Source of the DNA: Skermanella pratensis
Lineage (GTDB): Bacteria > Pseudomonadota > Alphaproteobacteria > Azospirillales > Azospirillaceae
Length of the DNA stretch: 64,000 bases
Direction: 5' to 3'
NCBI RefSeq assembly: GCF_008843145.1
Contig: NZ_CP030265.1
Location: 3,148,001-3,212,000 of the forward strand
The position numbers and the translations under genes are program-made. This document shows positions 1-64,000 of the stretch, one piece after another. A model generated the notes under the pieces. That model was not told the origin of the DNA, did no database searches, and saw nothing but the letters and a program-made list of their open reading frames with translations. Numbering within the stretch: the first letter of the stretch is position 1; every line of letters starts with the position of its first letter.

Positions 1-82
1 CGATCAGGAACGGCAAGCCCAGCACGGCGGCTCCGGCGAGACCTGTGAATGCCAACACTGCCCATGTCCATCGACGCGCCAT
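1..82 (-). CDS. N-terminus of an unidentified exported or membrane protein (partial)
   Basis: Only the first 27 codons are present; the gene runs off the left edge. The ATG (complement of 80-82) is preceded by a good ribosome binding site (GGGAGG, complement of 93-98). The product begins MARRWTWAVLAF and continues as one uninterrupted hydrophobic stretch after two arginines, so it is a signal peptide or first membrane helix. It is divergent from glpD and shares its upstream region, so the GlpR-like sites between the two could affect both. No family can be assigned from 27 residues. Confidence 0.5.
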   Translation of the reverse strand, partial: MARRWTWAVLAFTGLAGAAVLGLPFLI

Positions 83-154
83 CGCGTCCCTACCTCCCGC
101 TTGCGAATACGGATCGCGGGACGAAACCTAGCACCCCGTCGTGTCAGAAAAAGG

Positions 155-183
155 ACATTCCGGAATGTTCGTTTGCGAAAATC
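155..183. promoter_or_regulatory. Upstream GlpR-like half-conserved operator and overlapping palindrome
   Basis: AATGTTCG (164-171), a four-base spacer, then CGAAAATC resembles the better GlpR site 32 bp downstream, with a degenerate right arm. It overlaps a perfect palindrome, ACATTC-CG-GAATGT (155-168). Both lie in the glpD upstream region. DeoR-family GlpR repressors commonly bind several such sites; use of this one is inference. Confidence 0.45.
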
Positions 184-195
184 AATGCTGCGCAT

Positions 196-215
196 TATGT
201 TCGTTTTCGAACATA
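196..215. promoter_or_regulatory. GlpR-type operator upstream of glpD
   Basis: TATGTTCG-TTTT-CGAACATA is a perfect 8-bp inverted repeat around a four-base spacer. It is nearly identical to the Escherichia coli GlpR consensus (WATGTTCGWT-AWCGAACATW). It lies 26 bp before the glpD start codon, a position suited to repression by a glycerol-3-phosphate-responsive regulator. No glpR gene is in this window, so the regulator itself is inferred. Confidence 0.75.
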
Positions 216-241
216 GCGAGCGGGCTTTTCGGGAGATGGAG

Positions 242-1771
242 ATGGATCGGCAGGATTCGGCGGTGGATCTTCTGGTGATCGGCGGCGGTATAAACGGCGC
301 GGGCATCGCGCGCGACGCGGCCGGCCGCGGGCTTTCCGTCATCCTGTGCGAACAGGCCGATCTTGCCAGCGCCACCTCCTCCTCCAGCAGCAAGCTGATC
401 CATGGCGGGCTCCGCTATCTCGAACAGTACGAGTTCCGCCTGGTCCGCGAGGCCCTGGCGGAACGCGAGGTGCTTCTGCGGATCGCCCCCCACATCATCT
501 GGCCGATGCGTTTCGTGCTGCCGCACAACCGACTGCTCCGTCCGGCCTGGATGATCCGGCTGGGCCTGTTCCTTTACGACCATATCGGAGGACGGCGCAG
601 CCTGCCGGGCACCAGAAGCCTCGATTTCCGGACCGACCGGGTGGAAGGGGCGCCGCTGAAGCCGGAACTCGTCCGCGGCTTCGCCTATTCCGACTGCTGG
701 GTCGAGGACAGCCGGCTGGTCGTGCTGAACGCCATGGACGCCCGCGCGCACGGCGCCGAGATCCTGCCGCGCACCCGCTGCGTCGAAGCGCGCCGCGAGG
801 GCGACCGCTGGACCGCGCGGCTGAAGGACCTGGCCACAGGCGCCGAACGGGTGGTCACCGCGCGGATCCTGGTCAACGCCGCCGGCCCCTGGGTCGAGCG
901 CTTCCTGCACGGGGTCGCGGGCCAGAAGGGCAACGCGCACATGCGGCTCGTCAAGGGCAGCCACATCGTCGTTCCCCGCCTGTACGAGGGCGACCACGCC
1001 TACATCCTCCAGAACACCGATCGCAGGGTGATCTTCGCGATTCCCTACGAGCACCGCTTCACCCTGATCGGCACCACCGACATCCCGTTCCAGGGCGACG
1101 CCTCGGACGTCCGGATCGATCCGGAGGAGACCGCCTACCTGTGCGACGCGGTGAACCGCTATTTCCGGACCGGGATCGGGCCGCAGGACGTGGTCCGCAG
1201 TTATTCCGGGGTCCGCCCGCTCTACGATGACGACAGCGCCGCCAATCCCTCCACCGTCACGCGCGACTACGTGTTCGACCTTTCCGGAAACCCGGGGGAA
1301 GCGCCGCTCCTGTCGATCTACGGCGGCAAGATCACCACGTACCGCCGGCTGGCCGAGCATGCCATGGACAAGCTGGCGGGCTTCATCCCCGGCCTGTCGC
1401 CGTCATGGACCGCCGAGGCCCCGCTGCCCGGCGGCGACATGCCGGACGCCCGGTTCGAACCCTTCGCAGATGCCTTCAAGGCCCGGCGGCCCTGGCTTCC
1501 CGACGCGGTGGCGCAGCGGCTCTGCCGCCTTTACGGGGCCATGGCCGAGCGGATCGTAGGCGACGCCGCCTCGCTCCAGGACATGGGCACCGATTTCGGC
1601 GGCGGCTTGTACGAGCGCGAGGCCGCCTGGCTTGTCGAGCAGGAATGGGCGCGCACCGCCGACGACATCCTGTGGCGCCGGACCAAGCTGGGCCTCCATG
1701 TCCCCGCCGAGGGCGCCGAGCGCCTCGCCCAGTGGCTCGCCGGGTCAAAGTCGCTGGCGCAGGCAAGCTGA
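242..1771 (+). CDS. glpD: Aerobic glycerol-3-phosphate dehydrogenase GlpD
   Basis: FAD-dependent oxidation of sn-glycerol-3-phosphate to dihydroxyacetone phosphate at the inner face of the cytoplasmic membrane, passing electrons to quinone. The N-terminus carries the dinucleotide-binding motif GGGINGAG (residues 14-21), followed by the family signature with SKLIHGGLRYLEQ; the C-terminal DAO_C region is complete. At 509 aa it is full length. The ATG at 242 is preferred over that at 236 because GGGAG (231-235) is correctly spaced only for 242. It stands alone behind GlpR-like operators, so control by glycerol-3-phosphate is likely. Confidence 0.95.
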   Translation: MDRQDSAVDLLVIGGGINGAGIARDAAGRGLSVILCEQADLASATSSSSSKLIHGGLRYLEQYEFRLVREALAEREVLLRIAPHIIWPMRFVLPHNRLLRPAWMIRLGLFLYDHIGGRRSLPGTRSLDFRTDRVEGAPLKPELVRGFAYSDCWVEDSRLVVLNAMDARAHGAEILPRTRCVEARREGDRWTARLKDLATGAERVVTARILVNAAGPWVERFLHGVAGQKGNAHMRLVKGSHIVVPRLYEGDHAYILQNTDRRVIFAIPYEHRFTLIGTTDIPFQGDASDVRIDPEETAYLCDAVNRYFRTGIGPQDVVRSYSGVRPLYDDDSAANPSTVTRDYVFDLSGNPGEAPLLSIYGGKITTYRRLAEHAMDKLAGFIPGLSPSWTAEAPLPGGDMPDARFEPFADAFKARRPWLPDAVAQRLCRLYGAMAERIVGDAASLQDMGTDFGGGLYEREAAWLVEQEWARTADDILWRRTKLGLHVPAEGAERLAQWLAGSKSLAQAS

Positions 1772-1866
1772 CCGGCGGCCCCTGACGGGTGTTCGCGAGG
1801 CACGGCTTTCTTCCCGCTACAGCTTCCACTATGGTCGCCGCGTCACCGACCTGCACTGTGGAAGCA

Positions 1867-2418
1867 ATGATGCGCTGGTTGAAGACCCTAATCATGGCGA
1901 CCCTGATGGGCGCCTTTCTCTGGAGTGGGGAGGCATTTGCCTTGGATCCTGAAAACACCCTCTATCTCGACCTGAAAGATGGCCGAGTCGTGATCGAGCT
2001 GAAGCCCGATCTGGCTCCCAACCACGTCGCGCGGATCAAGGAACTGACCCGCCAAGGATTCTACGACGGCCTCGTGTTCCATCGCGTCATCGACGGCTTC
2101 ATGGCCCAGACCGGCGACCCGAAGGGCGACGGGACCGGCGGGTCCGGCCAGAAGCTGAAGGCCGAGTTCTCGAACTACAAGCATGTCCGCGGCACCGTCT
2201 CCATGGCGCGGGCCCAGGACCCGAACAGCGGCGACAGCCAGTTCTACATCATGTTCGCGCCGTCCCCGCACCTCGACCGGCAGTACACGGTATGGGGCCA
2301 GGTGGTCGAGGGCATGGACTTCGTCGACAACATCAAGAAGGGATCGAGCATGCGCAACGGCGCGGTGAGCGATCCCGACCGCATCGTCAAGATGCAGGTC
2401 GCCGCCGACGCCAAGTAA
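1867..2418 (+). CDS. Periplasmic cyclophilin-type peptidyl-prolyl cis-trans isomerase
   Basis: Catalyses cis-trans isomerisation of X-Pro bonds during folding of exported proteins. The first ~26 residues form a signal peptide ending near GEAFA, so the 183-aa product is probably periplasmic (PpiA-like). The mature part is one cyclophilin domain with FHRVIDGFMAQTGDP carrying the catalytic Arg/Phe region, then GTVSMAR and SQFYIM. Tandem ATGs occur at 1867 and 1870 behind a weak GGAAG; the longer reading is given. It lies after glpD on the same strand but 95 bp away, so it probably has its own promoter. Confidence 0.9.
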   Translation: MMRWLKTLIMATLMGAFLWSGEAFALDPENTLYLDLKDGRVVIELKPDLAPNHVARIKELTRQGFYDGLVFHRVIDGFMAQTGDPKGDGTGGSGQKLKAEFSNYKHVRGTVSMARAQDPNSGDSQFYIMFAPSPHLDRQYTVWGQVVEGMDFVDNIKKGSSMRNGAVSDPDRIVKMQVAADAK

Positions 2419-2430
2419 GCGCCGGTCCAG

Positions 2431-2454
2431 CCCTCTCCCGGCCGCGGGAGAGGG
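2431..2454. repeat. Intergenic GC-rich hairpin after the cyclophilin gene
   Basis: CCCTCTCCC (2431-2439) and GGGAGAGGG (2446-2454) form a perfect 9-bp stem with a 6-base loop, 12 bp after the stop codon. No T-run follows, so it is a poor intrinsic terminator. It may be a dispersed intergenic repeat or protect the mRNA 3' end. A similar hairpin occurs at 27221-27245. Confidence 0.55.
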
Positions 2455-2667
2455 TGTCGGCGGTCGCGGTTCCCCAGCGGCACGAAGTCCCGCGAGGCCG
2501 ATTGATTTGGATTTTGCGCCATGGCATCGTTGGACTGCGGCAGTGTGTAGCAGAGCGACAATGCCGCGGCGTCTGATGGCCCGGACGTTGTCCAGAGCAG
2601 GTTTCAAAAAATCGCCACGGTACATGCCGGGCCAACAAGAATGAACCTATGGGGGAGGCGGAACTCA

Positions 2668-3714
<1,047 letters not shown>

Positions 3715-3737
3715 CCCGTCGCCTCCCGAACCGCTGA

Positions 3738-3751
3738 ACCGCGATCGCGGT
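3738..3751. repeat. Palindrome between xylF and xylH
   Basis: ACCGCGATCGCGGT is a perfect 14-bp palindrome in the 86-bp gap between the binding-protein and permease genes. Hairpins at this junction in other binding-protein operons protect the upstream mRNA and give excess binding protein over permease; that role here is inference. Confidence 0.5.
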
Positions 3752-3800
3752 CCGCCGGACATACCGGGGGTCCGCGATTTCCGCATGAGGGAACCTGACA

Positions 3801-5033
3801 ATGACGACTGTCGTTGAAACGCCCGGCTCGGCGCGGCCGCAGGGCGCCCGCAACCTGATCGCCGCCCTGGAGATCGACACCAGGCTGCTGGCCATGGCGG
3901 CGGCCCTGGCGGTGATCTGGGTGGTGCTCGACATCATGACGGGCGGCATCTTCCTGACGGCGCGCAACCTGTGGAACCTGTCGGTCCAGACCAGCGTCGT
4001 CGGCATCATGGCGACCGGCATGGTCCTGGTGATCGTCGCCCGCCACATCGACCTGTCGGTAGGCTCCGCCCTGGGATTGGTCGGCATGGTGATGGCCGTC
4101 CTCCAGGTCGAGGTGCTGCCGATCGGCACCTCCTGGACCTGGGTCGTATCCCTGGTCGCCGGCCTTGCCATGGGTGCCCTGATCGGCGCCTTCCAGGGAT
4201 GGTGGGTGGCCTACCGCGCCGTCCCCGCCTTCATCGTCACGCTGGGCGGACTGCTGATCTTCCGCGGCCTCGCCTGGTGGATCACCGAGGGCCGGACCAT
4301 AGCCCCCATGGACCCGACGTTCCAGCTTCTGGGCGGCGGTCTGGACGGCTCGATCGGCGCCTTCTGGAGCTGGGTCGTCGGCGGCCTGTTCATCGCCGTC
4401 ATACTGTTCAAGACGGTCCGTACGCGCCAGCGGCGCAACCGGTTCAACTTTCCGGTCCGGCCGCTTTGGGCGGAGGCGCTGATCCTGGCGGTCTCCATCG
4501 GCCTCATCGTGGCGTTCGTGATGGTGATGAACTCCTACTACCGGCCGCGCACCCAGGTGCCCCAGGGCATTCCGATCCCCGTGCTGATCCTGATCGTCGT
4601 GGCGGTCGCCATGTCGGCGCTGACGAAGGTCACCAAGTTCGGCCGCTACGTCTTCGCCATCGGCGGCAATCCCGAGGCCGCCGAGCTGGGCGGCATCAAT
4701 GTGCGCAAGGTCACGGTGATGATCTTCGTGCTGATGGGCGTGCTCGCGGCGATCGCCGGCGCGATCCAGACCGCGCGGCTCAATGCCGGTCTCAACTCCA
4801 CCGGCTCGCTGCTGGAACTGTCCGTCATCGCCGCCGCAGTGATCGGAGGAACCTCCCTGGCCGGCGGAGTCGGCACTATCGCGGGCGCGATCCTGGGCGC
4901 GCTGATCATGCAGAGCCTGCAGAGCGGAATGATCCTGCTGGACATCTCGACGCCGATGCAGCCGGTCGTGATCGGCCTCGTGCTGATCTTCGCCGTCTGG
5001 CTCGACACCGTCTATCAGAAACGCCGTCGCTAG
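3801..5033 (+). CDS. xylH: Xylose-type sugar ABC transporter permease XylH
   Basis: Inner-membrane channel subunit of the CUT2 sugar importer. The 410-aa product is mostly hydrophobic with ten or more membrane segments. It carries the family signatures [20 protein letters not shown] near the N-terminus and [16 protein letters not shown] before the last helices. Length fits XylH (about 390-410 aa). GAGGGA provides the ribosome binding site. It is co-transcribed with xylF upstream and xylG 13 bp downstream. Confidence 0.92.
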
Positions 5034-5046
5034 GAGGGCCAGAGAG

Positions 5047-5826
<780 letters not shown>

Positions 5827-5843
5827 GGCGGCGAAGCGGAACC

Positions 5844-5861
5844 GTCAAGGGATCCCTTGAC
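5844..5861. promoter_or_regulatory. 18-bp palindrome overlapping a -35 element
   Basis: GTCAAGGGATCCCTTGAC is a perfect palindrome 18 bp after xylG. Its last five bases are the first five of the -35 hexamer TTGACG (5857-5862) of the promoter for the next small gene. This is a typical repressor-operator position. It could also form a transcript hairpin at the end of the xyl operon, but no T-run follows directly. Confidence 0.5.
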
Positions 5862-5885
5862 GTACAGTCAAAAGCTTTTTGCTAT
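5857..5885 (+). promoter_or_regulatory. Sigma-70-type promoter for the 59-aa gene
   Basis: TTGACG (5857-5862), a 17-base spacer and TGCTAT (5880-5885) form a good vegetative promoter. Initiation near 5892 would leave an 80-base leader before the ATG at 5971. The overlapping palindrome at 5844-5861 suggests regulation. Confidence 0.55.
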
Positions 5886-5970
5886 CGCTTCTCATTAAGC
5901 GCAAATACCTTGGACAGAAGAGGCGGTCCGGCGCTACGCCGGACAGCCGCCACACACCGGGGTACGTGCC

Positions 5971-6150
5971 ATGATACATCACCTGCAGCCCGCCAACATC
6001 AACTCCGCCATCCGGAACGCACGCCTCCTCTGCTACGAGGCCGGGCCGGAACCGATCTTCGACAAACCCACGTTCCAGATGGCGATGGACATGGCCTACA
6101 GGCTCGACGACCTGCTGTGCGGGTCCAAGATGCCGCGCTTCGCCCGCTGA
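5971..6150 (+). CDS. Small protein of unknown function (59 aa)
   Basis: A 59-residue frame beginning MIHHLQPANIN and ending MPRFAR, with codon composition like the neighbouring genes (G/C-rich third positions). No signal peptide or membrane helix is visible; the middle is acidic and amphipathic (MAMDMAYRLDDLL). A plausible sigma-70 promoter with a palindromic operator lies 85 bp upstream. The ribosome binding site is weak (GGGG at 5959-5962). I do not recognise the family. It could be a regulator or toxin-type small protein, but nothing shows this. Confidence 0.5.
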   Translation: MIHHLQPANINSAIRNARLLCYEAGPEPIFDKPTFQMAMDMAYRLDDLLCGSKMPRFAR

Positions 6151-6189
6151 CCAGTACCCGTGTTCCGGCCGCCGTTCGGAAGGATCGGT

Positions 6190-7970
6190 TCAGAACGGCC
6201 AGAACACCGGGATCAGGAAGGTCGCGACGGCCCAGAAAAGCAGGTTTAGCGGCAGCCCGACCTTGACGAAGTCCATGTACTTGTATCCCCCGCGCCATAG
6301 ACGAACGTGTTCGTCTGATAGCCGATCGGGGTCGCGAAGCTCGCCGAGGCGCCGAACATCACGGCGACCACGAAGGGCCTCGGATCGACGCCGAGCTGCT
6401 GCGCGATCCCGATGGCGATCGGCGTCAGCAGCACGGCGACGGCGTTGTTGCTGACGATCTCCGTCAGGACGGAAGCCAGGAGATAGACCAGCGAAAGCAT
6501 GATCAGGGGCTCGTTGCGGCCGACCGCGTCGACCACGGCTCCCGCCACCAGTTCGACCGCCCCCGTCTTCTCCATGGCGGCGCCGAGGGTCAGCATGCCC
6601 AGGATCAGGAACAGGATTCGCCACTCGATCGAGCGGTAGGCCTCGTCCCGGTCGAGGCAGCCGGTGAGCACGACGCCGACCGCAGCGATCAGCGCCAGAC
6701 CCGCGATCGGCATGATGTCCAAGGCCGCCAGCATGACCACGACCAGGACCGCGCCGATCGCGATGGGCGCCTTGGCACGGCGCATCGGGTTGTGGACCGG
6801 TTCCGTCAGGTTGATCAGGTCGCCCGACTCGACCAGGCGCCGGATGCCGTCCTCCGGCCCTTCCAGGATCACCATGTCGCCGACTTCGAGGCGAACCTCC
6901 TCGAACTTCTCTCGCAGATTGATGCCTTGCCGGTGTACCGCAATCATGTAGAGGCCGTACCGCCGCCGCAGATTGAATTCCGCAAGCCGATGATCGACGA
7001 AACCGGAGCGTGGGCCGATGATGCCTTCCACCACGCGGGTGCTCCGCGTCGACATCTCCTGCAGGTCGACCTGCGGATCGAAGGCGAAGCCGGCATGCTC
7101 CCGCAGGCCCATCACGCCTTCCATCCCGCTCTTCATCAGGATGCGGTCGCCCGCGCGCAGCACGACGGTATCCAGTTCCCGGCGCAGCGATTCGTCCTGC
7201 CTCACCACGTCGATGACCCGGGCGTTGGAAAGGTTGACGAGTTTGGCCTCCTTCAGGGTCATGCCCATCACCGGGCTGCCGGGAGGCACCACCACCTCGG
7301 TCAGGTATTGACGCTGGGGCTGGTTGGACAGCAACTCGCCCGTGGTCTCGCGGTCCGGCAGCAGGCGGTACCCGACCAGCACCAGATAGGTGATGCCGAT
7401 CAAGGCCATGATCACTCCGAAGCCGGTGATCTCGAAGATGCCGAAGGCTTCCATGCCCATGCGCTGGGCAACCCCGTCCACCAGCAGGTTGGTCGAGGTC
7501 CCGATCAGCGTGCAGGTGCCGCCGAAGATCGCGGCGAAGGACAGCGGGATCAGCAGCTTGCTGGGCGCCATCCCGAGATGGAGGCAGAGCCGGACCGCGA
7601 CCGGCGTCAGGATCACCACGACGGGCGTGTTGTTGATGAAGGCCGACGTGACCACGGCCAGCCCGACCAGCATCACGAAAGCCAGCATCCGGTCGCGCCC
7701 CACCACCCGCATGGCGGCGTTGCCCATAGCCTCCACGACGCCGGTCCGCTCCAGCGCGGCGCTCAGCACGAACATCGCCGCCACCGTCGCGACCGCATTG
7801 TTGCTGAAGACGGCCAGCACCTCGCTGGTGTCCAGGACGCCGGTCAGGAGCAGGATGGCGGCCGTCGACAGCGCCACGATGTCCGGCGGCACCCACTCGC
7901 GGATGAAGGCGATGAATACGCCGACGAGCAGCGCGAACACCACGATGGTCTGGAAAGTGAGGGCGGACAT
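6190..7970 (-). CDS. SLC13/DASS-family anion permease with RCK_C (TrkA-C) domains, frameshifted near the C-terminus
   Basis: Twelve-TM sodium- or proton-coupled anion transporter of the ArsB/NhaD-DASS superfamily. Two hydrophobic halves, each with an NN[TA]xxxxxLTP motif ([23 protein letters not shown]), flank a cytosolic insert of two RCK_C domains (about residues 215-400). Such proteins carry sulfate, dicarboxylates or similar anions. The frame breaks in a five-C run at 6287-6291. One extra base restores a 593-aa protein whose end contains [14 protein letters not shown] and stops at 6190-6192. As written, the reading frame ends at 6246 after a nonsense tail. The ATG at 7970 is chosen for its GGAG box. 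Confidence 0.8.
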
Positions 7971-8110
7971 CGGACTCCGGAAATGGCGCGGGGGCCGGTC
8001 GCGGGATGCGAGCTTCAATGGCGCACGCTTCGCTATCATCAGCGGTCGCGCGCGACAAGCCGCAAAAAAAGCTTATAAAGCTAATGCTGTTATGTCGGAG
8101 CCCGGGCCTC

Positions 8111-8116
8111 TATACT
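8111..8116 (+). promoter_or_regulatory. Possible -10 element upstream of tatA
   Basis: TATACT matches the -10 consensus at five of six bases and lies in the 288-bp divergent region between the SLC13 permease and tatA. No convincing -35 hexamer sits at the right distance, so it might need an activator or be fortuitous. Confidence 0.25.
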
Positions 8117-8258
8117 GGCCCCGAGATGACGCTGGGCGGCGGTCGGCAGGTTGAAAGTGGACGGTCCACCGCCCACCCTTCCAGTGCAGCAGACGAGCAG
8201 CGAACAACCACGCAACCGGGAACTGCCGGCAATGCCGTTCCTGAACGGAGACATGAGT

Positions 8259-8471
8259 ATGGGTTCCTTCAGCCTCTTCCACTGGATCATCGTTCTGGCG
8301 GCCGTGATGCTGCTGTTCGGCACCAAGCGGATTCCCCAGGCGATGGGCGACATCGCCCGCGGCATGAAGCAGTTCCGGAACGGCCTTCGGGAGGATGAAT
8401 CCCCGGAAGTCCAGGCGACCGCCGCCAGCCGCCCCGCAGAACTGCCCCGCGATACCGTTTCGCGCACCTGA
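8259..8471 (+). CDS. tatA: Twin-arginine translocase subunit TatA
   Basis: Pore-forming subunit of the Tat system, which exports folded proteins with twin-arginine signals; two candidate Tat substrates (25892 and 62061) are in this window. The 70-aa product has an N-terminal membrane helix (SLFHWIIVLAAVMLLFG), the hinge GTKRIPQAMGDIARGMKQF forming the amphipathic helix, and a short polar tail. The ATG at 8259 is chosen over 8253 because GGAG at 8247-8250 is then eight bases away. No tatB or tatC follows, so it is a detached or second tatA. Confidence 0.88.
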   Translation: MGSFSLFHWIIVLAAVMLLFGTKRIPQAMGDIARGMKQFRNGLREDESPEVQATAASRPAELPRDTVSRT

Positions 8472-8498
8472 CCGCGACGCCGCACGGTCTTTTCGGAC

Positions 8499-8550
8499 TG
8501 CGGAGGACCCACCGCGCGACCAGGGCGGTGGGTCCTCCGCATCTTGATTT
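8499..8550 (+). terminator. Intrinsic terminator after tatA
   Basis: A perfect 17-bp stem (8499-8515 pairing with 8525-8541) with a 9-base loop is followed by TCTTGATTT. It starts 28 bases after the tatA stop codon. Confidence 0.8.
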
Positions 8551-8650
8551 ACGAGCCCTTAATACCTCCGGGCGCCTATTCGACCGAGGGACAGAAAAAT
8601 AAACGGAGCTGGCCTGGAGGGCTTAACGCGCCCGGGCCGGATAGTGCTCG

Positions 8651-9634
8651 ATGAACTTCAAATCCACCGCCATGGCCGTGGGACTGGTACTGACCTTCGC
8701 AGCCGGAGCCTGGGTCAGCACGGTGATGCTGGCTCCTCCGCCGCGCACCACCACGGTAACCGTCGAGCCGTCACCGGCCCCGTCCCGCCCCGCCGTGCCC
8801 GCATCTCCTCCCCCGACCGCGCAGAGCGCCGCCGAACCGCCACCCGCGTCGATCCTTCCGCCGATGCCACCGGCAGCGCCAGCTTCACCGGAACCGGCCC
8901 AGATGCAGGATGAGGCACTGCCGGTGCAGGATGAGGCACTGCCGGATGCCCGGGAGATCGACCCCGCTCCGGAACCGCCCCAGCCCCCCGAGACCGCAAC
9001 GGAGCCGCAGGAATCCGACCAGTCCCCTCCGGCCCGGATGGCGGCGGAGACTGTTCCCGCATCGCCGCCCACCTCCTCGTCGTCCGCCCCGCCCGAGCCT
9101 ACTCCCGCCGAACCGGCCCCGGCCGAGACGGCGCCTACGGGGGCCGCTGCGGAGCCGCCGGTCGCGGCGCTGCCTCCCCCCGCGCCGGAAGCAAAGCCTG
9201 ATCCGGCTCCTGAAGCATCGCCCGAGAAGGCGGAAGCTGCCTCCGAGCCGGCCATGGATCCCGCGATCATGGCGCTCAGCGACCTGGTGGCCAAGCCGCG
9301 CGAGGCCATGCCCACCCCTCCTGCGCCCACGCCCAGGCCGGCCCCTGCCGCCTCGCCCCCGCCCGCCCCGGAACGGCCTGCGGACATCGCCTCCGGCCGT
9401 TACTACACGATCCAGGTCGGCAGCTTCCAGGATCCGGCGAACGCCGCCAGCCTCGCGCGCGAGCTTTCGGGAAAGGGCTGGGACGCTTTCGTCTCGGACT
9501 GGACCAACGGCGCGGGCAAGACCTGGAAGGTGGTCCGGGTCGGCCGCTACGGCACGGAGAAGGAGGCGTCCGACGCCTCCGCGGAACTCCGCAGTGCGGC
9601 AAATCTTCGCGGTAATGTCATCAGAGTCCGATAA
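8651..9634 (+). CDS. SPOR-domain protein with long Pro/Ala-rich linker
   Basis: Residues 5-25 form a signal anchor (MAVGLVLTFAAGAWVSTVM). Residues 30-245 are a low-complexity Pro/Ala/Glu linker, and residues ~250-327 are a SPOR domain (YYTIQVGSFQDPANAASLARE) ending in VIRVR. SPOR domains bind denuded peptidoglycan glycans, often at the septum, so a single-pass periplasmic protein acting in cell-wall or division processes is likely. A perfect 21-bp tandem duplication lies in the linker. The ATG at 8651 has no good ribosome binding site. The gene is isolated between the tatA terminator and the signalling operon. Confidence 0.85.
   Translation: MNFKSTAMAVGLVLTFAAGAWVSTVMLAPPPRTTTVTVEPSPAPSRPAVPASPPPTAQSAAEPPPASILPPMPPAAPASPEPAQMQDEALPVQDEALPDAREIDPAPEPPQPPETATEPQESDQSPPARMAAETVPASPPTSSSSAPPEPTPAEPAPAETAPTGAAAEPPVAALPPPAPEAKPDPAPEASPEKAEAASEPAMDPAIMALSDLVAKPREAMPTPPAPTPRPAPAASPPPAPERPADIASGRYYTIQVGSFQDPANAASLARELSGKGWDAFVSDWTNGAGKTWKVVRVGRYGTEKEASDASAELRSAANLRGNVIRVR
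8904..8945 (+). repeat. Perfect 21-bp tandem duplication in the SPOR-protein linker
   Basis: Two identical 21-bp copies (8904-8924 and 8925-8945) encode QDEALP twice in frame. This suggests a recent replication-slippage expansion of a disordered linker. Confidence 0.9.
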
Positions 9635-9765
9635 CTCACAATTTTCTTATAGTGGCTGTTGATCGGATAGAAGCCCTCTGGGTACATTGGGCGCTACTGG
9701 TGTTGACCATAACTAATAAAAAACAGCCCCTGCCGCGGGGTTGGGCGCCGGAGGAAACGCCGTCC

Positions 9766-10137
9766 ATGAGCCAATCCATCCTGATCGCCGACGACGAGCC
9801 GAGCATCCTGCTCTCGCTCCAGTTCCTGCTCCAGAAGGCCGGCTTCGAAGTCCGCCTCGCCAGGAACGGCGAGGAGGTCATCCAGGCGGTCGAGCAGTCG
9901 GTTCCGGACCTGATCCTGCTCGACACCATGATGCCCAAGCGCGACGGTTTCGACGTCTGCCAGACCATACGGGCCAATCCCGCCTGGCAGGGGCTGCCCA
10001 TCGTCATGCTGACGGCCAAGAGCCGCGACGTGGAGCGGCAGAAGGGGATGGCGCTCGGGGCGACGGATTATATCACCAAGCCGTTCTCCACCCGCGACCT
10101 CGTCGAGACGGTGCGCAAGCACCTCGCCGCCGCCTGA
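9766..10137 (+). CDS. Single-domain response regulator
   Basis: A 123-aa CheY-like receiver without an output domain. It has the acidic pair in IADDEP, the phospho-acceptor Asp in LILLDTMMPKRDG, the Thr in VMLTAKS and the Lys in YITKPFS, so it should be phosphorylatable. The ATG at 9766 has GGAGG (9750-9754). It starts a run of genes with a kinase-like/exonuclease fusion 25 bp downstream and an SSS-histidine kinase beyond. It may therefore be the phosphorylation target of that kinase and act by protein contact. Confidence 0.9.
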   Translation: MSQSILIADDEPSILLSLQFLLQKAGFEVRLARNGEEVIQAVEQSVPDLILLDTMMPKRDGFDVCQTIRANPAWQGLPIVMLTAKSRDVERQKGMALGATDYITKPFSTRDLVETVRKHLAAA

Positions 10138-10162
10138 CCGCCGGCACGGGAGCCTGCAATCC

Positions 10163-12265
10163 ATGGACGGACGCCGCAGACTGGCCTTCCTGTTCGCGTC
10201 GGTCGGCGCGGTGGCTGCCGTTCTGATGATCCTTCTGCCGATGGCGCTCGCGAACGCCGGTGGGAGCGGAGACCCCCTGGTGACCCAGGCCGTCGCCGGG
10301 GTAGCCATCGCCTTGGCCGCCGTTTTCGCGCTGTGGCGGATCGTGGACGGAAGCATCCTGCGGTCCCTGACGGCGCTGGCCGGCGAGGCCCGCGTGATCG
10401 GTCACGGCACCGTCGCGGCCCGGGTTCCGCCGGAGCGGTACGCGGCGCTGGCGCCCCTGCCGCAGGCGATCAACGAACTGGGAGAAAAGCTGGCCGCGGC
10501 CCGGTCCGACATCGACGAGGCGGTCGCCTCCTCGACCGCCGTGGTCCAGGAACAGAAGAGCCGGCTTTCCACCCTGTTGCGCGACCTGCACGAGGGCGTT
10601 CTGGTGTGCAACCAGCAGCACCAGATCCTGCTCTACAACCAGGCCGCCCTTACCCTGCTCCACCTGACCGGCGACCTGGGCCTCGGCCGGAACCTGCTCC
10701 AGGTGGTGACCCGGGCGCCCGTGCTCCACACGCTGGAGCGGCTGACCCTGCGGGTCAAGGACGGGCGCCACCACAGCCACTCCATGGGCGTCACGGCCGA
10801 GTTCGTCGCCGCGACGACCGATGGACGCTACCTGCTCCAGGGACGCATGAGCCTGATCCTCAAGGAGGAGGACGTCATAACCGGCTATGTGGTCACCTTC
10901 GACGACGTCACCGCCGAACTCGCGGCTCTGGGCAAGCGCGATGCGGTCCTTCGCGCCGCGACCGAGGGTTTCCGGCCGCCGGTCGCCAACCTGCGGGCCG
11001 CGGCCGAGACCTTGTCGGACAATCCGGACCTCGACAGGGAATCGCGCCGGGCCTTCGAACAGGTGATCCTGGAAGAATGCGCGGCCCTGGCCAACCGCCT
11101 GGAAAGCGTCACCGGCGACTACCGCAGCATCATCACCGGCGCTTGGCCCATGAGCGACATCCACTCGGGCAACCTGATCAACCTGGTGATCGCCCGGGTC
11201 GTCGCCGCCGGCGGGCCGAACATCACGCTGACCGGGCTGCCGCAGTGGCTGCACGGCGACAGCTACAGCCTCGTCGTGCTGCTCGACCATCTGGTGGGCC
11301 GGCTGGGCGAAGTCACCGGCGCCAAGAACTTCGATCTCTCGGCGGAGACCGGTGGATCCTGGGTCTTCGTCGACATCTCGTGGAGCGGCACGCCGGTCGC
11401 CTCGTCCCTGGTGGACAGCTGGATGGAACAGCCTCTGCCCGACGCGCTGGGCGGCCTGACCGTCACCGACGTCCTCCAGCATCACCGGAGCGAGCTGTGG
11501 TGCGACGCGCCCCGTCCGGGACTGGCGCGCATGCGCGTGCCGCTGCCGCCGACCGAGCAGCTCCATGGCCACGCGGACCGGGCGCCGCCCTCGGCGCGGC
11601 CGGAATTCTTCGACTTCTCCCTGCTGCACCAGCCGATCGCCACGGCCGAGCTGGGCCGGACGCCCCTCGACAAACTGACCTTCGTCGTTTTTGATACCGA
11701 AACGACCGGCCTTCGCCCGTCGGACGGGGACGAGATCATCCAGATCGCCGGCGTGCGGATCGTCAACGGGCGCATCCTCACCGGAGAGACCTTCAGCCAG
11801 CTCGTCGATCCCGGCCGGCCGATCCCGCCGGAGACCATCCGGTTCCACGGCGTCACCGACGACATGGTGCGCGGCAAGCCCCGGGCCTCTGTGGTACTGC
11901 CGCAGTTCCACCTGTTCGTGTCGGGCGCCGTGCTGGTCGCCCACAATGCCGCCTTCGACCTCAAGTTCCTCAAGATGAAGGAAAAGGTCAGCGGGGTCCG
12001 GTTCGACCACCCCGTGCTCGACACGATGCTGCTGTCGCGCCAGCTCCAGGGGCCGGACGCCGACCACACGCTGGACGGCATCGCCAAGCGGATGGGCATC
12101 CAGGTGGTCGACCGCCACACCGCCCTGGGCGACAGCCTGCTGACCGCAGCGATCTTCCTGCGGTTCGTCGACATGCTGCGGGAGCAGAATGTCATCACCC
12201 TCGACGACGCGATCCGAAGCGCCAACATCCTGGTCGAACTGCACGCGCGGGAGCGGGCGTTTTGA
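10163..12265 (+). CDS. Degenerate HAMP-PAS-histidine-kinase-like protein fused to a DnaQ-type 3'-5' exonuclease
   Basis: A 700-aa fusion. Two N-terminal membrane helices (to about residue 62) lead into a HAMP-like linker and coiled coil. A PAS-like sensor follows (about 135-255), then a HisKA-like segment where the acceptor His is Glu268 (ATEGFRPPV in place of VTHELRTPL). The next region resembles a HATPase fold but shows no N, G1 or G2 boxes. Residues ~503-690 form a DEDDh exonuclease: Asp511 and Glu513 (FDTET), Asp599 (HNAAFD), His652 and Asp657 (DRHTALGD). Kinase activity is thus unlikely, whereas 3'-5' nuclease activity on DNA or RNA is predicted. It overlaps the next gene by 4 bp. Confidence 0.85.
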   Translation: MDGRRRLAFLFASVGAVAAVLMILLPMALANAGGSGDPLVTQAVAGVAIALAAVFALWRIVDGSILRSLTALAGEARVIGHGTVAARVPPERYAALAPLPQAINELGEKLAAARSDIDEAVASSTAVVQEQKSRLSTLLRDLHEGVLVCNQQHQILLYNQAALTLLHLTGDLGLGRNLLQVVTRAPVLHTLERLTLRVKDGRHHSHSMGVTAEFVAATTDGRYLLQGRMSLILKEEDVITGYVVTFDDVTAELAALGKRDAVLRAATEGFRPPVANLRAAAETLSDNPDLDRESRRAFEQVILEECAALANRLESVTGDYRSIITGAWPMSDIHSGNLINLVIARVVAAGGPNITLTGLPQWLHGDSYSLVVLLDHLVGRLGEVTGAKNFDLSAETGGSWVFVDISWSGTPVASSLVDSWMEQPLPDALGGLTVTDVLQHHRSELWCDAPRPGLARMRVPLPPTEQLHGHADRAPPSARPEFFDFSLLHQPIATAELGRTPLDKLTFVVFDTETTGLRPSDGDEIIQIAGVRIVNGRILTGETFSQLVDPGRPIPPETIRFHGVTDDMVRGKPRASVVLPQFHLFVSGAVLVAHNAAFDLKFLKMKEKVSGVRFDHPVLDTMLLSRQLQGPDADHTLDGIAKRMGIQVVDRHTALGDSLLTAAIFLRFVDMLREQNVITLDDAIRSANILVELHARERAF

Positions 12266-12510
12266 CCACCCGGCGCGACAGGGCGCCCCCCGGTGGATCT
12301 CCGGGATCACCGTCGGGTGAACGCCTCGTCGCGCTGTTCCTGCTGGCGCTGGTGCTGTTCAACCCGCCGCTGCTGAAAGCGTTCGGCGCTCCCGGCTCGT
12401 TTTTCGGCTGGCCGGCGCTGCTGGTCTACATCTTCGGCACCTGGGCCCTGGTGATCGTCCTGCTCGGGCTGGCGATGGAACGACGGCACCGCGACGAGGA
12501 CAATCGGTGA
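12262..12510 (+). CDS. Two-TM small subunit-like protein upstream of the SSS kinase
   Basis: An 82-aa protein with a basic, disordered N-terminus and two membrane helices (LVALFLLALVLF and LLVYIFGTWALVIVLLGLAM), ending RRHRDEDNR. It starts with TTG inside the previous stop codon and overlaps the kinase gene by one base (TGATG), so translation is coupled. Small two-TM proteins next to sodium:solute symporter genes (DUF4212 or DUF485 type) are known. Size and layout fit that role, but family membership is inferred. Confidence 0.75.
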   Translation: MTTRRDRAPPGGSPGSPSGERLVALFLLALVLFNPPLLKAFGAPGSFFGWPALLVYIFGTWALVIVLLGLAMERRHRDEDNR

Positions 12511-15290
12511 TGCCGGCGTCGCTGATCGCCGTCGCCTCCTTCTCCTACCTGTTCCTGCTGTTCGCGATCGCCTGGGTGGCGGACCGCAGGGCCGACCGGG
12601 GCCGCAGCGTCATCGCGAGCCCCTATGTCTACGCCCTGTCCCTCGGCGTCTTCTGCACCACCTGGACCTTCTACGGCAGCGTCGGACGGGCAGCGACCCT
12701 CGGCATCGGGTTCCTGCCGGTCTATCTCGGGCCGACGCTGGTCATGGTGCTGGCATATCCGGTGATCGCCAAGATCCTGCGGATCGCCCGCAAGCAGCGC
12801 AGCACCTCGATCGCCGATTTCATCGCGTCCCGCTACGGCAAGAGCCAGCTGCTCGGCGGTCTGGTCGCCGCCGTCGCGATCGTCGGCATCACGCCCTACA
12901 TAGCGCTGCAGCTCAAGGCGGTGTCGGTCAGCTTCGACCTGCTGGCCGGTACCGACCCCTCGGGCTTCGGGACCGGTCCCCAGGCGGCCCTTCTCGCGGA
13001 CAAGGCGTTCTACGTGGCCTTGCTGATGGCCGCCTTCGCCATCGTGTTCGGCACCCGCAACATCGACGCCACCGAGCACCACCAGGGGATGGTCGCGGCG
13101 GTCGCGTTCGAGAGCGTGATCAAGCTGGTCTCCTTCCTGGCGGTCGGCATCATGGTCGTGTGGGGCCTGCATGACGGCTTCACCGACCTGTTCGACCGGG
13201 CGGCGGCCGATCCGAGGACCGCGCGCCTGCTGACCGCAGAGCCGGCCCTGGCGGACGGCAGCTGGATCACGGTCACGCTCCTCTCCATGGCGGCGATCAT
13301 CTGCCTGCCGCGCCAGTTCCAGGTGACGGTGGTGGAGAACATACGGGAGTCGCACCTGCGCCGCGCGGTCTGGCTGTTCCCGCTCTACATGCTGCTGATC
13401 AACCTGTTCGTGCTGCCGGTGGCGGTTGCCGGCATGCTGCTGTTCCCCGGCGGCACGGTCGATCCCGACATGTTCGTCCTCGCCGTGCCGCTGTCGGAAG
13501 GCTGGCGCGCCCTCGCCATGTTCGCCTTCCTGGGGGGCCTGTCGGCGGCCACCAGCATGATCATCGTGGAGACGGTGGCGCTCAGCACCATGGTTTCCAA
13601 CGACCTCGTCATCCCGGCGCTTCTCAACCTGCGTGTCCTGAAGCTGGACCGCCACCCGGACCTGACGCCCCTGCTGCTGGCGATCCGGCGCGTCGCCATC
13701 CTGACGATCCTGCTGCTGGGCTACGCCTATTTCCGGTTCGCCGGCAGCGCCTATGCGCTGGGAGCCATCGGGCTGATCTCCTTCACCGCGGTCGCCCAGT
13801 TCGCCCCGGCCCTGATCGGCGGCATCTTCTGGAGCCGGGCGACCCGGCGCGGCGCCATCGCCGGGCTGGTCGCCGGCATCGCCGCCTGGACCTACACGCT
13901 GCTCCTGCCCTCCTTCGCGCGGTCGGGCTGGCTGGACCCCGGTTTCCTGACCGATGGTCCCGCCGGCATGACCCTGCTGCGCCCCTATGCCCTGTTCGGC
14001 CTCGAAGGGCTCGACCCGCTGTCGCATGCGCTGTTCTGGAGCATGCTCGCCAATCTCGGGCTCTATGTCGGCGTGTCGCTGTTCGACCGGCCCAGCGTCG
14101 GGGAGCGGGTCCAGGCCCACGCCTTCGTCGACGTATTCCGCCAGACCGAACGTTCGATCGAGGGCGGCACTTGGCGGGGCAGCACGACGGTCGGCGACCT
14201 CGTCGCCCTGGTCGGGCGGTTTCTCGGGCCGCAGCGTGCCGAGCAGGCTTTCGCCGGCTTCGCCCGGGGCCGCAACATCGACCTGCGCCGCGACCGCCGG
14301 GCGACCGCCGAACTGGTCCGGTTCGGCGAGCGGCTCATGGCCGGCGCGGTCGGCGCCGCCTCCGCCCGCGTGGCGCTCGCCTCCGCGATCAAAGGCGGCG
14401 AAGTTACCATGGCCGAGCTGTTGCGAATGCTGGACGAGACCAGCCAGGTGCTGGAATACAGCCGGCAGCTCGAACAGAAGTCCGCCGAGCTGGAGCGCAC
14501 CTCGGCGGCGCTTCGGGCCGCCAACGAAAAGCTGCTGGAACTGGACCGGCTCAAGGACGAATTCCTGTCCACCGTCACGCACGAGCTGCGGACGCCGCTG
14601 ACCTCCGTGCGAGCCTTCGCAGAGATCCTGCACGACAATCCCGACATCGACCGCGAGCAGTCGCAGGAGTTCCTGGGCCTGATCATCCGGGAGAGCGAGC
14701 GCCTGACCCGGCTGATCAACCAGGTCCTCGACATGGCCAAGATCGAGGCGGGCGAGATCGACTGGACCATCGGCCCGGTCGATCTCGCCGCGATCATGCG
14801 CGACGCCGCGGCGACCACCGCCCAGGTGTTCAAGGATAAGGACATCGTCCTGGAACAGAATGTTCCGGCCGGCGTGCCGCTGGTCCGGGGAGACCACGAC
14901 CGACTGACGCAGGTCGCGATGAACCTGCTGTCCAACGCCGCCAAGTTCACCCCGTCCGGAACCGGCCGGGTGGTTGTCAGCGTCGAGCCGGTCGCGGAGG
15001 GGGTCCGCGTCGCCGTCGCCGACAACGGCCCGGGCATCGCGCCCGGCGATGCGGAAATCGTCTTCGACAAGTTCCGCCAGGTCGGCAACACCATGACCGA
15101 CAAGCCGCAAGGCACCGGCTTGGGCCTTGCCATATGCAAACGCATCGTCGAACATCTGGACGGTCGCATCTGGGTGGAAACCGCTCCGGACCGTGGTGCA
15201 ACCTTCGCCTTCGTCATCCCTTACCAGAGCGCTTCTTCAACCCCTTCTCCCCCGGGCGCCGAAACAGTGGCGACCGCAGCCGAAGATTGA
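12510..15290 (+). CDS. Sodium:solute symporter-histidine kinase fusion (CbrA/CrbS-like)
   Basis: A 926-aa sensor. The N-terminal ~500 residues are an SSS-family transporter module with about 13 helices (FCTTWTFYGSVGRAATLGIGFLP; RSTSIADFIASRYGK). A linker and coiled coil lead to HisKA with the acceptor His691 (VTHELRTPLT), then a complete HATPase: N box NLLSNAAKF, G1 DNGPGIAP, G2 GTGLGLAI. CbrA and CrbS of this type control carbon or acetate use in gammaproteobacteria, so nutrient sensing is likely. ATG at 12510 is used; GTG at 12507 is in frame. The partner is probably the lone receiver at 9766 or an unlinked regulator. Confidence 0.9.
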   Translation: MPASLIAVASFSYLFLLFAIAWVADRRADRGRSVIASPYVYALSLGVFCTTWTFYGSVGRAATLGIGFLPVYLGPTLVMVLAYPVIAKILRIARKQRSTSIADFIASRYGKSQLLGGLVAAVAIVGITPYIALQLKAVSVSFDLLAGTDPSGFGTGPQAALLADKAFYVALLMAAFAIVFGTRNIDATEHHQGMVAAVAFESVIKLVSFLAVGIMVVWGLHDGFTDLFDRAAADPRTARLLTAEPALADGSWITVTLLSMAAIICLPRQFQVTVVENIRESHLRRAVWLFPLYMLLINLFVLPVAVAGMLLFPGGTVDPDMFVLAVPLSEGWRALAMFAFLGGLSAATSMIIVETVALSTMVSNDLVIPALLNLRVLKLDRHPDLTPLLLAIRRVAILTILLLGYAYFRFAGSAYALGAIGLISFTAVAQFAPALIGGIFWSRATRRGAIAGLVAGIAAWTYTLLLPSFARSGWLDPGFLTDGPAGMTLLRPYALFGLEGLDPLSHALFWSMLANLGLYVGVSLFDRPSVGERVQAHAFVDVFRQTERSIEGGTWRGSTTVGDLVALVGRFLGPQRAEQAFAGFARGRNIDLRRDRRATAELVRFGERLMAGAVGAASARVALASAIKGGEVTMAELLRMLDETSQVLEYSRQLEQKSAELERTSAALRAANEKLLELDRLKDEFLSTVTHELRTPLTSVRAFAEILHDNPDIDREQSQEFLGLIIRESERLTRLINQVLDMAKIEAGEIDWTIGPVDLAAIMRDAAATTAQVFKDKDIVLEQNVPAGVPLVRGDHDRLTQVAMNLLSNAAKFTPSGTGRVVVSVEPVAEGVRVAVADNGPGIAPGDAEIVFDKFRQVGNTMTDKPQGTGLGLAICKRIVEHLDGRIWVETAPDRGATFAFVIPYQSASSTPSPPGAETVATAAED

Positions 15291-15300
15291 CGGAAAAGGC

Positions 15301-16050
15301 GTGTCCATAATTCTCATCGGTTTTCTTGCCAGTCTCGCCGCCGGTTCCGCCACCGGCCTGGGGGCCGTGCCCCTGCTGTTCCTGCGCAAGGTCTCCAGCC
15401 GCCTCCAGAACGGGCTGCTGGGTTTCGCCGCCGGCGTGATGCTGGCGGCCTCGTTCTTCTCGCTGATCCTGCCCGCGCTGGAGACCGGCGCCGGGCCGGC
15501 CGTGGTCGGTGCCGGCATCCTGCTCGGCGCCACGTGCCTCTGGGCGCTCGACCTGTTCACCCCGCACGAGCATTTCATCAAGGGCCGCCAGGGTCCGGAG
15601 ACCGACACTTTCAGGCGCATCTGGCTGTTCGTGATCGCCATCACCCTGCACAACATCCCGGAAGGCCTTGCGGTCGGCGTCGGCTTCGGCACCGGCAACA
15701 CAGCGATCGGGTTTCCCCTCGCCTTCGGGATCGGCCTCCAGAACATGCCGGAAGGCTTGGCCGTGGCCGTGGCGCTCCACAGCATCGGTTACCAGCGCGG
15801 CAAGGCCGTCGCCATCGCCCTGGCGACCGGGTTGGTCGAACCGCTGGGCGCGCTCTTCGGGCTTCTCGCCGTGTCCCTGGCGGCCCCCCTGCTCCCCTGG
15901 GGACTCGCCTTCGCCGCCGGCGCCATGATCTTCGTGGTCAGCAACGAGATCATCCCGGAAACCCACCGCGCCGGGCTGGAGAAGGCGGCGAGCGTCGGCC
16001 TCATGCTGGGGTTCGTCATCATGCTGTACCTGGACGTCTCGCTCGGGTGA
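15301..16050 (+). CDS. ZIP-family metal transporter
   Basis: A 249-aa membrane protein with about eight helices. Helices 4 and 5 carry the ZIP metal-site signatures HNIPEGLAVGVGFG and NMPEGLAVAVALH. The family moves divalent metals, usually zinc, into the cytoplasm, and this subgroup resembles ZupT. The GTG start at 15301 has GGAAAAGG just upstream and lies 10 bp after the kinase gene, so it is the last gene of the signalling operon. Whether it is functionally linked or simply co-transcribed is unclear. Confidence 0.88.
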   Translation: MSIILIGFLASLAAGSATGLGAVPLLFLRKVSSRLQNGLLGFAAGVMLAASFFSLILPALETGAGPAVVGAGILLGATCLWALDLFTPHEHFIKGRQGPETDTFRRIWLFVIAITLHNIPEGLAVGVGFGTGNTAIGFPLAFGIGLQNMPEGLAVAVALHSIGYQRGKAVAIALATGLVEPLGALFGLLAVSLAAPLLPWGLAFAAGAMIFVVSNEIIPETHRAGLEKAASVGLMLGFVIMLYLDVSLG

Positions 16051-16101
16051 TCATCCGTCCACTTTCTTGTTAGTCAGGGTGAACCCCAACGGAGGATTAC
16101 C

Positions 16102-16281
16102 ATGGCCGACGAGCAGCGCCCGGGCGAGACCCCGACCAGCCCAAAGAGCCCCCGCATCCCACGCCCGCCATCCAAGGAGGAGGTGGACCAGATCAGCGAG
16201 GCCCAGTCCATGATCACCGACGACTGGACCGGCGAAGGCGGCGAAAATCCGGCGGACCAGGAAAAGCCGGCGGACCGGTGA
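16102..16281 (+). CDS. Small disordered acidic protein (59 aa)
   Basis: Begins MADEQRPGETPTSPKSP and ends KPADR. Rich in Pro, Glu, Asp and Lys with no hydrophobic segment, so it is probably disordered and cytosolic. The ATG has a strong, well-spaced GGAGG (16091-16095), which is the main support for it being a gene. It sits between the ZIP transporter and the aldolase on the same strand. The family is not recognised. Confidence 0.55.
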   Translation: MADEQRPGETPTSPKSPRIPRPPSKEEVDQISEAQSMITDDWTGEGGENPADQEKPADR

Positions 16282-16329
16282 TAAGCTGGATGCCGGTCCG
16301 CTGATCCGCAGTCCCAGGGAGGAGAAGGA

Positions 16330-17256
16330 ATGGGCGAAAAGCTGAACGAACGGGCGAACGGCGTGTACATCATCGCCGCCACGCCGTTCGAGGACGACGG
16401 CAAGCTGGACCTTGCCAGCACCGACCGGATGGTGGACTTCTACCTGGAGTGCGGCGTCGACGGCATGACGATCCTCGGCATCATGGGCGAGGCGCCGAAA
16501 CTTACCCCGGACGAGCAGCAGGACTTCATGCGCCGCGTGTTCGACCGGATCGCCGGCCGCATTCCGGTGATCGTGGGCGTCAGCAATCCGGGAACCAACA
16601 ACCTCGCCGCATTCGCTCATTCCGCCCTGGATGCCGGTGCCGCCGGCGTCATGATCGCCCCCCTGTCCGGCCTGAAGACCGAGGAACAGGTGATCGCCTA
16701 TTTCGCGGAGACCCTGCGCATCCTCGGCCCCGACGTGCCGGTCGTGTTCCAGGACTATCCGCAGGTGACCCAGGTCCCCGTCTCCGTCGCGACGCTGCGG
16801 CGGGTGTTCGACGACCATCCCCAGATCGTGATGCTGAAGCACGAGGACGCGCCGGGCCTGCGCAAGCTCAGCCAGATCCGAAACTGGCCCGACACCGGCG
16901 GACGCCGCATCAGCATCCTGGTCGGCAACGGCGGGCTTCACCTGCCCCAGGAACTCAGGCGCGGCGCCGACGGCGCCATGACCGGCTTCGCCTACCCGGA
17001 GATGCTGGTCCAGGTCTGCCGCCGCTTCTTTGCCGGCGACGCCGATGGGGCCGAGGACCTGTTCGACACCTACCTGCCGATCGTGCGCCACGAACAGCAG
17101 GCCGGCATCGGCCTCGCCATTCGCAAGGAGATCCTGCGCCGGCGCGGGGTCCTGGCCTCGGCCGCCGTCCGCGCGCCCGGTCCCAGGCTCAACGCCGACG
17201 ACCATAAGGAACTGGACAGCTTGATGGCCCGACTGGAGACCAGGCTGGGCGGCTGA
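16330..17256 (+). CDS. DapA-family aldolase/dihydrodipicolinate synthase-like protein
   Basis: A class I TIM-barrel lyase of 308 aa. The Schiff-base Lys is in IVMLKHED and the proton-relay Tyr in VFQDYPQ. The substrate loop reads LGIMGEAPKL instead of the GTTGE of true DapA, so the substrate is probably another 2-keto acid. It lacks lysine-pathway neighbours. The ribosome binding site is GGAGGAGAAGG. A strong terminator follows. Alternatives within the family are keto-deoxy-sugar-acid aldolases or hydratase-aldolases. Confidence 0.85.
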   Translation: MGEKLNERANGVYIIAATPFEDDGKLDLASTDRMVDFYLECGVDGMTILGIMGEAPKLTPDEQQDFMRRVFDRIAGRIPVIVGVSNPGTNNLAAFAHSALDAGAAGVMIAPLSGLKTEEQVIAYFAETLRILGPDVPVVFQDYPQVTQVPVSVATLRRVFDDHPQIVMLKHEDAPGLRKLSQIRNWPDTGGRRISILVGNGGLHLPQELRRGADGAMTGFAYPEMLVQVCRRFFAGDADGAEDLFDTYLPIVRHEQQAGIGLAIRKEILRRRGVLASAAVRAPGPRLNADDHKELDSLMARLETRLGG

Positions 17257-17273
17257 TCCGGAATGCCGAATCA

Positions 17274-17316
17274 AAAGCGCCGGCGGGGGATCGCTCTCCC
17301 GCCGGCGCTTTCATTT
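17274..17316. terminator. Bidirectional intrinsic terminator
   Basis: AAAGCGCCGGCGGG (17274-17287) pairs perfectly with CCCGCCGGCGCTTT (17298-17311) around a 10-base loop, then CATTT. The flanking A and T runs let it act on both strands, between the converging aldolase and sigma-factor genes. Confidence 0.88.
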
Positions 17317-17337
17317 AACCCGACTCCCGGGTTGGCC

Positions 17338-18941
17338 TCAGCCTTCCAGGAAGGTCTTCAGAACCCGGGCGTGCTTTGCCCGGCCGAGCCGTTGCAGCGC
17401 CTTCGCCTCGACCTGGCGGATGCGCTCGCGGGTCACGTTGTAGTCGCGGCCGATGTCCTCCAGCGTCTCCTCGGTCCCGGCAAGGCCGAAGCGACGGCGG
17501 ATGATGTCGGCCTCGCGCGGGTGAGGTCGTCCAGGATCTCCGACAGCTTCTCGCGCAGCGAGCCGGCGGCGATCGCGTCGAACGCACCGGTCGTGGCGCT
17601 GTCCTCCAGGAAGTCGCCCAGCCGCGCGCCGTCGTCGTCGTCACCGACCGGAGCGTCCAGGCTGACCGCGTCGGCCGCCATGCGCAGCAGTTCGGCGACC
17701 TTCTCGACCGGCATCGCCAGAGCGGTCGCGATATCCTCGTTGGTCGGCTCGATGCCCCGGCGCAGGCGGAGCTGAACCGCGCAACGGCGGATCTTGGTCA
17801 GTGCCTCGCAGGCATGGGCCGGCATGCGGATCGTGCGGCCCTGGTCGGCCAGCGCCCGGGTCATCGACTGCCGGATCCACCAGGTCGCATAGGTCGAGAA
17901 CTTGTAGCCGCGCCGCCAATCGAACTTCTCGATCGCGGTCATCAGGCCGATATTGCCCTCCTGCACCAGATCCAGGAACGGCAGGCCCCGGTTCAGATGC
18001 TTGCGGGCCAGGGCCGCGACCAACCGCAAATTGGCCTTGGCGAAGGATTCCTTGGTGCGGATCTGGTCATTCTGCGACCGCTGCAGGCGGGCGGAGAGCT
18101 CGCGGAACTGGCTGATCGGCAGCTCGACGGTCTGGCCGATCTCGGCCAGCTCGGCGAACAGGGCATCGACTTCCTGGCCCTTGCGCTCGGCCAGCTTGGC
18201 CCAGGCACCGCTCTTGGCAGCCCGCTTGGCCAGCCAGTTCTCCTCATCCTCGGAGCCGAGATAGGCTTCCAGGAAGGCCTCGCGCTTGATGCCGCTGGCC
18301 ATGACGACGCGGGCCAGACGACCGTCGACGCCGACGATGCGCCGGTTGACGTCGCGCATTGCGTTGATCAGCTCGGTGCGCATGTCGATCGACAGCGGCA
18401 GCTCGCGGATCAACGCGGCGGCAGCCGCGGCGTCGGTCCGATGGACCGCCTCGATCCGCTCCAGCGCCTCGACCACCGACGCGGCCAGTTCGGCAGCGGA
18501 TATCACCGGAACCGCCACGGCCTCCGCTACTTCCGTATCCCCATCGGCGACCTCGGCGAGGTCGTCGTCCAGCGCCGCGTCCTCGCTCTCGGCTTCGGCC
18601 CCCAAGCGGGCGAATCGCTCGAGGTCCACGACGGTGCCGACATTGACGGAACCGTCGCGCAGACCCTGGAGGCTCCGCATGAGCCGGGTGCAAGTGAAGG
18701 GGCTGGCCGCGATCACGTCGTCGATGGCGGCACGGGCGGCCTCCATGCGCTGGGCAAGCGTCACCTCCTGCTCACGCGTCAGCAGCGGGTGCTGCGCCAC
18801 GTCACGCAGGTAAAGCCGGACCGGGTCGGTCGAATGCTCGGCGAAGGCGATGTTGCCGCGGGCTCCCGCAGTCTCGTTGCGCACCGCAGTGGCGCGATCG
18901 GCGTCGGCGACAGGATGCGCCGTGATTTCAAGGGCGGTCAT
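17338..18941 (-). CDS. Sigma-70 family RNA polymerase sigma factor (RpoD-like, group 1/2), frameshifted before region 4
   Basis: Directs RNA polymerase to -35/-10 promoters. Region 1.2 ([21 protein letters not shown]) and a long nonconserved region are followed by region 2 ([42 protein letters not shown]) and region 3. The frame breaks at 17519-17521 (three Gs on the + strand, probably four originally), leaving a nonsense tail that stops at 17433. One added base restores region 4 ([13 protein letters not shown] ... [14 protein letters not shown]) and a 534-aa product stopping at 17338. It is shorter than housekeeping RpoD (~650 aa) and may be a group 2 factor. ATG 18941 has GAGGA upstream. 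Confidence 0.85.
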
Positions 18942-19191
18942 AACGATTGTCCTCGGATTTCCAACTCAGTCCCGCCGACCCCTGCCGAGGCGGAGGAATA
19001 GAAATTCACTCGTTTCGGAAACCATTGTCGCGGCACCGCCTTCGTCTCGCGGCACCGCTCACGTTACCAAAATCTGACACAGCTATTTCCGATCGGTGAA
19101 CGGCGGGCCATTTCGGTCTTTACGGGCAGTTTGTCAAGGGCTAAACCGCGAATTCCAGACAACACGGTACAGGTCGTTTTGTCGCGCCCCA

Positions 19192-20202
19192 TTATTCCGC
19201 AGCCTGCGGGATTCTGTTCCCGGGCTCGATCCGGGCCAGCGCGGCCTCGACAACCTCAGGCCCCACGCCGGTCTTGTGGGCAAATTCGCTCAAGTGCCGC
19301 CGCCACGCCCGGCCGCCGCGTTGCCCCTGGAACAGACCTGTCATGTGTCGGGTAATAGCGTTCAGAGGCACGCCTTCGACCCGCCGGGCCTCGATATAGG
19401 GCAGCATCCGGCGCACCACCTCGTCCCGAGTCGGGACCGGTTCGATGCCGCCGAGGAATCGCCGGTCTACCCCGGCCAGCACGTAGGGGTTCTTGTAGGC
19501 CGCCCGGCCCAGCATGACCCCGTCTACCACCTGGAGATGATCGGCCGCAGTGTCCAGGTCCAGGATGCCGCCGTTGATGGTGATGTCCAGATCAGGGTTC
19601 TCCCGCTTCAGCCGGTGGACCAGGTCGTAGCGCAGCGGCGGGATGTCGCGGTTTTCCTGGGGGCTCAGACCGTTCAGCCAAGCCTTGCGGGCGTGGACGA
19701 TGAACCGGGTGCAGCCGGCGGCCCGCACGGTCGCGATGAAGCGGTCCAGCGTCGGCCACTCCTCCATCTCGTCGATCGCGATCCGCGATTTGACGGTCAC
19801 GGGGATCGACACGGCAGACCGCATCGCGGCGACAAGGTCGGCGACGAGGTCGGGCTCCGCCATCAGGCAGGCGCCGAACCGCCCTGACTGCACCCGGTCG
19901 CTCGGGCAGCCGACATTCAGATTGATCTCGTCGTAGCCGAACCCTTCCGCGACCCGGGCGCACTCCGCCAGCGCCCGGGGATCGCTGCCGCCCAGTTGCA
20001 GCGCGACAGGGTGCTCTTCGGGATTGAAGGCCAGCAGCCGCTCCCGCGGGCCGTGCAGGATCGCCCCGGTCGTCACCATTTCGGTGTACAGCAGCGCGTG
20101 CCGGCTGATCTGGCGCAGGAAGTACCGGCAGTGCCGGTCGGTCCAGTCCATCATGGGGGCGACGGAGATGGGATAGGGGCGCGTGGTCACTTCAAGTCTC
20201 AT
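19192..20202 (-). CDS. dusA: tRNA-dihydrouridine(20/20a) synthase DusA
   Basis: FMN-dependent reduction of uridine 20/20a in tRNA D-loops. The 336-aa TIM barrel shows the Dus signatures SVAPMMDWTDRHCRYF, INLNVGCPSDRVQSGRFGACLM (with the catalytic Cys) and DGVMLGRAAYKNP; VHARKAWLNGLSPQENR marks the DusA subgroup. ATG at 20202 is chosen; an in-frame GTG lies one codon upstream. It follows creA on the same strand after 21 bp, so the two are probably co-transcribed. Confidence 0.95.
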   Translation of the reverse strand: MRLEVTTRPYPISVAPMMDWTDRHCRYFLRQISRHALLYTEMVTTGAILHGPRERLLAFNPEEHPVALQLGGSDPRALAECARVAEGFGYDEINLNVGCPSDRVQSGRFGACLMAEPDLVADLVAAMRSAVSIPVTVKSRIAIDEMEEWPTLDRFIATVRAAGCTRFIVHARKAWLNGLSPQENRDIPPLRYDLVHRLKRENPDLDITINGGILDLDTAADHLQVVDGVMLGRAAYKNPYVLAGVDRRFLGGIEPVPTRDEVVRRMLPYIEARRVEGVPLNAITRHMTGLFQGQRGGRAWRRHLSEFAHKTGVGPEVVEAALARIEPGNRIPQAAE

Positions 20203-20223
20203 CACTCAGCTGGCATGCCGCCC

Positions 20224-20697
20224 CTAGTCCCGCCATGGCATGATCGGCACGGTCGAGACGGCGTTCATCGGCGATCCGTCCACCATCTTGGTGCTGTAGC
20301 TCAGATAAACCAGGGTATTGCGCTTGCGGTCGAACATCCGCACCACTCGGGTCTCCTTGAACAGGATCGAGGTGTCGGCGGTGAAGACCTCCTCGTTGTC
20401 GCGGAGTCGGTCGGGAACGGTGATCGGGCCGACCTGCCGGCACGCGATGGAGAAGCGCGAGGGGTCCTCCGCCAGTCCCAGGCTGCCCGAGACCCCGCCG
20501 GTCCGGGCCTGGCTCAGATGGCAGGCGACACCCGGGACCTTCGGATCATCGAACGCTTCGACGCAGACCCTGTGATTGGCCCCGAGGAGCTTCCAGGCCG
20601 TCGTGACGCAGCCAACCTCCTCCGCCCCTGCCGGAGCGACCGCAGCCAGGCTGATGGCTACCCCGACCAACGCCCCAGCGAAACCGTACCGGCTCAT
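20224..20697 (-). CDS. creA: CreA family protein
   Basis: A 157-aa exported protein of the CreA family, whose biochemical role is not established. It has a signal peptide (residues 1-25, ending APAGAEE) and the family features GCVTTAWKLLG, VCVEAFDDPKVPGVACHLSQA and FSIACRQVGPI. Paired cysteines in the mature part suggest periplasmic disulfides. It is divergent from ppk and upstream of dusA. Confidence 0.9.
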   Translation of the reverse strand: MSRYGFAGALVGVAISLAAVAPAGAEEVGCVTTAWKLLGANHRVCVEAFDDPKVPGVACHLSQARTGGVSGSLGLAEDPSRFSIACRQVGPITVPDRLRDNEEVFTADTSILFKETRVVRMFDRKRNTLVYLSYSTKMVDGSPMNAVSTVPIMPWRD

Positions 20698-20774
20698 ACC
20701 TGTTCTCCGTCATGGACATCCGCGGCAACAGACACGCGGAACGACCGCCGAAGTCAAGGACCCTCAGGGGCGAT

Positions 20775-20803
20775 ATGACACAGGACGACTATCGACATAA
20801 AAT
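20775..20803 (+). promoter_or_regulatory. Sigma-70-type promoter of ppk
   Basis: ATGACA (20775-20780), a 17-base spacer and TAAAAT (20798-20803) each match the consensus hexamers at five of six positions. Direct repeats AATGTTA at 20801 and 20811 (10-bp period), with AATGTTG at 20833, overlap the -10 and start region and could bind a regulator. They do not match the 11-bp period of a standard Pho box. Confidence 0.55.
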
Positions 20804-20816
20804 GTTAATAAATGTT

Positions 20817-20847
20817 ACATGCGGCAGCCTTGAATGTTGCCGCATGT
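20817..20847 (+). repeat. Inverted repeat in the ppk leader
   Basis: ACATGCGGCA (20817-20826) and TGCCGCATGT (20838-20847) are perfect 10-bp arms around 11 bases, a few bases after the predicted start of transcription. It may form a 5' hairpin that stabilises ppk mRNA or act as an operator. Confidence 0.5.
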
Positions 20848-20897
20848 TGCGCCGCGGATAACCGGTACGGCTGACGAACAGCACCTGGGGGATGGAA

Positions 20898-23060
20898 ATG
20901 GACACGACCGTGGAAGCGACCAGCCAAAAGGTGGCGCGCGCGAACAAGCCCGAGCCGCAGCCGAAAGCCGAGCCGCTGGAGTTGCCGCCCGACCGCTTCA
21001 TCAACCGGGAACTGTCCTGGCTCGCCTTCAATGACAGGGTGCTGGGCGAGGCCCACAACACCAATCACCCGCTGCTGGAGCGGCTGCGTTTCCTGTCGAT
21101 CTCGGCCAGCAACCTGGACGAGTTCATCATGGTCCGTGTCGCGGCCTTGAAAGCCCAGGAGCGCGCCGGCGTCAAGGCGCTCACCCCCGACAACCTTCTG
21201 CCGGAACAGCAGCTCGCGCTGATCAACCAGGCCATCATCCAGTTGAACGACCAGCAGCAGGACTGCGCCAACGCCCTGCTGGAGGAGCTGCGCGAGGCCG
21301 GCATCTGGGTCGTGGGGCCGAAGGACCTGTCGGACGACGACCGGGCCTGGGCCGAGGCCCGCTTCCTGCGCGAGATCTTCCCCGTCCTGACTCCCATCGC
21401 CGTCGATCCGGCCCATCCCTTCCCCTTCATCGCCAACCGGGGAGTGGCTCTCGTCCTCCAGCTCAAGGACCCGGAGAAGACCGAGCCGCTCGACGCGCTG
21501 ATTCCGCTTCCCAACCAGCTGGAGCGGTTCGTGCGGCTACCGGGAACGGGCACCCGCTTCCTGCTGCTGGAAGATCTGGTGCTGATGTTCCTCGACCGCC
21601 TGTTCCCTCCGCCGCTCAAGCTGACCGGTCACGGCCTGTTCCGGGTGCTGCGCGACAGCGAGATCGACATCGACGAGGAGTCGGAGGACCTGGTCCGCAC
21701 CTTCGAGAGCGCCCTCAAGCGCCGCCGGCGCGGCAAGGTCATCAGCCTCGCCGTCGAGGCGGAGACGACCCAGGACCTGCGCGAGTTCCTGGTCAGCGAG
21801 CTGCGGGTCTCCCCCGGCGACGTGTTCGTCCAGAAGGGGCTGATCGCGCTGGGCGACGTCAAGCAGCTCATCCTGGACGAGCGGAGCGACCTGCTTTTCC
21901 CGCCGTTCACCGCCCGTTTTCCCGAGCGGATCCGGGATTTCGGCGGCAACTGCTTCGCGGCAATCCGGCACAAGGACATCCTGGTCCATCATCCCTACGA
22001 GAGTTTCGACGTGGTGGTGCAGTTCCTGCTCCAGGCGGCGCGCGACCCGGCGGTGGTCGCGATCAAGCAGACGCTGTACCGGACCAGCAAGAACTCCCCC
22101 ATCGTCGCGGCCCTGATCGAGGCGGCGGAAGCCGGCAAGTCGGTCACCGCCATGGTCGAGCTGAAGGCCCGCTTCGACGAGGAAGCGAACATCCAGTGGG
22201 CGCGCGACCTGGAACGCGCCGGCGTCCACGTGGTCTATGGATTCGTCGACCTGAAGACCCACGCCAAGGTGTCGCTGGTGATGCGGCGCGAGGCCGACGG
22301 GCTGCACAGCTACGTCCATTTCGGCACCGGCAACTACCATCCGATCACGGCCAAGGTCTACACCGACCTGTCGTTCTTCACATGCGACCCCGCGCTCTGC
22401 CACGACGCTTCGGTCATGTTCAACTACATGACCGGCTACGCCAAGCCCCAGCACCTGGAGAAACTGGCGATCGCCCCGCTGACGCTGCGCAGCCGGATCG
22501 TCGAGATGATCGACCGGGAGATCGCCCACGCCCGCGCCGGCCGCAAAGCGGCGATCTGGATCAAGCTCAACTCCCTCGTCGATCCCGACATCATCGACAA
22601 GCTGTATGAAGCCTCCCATGCCGGCGTGCAGATCGACATGATCATCCGCGGCATCTGCTGTCTGCGGCCCGGCGTGCCCGGCCTGTCCGAGAACATCCGG
22701 GTCAAGAGCATCGTCGGCCGCTTCCTGGAGCACAGCCGGATCATGTGCTTCGGCGACGGCCACGGCCTGCCGTCGTCCAAGGCCAAGGTCTTCATCTCCT
22801 CGGCGGACTGGATGCCGCGGAACCTGGACCGGCGGATCGAGACCCTGGTGCCGATCGAGAACGCCACGGTCCACGAGCAGATCGTCGAGCAGATCATGGG
22901 CATCAACCTGCGCGACCGGGCGCAGAGCTGGCTGATGGGGCCGGACGGCTGCTTCACCCGCATGGAGGCGGAGCTGGGAGCCCCGAACGCGCATACCTAT
23001 TTCATGCAGAACCCCAGCCTGTCCGGCCGGGGCAGCGCCCGGAGCGCAAGCCGAGGCTGA
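20898..23060 (+). CDS. ppk1: Polyphosphate kinase PPK1
   Basis: Reversible transfer of the ATP gamma-phosphate to polyphosphate. The 720-aa protein has the N domain ([28 protein letters not shown]), the head domain ([19 protein letters not shown]) and two phospholipase-D-like catalytic domains. The autophosphorylated His lies in [12 protein letters not shown], with [11 protein letters not shown] and [15 protein letters not shown] following. ATG 20898 (MDTTVEA) fits the G-rich ribosome binding site better than ATG 20892. It has its own promoter and a leader hairpin. Confidence 0.96.
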
Positions 23061-23090
23061 TTTTTCCTGCCATGGTGTCGCCACTCGCGC

Positions 23091-23127
23091 CTGGAGAATG
23101 CGGTGAACCAACATCCGCATTCTCCAG
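23091..23127 (+). repeat. Stem-loop between ppk and the DUF3108 gene
   Basis: CTGGAGAATGCGG (23091-23103) pairs perfectly with CCGCATTCTCCAG (23115-23127) around 11 bases. No T-run follows, so a Rho-independent terminator is doubtful. It ends five bases before the GGAGG of the next gene and may modulate read-through or its translation. Confidence 0.6.
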
Positions 23128-23143
23128 AGCCGGAGGAACCACC

Positions 23144-23926
23144 ATGGCACTGTTCCGCACCTGCGCCGCCGCCGTCGTCCTGTGCGCATTCCCTTTCCAG
23201 GCAGGAGCCATGAAGCTGGACTACGACGTCTATGCCGGCGGTCTGTTCCTCGTCAGCGGCGCGATGACCCTCGTCATATCCGGCGACCGCTATTCCGCCG
23301 ACGTCGAGGCGAAGGGCGGCCGGCTGGTCGACCTGCTGTCCCGCTGGTCCTACCGGGCCTCCGCCGACGGTCGGGTGGAGAATGGCGTCCGCGTGGAGCC
23401 CGAGCAGTTCCGTTCCGACCGAAAACAACGCAAGCGCCACCGCACGCTGGTCCTGGATTACGATGGCACCGGCAACGTGTCCGTCACGGCCGAGCCGCCC
23501 CAGTCCGAACTGGCCTCCGGCGCGGTGGCGCCGGAGTTCCGCCCCAACACCCTGGATCCGGTCAGCGCCGCGGTCGGGATCATCGCCGCCAGCGGCGAGG
23601 CCGGTTGCACGGGTACCTTCCCGGTCTTCGACGGCCGGCGCCGCTACGATGTCACCGTGAGTTCGGAAGGCCTCGACACCCTCCAGAAGTCGCCGCGCAA
23701 CATGCACCAGGGCGCCGCCGAGAAATGCACCATCCGCATCCATCCCGTCGCCGGCTTCGAGCGTGACCGCGACGAGGGCGAATTCTTCCAATACGGCGTG
23801 GACCGGACCGCCACCGCCTGGTTCGCCGCTCCTCTGCCCGGCGAACCCCGGGTCCCGGTCAAGATACAGGTGGGGCTGGAATGGATCGAGGTCGTGATGA
23901 ACCTGGTTTCCGCCCGTAGCGGGTAA
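23144..23926 (+). CDS. DUF3108 domain exported protein
   Basis: A 260-aa protein with a signal peptide (residues 1-22, ending FQAGA) and a DUF3108 beta-rich domain beginning MKLDYDVYAGGLFLVSGAM. The family is periplasmic, of lipoprotein-carrier-like fold (inferred), with unknown function. The sequence around TLDPVSAAVGIIA and the two cysteines (AGCTGTFPVFDG, AEKCTIRI) are typical. The ATG has a strong GGAGG (23132-23136). It follows ppk after a stem-loop and may be partly co-transcribed. Confidence 0.8.
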   Translation: MALFRTCAAAVVLCAFPFQAGAMKLDYDVYAGGLFLVSGAMTLVISGDRYSADVEAKGGRLVDLLSRWSYRASADGRVENGVRVEPEQFRSDRKQRKRHRTLVLDYDGTGNVSVTAEPPQSELASGAVAPEFRPNTLDPVSAAVGIIAASGEAGCTGTFPVFDGRRRYDVTVSSEGLDTLQKSPRNMHQGAAEKCTIRIHPVAGFERDRDEGEFFQYGVDRTATAWFAAPLPGEPRVPVKIQVGLEWIEVVMNLVSARSG

Positions 23927-24012
23927 AGGATGGAGGCAAAGATCCAGACCGCCGCTTGTCGGTCGGGCCGACATCTGTTCCGTAATCGACGCACTCATTT
24001 CCTGCCGATCTT

Positions 24013-24632
24013 TTACTGCCGGATCAAGTGGCGCAGGTCGAGGCCAGCCAAGGTTCGGAGCGCCCGCCTGGTATCCAGGGCCACCCGGATCAGCGCCGGT
24101 ATCTGGCCGGGGCGGCCAGCGACGCTCGCGAGGACGGCGCCCAGCGCCACCCGCCCGTCGGGTCCCATGCCGACCAGCGCGGCGGGGGAAGCTCCCGCTC
24201 CGCCGGGTCGGCGACGGCCCGCACTACCGCGAACGGCACTCCGGCGTCGGCACAAAGCCGGGCCACTTGCCCGCTCTCCAGATCGACCGCGACCGCGCCG
24301 GTGCGGAAGTGGAGATCGCGCTTCGCCGCGATGCCCGGCACGATCGCCGCCACCCCGGCGACCGGCGCCCGCAGGGCTGCTTCCGGCACCGCTTTCCCCA
24401 GCGGCAGGCCGGCCGCCAAGCGGCTGCCATCCTCCAGCACCACATCCGACGCAACCACGAGAGTTCCCGGGGCCAGGCACGGCGCCAGGCCGCCGGCAAT
24501 GCCGAAGCTGATCAAGCCGTCGGCACCCTCGGCGAGCAGCCGCGCCGCGCCGCCGGTGAGCGCGACCGGCAGGCCGGACCGGCGGGCGATCCGGGCCTCG
24601 GCCTTCATGCCGACCACAATGCCGGGCGTCAT
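24013..24632 (-). CDS. hpnG: Adenosylhopane nucleosidase HpnG-like phosphorylase-superfamily protein, frameshifted
   Basis: HpnG removes adenine from adenosylhopane on the way to extended hopanoids. The start GIVVGMKAEARIARR and DGLISFGIAGGLAPCLAPGTLVV are typical of this branch of the MTA/SAH nucleosidase fold. VDLESGQVARLCADAGVPFAVVRAVADPAERELP carries the base-binding region. The frame breaks in a five-G run (24184-24188) on the + strand. One added base restores AALVGMGPDGRVALG and a 206-aa product ending LRHLIRQ at 24013. As written, the frame stops at 24090. It stands outside any hopanoid cluster here; generic nucleosidase is the alternative. Confidence 0.75.
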
Positions 24633-24739
24633 CAATCTCGCCTAAAAATCATGCAATAAATCCTGGTTTGAATACAATTTGACCATGCCTTTCCGGCTTT
24701 GGGAAGCATCCGGCTCTCTCTCCGCCCATCCGGGCTTCC

Positions 24740-24755
24740 TGGCACCCAAATTGCT
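24740..24755 (+). promoter_or_regulatory. Sigma-54 (-24/-12) promoter of the polyamine-type ABC operon
   Basis: TGGCAC (24740-24745), five bases, then TTGCT (24751-24755) match the RpoN consensus with the invariant GG and GC exactly ten bases apart. The predicted start near 24766 is about 46 bases before the ATP-binding-protein gene. Expression would need an NtrC-type activator, pointing to nitrogen control. No clear activator site was identified upstream. Confidence 0.7.
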
Positions 24756-24811
24756 GAAGAATGAACCGCTGATGATCGGCAAGTCAAAGAGACAGGGTGG
24801 AGTAGAGACGA

Positions 24812-25819
24812 ATGGCCGGACCGGCGGATATCGAACTCGCTGCGGTCACCAAGATGTATGGGCCGGTAACGGCGGTCGACTCGATCGACCTTCGCATTCC
24901 GGCGGGGACATATTGCTGCCTTCTGGGACCCAGCGGCTGCGGCAAGACTTCGACGCTCCGGATGATCGCGGGACATGAATCTGTAACCGACGGCGACATA
25001 CTTCTCGGCGATACGCACATCAACGACCTGCCGCCCGCCCGGCGCGGCACCGCGATGATGTTCCAGAGCTACGCGCTGTTCCCGCACCTCACCTGCGTCG
25101 ACAACGTGGCTTTCAGCCTGAAGCTGAAGGGGGTTTCGAAGACCGAGCGCCGGGCCAAGGCGATGGACCTGCTCGGCCTCGTCCAGATGGACAAATACGC
25201 CGAGCGGCTTCCCGCCCAGCTCTCCGGCGGGCAGCAGCAGCGGGTCGCCCTCGCCCGGGCGCTGATCACCAATCCCAGCGCCCTGCTGCTGGACGAGCCG
25301 CTGTCGGCGCTCGACCCGTTCCTGAGGGTCAAGATGCGGGAGGAGCTGAAGCGCCTTCAGCGCGAGCTGGGCATCAGCTTCATCCATGTCACCCACGGTC
25401 AGGAGGAGGCCCTGGCGCTGGCCGACCTGGTCGTGGTGATGAACAACGGGCGGATCGCCCAGGCCGGCTCCCCGCGCGAGGTGTTCAACCGGCCGCGCGA
25501 CGCCTTCGTCGCCCGCTTCATCGGCGGCCACAACGTCCTGTCGTTCCTCGACGGTGCCGCCGGCCGGCAGTTCGCCGTCCGGACCGACAAGATCCGCCTC
25601 CTGCCCGACCAGTCGGCGGCCGGACCCAACAGCTTCACCGGCACGGTCCGTCTGGTCGAGTACCAGGGGCCGATGGTTCATCTGCGCCTGGCGTCCCCCG
25701 GCGTCGAGGAATTCGCCGTGACCGTCACCGAACAGGCCTTCTTCGCGGCTCCGCTCAACGCCGGCGACAGGGTTACCGCCGTCTGGGCCCAGGAAGACAT
25801 GCACCCGCTCGCCGCCTGA
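24812..25819 (+). CDS. Polyamine-type ABC transporter ATP-binding protein (PotA-like)
   Basis: ATPase of a spermidine/putrescine-type importer, 335 aa. It has Walker A GPSGCGKTS, Q-loop MFQSYALFPHLT, signature LSGGQQQRVALARA, Walker B LLLDEPLSALD and the switch His in IHVTHGQEE. A C-terminal TOBE-like domain (about 240-335) is present. GGTGGAG precedes the ATG. It is the first gene of a four-gene operon (ATPase, binding protein, two permeases) behind a sigma-54 promoter. Substrate could be polyamines or related amines. Confidence 0.88.
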   Translation: MAGPADIELAAVTKMYGPVTAVDSIDLRIPAGTYCCLLGPSGCGKTSTLRMIAGHESVTDGDILLGDTHINDLPPARRGTAMMFQSYALFPHLTCVDNVAFSLKLKGVSKTERRAKAMDLLGLVQMDKYAERLPAQLSGGQQQRVALARALITNPSALLLDEPLSALDPFLRVKMREELKRLQRELGISFIHVTHGQEEALALADLVVVMNNGRIAQAGSPREVFNRPRDAFVARFIGGHNVLSFLDGAAGRQFAVRTDKIRLLPDQSAAGPNSFTGTVRLVEYQGPMVHLRLASPGVEEFAVTVTEQAFFAAPLNAGDRVTAVWAQEDMHPLAA

Positions 25820-25891
25820 TCCCGAGCGGCCGGCGCTCGCGACGATCGACAATCGAAAACCGACAAACAAGAAAACCGAGAGGCTTCAGAG

Positions 25892-27205
25892 ATGAGCACC
25901 GACACCATCAATACGCCGAAGCCGGCGACCAACGGCATCACCCGCCGCCAGGCGCTGAAGGGGACCGCGGCGGCGGCCGCCGGCCTCGCCATCGGCAGCG
26001 GGGCCATCACCGGGTTCCCGACGATCTGGGCGCAGAACATCAAGAACGTGACGCTGCGCCAGTTCGGCACCGGCGTGTCCAACCTCAACGCCGTCGCCGA
26101 AAAGGTGAAGCAGGACCTGGGCTTCACCCTCCAGATGACGGCGCTGGACAGCGACGCGGTTTCCCAGCGCGCGGTCACCCAGCCCAGGTCCTACGACATC
26201 GCCGACATCGAGTACTGGATCTGCAAGAAGGTCTTCCCGGCCGGCGTCATGCAGCCGATGGACGTCGGCAAGATCAAGAATTTCGACAAGATCGTCCCGC
26301 TCTTCATCACGGGCAAGCTGACGCCCGATTCGACCATCGCGCAGGGCACGGCGCCGCACACCGTGGGCTTCGTCGAGGGCAAGGACTCGACCTCCTTCGC
26401 CAAGTCGCAGACCCAATGGATGACGCTGATCCCGACCATCTACAACGCCGACACCCTGGGCATCCGTCCCGACCTGGTCGGCAAGCCGATCACGCAGTGG
26501 AAGGACCTGCTCGACCCCGCGTTCAAGGGCAAGGCGTCGATTCTCAACATCCCGTCGATCGGCATCATGGACGCCGCCATGGTCGCGGAGTCCATGGGCG
26601 AGATGAAGTACGGCGACAAGGGCAACATGACCAAGGCGGAGATCGACAAGACCGTCGCCTTGCTGATCGAGGCCAAGAAGGCCGGCCAGTTCCGCGCCTT
26701 CTGGAAGACCTTCGACGAGAGCGTGAACCTGATGGCCTCCGGCGAGGTCGTGATCCAGTCCATGTGGTCGCCCGCGGTCGCCGCCGTCCGTGCCAAGGGC
26801 ATCCCCTGCACCTACCAGCCGCTCAAGGAGGGCTATCGCGCCTGGGGCGGCGGGCTCGGGATCGCCAAGCATGTCAGTGGGCTGGAGCTGGAAGCGGCCT
26901 ACGAATACATCAACTGGTACCTGTCCGGCTGGGTCGGTGCCTACCTGAACCGCCAGGGCTACTACAGCGCCGTGATCGACACCGCCAAGGAGCACATGAG
27001 CGCCGAGGAATGGGCTTTCTGGATGGAAGGCAAGCCGGCCGCGACCGACATCCTCAGCCCCGAAGGCAAGGTGATGGAGAAGGCCGGCGCCGTCCGCGAC
27101 GGCGGCTCCTTCTACGACCGCATGGGCGCCGTGGCCTGCTGGAACGCCGTCATGGACGAAGACCGCTACATGCTCCGCAAGTGGAACGAGTTCATCGCCG
27201 CATGA
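25892..27205 (+). CDS. Extracellular solute-binding protein with Tat signal (PotD-like)
   Basis: A 437-aa binding protein of the polyamine importer. The N-terminus has a twin-arginine signal (ITRRQALKGTAAAAAGLAIG) and probable cleavage after TIWAQ, implying export in folded form. The mature part is a two-lobe type II fold with WYLSGWVGAYLNRQGYYS near the C-terminus. It is longer than E. coli PotD (348 aa), so the ligand may differ. Its stop codon overlaps the next gene's start (ATGA). Confidence 0.85.
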   Translation: MSTDTINTPKPATNGITRRQALKGTAAAAAGLAIGSGAITGFPTIWAQNIKNVTLRQFGTGVSNLNAVAEKVKQDLGFTLQMTALDSDAVSQRAVTQPRSYDIADIEYWICKKVFPAGVMQPMDVGKIKNFDKIVPLFITGKLTPDSTIAQGTAPHTVGFVEGKDSTSFAKSQTQWMTLIPTIYNADTLGIRPDLVGKPITQWKDLLDPAFKGKASILNIPSIGIMDAAMVAESMGEMKYGDKGNMTKAEIDKTVALLIEAKKAGQFRAFWKTFDESVNLMASGEVVIQSMWSPAVAAVRAKGIPCTYQPLKEGYRAWGGGLGIAKHVSGLELEAAYEYINWYLSGWVGAYLNRQGYYSAVIDTAKEHMSAEEWAFWMEGKPAATDILSPEGKVMEKAGAVRDGGSFYDRMGAVACWNAVMDEDRYMLRKWNEFIAA

Positions 27206-28125
27206 CCGGCCAGACCCAAACCCTCCCGGCCCAGCGCCGGGAGGGGGCGACGTCGAAGCGCCCCGACAGGACACGCCTGGCAGCGGCGGTCGCTCCGTAT
27301 CTCCAGGTGGCGCCGCTCACGCTCACCTTCGCCGTTTTCCTCCTCGTCCCGATCGCCACCATCATCGTCGTCAGCTTCTGGGACTACGATTCGATCCGGG
27401 TGATACCGGATTTCATGCTGCTCAATTACGAGGAGCTGCTGACCTCGCCGGTCACCTGGCAGATCTACCTGAACACACTGAAATACGCGGCGCTGACCTG
27501 GGCGCTGACGCTGGGCATTGGCTTCACCGTCGCCTATTTCCTGGCCTTCCATGTCCGGTCGCTGACTTGGCAGATCACCCTGTTCATGATCTGCACGATC
27601 CCGTTCTGGACGTCGAACATCATCCGCATGATCTCGTGGATCCCGTTCCTCGGCCGCAACGGACTGCTCAACTCCACCCTGCTCGCCATGGGCGTGATCG
27701 ACCAGCCACTGGAGTTCCTGCTCTTCTCGGACTTCTCCGTGGTGCTGGCCTTCGTGCATCTCTACGTGCTGTTCATGGTCGTGCCGATCTTCAACTCCAT
27801 GATGCGGATCGACCGGGCCCTGGTCGAGGCGGCGGTCGATGCAGGCGCCACCGGCTGGCAAGTGCTGACCAACGTCGTCATCCCGCTGAGCAAGCCGGGA
27901 ATCGCAATCGGTTCGATCTTCGTCGTCACCCTCGTCATGGGCGACTTCATCACGGTGCGCCTGATGAGCGGCGGCCAGAGCGCCTCGGTCGGGCTGATGA
28001 TGGCGAACCAGATATCCCTGCTGCAATACCCCGCCGCGGCGGCCAACGCGGTCGTGCTGCTGCTGGTCGTGCTGATCATGGTGGCGCTGATGCTGCGCGT
28101 CGTCGACATCCGAAAGGAGCTGTGA
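27202..28125 (+). CDS. Polyamine-type ABC transporter permease (PotB-like)
   Basis: A 307-aa inner-membrane subunit with six helices and the EAA loop EAAVDAGATGWQVLTNVVIPLSKPG that contacts the ATPase. The start overlaps the binding-protein stop codon (ATGA). The first ~28 residues are polar and their codons contain a perfect 10-bp inverted repeat (27221-27245), so the N-terminal extension may be only weakly constrained. Downstream potC-like gene follows after 3 bp. Confidence 0.88.
   Translation: MTGQTQTLPAQRREGATSKRPDRTRLAAAVAPYLQVAPLTLTFAVFLLVPIATIIVVSFWDYDSIRVIPDFMLLNYEELLTSPVTWQIYLNTLKYAALTWALTLGIGFTVAYFLAFHVRSLTWQITLFMICTIPFWTSNIIRMISWIPFLGRNGLLNSTLLAMGVIDQPLEFLLFSDFSVVLAFVHLYVLFMVVPIFNSMMRIDRALVEAAVDAGATGWQVLTNVVIPLSKPGIAIGSIFVVTLVMGDFITVRLMSGGQSASVGLMMANQISLLQYPAAAANAVVLLLVVLIMVALMLRVVDIRKEL
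27221..27245 (+). repeat. GC-rich inverted repeat within the first codons of the permease gene
   Basis: CCCTCCCGGC (27221-27230) and GCCGGGAGGG (27236-27245) are perfect arms around five bases. Located at the binding-protein/permease junction, it could slow translation of the permease or protect the upstream mRNA. Confidence 0.55.
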
Positions 28126-28128
28126 GCC

Positions 28129-28986
28129 ATGGCGAAACCACGGCGCGGCCGGGAGCCCCGCCCGCTCGGCTTCTATCTGCTGGCCGGGTTCTTCGGGCTG
28201 TTCGTTCTGTTCCTCTACGGTCCGATCGCGACCATCGTCATCCTGTCGTTCCAGGGGCCGAACGGCGGGTTGACCTTCCCGATGAACGGCGTCTCGACCC
28301 ACTGGTTCCACAATCTGTTCGAGCAGCAGGCGGTCGGCGACTTCGGCGGGGCGCTGACCCGCTCGCTCACCCTGGGGCTGATCGTCATGGTGGTGACCGT
28401 GCTGTTCTCGGTCGCGGCCGGACTGGGCTTCCGCCATCGCTTCCGCGGCTCGGGCGTGGTGTTCTACATCGCGGTGGCCAGCCTAATCGTTCCGTCGATC
28501 CTGGTCAGCCTGGGCATCGGCCTGATGTTCAACATCGTGGGGTTCGAGCCGAACTGGAACAGCTCCGCGCTGGGCGCCCACCTGACATGGACCCTGCCCT
28601 TCGGCCTGCTGATCATGTTCGCGATCTTCAACCGCTTCGACCGGGCCTACGAGGAAGCGGCCCGCGACCTGGGCGCCACGCCCTGGCAGACGATCCGATT
28701 CGTCGTGCTGCCGATCATCGCCCCCAGCGTCATCGGCATCGCGCTGTTCGGCTTCACCCTGTCCTACGACGAGTTCGCCCGAACCCTGATGACGGCCGGC
28801 AGCTTCAACACGCTGCCGCTGGAGATCTACGGCATGACCACCAACGTCACGACACCGGTGCTGTACGCGCTGGGCACCCTGACGACCGCGCTCTCCTTCC
28901 TGGTGATCCTGGGAGCGTTGGGCGCGGTGCTGCTGGTCCAACGACGCCGCGCGCGGCAAGGGTCGGATGCCGGCGGCGGGGTTTGA
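28129..28986 (+). CDS. Polyamine-type ABC transporter permease (PotC-like)
   Basis: Second channel subunit, 285 aa, six helices, with EAA motif EEAARDLGATPWQTIRFVVLPIIAPS. AAGGAG overlaps the end of the previous gene, consistent with one operon. FTLSYDEFARTLMTAG is typical of PotC-type permeases. It converges with the GNAT gene, leaving 6 bp between stop codons. Confidence 0.88.
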   Translation: MAKPRRGREPRPLGFYLLAGFFGLFVLFLYGPIATIVILSFQGPNGGLTFPMNGVSTHWFHNLFEQQAVGDFGGALTRSLTLGLIVMVVTVLFSVAAGLGFRHRFRGSGVVFYIAVASLIVPSILVSLGIGLMFNIVGFEPNWNSSALGAHLTWTLPFGLLIMFAIFNRFDRAYEEAARDLGATPWQTIRFVVLPIIAPSVIGIALFGFTLSYDEFARTLMTAGSFNTLPLEIYGMTTNVTTPVLYALGTLTTALSFLVILGALGAVLLVQRRRARQGSDAGGGV

Positions 28987-28992
28987 GTCCCG

Positions 28993-29832
28993 TCAGCCCA
29001 GCTCGAACGTCGTGATCCCGAAGATCCGGCCGAGGTCGAGGCCGAGGGGCGGGCCGGCATACATGCGAGCGGTCTCGAACGCCGGGGCGAGGCCGTACCG
29101 CGCCGCAAGCGCCGCGGCCTCGCGATTCGGCTCCGGCACGTCCAGGATCACCTGTTCGCCCCCGGGGATGCCGGCGCACAGGCCGCGGAACAGCTTGTCC
29201 GCCGTTTCCGCATCGTCGGCGAACAGCGGCCCGATCTTCCAGCCGACGCGGCAAGGCCTCGCGACGGCATAGCCGCCGAGGCTCCCGGCGGTCCCCCCGG
29301 CGGCCAGGCCGACGACGCCGGGCATGCCAATCCAGGCCGACAGGAAGGCGGCGCGCGGCGCGCCGAACAGCGGCCGGTCATAGTCCAGAAGCCGGTCGAA
29401 CGGCACGGCGGCCAGATCGGCGAGACCGTCCGGCATCCCGACGGCGGGCACGGTCCCCTGGAGGCGCACGTTCCGGTGCGCCAGGACGAAGCCGGACTTC
29501 CGGTAGTTGTCCTGCTGGGCCACGACGCCATCCAGGCCGACCGTGCGTCCCGCCAGATGCTCCATCCCGGCCCGCCACGCCTCCATGCCGTACCCACGCC
29601 CCCGGTACTCCGGCCGCGCGATGTAGAGCCCGAGGAAACCCAGCTTCTCCCCATAGCGGACAACGGACACCGCCGCGGCAGGCTGGCCGTCGTCCGCCTC
29701 CGCTATTAGGAAGCCGGCCGGGTCGGCGGCGTGGAACGGCACCGCGTCGCCCAGCCCCGGGTTCCAGCCCTCCTCCGCCGCCCACCGGATCACGCGATCC
29801 ACGTCGCCGCGGCTCATGGTCCTGACCGTCAC
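28993..29832 (-). CDS. GNAT family N-acetyltransferase (two-domain)
   Basis: A 279-aa acetyl-CoA-dependent acyltransferase. The N-terminal GNAT fold contains the pyrophosphate-binding loop in YRGRGYGMEAW; a second GNAT-like half covers about residues 150-279. The start is the GTG at 29832 because GGGAGGAGGA (complement of 29841-29850) is eight bases upstream; the ATG at 29817 would remove five residues. The substrate cannot be predicted. Divergent from recG. Confidence 0.82.
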   Translation of the reverse strand: MTVRTMSRGDVDRVIRWAAEEGWNPGLGDAVPFHAADPAGFLIAEADDGQPAAAVSVVRYGEKLGFLGLYIARPEYRGRGYGMEAWRAGMEHLAGRTVGLDGVVAQQDNYRKSGFVLAHRNVRLQGTVPAVGMPDGLADLAAVPFDRLLDYDRPLFGAPRAAFLSAWIGMPGVVGLAAGGTAGSLGGYAVARPCRVGWKIGPLFADDAETADKLFRGLCAGIPGGEQVILDVPEPNREAAALAARYGLAPAFETARMYAGPPLGLDLGRIFGITTFELG

Positions 29833-29947
29833 GCCGGCACTCCTCCTCCCGCTCCGTCCGTCGGGATTGAAGCACGACGCGGAACTTGCGACAACGGGCC
29901 GGCTGCGGCTAAGTCCGCCATCCCATCCCGCGTAACGAGGGCGCTCC

Positions 29948-32029
29948 TTGCGGCCAGACATCCTGTTCCCCCTGTTCGCTCCCGTCACGACGCTGAAGGG
30001 GCTAGGGCCGAAGCTCGGCAAGCTGACCGAGAAGCTGGTCGGGCCCCATGTGGCGGACCTGCTGTGGCATCTGCCGACCGGCATCATCGACCGCCGCTTC
30101 GCGCCCGACGTGGCGAACGCCCCGGACAATGCGATCGCGACGCTGACGGTCCGGGTGGAGCATCATTCCGCGCCGCTGAACCCGCGTCACCCCTACAAGG
30201 TCCGGTGCCGCGACGACAGCGGGGAGATCGACCTGGTGTTCTTCCATGCCCGCGGCGAGTGGCTGCTGAAGCAGCTTCCGCCCGGCCAGCAGATCGTCGT
30301 CAGCGGCAAGGTCGAATGGTTCAACGGCATGCCCCAGATGGCGCACCCTGACCATATCGTCCCGGCCGACGCCAAGGGGGAGTTCGAGGCGGTCGAGCCG
30401 GTCTACCCCATGACCGCCGGCCTCGCCTCCAAGGTGCTGCGCAAGGCCATGGCATCGGCCCTGGCCGCCGCCAAGGAACTGCCGGAGTGGCAGGACCCCG
30501 CCTGGCTGGCGCGGCGCGGCTGGCCGTCGTGGCGCGCCGCCCTCGCCACGGTCCACAACCCTCAGGACGAGGCTGACCTCTCCGGACTGGCCCCGCCGCG
30601 CTGCCGGCTCGCCTTCGACGAGTTGCTGTCCAACCAGCTGGCGCTGGCCCTGATCCGCCAGCACCAGCGCAAGCTGTCGGGCCGCTCGGTCAAGGGGGAC
30701 GGCCGCCTGCGGGCCAGGGTGGTCGCGGCCTTGCCCTTCGCCCTGACCGGCGCCCAGGCCGGCGCGCTGGAGGAGATCTACGCCGACATGCAGGCGGACC
30801 GCCGCATGCTGCGTCTCCTCCAGGGCGACGTCGGCAGCGGCAAGACGGTCGTGGCGTTGCTCGCCATGCTCAACGCCGTCGAGGCGGGCGCACAGGCGGC
30901 GCTGATGGCCCCGACCGAGATCCTGGCCCGCCAGCACTTCGAGACCCTGGGGCCGCTGACGGAGGCCGCCGGGGTTCGGCTCGGCGTACTGACCGGGCGC
31001 GACAAGGGCAAGGCCCGGGCGGCGATCTACGAGCGGCTGGCGGCCGGGGAGATCGACATCATCGTCGGCACCCACGCCCTGTTCCAGGAGGACGTCGCGT
31101 TCCGCGACCTCGCCGTCGCCGTGATCGACGAGCAGCACCGGTTCGGCGTCCACCAGCGGCTCCAGCTCTCGTCCAAGGGCCGGAGCGTCGACGTCCTGGT
31201 GATGACGGCGACTCCTATCCCGCGGACCCTGACCTTGACCGCCTACGGCGACATGGACGTGTCGCGCCTGACCGAGAAGCCGCCCGGCCGCAAGCCGGTC
31301 ACCACCATCACGATCCCGATCGACCGACTGGAGGAGGTCATCGCCGGCATCCGCCGCAAGATCGCCGAGGGCGCCCGTGTCTACTGGGTCTGCCCGCTCG
31401 TCGAAGAGTCGGAGCTGGTCGACCTCGCCGCCGCCACCGACCGCCACGCTTTGCTGCGCGCGGAGATCGGCGAGCGGGTCGGGCTGGTCCACGGCAAGAT
31501 GAAGCCGACCGAGAAGGACGCCGTCATGGCCGCCTTCGCCGGTGGCGACCTGGACGTGCTGGTGGCGACGACGGTGATCGAGGTTGGGGTCAACGTGCCG
31601 GAAGCTTCCGTCATGGTGATCGAGCATGCCGAGCGGTTCGGCCTCGCCCAACTCCACCAGCTCCGGGGCCGGATCGGCCGGGGCACCGCCGCCTCGACCT
31701 GCCTTCTGCTCTACGACAATCCCCTCAGCCAGACCTCCAAGGCGCGGCTCTCGATCATGAAGGAGACCGAGGACGGCTTCCTGATCGCCGAGGAGGACCT
31801 GCGCCTGCGCGGCGCCGGCGAGGTGCTGGGCACGCGCCAGAGCGGCCTGCCGGAGTTCCGCATGGCCGACCTCGCCGTTCATGGCGACTTGCTGGCGGTC
31901 GCGCGCGACGACGCCCGCTTGATCCTGGAGCGGGACCCGGAGCTGCAGACCGAGCGCGGCAAGGCGCTCCGCGTGCTGCTCTACCTGTTCGAGCGGGACC
32001 AGGCGGTGAAATATCTCCGGTCGGGATAG
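29948..32029 (+). CDS. recG: ATP-dependent DNA helicase RecG
   Basis: Branch-migrating helicase for stalled forks and recombination intermediates, 693 aa. The N-terminal wedge domain (OB fold) is followed by superfamily 2 motifs: Q/I GDVGSGKTVVA, Ia APTEILARQH, II VIDEQHRFG (DEQH variant usual in RecG), III TATPIPRTL, V ATTVIEVGVNVP, VI QLRGRIGRG. The C-terminal TRG hairpin region (LRLRGAGEVLGTRQSGLPEF) is complete. It starts at TTG 29948 with GAGGGC upstream. Confidence 0.95.
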   Translation: MRPDILFPLFAPVTTLKGLGPKLGKLTEKLVGPHVADLLWHLPTGIIDRRFAPDVANAPDNAIATLTVRVEHHSAPLNPRHPYKVRCRDDSGEIDLVFFHARGEWLLKQLPPGQQIVVSGKVEWFNGMPQMAHPDHIVPADAKGEFEAVEPVYPMTAGLASKVLRKAMASALAAAKELPEWQDPAWLARRGWPSWRAALATVHNPQDEADLSGLAPPRCRLAFDELLSNQLALALIRQHQRKLSGRSVKGDGRLRARVVAALPFALTGAQAGALEEIYADMQADRRMLRLLQGDVGSGKTVVALLAMLNAVEAGAQAALMAPTEILARQHFETLGPLTEAAGVRLGVLTGRDKGKARAAIYERLAAGEIDIIVGTHALFQEDVAFRDLAVAVIDEQHRFGVHQRLQLSSKGRSVDVLVMTATPIPRTLTLTAYGDMDVSRLTEKPPGRKPVTTITIPIDRLEEVIAGIRRKIAEGARVYWVCPLVEESELVDLAAATDRHALLRAEIGERVGLVHGKMKPTEKDAVMAAFAGGDLDVLVATTVIEVGVNVPEASVMVIEHAERFGLAQLHQLRGRIGRGTAASTCLLLYDNPLSQTSKARLSIMKETEDGFLIAEEDLRLRGAGEVLGTRQSGLPEFRMADLAVHGDLLAVARDDARLILERDPELQTERGKALRVLLYLFERDQAVKYLRSG

Positions 32030-32035
32030 GAACGG

Positions 32036-33907
32036 TCAGTCCGCGCCGTACAGGTTCTTCATGCCCAGCTCGTCGCTGCGATGCTTTTCCAATTCCTGGT
32101 TGTAGCGGCGCAGCGCATAGGCCTCGGTCAGATAGCCGACGATCTTGCGGCTGGTCGGCCCGTCCAGCACGGGAAGGGTCTCCTCCTCCGCCTCGCCGAA
32201 ATGCTTGAGGGCGGTACGCACGTTGGTCCGCGGCAGCAGGAAAAAGCGGACGTTCCGGGCAAGTTCGGATACCTGGGTCTCATTCGCCCGCTCGTCCAGA
32301 TCGGGATTGTGGACCGCGGCCATGTCAACCTGCCCCATGTACTGTCCGGACTCATCGACGACGAACACCTGCTTGACGCTGCCCAGCGGGTAGATGCGGC
32401 GCAGTGCCGCGACTCTCATGTCTTCGGCGACGATCTTCTGGTCGCGCCGCATCAGCCGGCCGACGGTAAGGTCCTCGATCCAGCCGACGTCGTGAGCGCC
32501 CCGGATCGGCACGCCGCGCAGGTGGAAGCGCCAGGTCGCGAAGGAGTAGCCGAAGGCCTTGCGGACCACCACGCTCGAGATCACCACGCCGGTCAGCACG
32601 CCCAGCGTCGCCGGAAAGTCGGCGGTGATCTCCAGCACCAGCATGACCATGGTGATCGGCGCGCCGATGATCGCCGCAGCCACCGACCCCATGCCGACCA
32701 GCATGAAGGCGGTATCGCTGACCGACAAGGCGGGATACAGCACGATCGCCACCTGGGCCAGGATGCCGCCGAACAGGCTGCCGAGGAACAGCGACGAACT
32801 GAACAGGCCGCCGCGGAACCCGGACCCCAAGGATATGGCGGACGCCAGGATTTTCGCCGACAGCAGCGCCAGCAGCACCGGCAGGGCGAGTTGCTCGTCC
32901 AGGCTCATCTGCAAGGCGCCGTGCCCGCTGCCCAGCACCTGGGGAACCCCCATCGCGATCAGGCCGAGGCAGAACCCGCCGACCGCGGGCCGCAGCCAGA
33001 TCTGGGGCGCCATCCGACGGAACAGCCGCTCCGACACCGTAACCGCCTGCATGGTCAGGATGCCGAGCCAGCCGGAGGCGAAGCCGACCAGGGCGAAGGC
33101 GGCATAGTCGACGGCGCCAACACCGACCAGGGTGGCATCGACCGTGAAGATCGGCGCCACCCCGATCGTCATCCGCGCGACCAGCGTCGCCGTGACGGCG
33201 GCGACGGCGACGGGGGCCAGAGCCGCCAGGGTATAGCTGCCGATCACCAGTTCGAAGGCGTAGAAGGCGCCGGCCAGGGGAGCGTTGAACGCGGCGGCGA
33301 TCGCCGCCGCGGCACCGCAGCCGGTCAGGATGCGCAGGTCGCCCCGGCGGAGCCGCATCACCTGCCCGACCGTCGACGAAAGTCCCGAGCCGGTCTGGGT
33401 ATACGCCGCCTCCATGCCGACCGACGCGCCGCAGCCGTTGGAGATCAGCGTCGAGACGGTCAGCCGGAAGCTATCGATCAGCGACATCTTGCCGCCGAAC
33501 AGGGCGTTCGCCTCGATCGGGTCGACGATCTCGCCGGGCCGCCAGCGGCGCACGAAGAACATCAGCGTTCCGACCAGCAACCCGCCGGCGGTCGGCACCA
33601 GAAGCATGGCGGCGGGAGCGATGCCAACGCCCTCGCTCAGATAGCGCCCTTCGCCGAGATCGAACGCGAGGCGGTGCAGGAAGTCGACGAAGTCATGGAG
33701 CAGCATGACGCCGAAGCCGACCACGCCACCGAGCAGGCCGCTTACCAGGATCAGGACAAGCTCGCTGTTGCGCAGCCGTCGCGTCGGGATCGACAGACTC
33801 AGGCTGCGGCCGAGCCGGGACTGGCCGGCCTGCCCGGACGGCGACTCGGATTTCGGGGGATCGTCCTGCGCCTTGGCGCCGGAGGGATAGCGTGTGGCTT
33901 CGGACAT
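32036..33907 (-). CDS. ClC-family chloride channel/transporter with C-terminal CBS domains
   Basis: A 623-aa membrane protein with about 18 helical segments, then a CBS pair (from about residue 470; RLMRRDQKIVAEDM, VFVVDESGQYMGQVD). The second selectivity region reads SNGCGASVGMEAAYTQ, keeping the gating Glu but lacking the usual GREGP proline. The third region GSGFRGGLFSSSLFLG is well kept. The first (GSGIP) motif is not recognisable. It may act as a Cl-/H+ exchanger or an atypical anion transporter. ATG at 33907 is chosen; the frame is open upstream. Confidence 0.85.
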   Translation of the reverse strand: MSEATRYPSGAKAQDDPPKSESPSGQAGQSRLGRSLSLSIPTRRLRNSELVLILVSGLLGGVVGFGVMLLHDFVDFLHRLAFDLGEGRYLSEGVGIAPAAMLLVPTAGGLLVGTLMFFVRRWRPGEIVDPIEANALFGGKMSLIDSFRLTVSTLISNGCGASVGMEAAYTQTGSGLSSTVGQVMRLRRGDLRILTGCGAAAAIAAAFNAPLAGAFYAFELVIGSYTLAALAPVAVAAVTATLVARMTIGVAPIFTVDATLVGVGAVDYAAFALVGFASGWLGILTMQAVTVSERLFRRMAPQIWLRPAVGGFCLGLIAMGVPQVLGSGHGALQMSLDEQLALPVLLALLSAKILASAISLGSGFRGGLFSSSLFLGSLFGGILAQVAIVLYPALSVSDTAFMLVGMGSVAAAIIGAPITMVMLVLEITADFPATLGVLTGVVISSVVVRKAFGYSFATWRFHLRGVPIRGAHDVGWIEDLTVGRLMRRDQKIVAEDMRVAALRRIYPLGSVKQVFVVDESGQYMGQVDMAAVHNPDLDERANETQVSELARNVRFFLLPRTNVRTALKHFGEAEEETLPVLDGPTSRKIVGYLTEAYALRRYNQELEKHRSDELGMKNLYGAD

Positions 33908-34029
33908 GGGAGTGGAACTCGGCACTCGGTGGAATTGCCCGGCCGAACCGGAGAGGGACACCTCCCGCCTTAACACCCAACTCCCGCAAGCGGCACCGAA
34001 GGAGATCGCGGGATGCGGACTCCGCCGTC

Positions 34030-34779
34030 CTACCCGACGGTTTCAGGCGCCCGGGCGTGCTCTCCCACGCCGCCGCGCCGTGCGACCGGGCGCCGGTCCG
34101 GCGGCGTGACGATCCCGCCGGAGACGACCATCTTGATCCCCTCCTCCACCGTCATCTCCAGCACATGCAGGTCGGATCGCGGGACGAAAAGCAGGAAGCC
34201 CGAGGTCGGGTTCGGCGTGGTCGGGATGAAGACGTTGACCACGTCGTCCACCGTCAGGTCCTGGACCTCGCCCTGGGTATGCCCGGTGATGAAGCCCAGG
34301 GTCCAGATCCCGCGCCGGGGGTACTCGATCAGCACGACCTCGCGGAAGGCCGCGGACTGGTTGGCCAGCACCGTCTCCAGGATCTGCTTCGTGGCGCCGT
34401 AGACGCTCCGCACCACCGGCATGCGGGCCAGCACCGCCTCGCCGGCGCGCACCACCAGCCGGCCGATCACACCGGCCGTCAGGGCGCCGGTCAACGTCAG
34501 CGCCACGATCACGATCACCACGCCCAGGCCGGGGACGCTGAACGGCATATAGTTTTCGGGGTTGTACTGCGCAGGCAGGAGTTGCGACACGGCGGTATCG
34601 ATCAGGTTGACCACCGCCCAGGCGAGATAGAGCGTGATGGCGACCGGAGCGGTCACCAGGATGCCCGCCAGGAAATAGGCCCGCAGCCGGCCCATCAGGC
34701 CGATGCGCAGGGGCTTGCCGCCCTTTCCCGGAGATGCTGGAGAAGACGCGGGATGATCGGGATCTTTTTGGGGGAGCAC
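34030..34779 (-). CDS. DUF502 family membrane protein
   Basis: A 249-aa integral membrane protein with two helices (AYFLAGILVTAPVAITLYLAW and VVIVIVALTLTGALTAGVIG), then a soluble domain with MPVVRSVYGATKQI and PTTPNPTSGFLLFVP, both typical of DUF502. Function is unknown. It starts at GTG 34779 with only a weak ribosome binding site. It is divergent from the Crp/Fnr gene. Confidence 0.82.
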   Translation of the reverse strand: MLPQKDPDHPASSPASPGKGGKPLRIGLMGRLRAYFLAGILVTAPVAITLYLAWAVVNLIDTAVSQLLPAQYNPENYMPFSVPGLGVVIVIVALTLTGALTAGVIGRLVVRAGEAVLARMPVVRSVYGATKQILETVLANQSAAFREVVLIEYPRRGIWTLGFITGHTQGEVQDLTVDDVVNVFIPTTPNPTSGFLLFVPRSDLHVLEMTVEEGIKMVVSGGIVTPPDRRPVARRGGVGEHARAPETVG

Positions 34780-35044
34780 GGGCGGAACCTGAGCTGAAAC
34801 GCTGGTTGATGATGGGCCGAAGCCGGCGGCGGCACAATGGCTTGTTGGCCGCTCCTACTGAAATCGGTTCTATCTGAAAGCATACAATACGTCATTTCGC
34901 CGGTGCGAAGCGATTCCGGATCGTGCGGAGAGCCTCAGGAGGGGTCGCGGGCGAAACCGTCGTGGGCTATCCTTGGTCCAGCCTTCGCTCTCCTCGTTCG
35001 CCGCCTCGTTCGATCAGGCCCCTTGCTTGCTGGAGTATTCAAAC

Positions 35045-35742
35045 TTGTCGGAAGTGCAGGCCGCCTCGCTAGACCGGATCGATCTGCTGGCGTCCCTGAC
35101 GCCGGAGGAACGCGCCGCCATCGTCCGCCAGTGCAGCTGGCGCCGCTACAAGGCGGACGAGCAGATCATCGACCACCTCAGCGAGACGCGGGACGCCTGC
35201 CTGGTAGTCGAGGGCCGGGTGCGAGTCGTGATGTTTTCCCTGTCGGGGCGGGAGATCAGCTTCGACGACGTTTCCGCCGGGGGTACATGGGTGAACTCTC
35301 GGCCCTGGACGGCGAGCCGCGGTCCGCGACGGTGGTGGCGCTGACCGACACGCTGATCGCCTTCGTCCCGCCCCGCCTGTTCCAGGAAATCGTGACAACC
35401 CATCCCAAGGTGGCGCTGATGCTGATGCAGCGGATGGCCGCGGTCATCCGAAGTGCTACCGGCCGGATCATGGACCTCAGCACGCTCGGGGCCAACAACC
35501 GGGTCCACGCGGAGTTGGTCCGCCTTGCCAAACCCGGGCTGAAGCCCGACAACACCGCGGAGATCTCACCGATCCCGGTCCATGGCGACATCGCGAGCCG
35601 GGTCAGCACGACCCGCGAGACGGTCGCCCGCGTGCTCAGCGATCTCGCCCGTAGCGGGATCGTCGAGCGACGCAGCCATGCGCTCGTCGTTAAGGATTAT
35701 TCGCGGCTGGTCGATATGGTGGAGGAAGTACGGGGCGAGTGA
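35045..35742 (+). CDS. Crp/Fnr family transcriptional regulator, frameshifted in the cNMP-binding domain
   Basis: Restored product 232 aa. The N-terminal cyclic-nucleotide-binding-like barrel (CLVVEGRVRVVMFSLSGREISF) is followed by dimer helix and a C-terminal HTH (ISPIPVHGDIASRVSTTRETVARVLSDLARSGIVERR). The frame changes in a five-G run (35279-35283). One more G joins DDVSAGG to YMGELSALDGEPRSATVVAL. The N-terminus lacks the Fnr cysteine cluster, so it is not an oxygen sensor of the Fnr type. TTG 35045 has GGAG nine bases upstream. It lies 36 bp before an antiporter gene it may control. Confidence 0.8.
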
Positions 35743-35778
35743 ACCGCCGCCTGAGAAGCCCCTCCTGTAGAGCCGCGC

Positions 35779-37569
35779 ATGCACGCCACCCAAGACCTTC
35801 ACGATGTCCTGATCGTCCTCGCCGCCGCCATCCTGGTGGTGCCGATCTTCCAGCGGCTGCGCTCCAGCCCGGTGCTGGGGTATCTCGTGGCGGGAATGCT
35901 GATCGGCCCGGCCGGGCTGGCGATCGTCTCCGACGTTTCCGGCATGACCGTCCTGGCCAACTTCGGAGTCGTGTTCCTGCTCTTCACCATCGGACTCGAA
36001 CTGTCGATCGAGCGGCTGAAGGCGATCCGGCTCCACGTCTTCGGCCTGGGCACGCTCCAGGTCGTCGTCACCGCGGCGCTGTTCTATTTCGCCGCCCGCT
36101 GGCTGGGTCAGCCACGCGAGGCTGCGGCGATCCTGGCTGGTGGCCTGGCGCTGTCGTCCACCGCCATCGTGCTGCAGATCCTGGTGGAACGCGGCGAGCT
36201 GCCGACCCGGCACGGCCGCGTGGCCTTCGCGATCCTGCTGCTCCAGGACTTGGCCGTGGTCCCGTTGCTGACCCTCGTGCCGCTGCTGGCGGCCGACGGC
36301 GCCCGCCTCGCCGGCGCGCTCGGCATCGCCGCGCTGAAGGCGGTCGCGGCGCTTCTCCTGATCCTGATCGTCGGACGGCTGATCCTGCGGCCGGCGCTGC
36401 GCGCCGTCGCCGCGGCGAAGTCGCCCGAGCTGTTCACCGGCGTGACGCTGCTGGTCGTGCTCAGCGTAAGCTACCTGACGGAGATCGCCGGGCTGTCGAT
36501 GGCGCTGGGCGCCTTCCTGGCCGGTTTGCTGATCGCGGAGACCGAGTACCGCCATCAGGTCGAGGGCGACATCGAGCCGTTCCGCGGGATCCTGCTCGCC
36601 CTGTTCTTCATGACCGTCGGCATGACGATCGACCTGGGGCTGGTCGTCCGGGAAGCGCCCCTGGTGCTGTCGCTGGTCACGGCGCTGGTGCTCGGCAAGG
36701 CGGTCGTGCTGACCGTGCTGTGCCGCGCCTTCGGCTTCCCGACGGCGGTCTCGGCCCAGGTCGGGCTCAGCCTCGGCCAGGGCGGCGAATTCGCCTTCGT
36801 CCTGTTCAGCTTGGCGATGGCCTTGGGCGTGCTGGGAGGCGAGGTGGGCCAGCTCATGCTGGCGGTCGTGGCGCTCACCATGGCGCTGACCCCGTTCCTC
36901 ATGGTGGCCGGCCGCTGGCTCGCCGGTTTGCTGACCCCGCGGGTCGGCCCGGCCGAACTCCGCCGGCTGGAGGAGGACGCGCGCGACTTCAAGGGCCACG
37001 TGATCATCGCCGGGTTCGGGCGGGTCGGCCAGACCATCGCCAGGCTGCTGGAAGCGCAGCGCCTGCCCTACATGGCTTTCGACCTGGAACCTTCGCGAGT
37101 CGCGGAAGGCAGAGCGCGCGGCCTGCCGATCTATTACGGCGACGCCAGCCGGGCCGAGGTCCTGAAGGCCGCCGGTGTCAACCGCGCCCGCGCCGCCGTG
37201 GTGACGCTCGACCAGCCCCAGGCGGCCGAACGGGCGGTCGAGGCGATCCGGCGGCTGTGCCCCCTGCTCGACATCCACGCGCGTGCACGGGATCATGAGC
37301 ATCAGGCCCACCTGCGCGAGGCCGGTGCTACCCACGTGGTCCCGGAGATGATGGAAGGCAGCCTCCGGCTCGGCGGCCTGCTGCTTCGCTCACTCGGCCG
37401 CTCGCCCGAGGAAGTCGCGGAACAGCTGGAAGAGTTCCGGCTGGAGGCTTACGCGAAGCTGACCAACCTGATTCTCCCCAAATCGAAACGGCTTACGTCC
37501 ACGCCGTCAAAAGATGAAAAAATGCAGCAAGGACAGCACGGGCGTTTTCAGGATCATGAGAACCCTTGA
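35779..37569 (+). CDS. CPA2-family monovalent cation:proton antiporter with TrkA-N domain (KefB/KefC-like)
   Basis: A 596-aa transporter. Residues 1-385 form the Na+/H+-exchanger membrane domain with 12 or so helices (GYLVAGMLIGPAGL; VGLSLGQGGEFAFVLF). Residues ~410-525 are an RCK/TrkA-N domain with the NAD-binding motif GFGRVGQTIA. It probably exports K+ in exchange for protons in pH or electrophile stress. It follows the Crp/Fnr gene by 36 bp, suggesting one transcript. The last ~30 residues are polar and unique. Confidence 0.9.
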   Translation: MHATQDLHDVLIVLAAAILVVPIFQRLRSSPVLGYLVAGMLIGPAGLAIVSDVSGMTVLANFGVVFLLFTIGLELSIERLKAIRLHVFGLGTLQVVVTAALFYFAARWLGQPREAAAILAGGLALSSTAIVLQILVERGELPTRHGRVAFAILLLQDLAVVPLLTLVPLLAADGARLAGALGIAALKAVAALLLILIVGRLILRPALRAVAAAKSPELFTGVTLLVVLSVSYLTEIAGLSMALGAFLAGLLIAETEYRHQVEGDIEPFRGILLALFFMTVGMTIDLGLVVREAPLVLSLVTALVLGKAVVLTVLCRAFGFPTAVSAQVGLSLGQGGEFAFVLFSLAMALGVLGGEVGQLMLAVVALTMALTPFLMVAGRWLAGLLTPRVGPAELRRLEEDARDFKGHVIIAGFGRVGQTIARLLEAQRLPYMAFDLEPSRVAEGRARGLPIYYGDASRAEVLKAAGVNRARAAVVTLDQPQAAERAVEAIRRLCPLLDIHARARDHEHQAHLREAGATHVVPEMMEGSLRLGGLLLRSLGRSPEEVAEQLEEFRLEAYAKLTNLILPKSKRLTSTPSKDEKMQQGQHGRFQDHENP

Positions 37570-37710
37570 GTACCGCGAAGCGAGGCGGCTTGTTTTCTCA
37601 AAAGGGGTAGTTCGTCTGAAATCGCTCGCGAGATCCAGTCTTTTACCAGTCATTAACCGGCAAATAGCGTAATGGGGGCACGTTCAACATGAGCCGAAGG
37701 GCCAGTCGAC

Positions 37711-37926
37711 ATGCGCACCCCGATCATTGCTACCGAACTCCGCTCTGCCTGCCGGGTGCATGCCCGTCTGCTGGATAGCTTCATCGAACTGACCCGCGCC
37801 GAACTGGACCGGCAGAACTGCGCCTTCGCGCAGGAGAGCCTGCGCGAACTGCTGGAATTGATGCGCGCCGATCGCAAGGCTTACGGCGCGCTGGGTGGCC
37901 TGATCGCCGTAAGCGACGCGGCCTGA
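37711..37926 (+). CDS. Small helical protein of unknown function (71 aa)
   Basis: Begins MRTPIIATELRSACRVHARLLDSFIELT and continues as one charged amphipathic helix (LLELMRADRKAYGALGGL). No signal or membrane segment. ATG 37711 has AAGGG about ten bases upstream. It converges with the DUF2934 gene, with two bases between stop codons. The family is not recognised. Confidence 0.5.
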   Translation: MRTPIIATELRSACRVHARLLDSFIELTRAELDRQNCAFAQESLRELLELMRADRKAYGALGGLIAVSDAA

Positions 37927-37928
37927 CC

Positions 37929-38336
37929 CTATTCCTTGGATTTGGCCTTCCGGGCCCGGGGCGCCTTGGCCGTACCGGCTGTTTCCGATGGGGCGGGGGC
38001 GGTTTCCACGGTATCGCCGGCGGCAGCGGACGAGCGGCGGGTCCGGGTGCGTTTGGGCAGGGGCTGCTCATCCGACTGGTTGGTCGGGCCGCCGATATCC
38101 TCCCCCAGGCTCTCCGCCGCAAGCAGCGGTTCGACGGACTCGGGATGGACGACGGTATCGTCGCCGCCTTGCGACGGATTCGGCACCAGCGTCTGGGTCT
38201 GGTTGTCCTCGATCGCGATCTCTTCCTTGGCCAGCGCCCAGTGATCAGCTTCCCGTCCTTCCGGGCAGCCTTCGCGCTGCCAGATCTCGTAGGCCCGTTG
38301 TCTCACCCGATTTTCAACTTCGTCGAATAGGCTCAT
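37929..38336 (-). CDS. DUF2934 domain protein
   Basis: A 135-aa protein. Residues 8-40 are the DUF2934 motif (RAYEIWQREGCPEGREADHW), common in rhizobial and azospirillal stress-induced proteins. The rest is an acidic then basic disordered tail ending RKAKSKE. It has an EcfG-type promoter about 115 bases upstream, so it probably belongs to the general stress regulon. Biochemical function is unknown. Confidence 0.8.
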   Translation of the reverse strand: MSLFDEVENRVRQRAYEIWQREGCPEGREADHWALAKEEIAIEDNQTQTLVPNPSQGGDDTVVHPESVEPLLAAESLGEDIGGPTNQSDEQPLPKRTRTRRSSAAAGDTVETAPAPSETAGTAKAPRARKAKSKE

Positions 38337-38353
38337 TTCCCCTGGATCTCCCT

Positions 38354-38370
38354 TTGCCGGTTTCCGGCAA
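38354..38370. repeat. Inverted repeat in the DUF2934 leader
   Basis: TTGCCGG-TTT-CCGGCAA is a perfect 7-bp inverted repeat 18 bp before the DUF2934 start codon, inside its predicted leader. It could be an RNA hairpin close to the ribosome binding site or a 3'-end structure for the upstream kinase gene. Confidence 0.4.
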
Positions 38371-38458
38371 TCATATCAAGGCCATCACGGCGCCGCACAA
38401 GAAAGCTGAAGACCACCGTCAGGGGTTTTCCGCCGCGACCGCCTGACCGTCCGACCCT

Positions 38459-38483
38459 AACGGTCCGCATCCGCTCCTGTTCC
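38459..38483 (-). promoter_or_regulatory. EcfG-type general stress promoter of the DUF2934 gene
   Basis: On the minus strand GGAAC (38483-38479), 16 bases, then CGTT (38462-38459) match the alphaproteobacterial EcfG consensus GGAAC-N16/17-CGTT exactly. The spacing to the gene implies a leader of about 115 bases. Confidence 0.7.
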
Positions 38484-38511
38484 CTCGACTCCGCTCCGCA
38501 TCCCCGATCCT

Positions 38512-41172
38512 TCATCGAACCGCCTGGGAGGGCAGTTCGTCCGCCACCTGCGCAAGTTCGCCGATCACCTCGGCCAGCTTGCGCAGGTCGACCGGCTTGG
38601 TCAGGCACTGGTTGAAGCCGGCCGCCTGAAGCTCCTCGTGCCGTTCGGGCATGGCGTCGGCGGTGAGCGCCACCAGCGGCAGTTCCGCCACGTGCCCCTG
38701 CATCCCCCGAATCCGCCGGGCGGCCTCCAGCCCGGTCATCACCGGCATCTGGAGATCCAGGATGGCGATATCGAAGTTGCCCTCCGCCGCCTCCTCCACG
38801 GCCCGCGCGCCGTCCTCGGCGGTCCGGACGTCGTGCCCCATGCGCCGGATCATGGTCGCGATCAGCAGGCGGTTGAGATCGTCGTCTTCGGCGAGCAGCA
38901 CGCGCCTGGGAGGAATGGCCGGATCGCCGTGATCCGGGCGGGGCACCGGCGCGGGTAAGGCGCAACGTTCCAGGCTGACCGTGAACCAGAAGGTCGATCC
39001 CGCGCCGGGAACGCTGTCGACCCCGATGTCTCCGCCCATGCCCTCGACGAGACGCTTGCAGATCGCCAAGCCGAGGCCCGTCCCCCCGAATCGGCGGGTC
39101 GTGGTCGCGTCGGCCTGGGAGAACGCCTGGAAGAGATGACCGCGCTCCTCCTCGCTGAGGCCGATCCCGGTGTCCTCGACCTCGAACCGGACGATCACGC
39201 CATCGGAGTCGGAAGGCGTCTCCGAGACGCGGATCTCGATCCGCCCCCGTTCGGTGAACTTGACGGCGTTGCCGACCAAATTGAACAGAACCTGGCGCAA
39301 CCGGACCGGGTCGCCACGCACTTCGTCCGCGTGCAGTCCGTCCAGGAGCACCGTGAACGTCAAACCCTTGTCCGCCGCCAGCTTGGCGTACAGGCCGGTG
39401 ACTTCGCGGGTCACGGTGCCGAGTCGGAATGCGACCTGCTCGAACTGGAGTTGGCCCGCCTCGATCTTCGAGAAATCAAGAATGTCGTTCAGAACGGTCA
39501 TCAGTGTCTCGGCCGACGTCCGCATGATGGCCAACCACTGGGCCTGGTCGGTGGTCAGGCCGGTGTCGGACAGCAGGTCGATCGTGCCGAGCACGCCGGT
39601 CATGGGTGTCCGCAGTTCATGACTCATGATCGCCAGGAACTGCGACTTGGCCTGGTTCGCCGCTTCGGCCGCTTCCCGCGCCTTCCTTACCGCCTGCTCC
39701 GCCTCCACATCGCGGGTCACGTCCCGTCCGACGCCACGATAGCCGGTGAACCTGCCCATCCGGTCGAACACGGGCTTGCCGCTGGTCGACAGGTGCCGGA
39801 TCGATCCGTTGGGCATGATGATCCGGTAGGTGAAGTCGCGGAACGGGCGGCGAGCCCGGACATCCGCCCTGTAGCGGTCCCATTTCCCGCGGTCGGCGTC
39901 ATCGATCACCGGGGCGGCAAGCTCTTCCCTCAGCGCTCCCACGAAAAGATCCTGACCGGCGCCGGTCAGGTTGATGCCCCTGGAGATATAGGTGAACCGG
40001 TTGTCCTCCCCGGTTTCCCAAAACCAGTCGCTCGATACCTCGGCCATGTCGCGGAACCGGGCCTCCGATTCGCTGCGGCTCTGCTCGCGCTGTTCCAGGC
40101 TGTCGCCCATGTCGTTGAAGGCGCCGGCCAGCTCCCGCAGCTCACCACCGGGAGGCAGCGGCGCCCGGACCGACAGGTCGCCCCGCCCCAGCCTTGCCGC
40201 CGCGTCCCGCAGGCGATTGAGCCAGCGCAGCACCAGCACTTCCCCGGCCAGAGCCGCGGCCGTCAGGGACGCCGCCGTCACCAGAAGCAGGGTCACCAGG
40301 CTGATGGTGCGCTGCCGGTCGACCTGGGCCAGGACGGCGTCGCGCTCGATCCCCACCGCCAGCCTCGCGTCCGTTCCGGGAAGCACCACATGGGCGAACA
40401 GGCGGCTGACGCCGGAGAGGTCGGGGGATTCGACGCTGCCGTCAGCGCTCGCGAGCATGGTGGCGATCAGCGGATGATCCGCGACTTTCGACCCGACCGG
40501 CGGATTGGACGGCGCCGAGGCCGAACCGTGGGCCAGCAAGGTGCCGTGCCCGTCGACCAGAACCAGGCTTATATCCTTGGCATTGACGACCTGCTCCGCC
40601 AGCCTCTGGAGCCAGCTTATATCGACGCCGCCCAGTGCCACTCCTCCGATCCGACCATCCGGGCTGCGGAACGGCAAGGCGGCAGCCAGGACCGGCCGGC
40701 CGCTGACCCGGCCGATCAGGTAGTCGCTGACGACGAACCTGTCCTGTGACACTGCGACCTGGAAATAGGCGCGCTTGGCCATGTTCAGGGCAAGGCCCGC
40801 AGGCTGGTCGCTGCACGGCACGCTGCCGTCGGGCCGCGCGATCCAGAGCGACGTCAGCCCCGGCTGGTGTTGGACGATCTCGCCCAGCATCCCGCTGCAG
40901 GTTCCCTCGTCGAACTCCCGCAGGGCCGGAATCGCCGTGAGAGCCTGGAGCAGTCCGCGCACCTGGGCGAGAACCTCGCCCTGCCGCATGCCCGCCTCGC
41001 GCGCCAAGCTCATGACTTCGTCGCGCGCGCCGGCCAAAATCTGCTGGCGCTGCTGTTCCAGGAGCGTCAGGACCAGGAGAGACAAAGGAATGACGCCGCA
41101 GCATACCAGAAGCATCAGGCGCAATCGAAGCCCGCGCAGAACTCCCCACAGCTTTTCGGTTCCCACCGGCAT
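38512..41172 (-). CDS. Hybrid sensor histidine kinase (Cache-HAMP-PAS-HisKA-HATPase-REC)
   Basis: An 886-aa membrane sensor. Two helices (about 15-37 and 285-310) bracket a periplasmic Cache-like domain; then HAMP, PAS (about 365-490) and HisKA with the acceptor His518 ([14 protein letters not shown]). HATPase boxes are [16 protein letters not shown] and [10 protein letters not shown]-terminal receiver ([36 protein letters not shown]) completes it. It lies next to a separate receiver protein on the same strand, a likely partner in a phosphorelay. The ligand is unknown. Confidence 0.9.
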
Positions 41173-41255
41173 TCAGCCGCATCCGCCGCAATGAAACAGT
41201 CTCACTAGACCGAAACAATCAGGGATATGACATGAATTTTCAGGAACCGGCTACC

Positions 41256-41747
41256 TCATCGTTGCCAAGCCGGTCGAAAATCCGATTGCCTGCGCAAGCC
41301 TGTGCAGGGCTGCCCGGCTGCGGGGTCAACGAGGGCCTGCAGTTCCGCTGACCCGATCGGTTTGGCGAGGCAGCCGATTTCCTCGGCGGACAGATCGCGC
41401 AGAGCCTCCTGCGTGGTATCTCCCGTCACGATGCAGGCCGGAACCCGCTTGCCGAATCGAGCCCGACACAGGCGGATGGCTTCGAGGCCGGTCATGCCGT
41501 CTCCGAGGCCTTGGTCGGCGATGATGAGGTCGGGAACGAACCCCCGGCTGGCGATCAGGGTGAACGCCTCATAAATGCCGGTGACCGCGACCACTGAACA
41601 GCCCAGGTCCTCCAGCGTGAAGGCGAAGGCTTGGCAAACCGCGGCATCGTCGTCCACGACCAGGATGTTGGTCCGAAAACCGGACGGCGGGGTCCCCCAC
41701 CCCTTCGGCGCTGAAGCGCTTGGATGTCTTATCTCCACTTCCAGCAC
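41256..41747 (-). CDS. Response regulator receiver protein
   Basis: A 163-aa protein with one receiver domain (residues ~27-140): acidic cluster ILVVDDDAAV, phospho-acceptor region LIIADQGLGDGMTG, Thr in CIVTGDT and Lys in CLAKPIG. There is no DNA-binding domain; the C-terminal 25 residues look disordered. It starts at GTG 41747. It lies 83 bp upstream of the hybrid kinase on the same strand, so the two are probably one signalling unit. Confidence 0.82.
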   Translation of the reverse strand: MLEVEIRHPSASAPKGWGTPPSGFRTNILVVDDDAAVCQAFAFTLEDLGCSVVAVTGIYEAFTLIASRGFVPDLIIADQGLGDGMTGLEAIRLCRARFGKRVPACIVTGDTTQEALRDLSAEEIGCLAKPIGSAELQALVDPAAGQPCTGLRRQSDFRPAWQR

Positions 41748-41975
41748 CGCCTTTTCGGCCGTTCGTCATATTATGAGGAACGATACCATGCCTTTCGTCG
41801 CATCACAGCGAGTTACATAAATAATTCAAAAGATTTATAGGGCAGTCCGCAGGCGGATATACAGGAAGACGAAGATCTTGATTTACAGGATTATGTTATT
41901 GACAGACATGGCGTATTCTTTCGCAAAAGAAACGCATCCTTACCGGCATTCCGCAACTTTACACCAGACCACGGA

Positions 41976-43292
41976 TCAGTCCGCATGCCTTCCCGGCTCC
42001 AACGCCCGGACGATCCGAGCGCGCCCGGACCATGTCCATAGCCATGCCAGCACGGCAAGACCCGCGCTTGCCGCAAGCGGGATCCGGAGACCGAACCGCT
42101 CCGATGCCACCCCGACAATCAACGCGCCGAGCGCCGGCCCCCCGCGGAAGATGACGCCGTAGAGGCTCAGCACCCTGCCCCTCATCTCGCCGGCCACTGA
42201 CAACTGGAGGAGCGTCTGGGTGCCGACGCCGGTGACCACCATGCAGGCTCCCAGGACGCCGAGCGAGGGGATAGCCACCCACCACTGGTCCGTGGAGACG
42301 AAGGCCAGCAGAGCGAGCGACAGCACAAGGGTATTGCCGAGGGCGATGCCGGTCAGCCCGCCGGAATCGCTCCGCCGGACAAGCCAGAGGCCGCCCAGTA
42401 CCGCACCGGCACCGATGGTGGAGGTGAGCACGGCCAGCCCGCCCGCTCCCGACGCGAAGACCGCCGCCGCGAAACCCGGCAGCAATTCCACCACCGGACG
42501 GACGCAGAGGCAGACCGCGATCAGCAGGATCATCATCGGCGCGATGCCCTCATGGAACGCGGTATAGCGGATGCCGTCCCCCACGTCGCGGAACAGCGAA
42601 TTCCGCACCCGTGGCGGTGCGGGCGGCTCGGCCGGCAGGCGGATGCGGGACAGCGCCACCAGGAAAAGCACGAAGGTGAGGGCGTTGACGGCGAAAGCGG
42701 ATGCCAGGCCCCCGGTCACGATCATCAGTCCGGCGACCGCCGGACCGACGAACCGGGCCGAATTGAAGATGATCGAGTTGATCGCGACGGCCGCCGGCAG
42801 GTCCTCGCGCCGCACCAGGCTGGGGATCAGCGCCAGCCGGGCCGGCTGGTTGAAGCCGGCGATGACGCCAAGCGCCACCGTCAGGGCGAACAGCAGCTCG
42901 ATTGTCATCAGATCGAACCAGGTGAGCGCGAACAGGGTGATCGCCTGGACCATGGCGAGCGCTTGGCTGACCTTCGTGACGCGCAGGCGATCCCACCGGT
43001 CTGCCACCGCCCCGGCGAAGGGGCCGACGAACACGGTCGGGAACAGGTCGGCAAACGCGATGGCCCCGAGCCACGCACCCGAGCCGGTCAACTGCCAAGT
43101 GAGCCAGCCGACCGCTATCCGCTGCATCCACGTGCCGATCAGGGACACCGCATTGCCGGCGGTGTAGAGGCCATAGTTGGGATTGCGCAGGGCTCGGAGG
43201 ATTCCACCGAATCCGGCGGTAGAGACGGACGGGCGCAAAGGGTGCGAAGCTCCTGGGTGGCGGACCTGGGCAATGAACCTGAGATTGGGCAC
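41976..43292 (-). CDS. MFS transporter (EntS-like exporter family)
   Basis: A 438-aa permease with 12 predicted helices. LRNPNYGLYTAGNAVSLIGTWMQRIAVGWL at the start and GPFAGAVADRWDR between helices 2 and 3 are typical of the MFS_3/EntS exporter branch. The substrate cannot be predicted; siderophore or drug export are family roles. The GTG start at 43292 follows GGAGG closely. It stands alone between the receiver and MCP genes. Confidence 0.82.
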   Translation of the reverse strand: MPNLRFIAQVRHPGASHPLRPSVSTAGFGGILRALRNPNYGLYTAGNAVSLIGTWMQRIAVGWLTWQLTGSGAWLGAIAFADLFPTVFVGPFAGAVADRWDRLRVTKVSQALAMVQAITLFALTWFDLMTIELLFALTVALGVIAGFNQPARLALIPSLVRREDLPAAVAINSIIFNSARFVGPAVAGLMIVTGGLASAFAVNALTFVLFLVALSRIRLPAEPPAPPRVRNSLFRDVGDGIRYTAFHEGIAPMMILLIAVCLCVRPVVELLPGFAAAVFASGAGGLAVLTSTIGAGAVLGGLWLVRRSDSGGLTGIALGNTLVLSLALLAFVSTDQWWVAIPSLGVLGACMVVTGVGTQTLLQLSVAGEMRGRVLSLYGVIFRGGPALGALIVGVASERFGLRIPLAASAGLAVLAWLWTWSGRARIVRALEPGRHAD

Positions 43293-43368
43293 GACCTCCG
43301 GCGCCGTCGGAAGGCGCCGGCCGACAATCCAACAACCGGAACCGCCGAAAGGCTCCGCCGCCTTTCCG

Positions 43369-44958
43369 TCAGGCCGCCTTCACCGAGTCCAAGAACTGGC
43401 GGACTTCGCTGCGCAGCGCGCTGAACCGCTCCTGCAGCTTCGCCGCGAGTTGCACCGTCTCCCGCGCGGCGGTCGATACCTCATGGGAGGCGCCGGCGGC
43501 CTCCTGGATCGTCAGGGCGACCGTCTCCGCACCTTCGGCCGCGCCGCTGACCTGGACCGCGATCTCGGTGGTGGCGCCGAGCTGCTCGCTGATGGCCGCG
43601 GAGATCTGGCCGGAACGGTCGTTCAAATCGGTGATGGCGGCGGAAATCTGCTGCATCGCGGCGACCGTTTCCTGCGTCACGGCCTGGATCGCCCGGATCT
43701 GGCCGGCGATCTCCTCGGTCGCCCGCGCCGTCTGGTTGGCCAGGCTCTTGACCTCCGATGCGACGACGGCGAATCCCTTCCCCGCCTCTCCGGCCCGGGC
43801 GGCCTCGATCGTCGCGTTGAGCGCCAGCAGGTTGGTCTGCCCCGCGATCTGGTTGATGAGGTCGGTCACCTCGCCGATCTTGTGCGCGGCCTCCGCCAGG
43901 GATTCGACGGTCCGCCGGGTCTCGTCCGCCTTGCCGATGGCACGGCCCGAAACCAGCACCGACTGGCCGACGCTTTCGGCGATGACCTGGATGGAAGTGG
44001 TCAGCTCCTCCGCGGCGGCACTCGCGATGGACACGCTTTGGGATGCCCGCGCGGCCGCGGCGGCGACCGTGCTGTTTCGCCGGTCGACGGCCAGAACGCC
44101 GTCGAGCACGCCCTCCGCGCCGGCCTTCATCTGGCCGGCGGTCCCGGAAACCTCAGCGACGACCAGTTCGACGCGGCTGTCGAAAGCCGCGGCCAGATCG
44201 GTCAGGCGGCTCGCCCGCGCCGCTTCAGCCGCCTGGGACGCGATCTTCTCGGCCTCCAACCGCTCCCGCGCCTGCGCCTTGGTCTTCAGCACATCGACCG
44301 CGCGGGCCATGGCGCCGATCTCGTCGCCGCGGCCGGTATCCGGAACGGTGACGCCATGATCTCCATAGGCCAGCCGCCCGACCAGCCGCGTCAGTTTCTC
44401 CAGGGGACCGCTGAAGGAGGCGATGATGGCGTAAAGGATCGCCATGACGATCACCAGGGCCGCGACGCCGCCGCCGATCTGGACCATCGCCTGTGAGCGC
44501 AGGTGCGCATCGGTCCGCGCCGTCTTCAGCCGCAGCACGTATTCGCCGATCCTGGCCGATTGCCCGCCGGCACCGCCGCGGATTTCCCGGACGACCTCGA
44601 TGAAGCCCTCGGTCGCGTCCAGGTCGCCGACGGCGGCGACGACCTTCCCCTTGGGATCGCGCACGAAGCTGGCGAGATAATCGGGGTCCCCGGCCGCCGC
44701 CTTGACCAGTTCCGTGACCTGCTCGAAGTCGAAATCGAACAAGGGAATGGCCGCGGACCGCGCCTGTAGCGCGGCGATGATGTCGGCTCGGGTTTCCAGG
44801 TCGGAATAGGCCGCCTGCTCGGACCGGTGGAGCGTGATGCCGATCGATGATGCGCCCGACAGCAGCATGGTCGCGCCGATCAGGATCAGCGCCTTCTGGC
44901 GGATACCGAACCGGCCGGTGATTCCGGCGGCTCCCTGTGCAGCGTTTGGGTCGGGCAT
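43369..44958 (-). CDS. Methyl-accepting chemotaxis protein
   Basis: A 529-aa transducer. N-terminal helix ([19 protein letters not shown]), short periplasmic sensor (about 45-185), second helix ([20 protein letters not shown]), HAMP, then a cytoplasmic coiled coil. The signalling tip is [28 protein letters not shown], which binds CheW and CheA. No C-terminal CheR pentapeptide is seen. ATG 44958 with GGAA upstream is chosen. An orphan solute-binding protein gene lies 73 bp upstream on the same strand, suggesting indirect sensing. Confidence 0.92.
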
Positions 44959-45031
44959 GTTCCGCTTCGACTGTGGTTCGAGGGAAAGAGGGCTTCCGGT
45001 CCCGGAAGGGCCCGGTCGTCCGGGCCTTGCG

Positions 45032-45778
45032 TCAGGGCAAGGCGCCGGCCGCCTTGAGCTTTTCGAAGCTGGCATCCAGCCTGCCGACCAGTTCGGCCGC
45101 GTCCGGATGTTTCAGCGAAACGACGAAATGGCAGTCCAGGCTGGAAATGAGGCTCGATCGCAGGTCGGGCGGACGCTTGCCGTCCAGCGCCTGCTCCATC
45201 GGAAGCTGGTACTGAAGCAGGACCGGCGCCCGTCCCGCGACCAGCAACTGGAGCGCCTGCTCGGGAGTTCTCGCCTCGATCATCTGGACCCGGTTGGCGG
45301 GATCTTCGAAATAGCTCCGCCATCCGCCGTAGGAATAGCCGGTCAGCACGATCACCTGCTTGCCGGCCAGATCCTCCTTGGTCCTGACCTCGGGTACCGC
45401 GCCGATCGACCAGGCATGGAGATCGATCCTGGCGATCACCGATCTGCTGGCGACAGTCGTGCCCTGGAACGCCTCGGGAGTCTTGATGCCGATGAACATG
45501 TCGTATTCACCCGCGGCGATGCCCTGGAACAGGCGCCGCGCCGGAACCGACTCCGAGGCATAGTCCACCCCGGCGTCGGCTGCGACCTTCTGCGTCAGAC
45601 CGACCAGGCTTCCCTTGGGAGTGCCGTCGGGATCAGTATAGGTGTAGGGAGGCAGCTCCACGTAAACGACCTTCAAAGGCTTGGCCTGCGCCGGAAATGC
45701 CCATGCCGCGCCGACCAGCAGGAGGAGCGCCACGGCCCGCAACGGCCATAACCCCGATGTGGCAAGATACCTATGCAT
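45032..45778 (-). CDS. Orphan family 3 periplasmic solute-binding protein
   Basis: A 248-aa SBP_bac_3-type protein with a signal peptide (residues 1-32, ending FPAQA) and the two-lobe fold ([41 protein letters not shown]). No ABC permease or ATPase gene accompanies it. The ATG at 45778 has GAGGAG six bases upstream. The next gene is an MCP, so it may present ligand to a chemoreceptor. Amino acids are the usual ligands of this family. Confidence 0.85.
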
Positions 45779-46183
45779 GCTGGCTCCTCGGCGCAGGGAT
45801 TGGGAACAGTTCCGCAGTTCGTTCGAAAAATAATTAGTTAGATTCAAATTCTATCCATTGCGTTGCATAACCTGAATCGACAACTCCCGGCAAGAGCAGT
45901 TTTTGGTGCTGCCACCATCTGGTACCGGGTTGCGTTTCAACCGGGGAGATCGAACGCATGGAGCCGACCGGAACCCGTCGTCTTCGCGTCCGGCCTCCAT
46001 CAACATCACATCGATCGGCTAGATAGGTTAATTGCCGAAATGTCGCATCCGTCGTTCGGCACGTTCGCAACAGATGAAACAAGAAGAAAAAAGAAAACTT
46101 ATTTACCGTTTGTGAACTACTTCACTGTCTCCGGCCAGTTCGCATGGTCTTGTGGCGTCAGGTTCCCGCGATGGAGAATACCG
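45779..46183. other. 405-bp divergent intergenic region
   Basis: AT-richer than its surroundings and without a convincing gene. It holds the promoters of the solute-binding protein (minus) and the LuxR-type regulator (plus), which I could not place. Visible elements are the palindrome GGAACAGTTCC (45803-45813) close to the minus-strand start and a 17-base purine tract (46081-46097). Confidence 0.5.
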
Positions 46184-46819
46184 ATGACCCCGACATTGCT
46201 GATCGACCCGCACCGCCTGTTCCGCCAGGGCCTGATGCGCCTGCTGGAAGGCTCGCGCTACCAGGTGGTTGCCGAGCATGCGAGCATCGAGGAGGCGCTG
46301 GCATCCCGGTTCTCGGAGAGCAGGCCGGAGCCTCGGCTGATCGTCCTCGACCCCGGCGCGGACAGGCCCCAGTCGCTCCAGGCCCTGCGCTCCGCAATGC
46401 CGGATGCCCGCCTTGTGATGCTGACTTCCAATCTCCAGACAGACCGCCTGCGGCAGGCCGTCGAGGCGCACGCCGACGGTTATCTCACCAAGGACCATGA
46501 TCCCGGCGAACTGACCGCGGCGCTCGACCGCGTGATGGACGGGCAAATCCTGCTCCCCGCCGGACTGACACCCTTCAGGATTCCCGTCTCCAAGCCGGCG
46601 GCGCCTCGCGGGCTGACCGCCCGCGAGGCCGAGATCCTGCGCCGCCTGGTCAATGGCGACAGCAACCGGATGATCGCCGACCACCTGTCGCTCAGCGAGA
46701 TGGTGGTCAAGGCTTCGGTCAAGCAGCTGCTGCGCAAGATCAAGGCCGCGAACAGGACCCAGGCCGCGCTGTGGGCGATCCATCAGGGTCTCGACCGGCC
46801 GCAGGCGCTCAGCGCCTGA
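46184..46819 (+). CDS. LuxR/NarL-family response regulator with atypical receiver
   Basis: A 211-aa protein with a receiver domain (1-120) and a LuxR-type HTH (about 143-205; GLTAREAEILRRLVNGDSNRMIADHLSLSEMVVKASVKQLLRKI). In the receiver the usual DD pair reads DP (LLIDPHRLFRQG). The phospho-site region is LIVLDPGADRPQ without the MP after Asp, though Lys is kept in YLTKDHD. Phosphorylation may thus be altered. ATG 46184 has GGAG seven bases upstream. No kinase is adjacent. Confidence 0.85.
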   Translation: MTPTLLIDPHRLFRQGLMRLLEGSRYQVVAEHASIEEALASRFSESRPEPRLIVLDPGADRPQSLQALRSAMPDARLVMLTSNLQTDRLRQAVEAHADGYLTKDHDPGELTAALDRVMDGQILLPAGLTPFRIPVSKPAAPRGLTAREAEILRRLVNGDSNRMIADHLSLSEMVVKASVKQLLRKIKAANRTQAALWAIHQGLDRPQALSA

Positions 46820-46961
46820 CCTGCGCGCACGGGTGCTCGGAACGCGGTTCGGCCGGGGACATCCCAGTCTCCGGGCGGTCCCCTTCCGGGCCGACGGCGT
46901 TTTGCCGCACCGCGAAGAAAAGTCCGGGACCGCTAATGAACTCGTCATGGTAACGTCCTAG

Positions 46962-46975
46962 CAGCCTGTCGGACT
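46962..46975 (+). repeat. Left terminal inverted repeat of the IS1182-family element
   Basis: CAGCCTGTCGGACT, exact complement of the right end, directly preceded by CTAG. Confidence 0.9.
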
Positions 46976-47128
46976 GGGATTTTCGGGCGAGCGCTTGAGT
47001 GCAGCTGCGCCGCCGGAAGGTACTGAAGACGCCGTCGGGACGGTGATGCTGTCCTCGAAATCGTCGGCACCGACCTGCCGCAGTCCGCGACTGCACCGTG
47101 GGCGGCCCTGAGCCCGGTTATCCCGCCG

Positions 47129-48490
47129 TCATCCGGCCGGGCTCAGGACAAACATCCGCTTCAGGTTCCAAGCCATGGTCACAAGGTTCCACTCGCCGCG
47201 AACATGATCGAGACCGCGGAGCAGGAACTGGCGGAATCCCAGCACGGACTTGATGATGCCGAAGACCGGTTCCGGGGTGTGTTTGCGCTGGGCGTAGAGC
47301 TTCCTGCCCTCCAGCGTCTTCAGGCGGTGAGCCATGGCCTCAACCGCTGTCGGATCGTCCGACGCGGGCGGCGCCTCGGCAAAGCGCTCGCTCAAGGAGG
47401 GATGGTGGGCCTCGCGGCCCAGCGCGATCAGCGGCTCGATGCCGGCCGCCCCACAGGCCTGCACGTTGGCCGCACTGAAGTAGCCGGTGTCGGCCAGCAG
47501 GGTCTTGGGCTGGCCCAGATCCTCGGGCAGGGCGGCGAGCTTGCCCAGCATCGGCGCGAGCTGCTGCTTGTCGTTGGTCGCCTGGCAGACATCGGCCGCG
47601 ACCACCAGCAGGCTGCCCGCCGCCACTGCAGCCTGGGCGTTGTAGCACTGCTCGAAGCCACCGCCCGCCACCGGCATGATGCGCGATTGCTCGTCGGTCA
47701 GGTTGACCTGATCGGTTGGCCGGGGACCTTCGACGGGGGGCTGGGGCGGCTTGCCCCGGGGCTTCTTGCCTGTCGCCTCGGCCTTCGCGTCCCGCGCCGC
47801 AAGCTTAGCCTCATGTTCGGCTTGCTCGCGCTCAAAGCGTTCTCGAGCGCGCGCTTCGATTGTTGCGCGCGCCTCGGCGAGCTTTGCCAGCCGCTCCTCG
47901 CGGCGCCCCAGTTCATCGGGGATCGACAGGCCGTCGGGGAGGTCCGCGCGGTCCGCCGCCTCGGCCTTGGCCAGCAACTCGGCCACTTCGGCCTTCAGTT
48001 GCGCCTCGATCTTGCCGGCATGCTCATAGGACAGCGCGCTGTGCCGGCTGGCATTGGCGTGGATCTTGGTTCCGTCGAGCGCCACCGTGCCCATCTTGAG
48101 CACGCCCATCTCGCGCGCCACCGCCAGCACCTGGACGAACAGACCCTCGATCTCCTGGAGAAACCGTCGCCGGAACGCCGCGATCGTGTCGTGATCCGGA
48201 TGCTGGTTCGCCGCGATGAAACGGAAGGCTACCGAGTCATAGCTCGCCCGCTCCAGCTTGCGGCTCGAGAACACGCCGGTCGCGTAGCCATAAACCAGGA
48301 TGCCCAGCAGCAGCGACGGCGGGTAGGACGCCGAACCCGAGCCGCGGTAGCTCCCCCTCATCACCCTCAAATCCAAGCCGTCGATCACCTCGACCACAAA
48401 GCGAGCCAGGTGCTTCTCCGGCAGCCACTCGTCAACCGACGGCGGCAGAAGGAACCCGGTCTGGCGGTCGATCGGCCGGAAGTTGCTCAT
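47129..48490 (-). CDS. IS1182-family transposase
   Basis: A 453-aa DDE transposase, full length. The N-terminal DUF772-type domain (LPPSVDEWLPEKHLARFVVE, FRFIAANQHPDHDTIAAFRR) precedes the catalytic domain, with Asp residues in VALDGTKIHANAS and LLADTGYFSAAN and a Glu in TPEPVFGIIK. A charged coiled-coil insert (about 160-250) separates the first two. No frameshift or stop is present, so the element may be active. Confidence 0.93.
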   Translation of the reverse strand: MSNFRPIDRQTGFLLPPSVDEWLPEKHLARFVVEVIDGLDLRVMRGSYRGSGSASYPPSLLLGILVYGYATGVFSSRKLERASYDSVAFRFIAANQHPDHDTIAAFRRRFLQEIEGLFVQVLAVAREMGVLKMGTVALDGTKIHANASRHSALSYEHAGKIEAQLKAEVAELLAKAEAADRADLPDGLSIPDELGRREERLAKLAEARATIEARARERFEREQAEHEAKLAARDAKAEATGKKPRGKPPQPPVEGPRPTDQVNLTDEQSRIMPVAGGGFEQCYNAQAAVAAGSLLVVAADVCQATNDKQQLAPMLGKLAALPEDLGQPKTLLADTGYFSAANVQACGAAGIEPLIALGREAHHPSLSERFAEAPPASDDPTAVEAMAHRLKTLEGRKLYAQRKHTPEPVFGIIKSVLGFRQFLLRGLDHVRGEWNLVTMAWNLKRMFVLSPAG

Positions 48491-48557
48491 CGCGGGAATA
48501 TCCTGGAAAAGCGGTCGAAACGTGCTCTGAGTCTATCAGGCTCGCCCCACGGCGTTA

Positions 48558-48571
48558 AGTCCGACAGGCTG
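48558..48571 (-). repeat. Right terminal inverted repeat of the IS1182-family element
   Basis: AGTCCGACAGGCTG, exact complement of the left end, directly followed by CTAG. Confidence 0.9.
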
Positions 48572-48687
48572 CTAGGGTGAGGTCGCTGAACGGGGTCGGT
48601 CCTCGGCGCGGCGCCGTCGCCTAGACCCCGATTTCGGCCGCCTCAACTCACGGCTGCTTCGGCAGCCGACGTGATTCCAGGGAACCC

Positions 48688-50109
48688 ATGGCACGAAACC
48701 GGACTTTCAACGAGATCTCCATCGGCGATACGGCGATGATCCGCAGGATCTGCACGGCGAACGATCTGGTGGTCTTCGCCCATGCATCCGGCAACCTCAA
48801 TCCGCTGATGCTGCCACGCGACCAGGACCGGAACGGCATCGTCGATCCCGACACGATAGCGCCCAGCATGTGGGTCGGATCTCAGATCTCGGCCGTGCTC
48901 GGCAACTCCCTTCCGGGTGCGGGTACCCGCTACCGGGGCCAGACGCTGTCATTCTACGAGCGCGTGCATGTCGGCGACGAGCTCTCGATCACCGTCACGG
49001 TGACCGAGAAGCGCGAACCCGGCATCGTGATCCTGGACTGCAAGCTGGTCAACCAGCACGGTACCCTGGTCGCCGATGGCGTCGCCGACGTCCTGGCCCC
49101 GACCGAGCGCATAGACACGCCGGATGCGGCGCTGCCCAAGCTGATGATCGAGCGGCACGAGAAGTTCACCCGCATGATCAGCGCCTGCGCGGCACTGCCG
49201 CCGCTGGAGACCGCGGTCGTGTTCCCGACCGACCGGAGTTCACTGGGCGGCGCACTGCTGGCGGCCGACGCCCGGCTGATCGAACCGATCCTGATCGGAC
49301 CGGCCGACCGGATCCGGGCGATCGCCGGGGAGCTGGGCATCGACATCTCCCGTTTCCCCATCGTCGAGATCCCGCAGTCGGAGGCCGCGGCCGCCCATGC
49401 GGTCGAGCTGGTCCACCAGGGCAAGGCCGGCGCGATCATGAAGGGCAACCTCCATTCCGACGAGTTGCTGCACGAGGTCACCAAGGCCGGCACCGGCCTG
49501 CGGACGGCCCACCGGATCAGCCACGTGTTCGTCATGGACGTTCCGGGCATGGACCATCTGCTGCTGGTCAGCGACGCCGCGATCAACATCCTGCCGAGCC
49601 TGGAGACCAAGGTCGACATCGTCCAGAACGCGATCAACATGGCCCTGGCGCTCGGCATCAGCCAGCCGCGCGTCGGCATCCTGTCCGCGGTCGAGACGGT
49701 CAATCCCAAGATTCCGTCTACGCTCGACGCGGCCATCCTGTCCAAAATGGCCGAGCGCGGGCAGATCAAGGGCGGCATCGTCGACGGCCCGCTCGCGATG
49801 GACAACGCGGTCGATCTCGAAGCCGCCCGGACCAAGGGCATCGCGTCGCTGGTCGCCGGCCGTGCCGATGTGCTGATCGTCCCCAACCTGGAAGCCGGCA
49901 ACATGCTGGCGAAGGAACTCACCTTCATTGCCCATGCCGACGCGGCCGGTCTGGTGCTCGGCGCCCGGGTGCCGATCATCCTGACCAGCCGGGCCGACGA
50001 CGAGAAATCCCGCCTCGCCTCCTGCGCGCTGGCCCAACTCCACCAGGCTTACGCCAGGACCGGCAAGGCCATCCTCGACCTCGGCGGCATCCAGGGAGGG
50101 CGGCAATGA
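48688..50109 (+). CDS. Bifunctional enoyl-CoA hydratase (MaoC)/phosphate acetyltransferase
   Basis: A 473-aa fusion known in alphaproteobacteria. Residues 1-150 are a MaoC-like hot-dog domain (NRTFNEISIGDTA, FAHASGNLNPLM, YERVHVGDELSITVTV). Residues ~160-473 are a Pta/Ptb acyltransferase domain (GAIMKGNLHSDELLHEV, VDGPLAMDNAVD, EAGNMLAKELTFIAHADAAGLVLGA). It should interconvert acyl-CoA and acyl phosphate for the acetate kinase encoded next, whose start overlaps its stop codon (ATGA). This links carbon overflow, acetate or PHB-related metabolism. The IS ends 116 bp upstream and could affect its promoter. Confidence 0.92.
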   Translation: MARNRTFNEISIGDTAMIRRICTANDLVVFAHASGNLNPLMLPRDQDRNGIVDPDTIAPSMWVGSQISAVLGNSLPGAGTRYRGQTLSFYERVHVGDELSITVTVTEKREPGIVILDCKLVNQHGTLVADGVADVLAPTERIDTPDAALPKLMIERHEKFTRMISACAALPPLETAVVFPTDRSSLGGALLAADARLIEPILIGPADRIRAIAGELGIDISRFPIVEIPQSEAAAAHAVELVHQGKAGAIMKGNLHSDELLHEVTKAGTGLRTAHRISHVFVMDVPGMDHLLLVSDAAINILPSLETKVDIVQNAINMALALGISQPRVGILSAVETVNPKIPSTLDAAILSKMAERGQIKGGIVDGPLAMDNAVDLEAARTKGIASLVAGRADVLIVPNLEAGNMLAKELTFIAHADAAGLVLGARVPIILTSRADDEKSRLASCALAQLHQAYARTGKAILDLGGIQGGRQ

Positions 50110-51302
50110 TCGACTCCATCCTTGTCCTGAACGCCGGATCGAGCAGCATCAAGTTCTCGGTGGAGGCGCCGACCGGTCCCGACTCCATCCGCATGCTGGC
50201 GGTAGGGCAGATCGAAGGCATCGGCACGCACGTGCATTTCATCGCGAAGGACGCGGACGGCACGGTGCTGGCGGAGACCCGCTGGCAGGACGGCTCCGGT
50301 CCGCTCGACCACGATGCGGCATTGCACGTGATCAGCGAATGGCTTGACGGATTTCTCGGCGACGCCCGAGTCCTTGCCGTCGGCCATCGGGTGGTCCACG
50401 GCGGGCCGGACTTCTCCGGGCCGGTGGTCATCACTCCCGCCGTCCGGGCGAAGCTCCAGGAACTGGTGCCGCTGGCGCCGCTGCACCAGCCGCACAACCT
50501 GGCCCCGATCGACGCCGTCGAAGCGCGCTATCCCGGCGTGCTCCAGGTCGCCTGCTTCGACACGTCCTTCCACCGCGGCCACGACTTCGCCGCCGAGGCG
50601 TTCGCGATCCCCTTGAAGTACTTCGACCAGGGGGTAAGGCGGTACGGCTTCCACGGCCTGTCGTACGAATATGTCGCGCGCCGCCTGGCGGAAGTCGCCC
50701 CGGACATCGCTTCGGGCCGGATCGTCGTCGCCCATCTCGGCAACGGCGCCAGCATGTGCGCGATTCGCGCCGGCAGGAGCGTCGAAAGCACCATGGGGTT
50801 CACGGCGCTCGACGGCTTGGCGATGGGAACGCGCAGCGGGCAGATCGATCCCGGCGTGCTGCTCCACCTGATCGGCGCGGCGGGGATGACGGTGCCGGAA
50901 GTCACCCGCCTGCTCTATCACGAGTCGGGGCTGAAGGGTCTGTCCGGCATAAGCTCGGACATGCGCGACCTGGAGCGCAGCGACGATCCCAGGGCCGCCG
51001 GGGCGATCGACTATTTCGTTCATGCGATCCGCCGCCAGCTCGGCGCTCTCGCGGCGTCGGTCGGTGGGCTCGACGCTCTGGTATTCACTGCAGGCATCGG
51101 CGAGAACTCGGCGCTGGTCCGGCGGCGGGTGTGCGAAGGCATGGAGTGGCTCGGCATTTCCCTCGACGCCGACGCCAACGAGGGCAATGCCCAGGTGATC
51201 TCGGCTGCCGATTCGACGGTCAAGGTGCTCGTCGTGAGGACCAGCGAAGAGACGATGATAGGCCTCCACGTGCTCGAAGCGCTGGAACAGGCCATCGCCT
51301 GA
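50106..51302 (+). CDS. ackA: Acetate/propionate family kinase AckA
   Basis: A 398-aa ASKHA-fold kinase converting acetyl phosphate and ADP to acetate and ATP. Signatures are LVLNAGSSSIKF at the N-terminus, GHRVVHGG, CFDTSFH, RYGFHGLSYEYV, AHLGNGASMCAI and FTAGIGENS. It is complete and translationally coupled to the MaoC-Pta gene by a 4-bp overlap, forming a Pta-Ack pathway. Confidence 0.95.
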   Translation: MIDSILVLNAGSSSIKFSVEAPTGPDSIRMLAVGQIEGIGTHVHFIAKDADGTVLAETRWQDGSGPLDHDAALHVISEWLDGFLGDARVLAVGHRVVHGGPDFSGPVVITPAVRAKLQELVPLAPLHQPHNLAPIDAVEARYPGVLQVACFDTSFHRGHDFAAEAFAIPLKYFDQGVRRYGFHGLSYEYVARRLAEVAPDIASGRIVVAHLGNGASMCAIRAGRSVESTMGFTALDGLAMGTRSGQIDPGVLLHLIGAAGMTVPEVTRLLYHESGLKGLSGISSDMRDLERSDDPRAAGAIDYFVHAIRRQLGALAASVGGLDALVFTAGIGENSALVRRRVCEGMEWLGISLDADANEGNAQVISAADSTVKVLVVRTSEETMIGLHVLEALEQAIA

Positions 51303-51365
51303 GTGGTCCGGCAGCCGTTCCGCGCCGGCGGCACCCCGATCGGGGGCCGCCTGAGCGGAACGGTC

Positions 51366-51647
51366 TCAGTTCAGCATGTCTTCGCCGGGAAGCGGCCCCG
51401 GCTGGATCATGTCGCCCGTGGCCGAATCGGTGTCGCTGCTGCCGGTACGCGGCGCTCCGACATCGGCGTTGCCGGTCCGGGGAATGCCGGTGGCGGGTCC
51501 GTTGCTGCCCTGGGATCCCAAGGCCGCGCCGCCCGACGTGCTGGACCGGCCGTCGGGTTGGGTACCGCTCCCCTGCCCGCTCAGATTCGCGCAAGCGGTT
51601 GCGGCGAACAGGGCTAGGCCCAGTGCGGCGATGGCCATGCGGGTCAT
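51366..51647 (-). CDS. Small putative lipoprotein (93 aa)
   Basis: Begins MTRMAIAALGLALFAATACANLSG: a short lipoprotein-type signal with Cys at residue 20 in a slightly unusual lipobox (ATAC). The mature part is Gly/Ser/Thr-rich and disordered (GTQPDGRSSTSGGAALG). ATG 51647 has AGGAG seven bases upstream. The family is not recognised. It is divergent from the glycine-zipper lipoprotein. Confidence 0.6.
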   Translation of the reverse strand: MTRMAIAALGLALFAATACANLSGQGSGTQPDGRSSTSGGAALGSQGSNGPATGIPRTGNADVGAPRTGSSDTDSATGDMIQPGPLPGEDMLN

Positions 51648-51756
51648 GCTGTTTCTCCTGTCGTGATCATTGGCCCGCTGCCGCGACGGCAGCCGGCATG
51701 AGGCAACAACAGGAACGCGCCGCATCCATTCCCCTGCTTCCGGGTGTCTGCCGGTC

Positions 51757-51781
51757 GGAACAATCACATGACCTCGGCGTT
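51757..51781 (+). promoter_or_regulatory. EcfG-type general stress promoter of the glycine-zipper gene
   Basis: GGAAC (51757-51761), 16 bases, CGTT (51778-51781) is an exact match to the EcfG consensus. It lies 36 bp before the ATG at 51818. Confidence 0.7.
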
Positions 51782-51817
51782 GCACGGGCCAACACGCCTG
51801 CCAGAAAGGACGACGCC

Positions 51818-52285
51818 ATGGCCTACCGCAAAGCGACCATCGCCGTATTCGCCACCCTTTCACTCGGTCTCGGTGCCTGCGAAGGCATGAACACCGGGGA
51901 CGTCATCGGCAGTCTGGGCGGCGGCGTCGGCGGTGCCGTGCTCGGATCGCAGATCGGCGGCGGGACCGGACGGGTCGCCGCGACCGCGCTGGGCACCCTG
52001 GCCGGAGCCCTGGCCGGCCAGCAGTTGAGCCGCCATCTCCAGGGCAACGACCAGACGACGGCGATTCAGGCTGAAGAGGCCGCGATCACCCGGAACGAAC
52101 CGATCCAGTGGTCCAGCCCCGACAGCGACCGCCGCGGCACCATCGAACCGACCCGGACATACCAGAACCCGAGCGGCCAGACCTGCCGCGAGTACCAGCA
52201 TACCGTCTATATCGGCGGACGGGCCGAACGGGCCAACGGCACTGCCTGCCAGCAGCCCGACGGATCGTGGCGGATCACAAGCTGA
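51818..52285 (+). CDS. Glycine-zipper lipoprotein (17-kDa surface-antigen-like)
   Basis: A 155-aa outer-membrane lipoprotein. Lipobox LGAC places the acylated Cys at residue 21. A glycine-zipper segment follows (VIGSLGGGVGGAVLGSQIGGGTGR ... LGTLAGALAG), then a C-terminal domain of the RT0821/Lpp0805 surface-antigen kind (NPSGQTCREYQHTVYIGGR). ATG 51818 with AAAGGA seven bases upstream. It has an EcfG-type promoter, consistent with envelope stress protection. A strong terminator follows. Confidence 0.82.
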   Translation: MAYRKATIAVFATLSLGLGACEGMNTGDVIGSLGGGVGGAVLGSQIGGGTGRVAATALGTLAGALAGQQLSRHLQGNDQTTAIQAEEAAITRNEPIQWSSPDSDRRGTIEPTRTYQNPSGQTCREYQHTVYIGGRAERANGTACQQPDGSWRITS

Positions 52286-52318
52286 GACGAGCATGCCGCC
52301 CCAAAACCCGAAAAGAAG

Positions 52319-52350
52319 AAAGGGGCAGCGGATGAACCGCTGCCCCTTTT
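52319..52350. terminator. Bidirectional intrinsic terminator
   Basis: AAAGGGGCAGCGG (52319-52331) pairs with CCGCTGCCCCTTT (52337-52349) around five bases, with a T-run on one side and A-rich sequence on the other. It separates the convergent glycine-zipper and porin genes. Confidence 0.9.
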
Positions 52351-52390
52351 CCTGTCCGATCGGACCCGGTCGCCCGGGTCCGCACTCCGA

Positions 52391-53503
52391 TTAGAAGTTC
52401 AGACGGGTGCTCAGCACGGCGACGTAGCCTTCGTTGCTCTGCACGAGGCTGCCCGGGACGGTGCTGACGACGTCCTCGTCGACGAACATCAGGTCGGCCT
52501 GGACGATGAAGCCCGGAGCGAGGGTGTAGGCGAAACCGCCGCCGTAGGTCTTGTAGTCCGGGGTGTAGGTGGTGAAGCCACCCTTTGCGCCCTCGGCATC
52601 GGCGTAGCTGAGGCCGACCGCGAACGGACCGGCGGTGTAGCTGGCGCCGACGTGCCAAGCTTTCGCGTCACCGGCGACGGTGCCGACGGCCGCACCGAAG
52701 TCGTCGCCGTCAACATAGCCGCCGCCGAACTTGAAGCCGGCGTAGCCGAGCTGGGCACCGGCCTGCCAGGCGAAGAAGTCTTCCAGTTCGGTGGCGCCGA
52801 GGGCGTCTTCGCCGCTGGCGGTCGAACCGGTGGCGCCGAGGGCGACCGAGAAGCCGGCAAAGGTGCCGGTGTAGTTGGCGCCGAACTCGAAGAAGTCCCT
52901 GTAGGTGGTCTGGGCCTTCAGGCCGACGACCGACTGGCCTTCGTTGCCGTTCTGGGTGGCGTAGCTGACACCGGCCTGCACGCCGGCGAACCGCGGGGTC
53001 AGGTACATGACCTTGGTGGAGTCGCCCGAGTCCGGAGCCTTGATGGTGCCGAAGAAGGGCTGGGCGCCGAAGCGGGTACCGCCGGAGGTGACGTCCAGGA
53101 AGTCGTAGGCGTCGCCGTCGAGCTGCTCGATGCCGATCAGCGGGGCGTAGATGGCGAGGGTATCGGCGGCGCCGTCGAAGTCACCGAGCTCGATGCGGCC
53201 CCAGGTGCCGCCGAGGTAGACCGAGGCCTCGTCCGTCACGATGCCGGCGTTGGCACCCGAGGAGTTCTGCAGCTCGACCTTGGCGCCGTAGAGCAGGCCA
53301 TTGTCCGCCTTGCCGTCGGCGCGGACGACGATCTCGGTCTCGAGCTGGAATTCGCGGCTGGTACGGCCGGGAACGTCGTCATCATAGTAGGCGCCGAAGA
53401 ACTCGGTATAACCGCCCAGGGAAACGGTGATCTGCGCCTGTGCAGCCTGCGCATACAGAGCGGCGGCGGCGATCGCGGTGGTCCCCAAAAGGATCTTTTT
53501 CAT
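52391..53503 (-). CDS. Gram-negative porin (Porin_4 type)
   Basis: A 370-aa outer-membrane beta-barrel. Signal peptide (residues 1-23, ending AQAAQA), then alternating short beta strands from ITVSLGGYTEFFGAYYDD and a terminal aromatic residue (VAVLSTRLNF) required by the BAM complex. Motifs SVYLGGTWGRIELGDFDGAAD fit the rhodospirillal/rhodobacteral trimeric porin family. It mediates passive diffusion of small solutes. The long upstream region contains GTAACA-type repeats that may bind an OmpR-like regulator. Confidence 0.9.
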   Translation of the reverse strand: MKKILLGTTAIAAAALYAQAAQAQITVSLGGYTEFFGAYYDDDVPGRTSREFQLETEIVVRADGKADNGLLYGAKVELQNSSGANAGIVTDEASVYLGGTWGRIELGDFDGAADTLAIYAPLIGIEQLDGDAYDFLDVTSGGTRFGAQPFFGTIKAPDSGDSTKVMYLTPRFAGVQAGVSYATQNGNEGQSVVGLKAQTTYRDFFEFGANYTGTFAGFSVALGATGSTASGEDALGATELEDFFAWQAGAQLGYAGFKFGGGYVDGDDFGAAVGTVAGDAKAWHVGASYTAGPFAVGLSYADAEGAKGGFTTYTPDYKTYGGGFAYTLAPGFIVQADLMFVDEDVVSTVPGSLVQSNEGYVAVLSTRLNF

Positions 53504-53912
53504 TTAAGCTACCCCTATCGAGTATTCATTCAACCGACGCAGCCACGATCTTGTCGTCCCCGCTGTCGTCTTGGTCGTATAGATACCTCAATGCTGACTT
53601 TGCTGAAGTCCTTTCTGCTTCGTAGTGTGAGCTTTGGGCACATATGTGTTCGATCAGTAACATCATCCATACAGCCTATTAGTAACACTTTTGATTTGCT
53701 ACTTCGGTTCTATTGTTACTGCTGGGACCGGCAGAGACCTGTTTTTGTCCTGGGTGGCTGCCAAGGCGCCCGGCAGGATGCCGCTGCCCCACGGACGCAT
53801 AGCGTGAGATGAAAACCCGACCTAGACTGAACACTCCGAGGCGTTGCCCGGCCTTGCCGAGTGTCCCAAACAGCTCCCAAATCACAATCAAGAGTCGCGC
53901 CGGGATGGTTTT
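53504..53912. other. 409-bp divergent intergenic region upstream of porin and antiporter
   Basis: Noticeably AT-richer than its surroundings, with no credible gene. It must contain the promoters of the porin (minus) and the antiporter (plus). A weak hairpin followed by five Ts lies at about 53720-53745. GTAACA-type repeats are listed separately. Confidence 0.5.
53656..53720. promoter_or_regulatory. Three AGTAACA/TGTTACT repeats upstream of the porin gene
   Basis: AGTAACA occurs at 53656-53662 and 53681-53687 (25 bp apart) and inverted as TGTTACT at 53714-53720. The core resembles OmpR target half-sites in enterobacterial porin promoters. Binding by such a regulator is inference. Confidence 0.3.
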
Positions 53913-55799
53913 ATGGAACTGATCAATCTGATTATTCTCGTCGCCGTCGCGCTCCTGCTGGTCAGTATCTTCACGAGCCTGATTTCCTTCCGCATCGGCG
54001 CCCCGCTGCTCCTGATCTTCCTAGGCGTCGGTCTCGCCGCGGGGGAGGACGGGATAGGCGGCATCGATTTCGACAACACGCCGGCGGCTTTCCTCATCGG
54101 CAGCGTCGCTTTGGCGATAATCCTGTTCGAGAGCGGATTCGACACGCGCTTCTCGAGCTACAAGGCGGCAGCCTGGCCGGCGCTGACCCTCGCGACGGTG
54201 GGGGTCGTCGCCACCATGGGCCTTGTCGGGGTTGCGGCCCGATTTTCCCTTGATCTTCCCTGGCTGGAGGCGATGCTGGTCGGCGCGATCGTCAGCTCGA
54301 CCGACGCGGCGGCGGTCTTCTTCCTGCTGCGGGTCGGCGGAATCACTCTGCGCGACCGCGTCCGGTCGACCCTGGAGATCGAATCGGGGACCAACGATCC
54401 CATGTCGATCTTCCTGACCATCGCCCTGGTCGAGCTGATCGCGGCCGGCGGGACCGACTCGCCCTGGCATCTGGTCCTGATGTTCGTCGGCCAGATCGGC
54501 GGCGGCGTCCTGTTCGGCCTTCTCGGCGGATGGCTGCTGATCATGGTGATCAACCGCATCCGCCTGGAGCAGGGTCTTTACCCCGTCGTCTCCCTGTCGC
54601 TCGCGCTGTTCATCTTCGCGGTCGCCGGAACCCTTGGGGGGAGCGGCTTCCTGGCGGTCTACGTCGCCGGGCTGATCGCCGGCAATGCCAAGCTGCGCGG
54701 CGCGCAGAGCTTGCGCCGATTCCACAACGGACTGACTTGGCTCAGCCAGATCGTGATGTTCGTCATGCTGGGACTGCTGGCGACGCCGTCGCAGTTTCCC
54801 GGGCTGCTGGTGCCCGCAGCGCTTCTGGCCCTGGTACTGATCCTGGTCGCCCGGCCACTGGCGGTCTGGCTATGCCTGGCGCCGTTCCGCTTCACGGCCA
54901 ACGAGACGACCTTCATCGCCTGGGTCGGGCTGCGCGGCGCGGTGTCCATCCTGCTCGCCATCGTCCCGACGCTGTTCGGGCTGCCCGACGGCCAGCTCTA
55001 CTTCAACATCGCCTTCCTGATCGTCCTGATGTCGCTTCTGGTCCAGGGCTGGACGATCAGGCCGCTGGCCCATTGGCTGAAGCTGATCGTGCCGCCGCGC
55101 ATCGGGCCGGTCGATCGCGTCGAGCTGGAACTGCCCGGGCAGGCCGACTACGAACTGGTCGCCTACACGATTCGCGAGCACAGCCCGGTGGTGACCGGGC
55201 ACCGCCTGCCCCGCTGGGCGCGGCCTTCGCTGATCATTCGCGACGGCCAGGTCCAGACGATCCACAGCGTCCGCCACCTGCAGGCGGGCGACCTGGTCTA
55301 TCTTTTCACCGCCCCGTCGCGCGTGGCGCTGCTCGACCGGCTGTTCGGCGAGACCCGCGAGCTGGCGGAGGACGACCGGCAGTTCTTCGGCGACCTGAGC
55401 CTGAAGGCGGACATCACGGTGGGCGCCCTGGCCGAGCTATACGGCCTGCCCCTCTCGGTTCGGAACGCCAAGCTGACGCTGTCCGACCTGTTCCGGCAGG
55501 AATTCCGCGACACGGTCGAGGTCGGCGACCGGCTGCGCATGGGCTCGGTCGAACTGATCGCGCGGGATATGGACGAGGGCAAGCTGCTGACCGTCGGGCT
55601 GGCCCTCGAACCGGCGACCCCGCCGGCCGGCCTCCGCATCCCCGTGATCCCCCGGCCGGGGGACCTGCTCCACGCCCTCGACGCCGCCCGCAGCCGCTTC
55701 TACTTCCGACTGTGGCAACGCCGCGAGCGGCGTCAGGCTCGCCGGGCCGAGCGGCGCGCACGTCGCGAGTTGAAGCGAAGCGGAGGCGACCGCACATGA
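53913..55799 (+). CDS. NhaP2/CvrA-type potassium/proton antiporter (copy 1)
   Basis: A 628-aa CPA1 antiporter. The membrane domain (1-390) has about 12 helices with AGEDGIGGIDFDN, SSTDAAAVFFLLR and IESGTNDPMSIFLT containing the ion-binding Asp residues. A cytosolic RCK_C domain and CorC_HlyC-like tail follow. The C-terminal ~40 residues are an Arg-rich extension absent from copy 2. ATG 53913 (MELINLI) is chosen as the start of the first helix. It is closely related to the gene at 57678-59435 in opposite orientation. Confidence 0.9.
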   Translation: MELINLIILVAVALLLVSIFTSLISFRIGAPLLLIFLGVGLAAGEDGIGGIDFDNTPAAFLIGSVALAIILFESGFDTRFSSYKAAAWPALTLATVGVVATMGLVGVAARFSLDLPWLEAMLVGAIVSSTDAAAVFFLLRVGGITLRDRVRSTLEIESGTNDPMSIFLTIALVELIAAGGTDSPWHLVLMFVGQIGGGVLFGLLGGWLLIMVINRIRLEQGLYPVVSLSLALFIFAVAGTLGGSGFLAVYVAGLIAGNAKLRGAQSLRRFHNGLTWLSQIVMFVMLGLLATPSQFPGLLVPAALLALVLILVARPLAVWLCLAPFRFTANETTFIAWVGLRGAVSILLAIVPTLFGLPDGQLYFNIAFLIVLMSLLVQGWTIRPLAHWLKLIVPPRIGPVDRVELELPGQADYELVAYTIREHSPVVTGHRLPRWARPSLIIRDGQVQTIHSVRHLQAGDLVYLFTAPSRVALLDRLFGETRELAEDDRQFFGDLSLKADITVGALAELYGLPLSVRNAKLTLSDLFRQEFRDTVEVGDRLRMGSVELIARDMDEGKLLTVGLALEPATPPAGLRIPVIPRPGDLLHALDAARSRFYFRLWQRRERRQARRAERRARRELKRSGGDRT

Positions 55800-55883
55800 T
55801 CAGCCTGCAACGGAACGACCGCTCCGTGGTTTTCACTGCGGTCTGCCGCTGCAAGGTCGACCAAGGCTGAAGGTTGGATTGAC

Positions 55884-56516
55884 ATGATTGACTGGATCAC
55901 CGGTCTGATGAACTCGCTCGGCTATGCCGGCATCGCGTCGCTGATGTTCCTGGAGAACATCTTTCCGCCGATCCCGTCGGAGGTCGTGATGCCGCTCGCG
56001 GGCTTCACCGCGGCCGAGGGTCCCTTGTCGCTCGTGGGGGTCATCGTGGCCGGCGTCCTCGGCTCGATCGCAGGCGCGCTGCCCTGGTACTATGCCGGCA
56101 AGAAATACGGCGCAAGGCGGATGCGCCATTTCGCCGAGCGTTACGGGCGCTGGATCACGGTATCGCCCGAGGATATCGACCGTGCCACCGGATGGTTCGA
56201 ACGTCACGGAGGGGTGGCGGTCCTGATCGGGCGGCTGGTCCCCGGCGTGCGCACCCTGATCTCCGTTCCCGCGGGCATCAGCGGCATGCCCATGATCCCC
56301 TTCCTGCTCTACTCCACGATCGGGACCGTGGCCTGGACCGGGGCGCTCGCGGTCTGCGGCTATATCCTGCGCGGCCAGTGGCAGGCCGTGGAAGCCTATA
56401 TCAGCCCGATCAGCACCGTCATCGTCGCCGGCCTCGTCCTCCTGTTCGCCCATCGCTTCTACCGGCAATGGAACGGGCGCCGGAAAGGCGAGGAGGCGAG
56501 CCAGCCCGGCGATTAA
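55884..56516 (+). CDS. DedA family membrane protein
   Basis: A 210-aa SNARE-associated/DedA protein with about five helices and re-entrant loops. FLENIFPPIPSEVVMPLAGF and GRLVPGVRTLISVPAGISGM are the family signatures with conserved acidic and Arg residues. DedA proteins are needed for membrane homeostasis; some act as undecaprenyl-phosphate or phospholipid flippases. It follows antiporter copy 1 on the same strand after 84 bp. Confidence 0.92.
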   Translation: MIDWITGLMNSLGYAGIASLMFLENIFPPIPSEVVMPLAGFTAAEGPLSLVGVIVAGVLGSIAGALPWYYAGKKYGARRMRHFAERYGRWITVSPEDIDRATGWFERHGGVAVLIGRLVPGVRTLISVPAGISGMPMIPFLLYSTIGTVAWTGALAVCGYILRGQWQAVEAYISPISTVIVAGLVLLFAHRFYRQWNGRRKGEEASQPGD

Positions 56517-56616
56517 CGGTCCGACCGAACGCGTCATTGCGCCGATACCCCCGTTCCTCTACAAGCACGCCGAAAAGCTTTTTACCAGAAGTTGCAAAAA
56601 TTGCCTGGAGGCGACA

Positions 56617-57669
56617 ATGCTTTGGTGGTTCGCTCATTCGCCCTACACGCCGAAGGGCTTGGCGATGCTGGCGGGGATCGGCGTCTCGGCCGGCATCATG
56701 GCGAGCGCCGGTCCGGCCGGGGCGGCCCCGGTCACTTCGGTCTACACGTTCGGCGACAGCCTGAGCGACACCGGCAACATCTCGGCCGCGACCCTCGGCC
56801 TGCTGCCGATATCGCCGCCCTATGCGCCGGGGCGGTTCTCCAACGGCCCGGTCTGGACCGACATCGTCGCCGGAGCCTACGGCACCGAGTCGCGGCCGTC
56901 GCTCCTGGGCGGGAACAACTATGCCGTCGGCGGCGCCACGACCGGCGGAACCACGTCGGTCGAGGGACTGCCGGTGCCCGGCGTGACCTTGCAGACTCTG
57001 AGCTTCCTGTCGCGGCTGCCGCCTTCAGGTGCCGACCCCGACGCCCTCTACATCGTCTACGGCGGCGGCAACGACGTCCGCAACGAGTTGGGTACCGCCC
57101 TGCCGGCCGAAACCCTGGCAGCGGCGGCCACGGCGAATGTCAGCCAGTCCGTGACCAGTCTCGCCCTGGCAGGCGCCCGCTATATCATGGTTCCCAATCT
57201 CAGCGACCTTTCCATGACGCCGGAGTCGATCGCGGGCGGCCCCGCGATCCAGGAGCGGGCCACCTCCCTGTCGGCCGCGTTCAACGCCGCGCTGACATCG
57301 GTTTTGGACGGCATCGAGGCGGCTCTCCCGGTCGAGCTGATCCCGCTGGACGTCCGCAGCCTGTTCAACGACGTCGCCGCCAACCCTGCGGGCTACGGGT
57401 TTACCAATGTGACCACGGCGTGCTTCAGCGGCGCCATCGCCCGGCCCGGAACCGTCTGCGCGAATCCCGACGAGTACCTGTTCTGGGATAACGTGCATCC
57501 GAGCGCCGCCGCCCACCGCATCCTCGGCAACTATGCTCTGGCGGCACTCTCCGACTGGGGCGTGGGCGGTTCCGACGGCGACCCCACCGAGGTGTCCGAG
57601 CCGGCGACGCTCGTGCTGCTCGCCGGGGGTCTGCTCGGCCTGGGCCTGCTGCGCCGCCGCCGGTCCTGA
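56617..57669 (+). CDS. SGNH/GDSL hydrolase with PEP-CTERM sorting signal
   Basis: A 350-aa exported esterase or lipase. Signal peptide (to about residue 37, ending AGAAP), block I FGDSLSDTGN with nucleophile Ser, block III GGGND and block V DNVHP with the catalytic Asp and His. The C-terminus SEPATLVLLAGGLLGLGLL plus four Args and Ser is a PEP-CTERM signal: motif, helix and basic tail. Exosortase elsewhere in the genome should cut and anchor or release it. GGAGG precedes the ATG. Confidence 0.9.
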   Translation: MLWWFAHSPYTPKGLAMLAGIGVSAGIMASAGPAGAAPVTSVYTFGDSLSDTGNISAATLGLLPISPPYAPGRFSNGPVWTDIVAGAYGTESRPSLLGGNNYAVGGATTGGTTSVEGLPVPGVTLQTLSFLSRLPPSGADPDALYIVYGGGNDVRNELGTALPAETLAAAATANVSQSVTSLALAGARYIMVPNLSDLSMTPESIAGGPAIQERATSLSAAFNAALTSVLDGIEAALPVELIPLDVRSLFNDVAANPAGYGFTNVTTACFSGAIARPGTVCANPDEYLFWDNVHPSAAAHRILGNYALAALSDWGVGGSDGDPTEVSEPATLVLLAGGLLGLGLLRRRRS

Positions 57670-57677
57670 GCCACGGG

Positions 57678-59435
57678 TCAGGTCCGGCCGGAGCGGCGGA
57701 ACAGGCCGGCCCTGCCCGACCGCGACGGTTCCAGCGACAGTCCGATCTCGTCGATCTTGTCGTCCGCGGCGACGCGGACGATCAGTTCGACGGGACCGTA
57801 GGCCAGCCGGTCTCCCGTCTCGACCCTGCCTCGGAATTCCCGCTTGAGGACATCGCACACGGTCAGGTCGGCGTCCTGCGGCGGTGTCGGAAACCCGTAG
57901 GTCGCCGCGAGCTGCCCGATGGCGGCGTCGGGCGCCAGGGTGAAGTCGCCGTAGAACTCCCGATCCTCGACCTTCAGCTCCGTCGGGCTGGCGAACAGCC
58001 GATCCAGCAGGGGAAGCCTGTCGGGCGACGTGAAGATCAGCACCAGGTCGCCGGTCTCGACCCGGCCAGCCTTGTGCAGGCGCATGGACTGACCGTTGCG
58101 GACGATCAGGGACGGCCGGGCCCAGCGGGGGATCCGCTCGCCCAGCGTCACCGGGCTGCCCGCCACCGTCCGGTAGGCCACCAGTTCGTGGCTGGCGCCG
58201 CCGGGCAGTTCCAGCTCCACCCTGTCCACCGGCCCGATGCGCGGCGGCACGATGAGGCCGAGCCGGCGCGCCATGGGCTTAATCGTCCAGCCCTGGACCA
58301 GGAGCGAGACCAGGACGATGATGAAGGCGGTGTTGAAGAAGATCTGCCCGTCCGGGAAACCGGCGATCAGCGGCAGGATCGCCAGCAGGATCGAGACGGC
58401 CCCGCGCAGCCCGACCCACGCGATGAACGCGGTCTCGCTCCGGGTGAAACCGAACGGCATCAGGCACAGCCAGATCGCGAGGGGGCGCCCGACCAGGATC
58501 AGGAACAGGGCCAGGGCGATCGCCTGCGGCGCGATGTCCAGAAACTCGGACGGCGTGGCGAGCAGCCCCAGCATCAGGAACATGGTGATCTGGCAGAGCC
58601 ACGTCATGCCGCTCTGGAAGCGGCGCAGGGACCGCGCGCCGTGGAGCCGGCTGTTCCCGGCGAACATGCCCCCGACATAGACGGCGAGGAAGCCGCTGCC
58701 GCCCAGCATCGAGACGCCGGCGAACAGGCAGAGGGCCAAGCTGATGACGATGATCGGGTAGAGCCCCTGTTCGAGGTCTATCCGGTTGACCGCCTGGACG
58801 ATCAGCCACCCGCCGGCGAGGCCGCCCAGGGCGCCGATGCCCATCTGCAGGAGGAAGGAACCGGCCACTTCCCACGACAGGCTTTGGGCCGAGCCGCCGC
58901 CCGCTATCAGTTCGACCAGCGTGATGGTCAGGAAGATCGCCATCGGGTCGTTGCTGCCGGACTCGATCTCCAGGACCGACCGCACCCGTTCGCGTATGTT
59001 GATGCCCCCGACCCGGAGCAGGAAGAAGACCGCCGCCGCGTCGGTGGAGCTGACGATCGCGCCCATCAGCAGGCTTTCGAGCAGCGGCATGCCGAAAGCG
59101 ACGTGCGCGACCGCCCCCACCAGCCCCGTGGTGAGCACGACCCCGACCGTGGCGAGGGTCAGGGACGGCCAGGCCGCCGCCTTGACGGTCTGCCACCGGG
59201 TCTCGAACCCGCTGTCGAACAGGATGATGGCAAGGGCGATGGAGCCGACGAAATAGGCCAGCCCCGCATTGTCGAAGTCGATGCCGCCGATGCCGTCTTC
59301 GCCGGCAAGCAACCCGACGCCGAGGAACACTAGAAGCAGCGGCGCTCCGACCCGGAAGGAAATCAAACTTGTCAGGACACTGATCGCTATGAGGCCGGCT
59401 CCAACCAGAATAGCCAAGCTCATCATGTCGATCAT
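57678..59435 (-). CDS. NhaP2/CvrA-type potassium/proton antiporter (copy 2)
   Basis: A 585-aa paralogue of copy 1 with the same features: AGEDGIGGIDFDN, SSTDAAAVFFLLR, IESGSNDPMAIFLT, RCK_C and a CorC_HlyC-like tail. Its length equals that of typical NhaP2. It converges on the GDSL gene with 8 bp between stop codons. The first ATG (59435) has no clear ribosome binding site; starts at 59426 or 59423 are possible. It likely expels K+ or Na+ to regulate turgor or pH. Confidence 0.9.
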   Translation of the reverse strand: MIDMMSLAILVGAGLIAISVLTSLISFRVGAPLLLVFLGVGLLAGEDGIGGIDFDNAGLAYFVGSIALAIILFDSGFETRWQTVKAAAWPSLTLATVGVVLTTGLVGAVAHVAFGMPLLESLLMGAIVSSTDAAAVFFLLRVGGINIRERVRSVLEIESGSNDPMAIFLTITLVELIAGGGSAQSLSWEVAGSFLLQMGIGALGGLAGGWLIVQAVNRIDLEQGLYPIIVISLALCLFAGVSMLGGSGFLAVYVGGMFAGNSRLHGARSLRRFQSGMTWLCQITMFLMLGLLATPSEFLDIAPQAIALALFLILVGRPLAIWLCLMPFGFTRSETAFIAWVGLRGAVSILLAILPLIAGFPDGQIFFNTAFIIVLVSLLVQGWTIKPMARRLGLIVPPRIGPVDRVELELPGGASHELVAYRTVAGSPVTLGERIPRWARPSLIVRNGQSMRLHKAGRVETGDLVLIFTSPDRLPLLDRLFASPTELKVEDREFYGDFTLAPDAAIGQLAATYGFPTPPQDADLTVCDVLKREFRGRVETGDRLAYGPVELIVRVAADDKIDEIGLSLEPSRSGRAGLFRRSGRT

Positions 59436-59533
59436 GCGTCGAAATCCTCATACTTCCTTGGTCCGGGAGACACAAGATATGGGATTTCGACGTTCGTTAT
59501 TCAACAGCTGGTATGAAGCCCCCCGCCGGGGAA

Positions 59534-60865
59534 TCAGCGCCCCGAGCGGCGGCGGGATGGGTTGCCCTGGGGCGGCCTGCCTTGCTGGGCCTGCGCCGGA
59601 CGGCCCTGACCCTGGCCATGAGCTTGGCGCGTCTGGTCCTGCCGGCCCTGGGCCGGCCGGCCGTGACGCTGCGGACGGCGGTCCTGGAGAGGAGGCCGGG
59701 CATCGGGATCGGCCTGCACGACACCGCCGAGGGAGTGCCACGGATGGTCCTCGACGACCGGGATGCGGACCTTGATCAGCTTCTCGATGTCCTTCAGGTA
59801 GGCCCGCTCCTCGCTGTCGCAGAACGAGATAGCGATGCCGCTGGTCCCCGCCCGCGCCGTCCGGCCGATCCGGTGGACGTAGCTTTCCGGAACGTTCGGA
59901 AGGTCGTAGTTGATCACGTGGGTAATGCCGTCGATATCGATGCCGCGGGCGGCGATGTCGGTGGCGACCAGCACGCGGATCTCGCCGGAGCGGAAATTCT
60001 CCAGCGCCCGCTGGCGGGCTGTCTGCGACTTGTTGCCGTGGATCGCTTCGGCCCGGACCGCGATCTGGCCGAGTTGCTCGACGACCCGGTTGGCGCCGTG
60101 CTTGGTCCGCGTGAACACCAGCGCGCGCCCGATGTCCGGCCGCTTGAGCACTTCGCCGAGCAGGGGCCGCTTGTCCGCCTTCTCGACGAACATGATGCGC
60201 TGCTCGATCCGCTCCGCCGTGCTGGAAACCGGCGTCACCTCGACCCGGACCGGTTCGGTCAGGATCTTGTCGGCCAGCTTCGCGATCTCCGGCGGCATCG
60301 TTGCGGAGAAGAACAGCGTATGGCGCTTGGTCGGCAGGACCTTGATCACCCGCCGCACGTCATGGATGAAGCCCATGTCGAGCATGCGGTCGGCCTCGTC
60401 CAGCACGAAGACTTCGAGCCGGTCGAGCTTGATGAAGCCCTGCCCGATCAGGTCGAGCAGGCGGCCCGGCGTGGCGACGAGGATATCGACGCCCCGCGCC
60501 ATGCTCTGGACCTGGGGATTCTGGCCGACGCCGCCGAAGATGACCGTGCGGGTGAGCGGCAGGTGGCGGCCATAGGTCGCGAAGCTCTCGCCGATCTGGA
60601 TGGCGAGTTCGCGGGTCGGGGTCAGCACCAGGACGCGCGCACCGTACGACATGGGCCGGGTGCGGTTCTCCGACAGGCGGTGAAGGATCGGCAGCGCGAA
60701 GGCCGCGGTCTTTCCTGTGCCGGTCTGGGCAACGCCAAGCAGGTCGCGGCCCTGGATCAGGTGCGGCACGGCCTGCGCCTGGATCGGAGTGGGATTGCTG
60801 TAGTTTTCGGCGCTGATGGCGCGCAGGATCGGCTCGCTCAAGCCGAGTTCGCTGAAAGACGTCAC
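59534..60865 (-). CDS. DEAD-box RNA helicase (RhlE-like)
   Basis: A 443-aa ATP-dependent RNA helicase. Q motif [11 protein letters not shown], Walker A AQTGTGKT, motif Ia PTRELA, motif II VLDEAD, motif III SATMP, motif [12 protein letters not shown], motif [12 protein letters not shown]. The last ~65 residues are a basic Gln/Arg/Pro-rich tail typical of RhlE, for RNA binding. A long leader (about 115 bases) with a palindrome inside the promoter suggests regulation, for example by cold or autocontrol (inferred). Confidence 0.92.
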
Positions 60866-60989
60866 TATGAAGGGATCTTTCGGGGCCTGCCCCGCGCGCT
60901 GCCGGGTCGCCCTTTGTGCTGATGCTGGCCCACCCGATGCAGCGGCAAAGCCGCTTCGCGCGATCGGACGGTGCGTTTGTTCGAGTACG

Positions 60990-61019
60990 ATAATTGCTCC
61001 TTCGCAGATGCGAAGTCAA
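60990..61019 (-). promoter_or_regulatory. Promoter of the DEAD-box helicase gene with palindromic spacer
   Basis: On the minus strand TTGACT (61019-61014), 18 bases, then AATTAT (60995-60990). The spacer region contains the inverted repeat TTCGCA-GA-TGCGAA (61001-61014, plus strand), which touches the -35. This is a classical repressor-operator position. Confidence 0.5.
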
Positions 61020-61042
61020 GCCCCGCGTGACCGGATCATCCA

Positions 61043-61066
61043 GGGGCGCGGTATCCGCCGCGCCCC
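61043..61066. repeat. GC-rich hairpin downstream of the SDR gene
   Basis: GGGGCGCGG (61043-61051) pairs with CCGCGCCCC (61058-61066) around six bases, starting 9 bp after the SDR stop codon. Without a T-run it would be a weak terminator. Confidence 0.5.
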
Positions 61067-61075
61067 GTCCCGCCG

Positions 61076-61804
61076 TCAGCCCTTGGTGCGCAGGCTGCTC
61101 CGCCCACCGTCCACGCCGAACACCTGCCCGGTGATCCAGCCGCTATCCTTGCCGAGCAGGAAGGCCGCCATGGCCGCGATGTCGTCCGCCTCGCCGATGC
61201 GGCCCAGCGCGTGCAGCCCGGCGATGCTCTGGGTCATCTGCTCGTTCGAGGTCAGGCCGTGGGCGAGCGGCGTCCGCGTCAGGCTCGGCGCCACCACGTT
61301 GACCCTGACATGGGGTGCCAGTTCCGCCGCCAGGGACCGGCCCAGCCCTTCGACCGCGCCCTTGGCGGTCGCGATCAGCGTATGGTTGGCGAAACCCTGC
61401 CGGACCGCGACGGTGGAGAACAGCACGACCGATCCCTTGGCCGACTTGAGCCCCTTCTCGGCGGCGCGGATCGCGTCCACCGCGCCAAGCACGTTGAGCT
61501 TGTAGGTCTGGATGAAGTCGTCGTGCTTCGTCGCCTTGAGCGGCCTGATGTCGATCGAACCGACGCAGTAGGCGATGCCGGCGATGCCCTCGCCCTGGTC
61601 GGCCTCACCCACCGCGGTCGCGACCTGGTCGGGATCGAGCACGTCGCACCGAGCATGCCGGGCCTTCAACTCGTCCGCCAGCGCGCCGACCTTGTCGGCG
61701 GAGCGGCCGGTCAGGAAGAGTTCCGAGCCGCCCGCCGCGAGCCGCCGCGCCAGGGCCTCGCCGATGCCGCCGTTGGCGCCGAAGATGATGATGGGTGCTG
61801 CCAT
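61076..61804 (-). CDS. SDR-family oxidoreductase lacking the canonical catalytic Tyr
   Basis: A 242-aa Rossmann-fold protein: cofactor motif FGANGGIGEAL (residues 8-18), CDVLDPDQ for the adenine ring, and C-terminal ITGQVFGVDGG. At the active site the YxxxK motif reads IATAK (within HTLIATAKGAV), keeping Lys but replacing Tyr with Ile; Ser/Thr is kept in FSTVAV. It may bind NAD(P) without standard dehydrogenase chemistry, or use the nearby His. It ends VDGGRSSLRTKG. Located upstream of the helicase on the same strand, separated by 210 bp. Confidence 0.82.
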   Translation of the reverse strand: MAAPIIIFGANGGIGEALARRLAAGGSELFLTGRSADKVGALADELKARHARCDVLDPDQVATAVGEADQGEGIAGIAYCVGSIDIRPLKATKHDDFIQTYKLNVLGAVDAIRAAEKGLKSAKGSVVLFSTVAVRQGFANHTLIATAKGAVEGLGRSLAAELAPHVRVNVVAPSLTRTPLAHGLTSNEQMTQSIAGLHALGRIGEADDIAAMAAFLLGKDSGWITGQVFGVDGGRSSLRTKG

Positions 61805-61965
61805 GGATACCGAGCCTCAACGCTGTTTGATCGTAACCGTCAACATGTGTGACTGAACTAGCGTGCGGCGCGGCGCCGTCCACCGCCGGGCGCGGTGTCG
61901 ACGGATGATTTCCCGGTTTTTCAAAGGGATAAATCGGGTTTTGATTTAATGATCGGGTAATGGAA

Positions 61966-61999
61966 CGGTCACCGAAGTGTCATGGCGCCGGTCTATGGT
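61966..61999 (+). promoter_or_regulatory. Pho box and -10 element of phoX
   Basis: CGGTCAC (61966-61972), CGAA, GTGTCAT (61977-61983) is a 7-4-7 direct repeat matching CTGTCAT-N4-CTGTCAY at 5 and 6 of 7 positions. Ten bases later TATGGT (61994-61999) is a plausible -10, the usual spacing for PhoB-activated promoters. Confidence 0.6.
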
Positions 62000-62060
62000 C
62001 CGCGGCAACACACCCCGGAACACGGGGCGGATCACGGACCGGAGCAGGTGGGAGAGAACC

Positions 62061-64000
62061 ATGGACAGCCGCGACATTTCCCAGTTTTCGTGCAAGGCGG
62101 AAGCCTTCGAGGCGTCCGAGGACATCGGCCGCAATCCCTCCGAGGGGCCGACCCTCGGCGACATCATCGCCAAGCGCTTCGCGCGCCGCGACATGCTGCG
62201 CGGCTCGCTCGCCGTCGCCGCCATCACCGCCACCTTCGGACCGCTGGCGCTCGCCACGGCCGAGAAGGCCAAGGCCGCCGCCGGCAACGGCAGCAAGGCC
62301 AGCTTCAGCTTCGACGAGGTGACCCGCGGCGTCGACCGTACCCACCACGTCGCCAAGGGCTACAAGGCCGACATCCTGATCCGCTGGGGCGACCCCGTGC
62401 TGCCCGGAGCCCCGGCCTTCGACCCGATGAAGCAGACCGCGGCCGCCCAGAAGATGCAGTTCGGCTACAACAACGACTATGTCGGCTACATCGGCCTGCC
62501 CTTCGGCTCGAACAATCCCGACCACGGCCTGCTCTGCATCAACCACGAATACACGGACGAGGAAGTGATGTTCCCCGGCGTCGGCGTGGAGCAACAGGAA
62601 GCCAAGTTCACGGCCATGACCAAGGAACTGGCCGAGATCGAGATGGCGGCCCACGGCGGCACCATCATCGAGGTCAAGAAGACCGACGGGACATGGGCCG
62701 TCGTCGCCGACAGCAAGTACAACCGCCGGATCACCGCGTCCGACACGGTGATGCGGATCACCGGTCCGGCCGCCGGCCACGACCGCATGAAGACCAAGGC
62801 CGACCCGACCGGCACCAGCGTGATCGGCATGATCAACAATTGTGCCGGCGGCATCACGCCCTGGGGCACCTTCGTTTCGGCCGAAGAGAACTTCAACGGC
62901 AATTTCGGCGGCAAGATGGCCGACGACCATCCCGAGGCCGAGAACTACAAGCGGATCGGCGTCCCGGGCAACTGGTACAACTGGGGGACCTATCACGACC
63001 GCTTCGACGTCTCCAAGGAGCCGAACGAGGCCAACCGGTTCGGCTGGATGGTCGAGATCGACCCGCTCGACCCGACCTCGGTGCCGAAGAAGCGCACCGC
63101 GCTGGGCCGCTTCAAGCACGAAGGCGCGGAGAGCATCGTCAACAAGGACGGCCGGGTCGTCTTCTACATGGGCGACGACGAACGGTTCGACTATGTCTAC
63201 AAGTTCGTGACCGAGGGCAAGTTCAACCCGAACGACCGCGCCGCGAACATGGACCTGCTCGACAAGGGCACCCTGTACGTCGCCAGGTACGGCGAGGACG
63301 GCAAGGGCGAGTGGCTGCCGCTGGTCCACGGCCAGGGCAAGCTGACCGCCGAGAACGGCTTCAACAGCCAGGCCGACGTGGTGATCCAGGCGCGCAAGGC
63401 CGGCGACGTGCTCGGCGCCACCAAGATGGACCGGCCGGAGGACGTGGAGCCCAACACGAAGACCGGCAAGGTCTACGTGATGCTGACCAACAACACCCGT
63501 CGCAAGGCCGACGCGGTCGACGTGGCCAACCCCCGCGCCGACAACGCCTTCGGTCACATCATCGAGATGACCCCGACCGACGGCGACCACGCCTCGACCA
63601 CCTTCGCCTGGGACATCCTGGTGAAGTGCGGCGATCCCACCGTCGCCGCGGTCGGCGCCACCTTCAACCCCGCGACCTCCCCCGACGGCTGGTTCGGCAT
63701 GCCGGACAACTGCGCGGTGGACAACCAGGGCCGCCTGTGGGTCGCCACGGACGGCAACAGCTACAAGGCCACCAAGACGACCGACGGCGTCTGGGCGATG
63801 GAGACCGAAGGCGACCTGCGCGGTACCGGCAAGCTGTTCTTCCGCGTGCCGGTCGGCGCCGAGATGTGCGGCCCGGTGTTCACGCCGGACGACAAGACCC
63901 TGTTCCTGGCCGTGCAGCACCCGGCGACCGACAACACCAAGGATTGGCCGGAGTTCGGCAAGGCGTCCAGCTTCGAGGACCCGGCGACCCGCTGGCCCGA
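62061..64000 (+). CDS. phoX: PhoX-family alkaline phosphatase/DUF839 protein (3' end missing)
   Basis: Tat-exported, calcium- and iron-dependent phosphomonoesterase family. 646 codons are present and the frame is open at the right edge. A long N-region leads to a twin-arginine signal (FARRDMLRGSLAVAAITATF), so export is folded via Tat. The mature part has the PhoX features LCINHEYTDEEVM, NNCAGGITPWGTFVSAEENF and YMGDDERFDYVYKF. GGGAGA precedes the ATG. A Pho box upstream supports expression under phosphate starvation. The missing C-terminal part is short if the family length (~650-700 aa) applies. Confidence 0.9.
   Translation, partial: MDSRDISQFSCKAEAFEASEDIGRNPSEGPTLGDIIAKRFARRDMLRGSLAVAAITATFGPLALATAEKAKAAAGNGSKASFSFDEVTRGVDRTHHVAKGYKADILIRWGDPVLPGAPAFDPMKQTAAAQKMQFGYNNDYVGYIGLPFGSNNPDHGLLCINHEYTDEEVMFPGVGVEQQEAKFTAMTKELAEIEMAAHGGTIIEVKKTDGTWAVVADSKYNRRITASDTVMRITGPAAGHDRMKTKADPTGTSVIGMINNCAGGITPWGTFVSAEENFNGNFGGKMADDHPEAENYKRIGVPGNWYNWGTYHDRFDVSKEPNEANRFGWMVEIDPLDPTSVPKKRTALGRFKHEGAESIVNKDGRVVFYMGDDERFDYVYKFVTEGKFNPNDRAANMDLLDKGTLYVARYGEDGKGEWLPLVHGQGKLTAENGFNSQADVVIQARKAGDVLGATKMDRPEDVEPNTKTGKVYVMLTNNTRRKADAVDVANPRADNAFGHIIEMTPTDGDHASTTFAWDILVKCGDPTVAAVGATFNPATSPDGWFGMPDNCAVDNQGRLWVATDGNSYKATKTTDGVWAMETEGDLRGTGKLFFRVPVGAEMCGPVFTPDDKTLFLAVQHPATDNTKDWPEFGKASSFEDPATRWP

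Follow-up and report, generated by a model that had tools for sequence, protein, structure and literature searches.

Two-component systems act mostly through DNA binding, cyclic-di-nucleotide turnover, chemotaxis or protein contacts. Several described systems lie close to the locus analyzed here, and our account of them draws on parts of the reports cited. A precedent comes from Caulobacter: DivL has a kinase fold in which the histidine is replaced, and its kinase domains recognize a REC-only response regulator in its phosphorylated form, as a phospho-specific input sensor (PMC4211667). In Pseudomonas putida, PP_0353, which has an RNase_T match, and PP_0354, a CBS protein, are encoded in one operon (PMC9927547), and the promoter of pp_0354 is a binding site of ErdR, whose cognate sensor is the SLC5/STAC kinase MxtR (PMC8402216). 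Growth on 20 mM pyruvate is slowed by deletion of pp_0353, mxtR or erdR and, in the parts of the report drawn on here, not by deletion of pp_0354; on 20 mM acetate, deletion of either pp_0353 or pp_0354 is described there as without effect (PMC9927547). The same authors speculate that the nuclease PP_0353 degrades mRNA, and place its homologue and that of PP_0354 beside actP and yjcH in P. aeruginosa PAO1 (PMC9927547). The structure 10ED is that of CbrXA (PMC13022988), and cbrX and cbrA are translationally coupled in Pseudomonas (PMC6591292).

The window (the whole stretch of DNA that was analyzed, 64,000 nucleotides at positions 3148001-3212000 of the 5.87-Mb single-contig genome of Skermanella pratensis) encodes a kinase-like protein fused to an exonuclease, in an operon with an SLC5/STAC-type sensor kinase (Table 1). 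A full-text search of the open-licence literature, covering titles and the starts of abstracts, found no description of a kinase-like/exonuclease fusion.

Results

Domain structure of the fusion protein

An earlier note, made from the sequence alone, had described the fusion as one 700-residue frame with two transmembrane helices, a HAMP segment, a PAS-like region, histidine-kinase-like domains and a DEDDh exonuclease with all five catalytic residues. Our analysis confirms each of these elements apart from the HAMP segment, for which Pfam gave no match. The AlphaFold2 model of the whole fusion has a mean pLDDT of 84.8 beside a pTM of 0.50, which indicates that the domains are well defined and that their arrangement relative to one another is not. 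Because VIA-align returned exonucleases only when given the whole model, the kinase part was modeled separately. The RPEFFDF linker is kept ahead of the exonuclease in the long forms defined below, and similar motifs occur in several short forms.

Table 1. Features of the operon and of the fusion protein (positions in the window)
Feature	Position	Strand	Basis
REC-only response regulator, single receiver, first operon gene	9766..10137	+	Pfam Response_reg E 1.9e-31; ATG at 9766
Pseudokinase-exonuclease fusion, 700 aa	10163..12265	+	single ORF with ATG start, Pfam, AlphaFold2 model
Two predicted transmembrane segments, residues 7-25 and 39-57, then long helices	10181..10333	+	hydropathy scan; model helices 2-30, 38-81
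PAS domain, residues 134-249	10562..10909	+	Pfam PAS E 2.1e-8
DHp-like helical hairpin, residues 250-326; E268 at the place of the phospho-accepting His of kinases	10910..11140	+	model, alignment
Degenerate CA (ATPase-fold) domain, residues 331-461	11153..11545	+	alignment, model of kinase part
Linker motif RPEFFDF, residues 479-485	11597..11617	+	alignment
DEDDh exonuclease domain, residues 504-676	11672..12190	+	closest solved relative is a PolC-type exonuclease
CbrX-like small membrane peptide, 82 aa	12262..12510	+	TTG start, 4-base overlap with fusion stop
SLC5/STAC-type sensor histidine kinase (CbrA/CrbS kind), kinase domains intact	12507..15290	+	Pfam, phmmer

Distribution of long and short forms

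The fusion is matched at 87 and 79% in Skermanella, at 60-63% in Azospirillum and at 60% in one Roseomonas-titled record, and its full-length form is present in 22 of the 35 genomes of the window's GTDB family, its own genome included. Searches for the exonuclease (E<=1e-30) gave matches in 37 of 385 genomes of the class, 12 of them near full-length, and in 58 of 398 genomes of the phylum; 29 of the 37 class positives (G078, G100, G219, G268, G295, G312, G371 and G413 were left out) and 40 of the 58 phylum positives (18 left out) were read. The locus set comprises 85 loci from 84 genomes. Long forms, with at least 420 residues ahead of the exonuclease, make up 61 of the 85 and come from 18 GTDB families, of which 10 belong to the same class as the window and eight lie outside it. 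This spread, which the earlier note had set as a test of its reading, rules out a fusion confined to close strains.

The 24 short forms have 3-386 residues ahead of the exonuclease, with no predicted transmembrane segment in five, one in three and two or more in 16, and with a PAS match in seven. In L154, L155, L156 and L159 the exonuclease lies N-terminal to DUF294, DUF294_C and CBS domains in one frame. Another short form, L113, has nine predicted transmembrane segments ahead of the exonuclease; it is probably the one of the 24 with an EamA match (5.9e-33). In an exonuclease tree built by a quick method, whose root rests on just six DnaQ rows and in which L153 forms a long branch, the long form requires six label changes, which implies that the pseudokinase was either lost repeatedly or gained more than once. 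We do not claim a single origin of the long form.

The kinase part

Judged by its residues, the kinase part of the fusion has lost its kinase chemistry in every one of the 61 full-length relatives and is a dead pseudokinase. The phospho-accepting H-box histidine, replaced by E268 in the window, is present in none of them; glutamate stands in its place in 40, aspartate in seven and a gap in one, the column being uncertain in five rows (L139, L142, L147, L148, L149). W407, G409 and H441 of the CA domain are conserved, and both the first N-box asparagine and the G1 aspartate are lost, with 0 of 61 for each and tryptophan at the G1 place in 56. Two further alignments, A1 and A3, cover 58 long forms, with the near-copies L021, L029 and L145 omitted. 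The absence of all three residues from every long form rules out an active sensor kinase. In the model of the kinase part alone, the DHp and CA fold is retained despite these losses, the ATPase-like region included, as the modeling suggested in the earlier note now shows. The description of this part as kinase-like in that note holds for the fold, and is corrected here to that of a pseudokinase.

DivL is among the solved structures nearest to the pseudokinase, both by profile (4q20, E 1.4e-10) and by fold. A 73-residue DHp fragment was searched against 33 whole genomes, a search that scores only candidates from a loose first look; in each of the 13 genomes with both proteins (13 of 13), its sole other match at E<=0.01 was the SLC5/STAC kinase of the operon. 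These genomes are related and so do not amount to 13 independent tests. Two of these genomes carry the partner kinase on another contig. The DHp of the pseudokinase resembles that of the partner kinase, yet the residues needed to take up phosphate or hand it on are gone. The hairpin is shortened (41-52 residues against 71-79) in four long forms without an upstream REC gene, L139, L142, L147 and L148, which belong to one clade and so count as a single event. In L149 the DHp is likewise short (49), yet a REC gene is present. The coincidence of short DHp and missing REC is thus weak evidence for a link between the two.

The exonuclease part

The C-terminal domain of the fusion is, by its residues, an intact-looking DEDDh exonuclease. 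Its RNase_T match spans residues 508-665 (Pfam, E 2.9e-35), the RNase_T fold covers the whole domain, and D511, E513, D599, H652 and D657 are all present, the histidine five residues ahead of the last aspartate. All five residues are kept in 81 of the 85 loci. The four losses, all in long forms that keep the whole protein, are D599E in L036 and L037, D511E with D599Q in L038, and D511G with D599A in L039; they fall in one genus, g6, and may therefore be one event. A fifth g6 locus, L040, is intact, and none of the remaining 80 loci outside the genus shows a catalytic loss. In each of six Skermanella pairs, dN is lower for the exonuclease than for any other part compared.

Operon structure and gene neighbors

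The operon runs REC, fusion, CbrX-like peptide and SLC5/STAC kinase, with a 25-base gap followed by two 4-base overlaps, and none of its four genes encodes a DNA-binding regulator. In the REC-only protein we found no output domain; its sole other Pfam match above the cut-off, PDE8A_N, overlaps Response_reg. The 82-residue peptide has no match in Pfam (E<=1) or NCBIfam (E<=0.1), which rules out DUF4212, a lead that the mention of DUF4212/SSS symporter genes in the earlier note had given, and we call it CbrX-like by its position and hydrophobicity; DUF4212, SSS and DUF294 genes stand in a row at another place in the genome. The GTG start of the partner kinase overlaps the stop of the CbrX-like gene by four bases, with an in-frame ATG at 12510. 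This kinase consists of an SLC5 transporter part (SSF E 3.6e-4, just short of the cut-off) fused to active-type HisKA (E 6.7e-20) and HATPase_c (E 7.9e-29) domains, and it matches the CbrA structure 10ed over residues 9-539 (phmmer E 2.1e-71). The libraries searched list no STAC match and the 10ed alignment ends at residue 539; residues 561-665 are a putative STAC four-helix domain. Pfam finds no PAS domain in the kinase.

Two other genes of this genome deserve mention. A second SSS-type protein of 1130 residues, with PAS, HisKA, HATPase and receiver domains, is encoded at 3003000-3020000 (L183) beside a divergent DUF485 gene, an arrangement that resembles that of CrbS. In the window itself, an RpoD-like sigma factor of 502 residues (17433-18941, minus strand) matches regions 1.2, non-essential, 2 and 3 and not region 4; region-4-like residues follow in another frame, and its relative in L020 is a continuous frame of 534 residues. 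The break may be either a real disruption or a sequencing error.

Tabulation of the gene neighbors, which the earlier note had proposed, shows that 54 of 61 long forms, and 0 of 24 short forms, have a REC gene on the same strand immediately before them, no more than 2600 bases from the start of the exonuclease (Fisher 3e-15, a value that overstates independence, the genomes being related). Among the RECs aligned (the best match of at least 35% identity per locus), the phospho-accepting aspartate and the lysine are kept in 57 of 57; the upstream RECs of L106, L121, L134, L136 and L149 are distant (35-43%). L103, L107 and L135 are among the seven long forms without an upstream REC and have a full-length DHp. 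The order REC-fusion-CbrX-SSS/HK recurs in most loci of the window's GTDB family, where the stretches read around 22 loci hold REC in 22, a CbrX-like gene in 20, SSS/STAC in 16 and DUF294 in none; L030 and L036-L040 lack both DUF294 and SSS there. DUF294 genes (58) and SSS-type genes of any kind (54) are common among the 63 loci outside the family, with REC in 37 and CbrX-like genes in 15, and both DUF294 and SSS are missing from the stretches read at L121 and L135. A DUF4212 query matches 27 of the 85 loci.

Across the 35 family genomes, the fusion and an SSS/HK ortholog (62-100% identity, with paralogs at 43-51%) occur together in 21, the fusion alone in one, the ortholog alone in none and neither in 13 (Fisher 9e-9, again inflated by relatedness). 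In the single exception, G016, REC and fusion are kept and the partner kinase is missing; the SSS/HK matches in G004 and G010 carry one internal TGA each. As a control, 16-kb stretches around 17 chosen DnaQ-like places, a selection from the DnaQ-like genes found, showed no neighbor marker in any. The window's genome has a separate DnaQ-like gene, 32% identical and without fusion-type neighbors, and together with the control loci it rules out a misassigned replicative DnaQ.

Linkage to a DUF294/CBS protein

The association with DUF294 extends beyond gene neighborhoods. In the class (385 genomes), DUF294 (E<=1e-15) is found in 36 of 37 exonuclease-positive genomes and 35 of 348 others, some of which may hold exonucleases below the 1e-30 cut. 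The one positive genome without it, G097, is 68% complete and its exonuclease is intact. In the window's family, DUF294 (E<1e-30) is present in 17 of 22 fusion genomes and one of 13 others; it adjoins the fusion in none of the 22 loci, and where present it is encoded at another place in the genome. It is missing from five fusion genomes, which are the five of genus g6, four of them with catalytic losses. Outside the family, five loci lack DUF294 in the stretch read (L102, L104, L121, L135, L146); four of these genomes have a strong match elsewhere (E 3e-42 or better) and one (G097) has none. DUF294 is thus absent genome-wide for six of the 85 loci, and these include all four catalytic losses. 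GSxxRxE and DQD, which we take to be a nucleotidyltransferase signature, are kept in 60 of 60 DUF294 proteins aligned (58 from the loci, two from the window's own genome).

In genus g6, L036-L040 all keep the fusion, lack DUF294, have damaged active sites in four of five cases and carry the partner kinase elsewhere in the genome. Another arrangement is seen in the window's own genome (L181, 2492500-2510000), where a row of DUF4212, SSF symporter and DUF294/CBS/cNMP genes stands without an exonuclease, unlike many other loci in which the exonuclease accompanies the symporter-DUF294 pair.

Discussion

We propose a two-component-type pathway with an enzyme, and not a transcription factor, as its output, a chain that as a whole we are equally ready to believe and to doubt. 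The SLC5/STAC kinase would sense or carry a carbon source and autophosphorylate, as its family suggests, and operon structure and linkage point to the REC-only regulator as the protein that it may then phosphorylate. Phosphorylated REC could dock on the DHp face of the pseudokinase, by analogy with the kinase fold of DivL that reads phosphorylated DivK. A resulting rearrangement of the PAS, DHp and CA domains might gate the membrane-tethered exonuclease, which would trim 3'-terminal nucleotides from a cytoplasmic RNA, an oligonucleotide or a nucleotidylated substrate. Linkage makes the accompanying DUF294/CBS nucleotidyltransferase the most likely source of that substrate, which it would make or mark. 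The earlier note had the membrane protein itself read a nutrient signal that controls a nuclease; the sensor-like membrane protein and its tie to nutrient-sensing genes stand, and the likely input also includes the neighboring SLC5/STAC kinase, presumably by way of REC. Against the mechanism, the 24 short forms manage without a pseudokinase, seven long forms lack an upstream REC (three of them despite a full-length DHp), some upstream RECs are distant, and G016 has no partner kinase. The absence of DUF294 beside the fusion in all 22 family loci and the damaged active sites of four long forms also speak against it.

Other readings of the same parts must be weighed. A DHp domain is a dimerization module, and the closest match to that of the pseudokinase is the partner kinase DHp in 13 of 13 genomes, encoded in the same operon through 4-base overlaps; the pseudokinase might pair or form a complex with that kinase and tune its activity, the exonuclease being held at the membrane for a separate job. 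We consider this unlikely, as REC and fusion remain together in genus g6 while the partner kinase lies elsewhere, L106, L134, L136 and L149 have an upstream REC with no SLC5/STAC kinase in the stretch read, and REC linkage distinguishes long from short forms. That same linkage (54 of 61 against 0 of 24), along with the maintained DHp, is left unexplained by the model of the earlier note, in which a signal detected by the protein's own transmembrane helices and PAS domain would control the exonuclease in cis, REC and kinase being co-regulated with it and no more. Switching in cis would fit the retention of both helices and PAS, and the PAS match in seven of 24 short forms that have no long pseudokinase region, and we hold it to be improbable.

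The remaining alternatives concern the exonuclease. Four of the five g6 copies have lost D511 and/or D599 and kept the whole fusion, as might be seen if the C-terminal domain were a nucleotide- or protein-binding module, no longer a nuclease, in a double pseudoenzyme scaffold; with five residues kept in 81 of 85 loci and exonuclease dN lowest in six of six Skermanella pairs, we find this very hard to sustain. Still less credible, to the point that we give it almost no weight, is the idea that the fusion arose by chance, or that the gene is an ordinary DnaQ gene for DNA proofreading whose N-terminal extension is spurious: the exonuclease is indeed nearest to PolC/DnaQ-type domains, but conservation of the same fusion in 18 GTDB families contradicts it, as does the separate DnaQ-like gene at 32% identity that lacks these neighbors.

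Returning to the proposed pathway, it is tempting, if doubtful, to imagine a signaling currency not described before. A DUF294/CBS/cNMP nucleotidyltransferase would attach nucleotides to a protein, a small oligonucleotide or the end of an RNA, to be erased by the DEDDh exonuclease; across much of the phylum, this eraser would have come under direct, non-transcriptional control of the SLC5/STAC transporter-kinase through binding of phosphorylated REC to the pseudokinase, and where the nucleotidyltransferase is lost, in g6, the active site of the eraser would decay. The deletion phenotypes of pp_0353 and pp_0354 do not favor a simple nucleotidyltransferase-exonuclease pair.

Our findings suggest that the sensing of nutrients may act on an enzyme directly, beyond switching genes. 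If true, a pseudokinase that couples phospho-REC to an exonuclease with no step between them would be an added class of two-component output. Moreover, the linkages give concrete partners to two members of the acetate/pyruvate regulon that are widespread and uncharacterized, the RNase_T exonuclease of the PP_0353 kind and the DUF294/CBS protein of the PP_0354 kind, whose function becomes testable.

Comparison with known systems

The exonuclease domain shares its fold and five catalytic residues with DEDDh exonucleases of the PolC and DnaQ types, and differs from them in being membrane-tethered and C-terminal to a pseudokinase, with no polymerase gene among the neighbors identified. The operon resembles CbrXA in that the partner kinase matches 10ed and its start is overlapped by the gene of a small peptide; unlike CbrXA, the kinase has no Pfam PAS domain, a REC-only gene stands in place of CbrB, and the operon includes the exonuclease fusion. 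As with DivL and DivK, a PAS domain is combined with a DHp/CA kinase fold whose phospho-accepting histidine is replaced, and a REC-only regulator is the likely partner. The residue at that site is tyrosine in DivL and mostly glutamate or aspartate in the fusion, the output here is a DEDDh exonuclease, and the tie to REC is one of gene linkage; we know of no enzyme fused to DivL.

The CrbS/R (MxtR/ErdR) system also joins an SLC5/STAC kinase to an RNase_T-type exonuclease, through control of the operon for that exonuclease and a CBS protein in P. putida, and a similar gene set, with DUF294/CBS and SSS symporter genes, surrounds the exonuclease family described here. That link is transcriptional, by way of a DNA-binding regulator, whereas here the exonuclease is fused to a pseudokinase. 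By this analogy, the tie between exonuclease and SLC5/STAC kinase may be read as transcriptional in Pseudomonas and as protein-level in the operon of the window.
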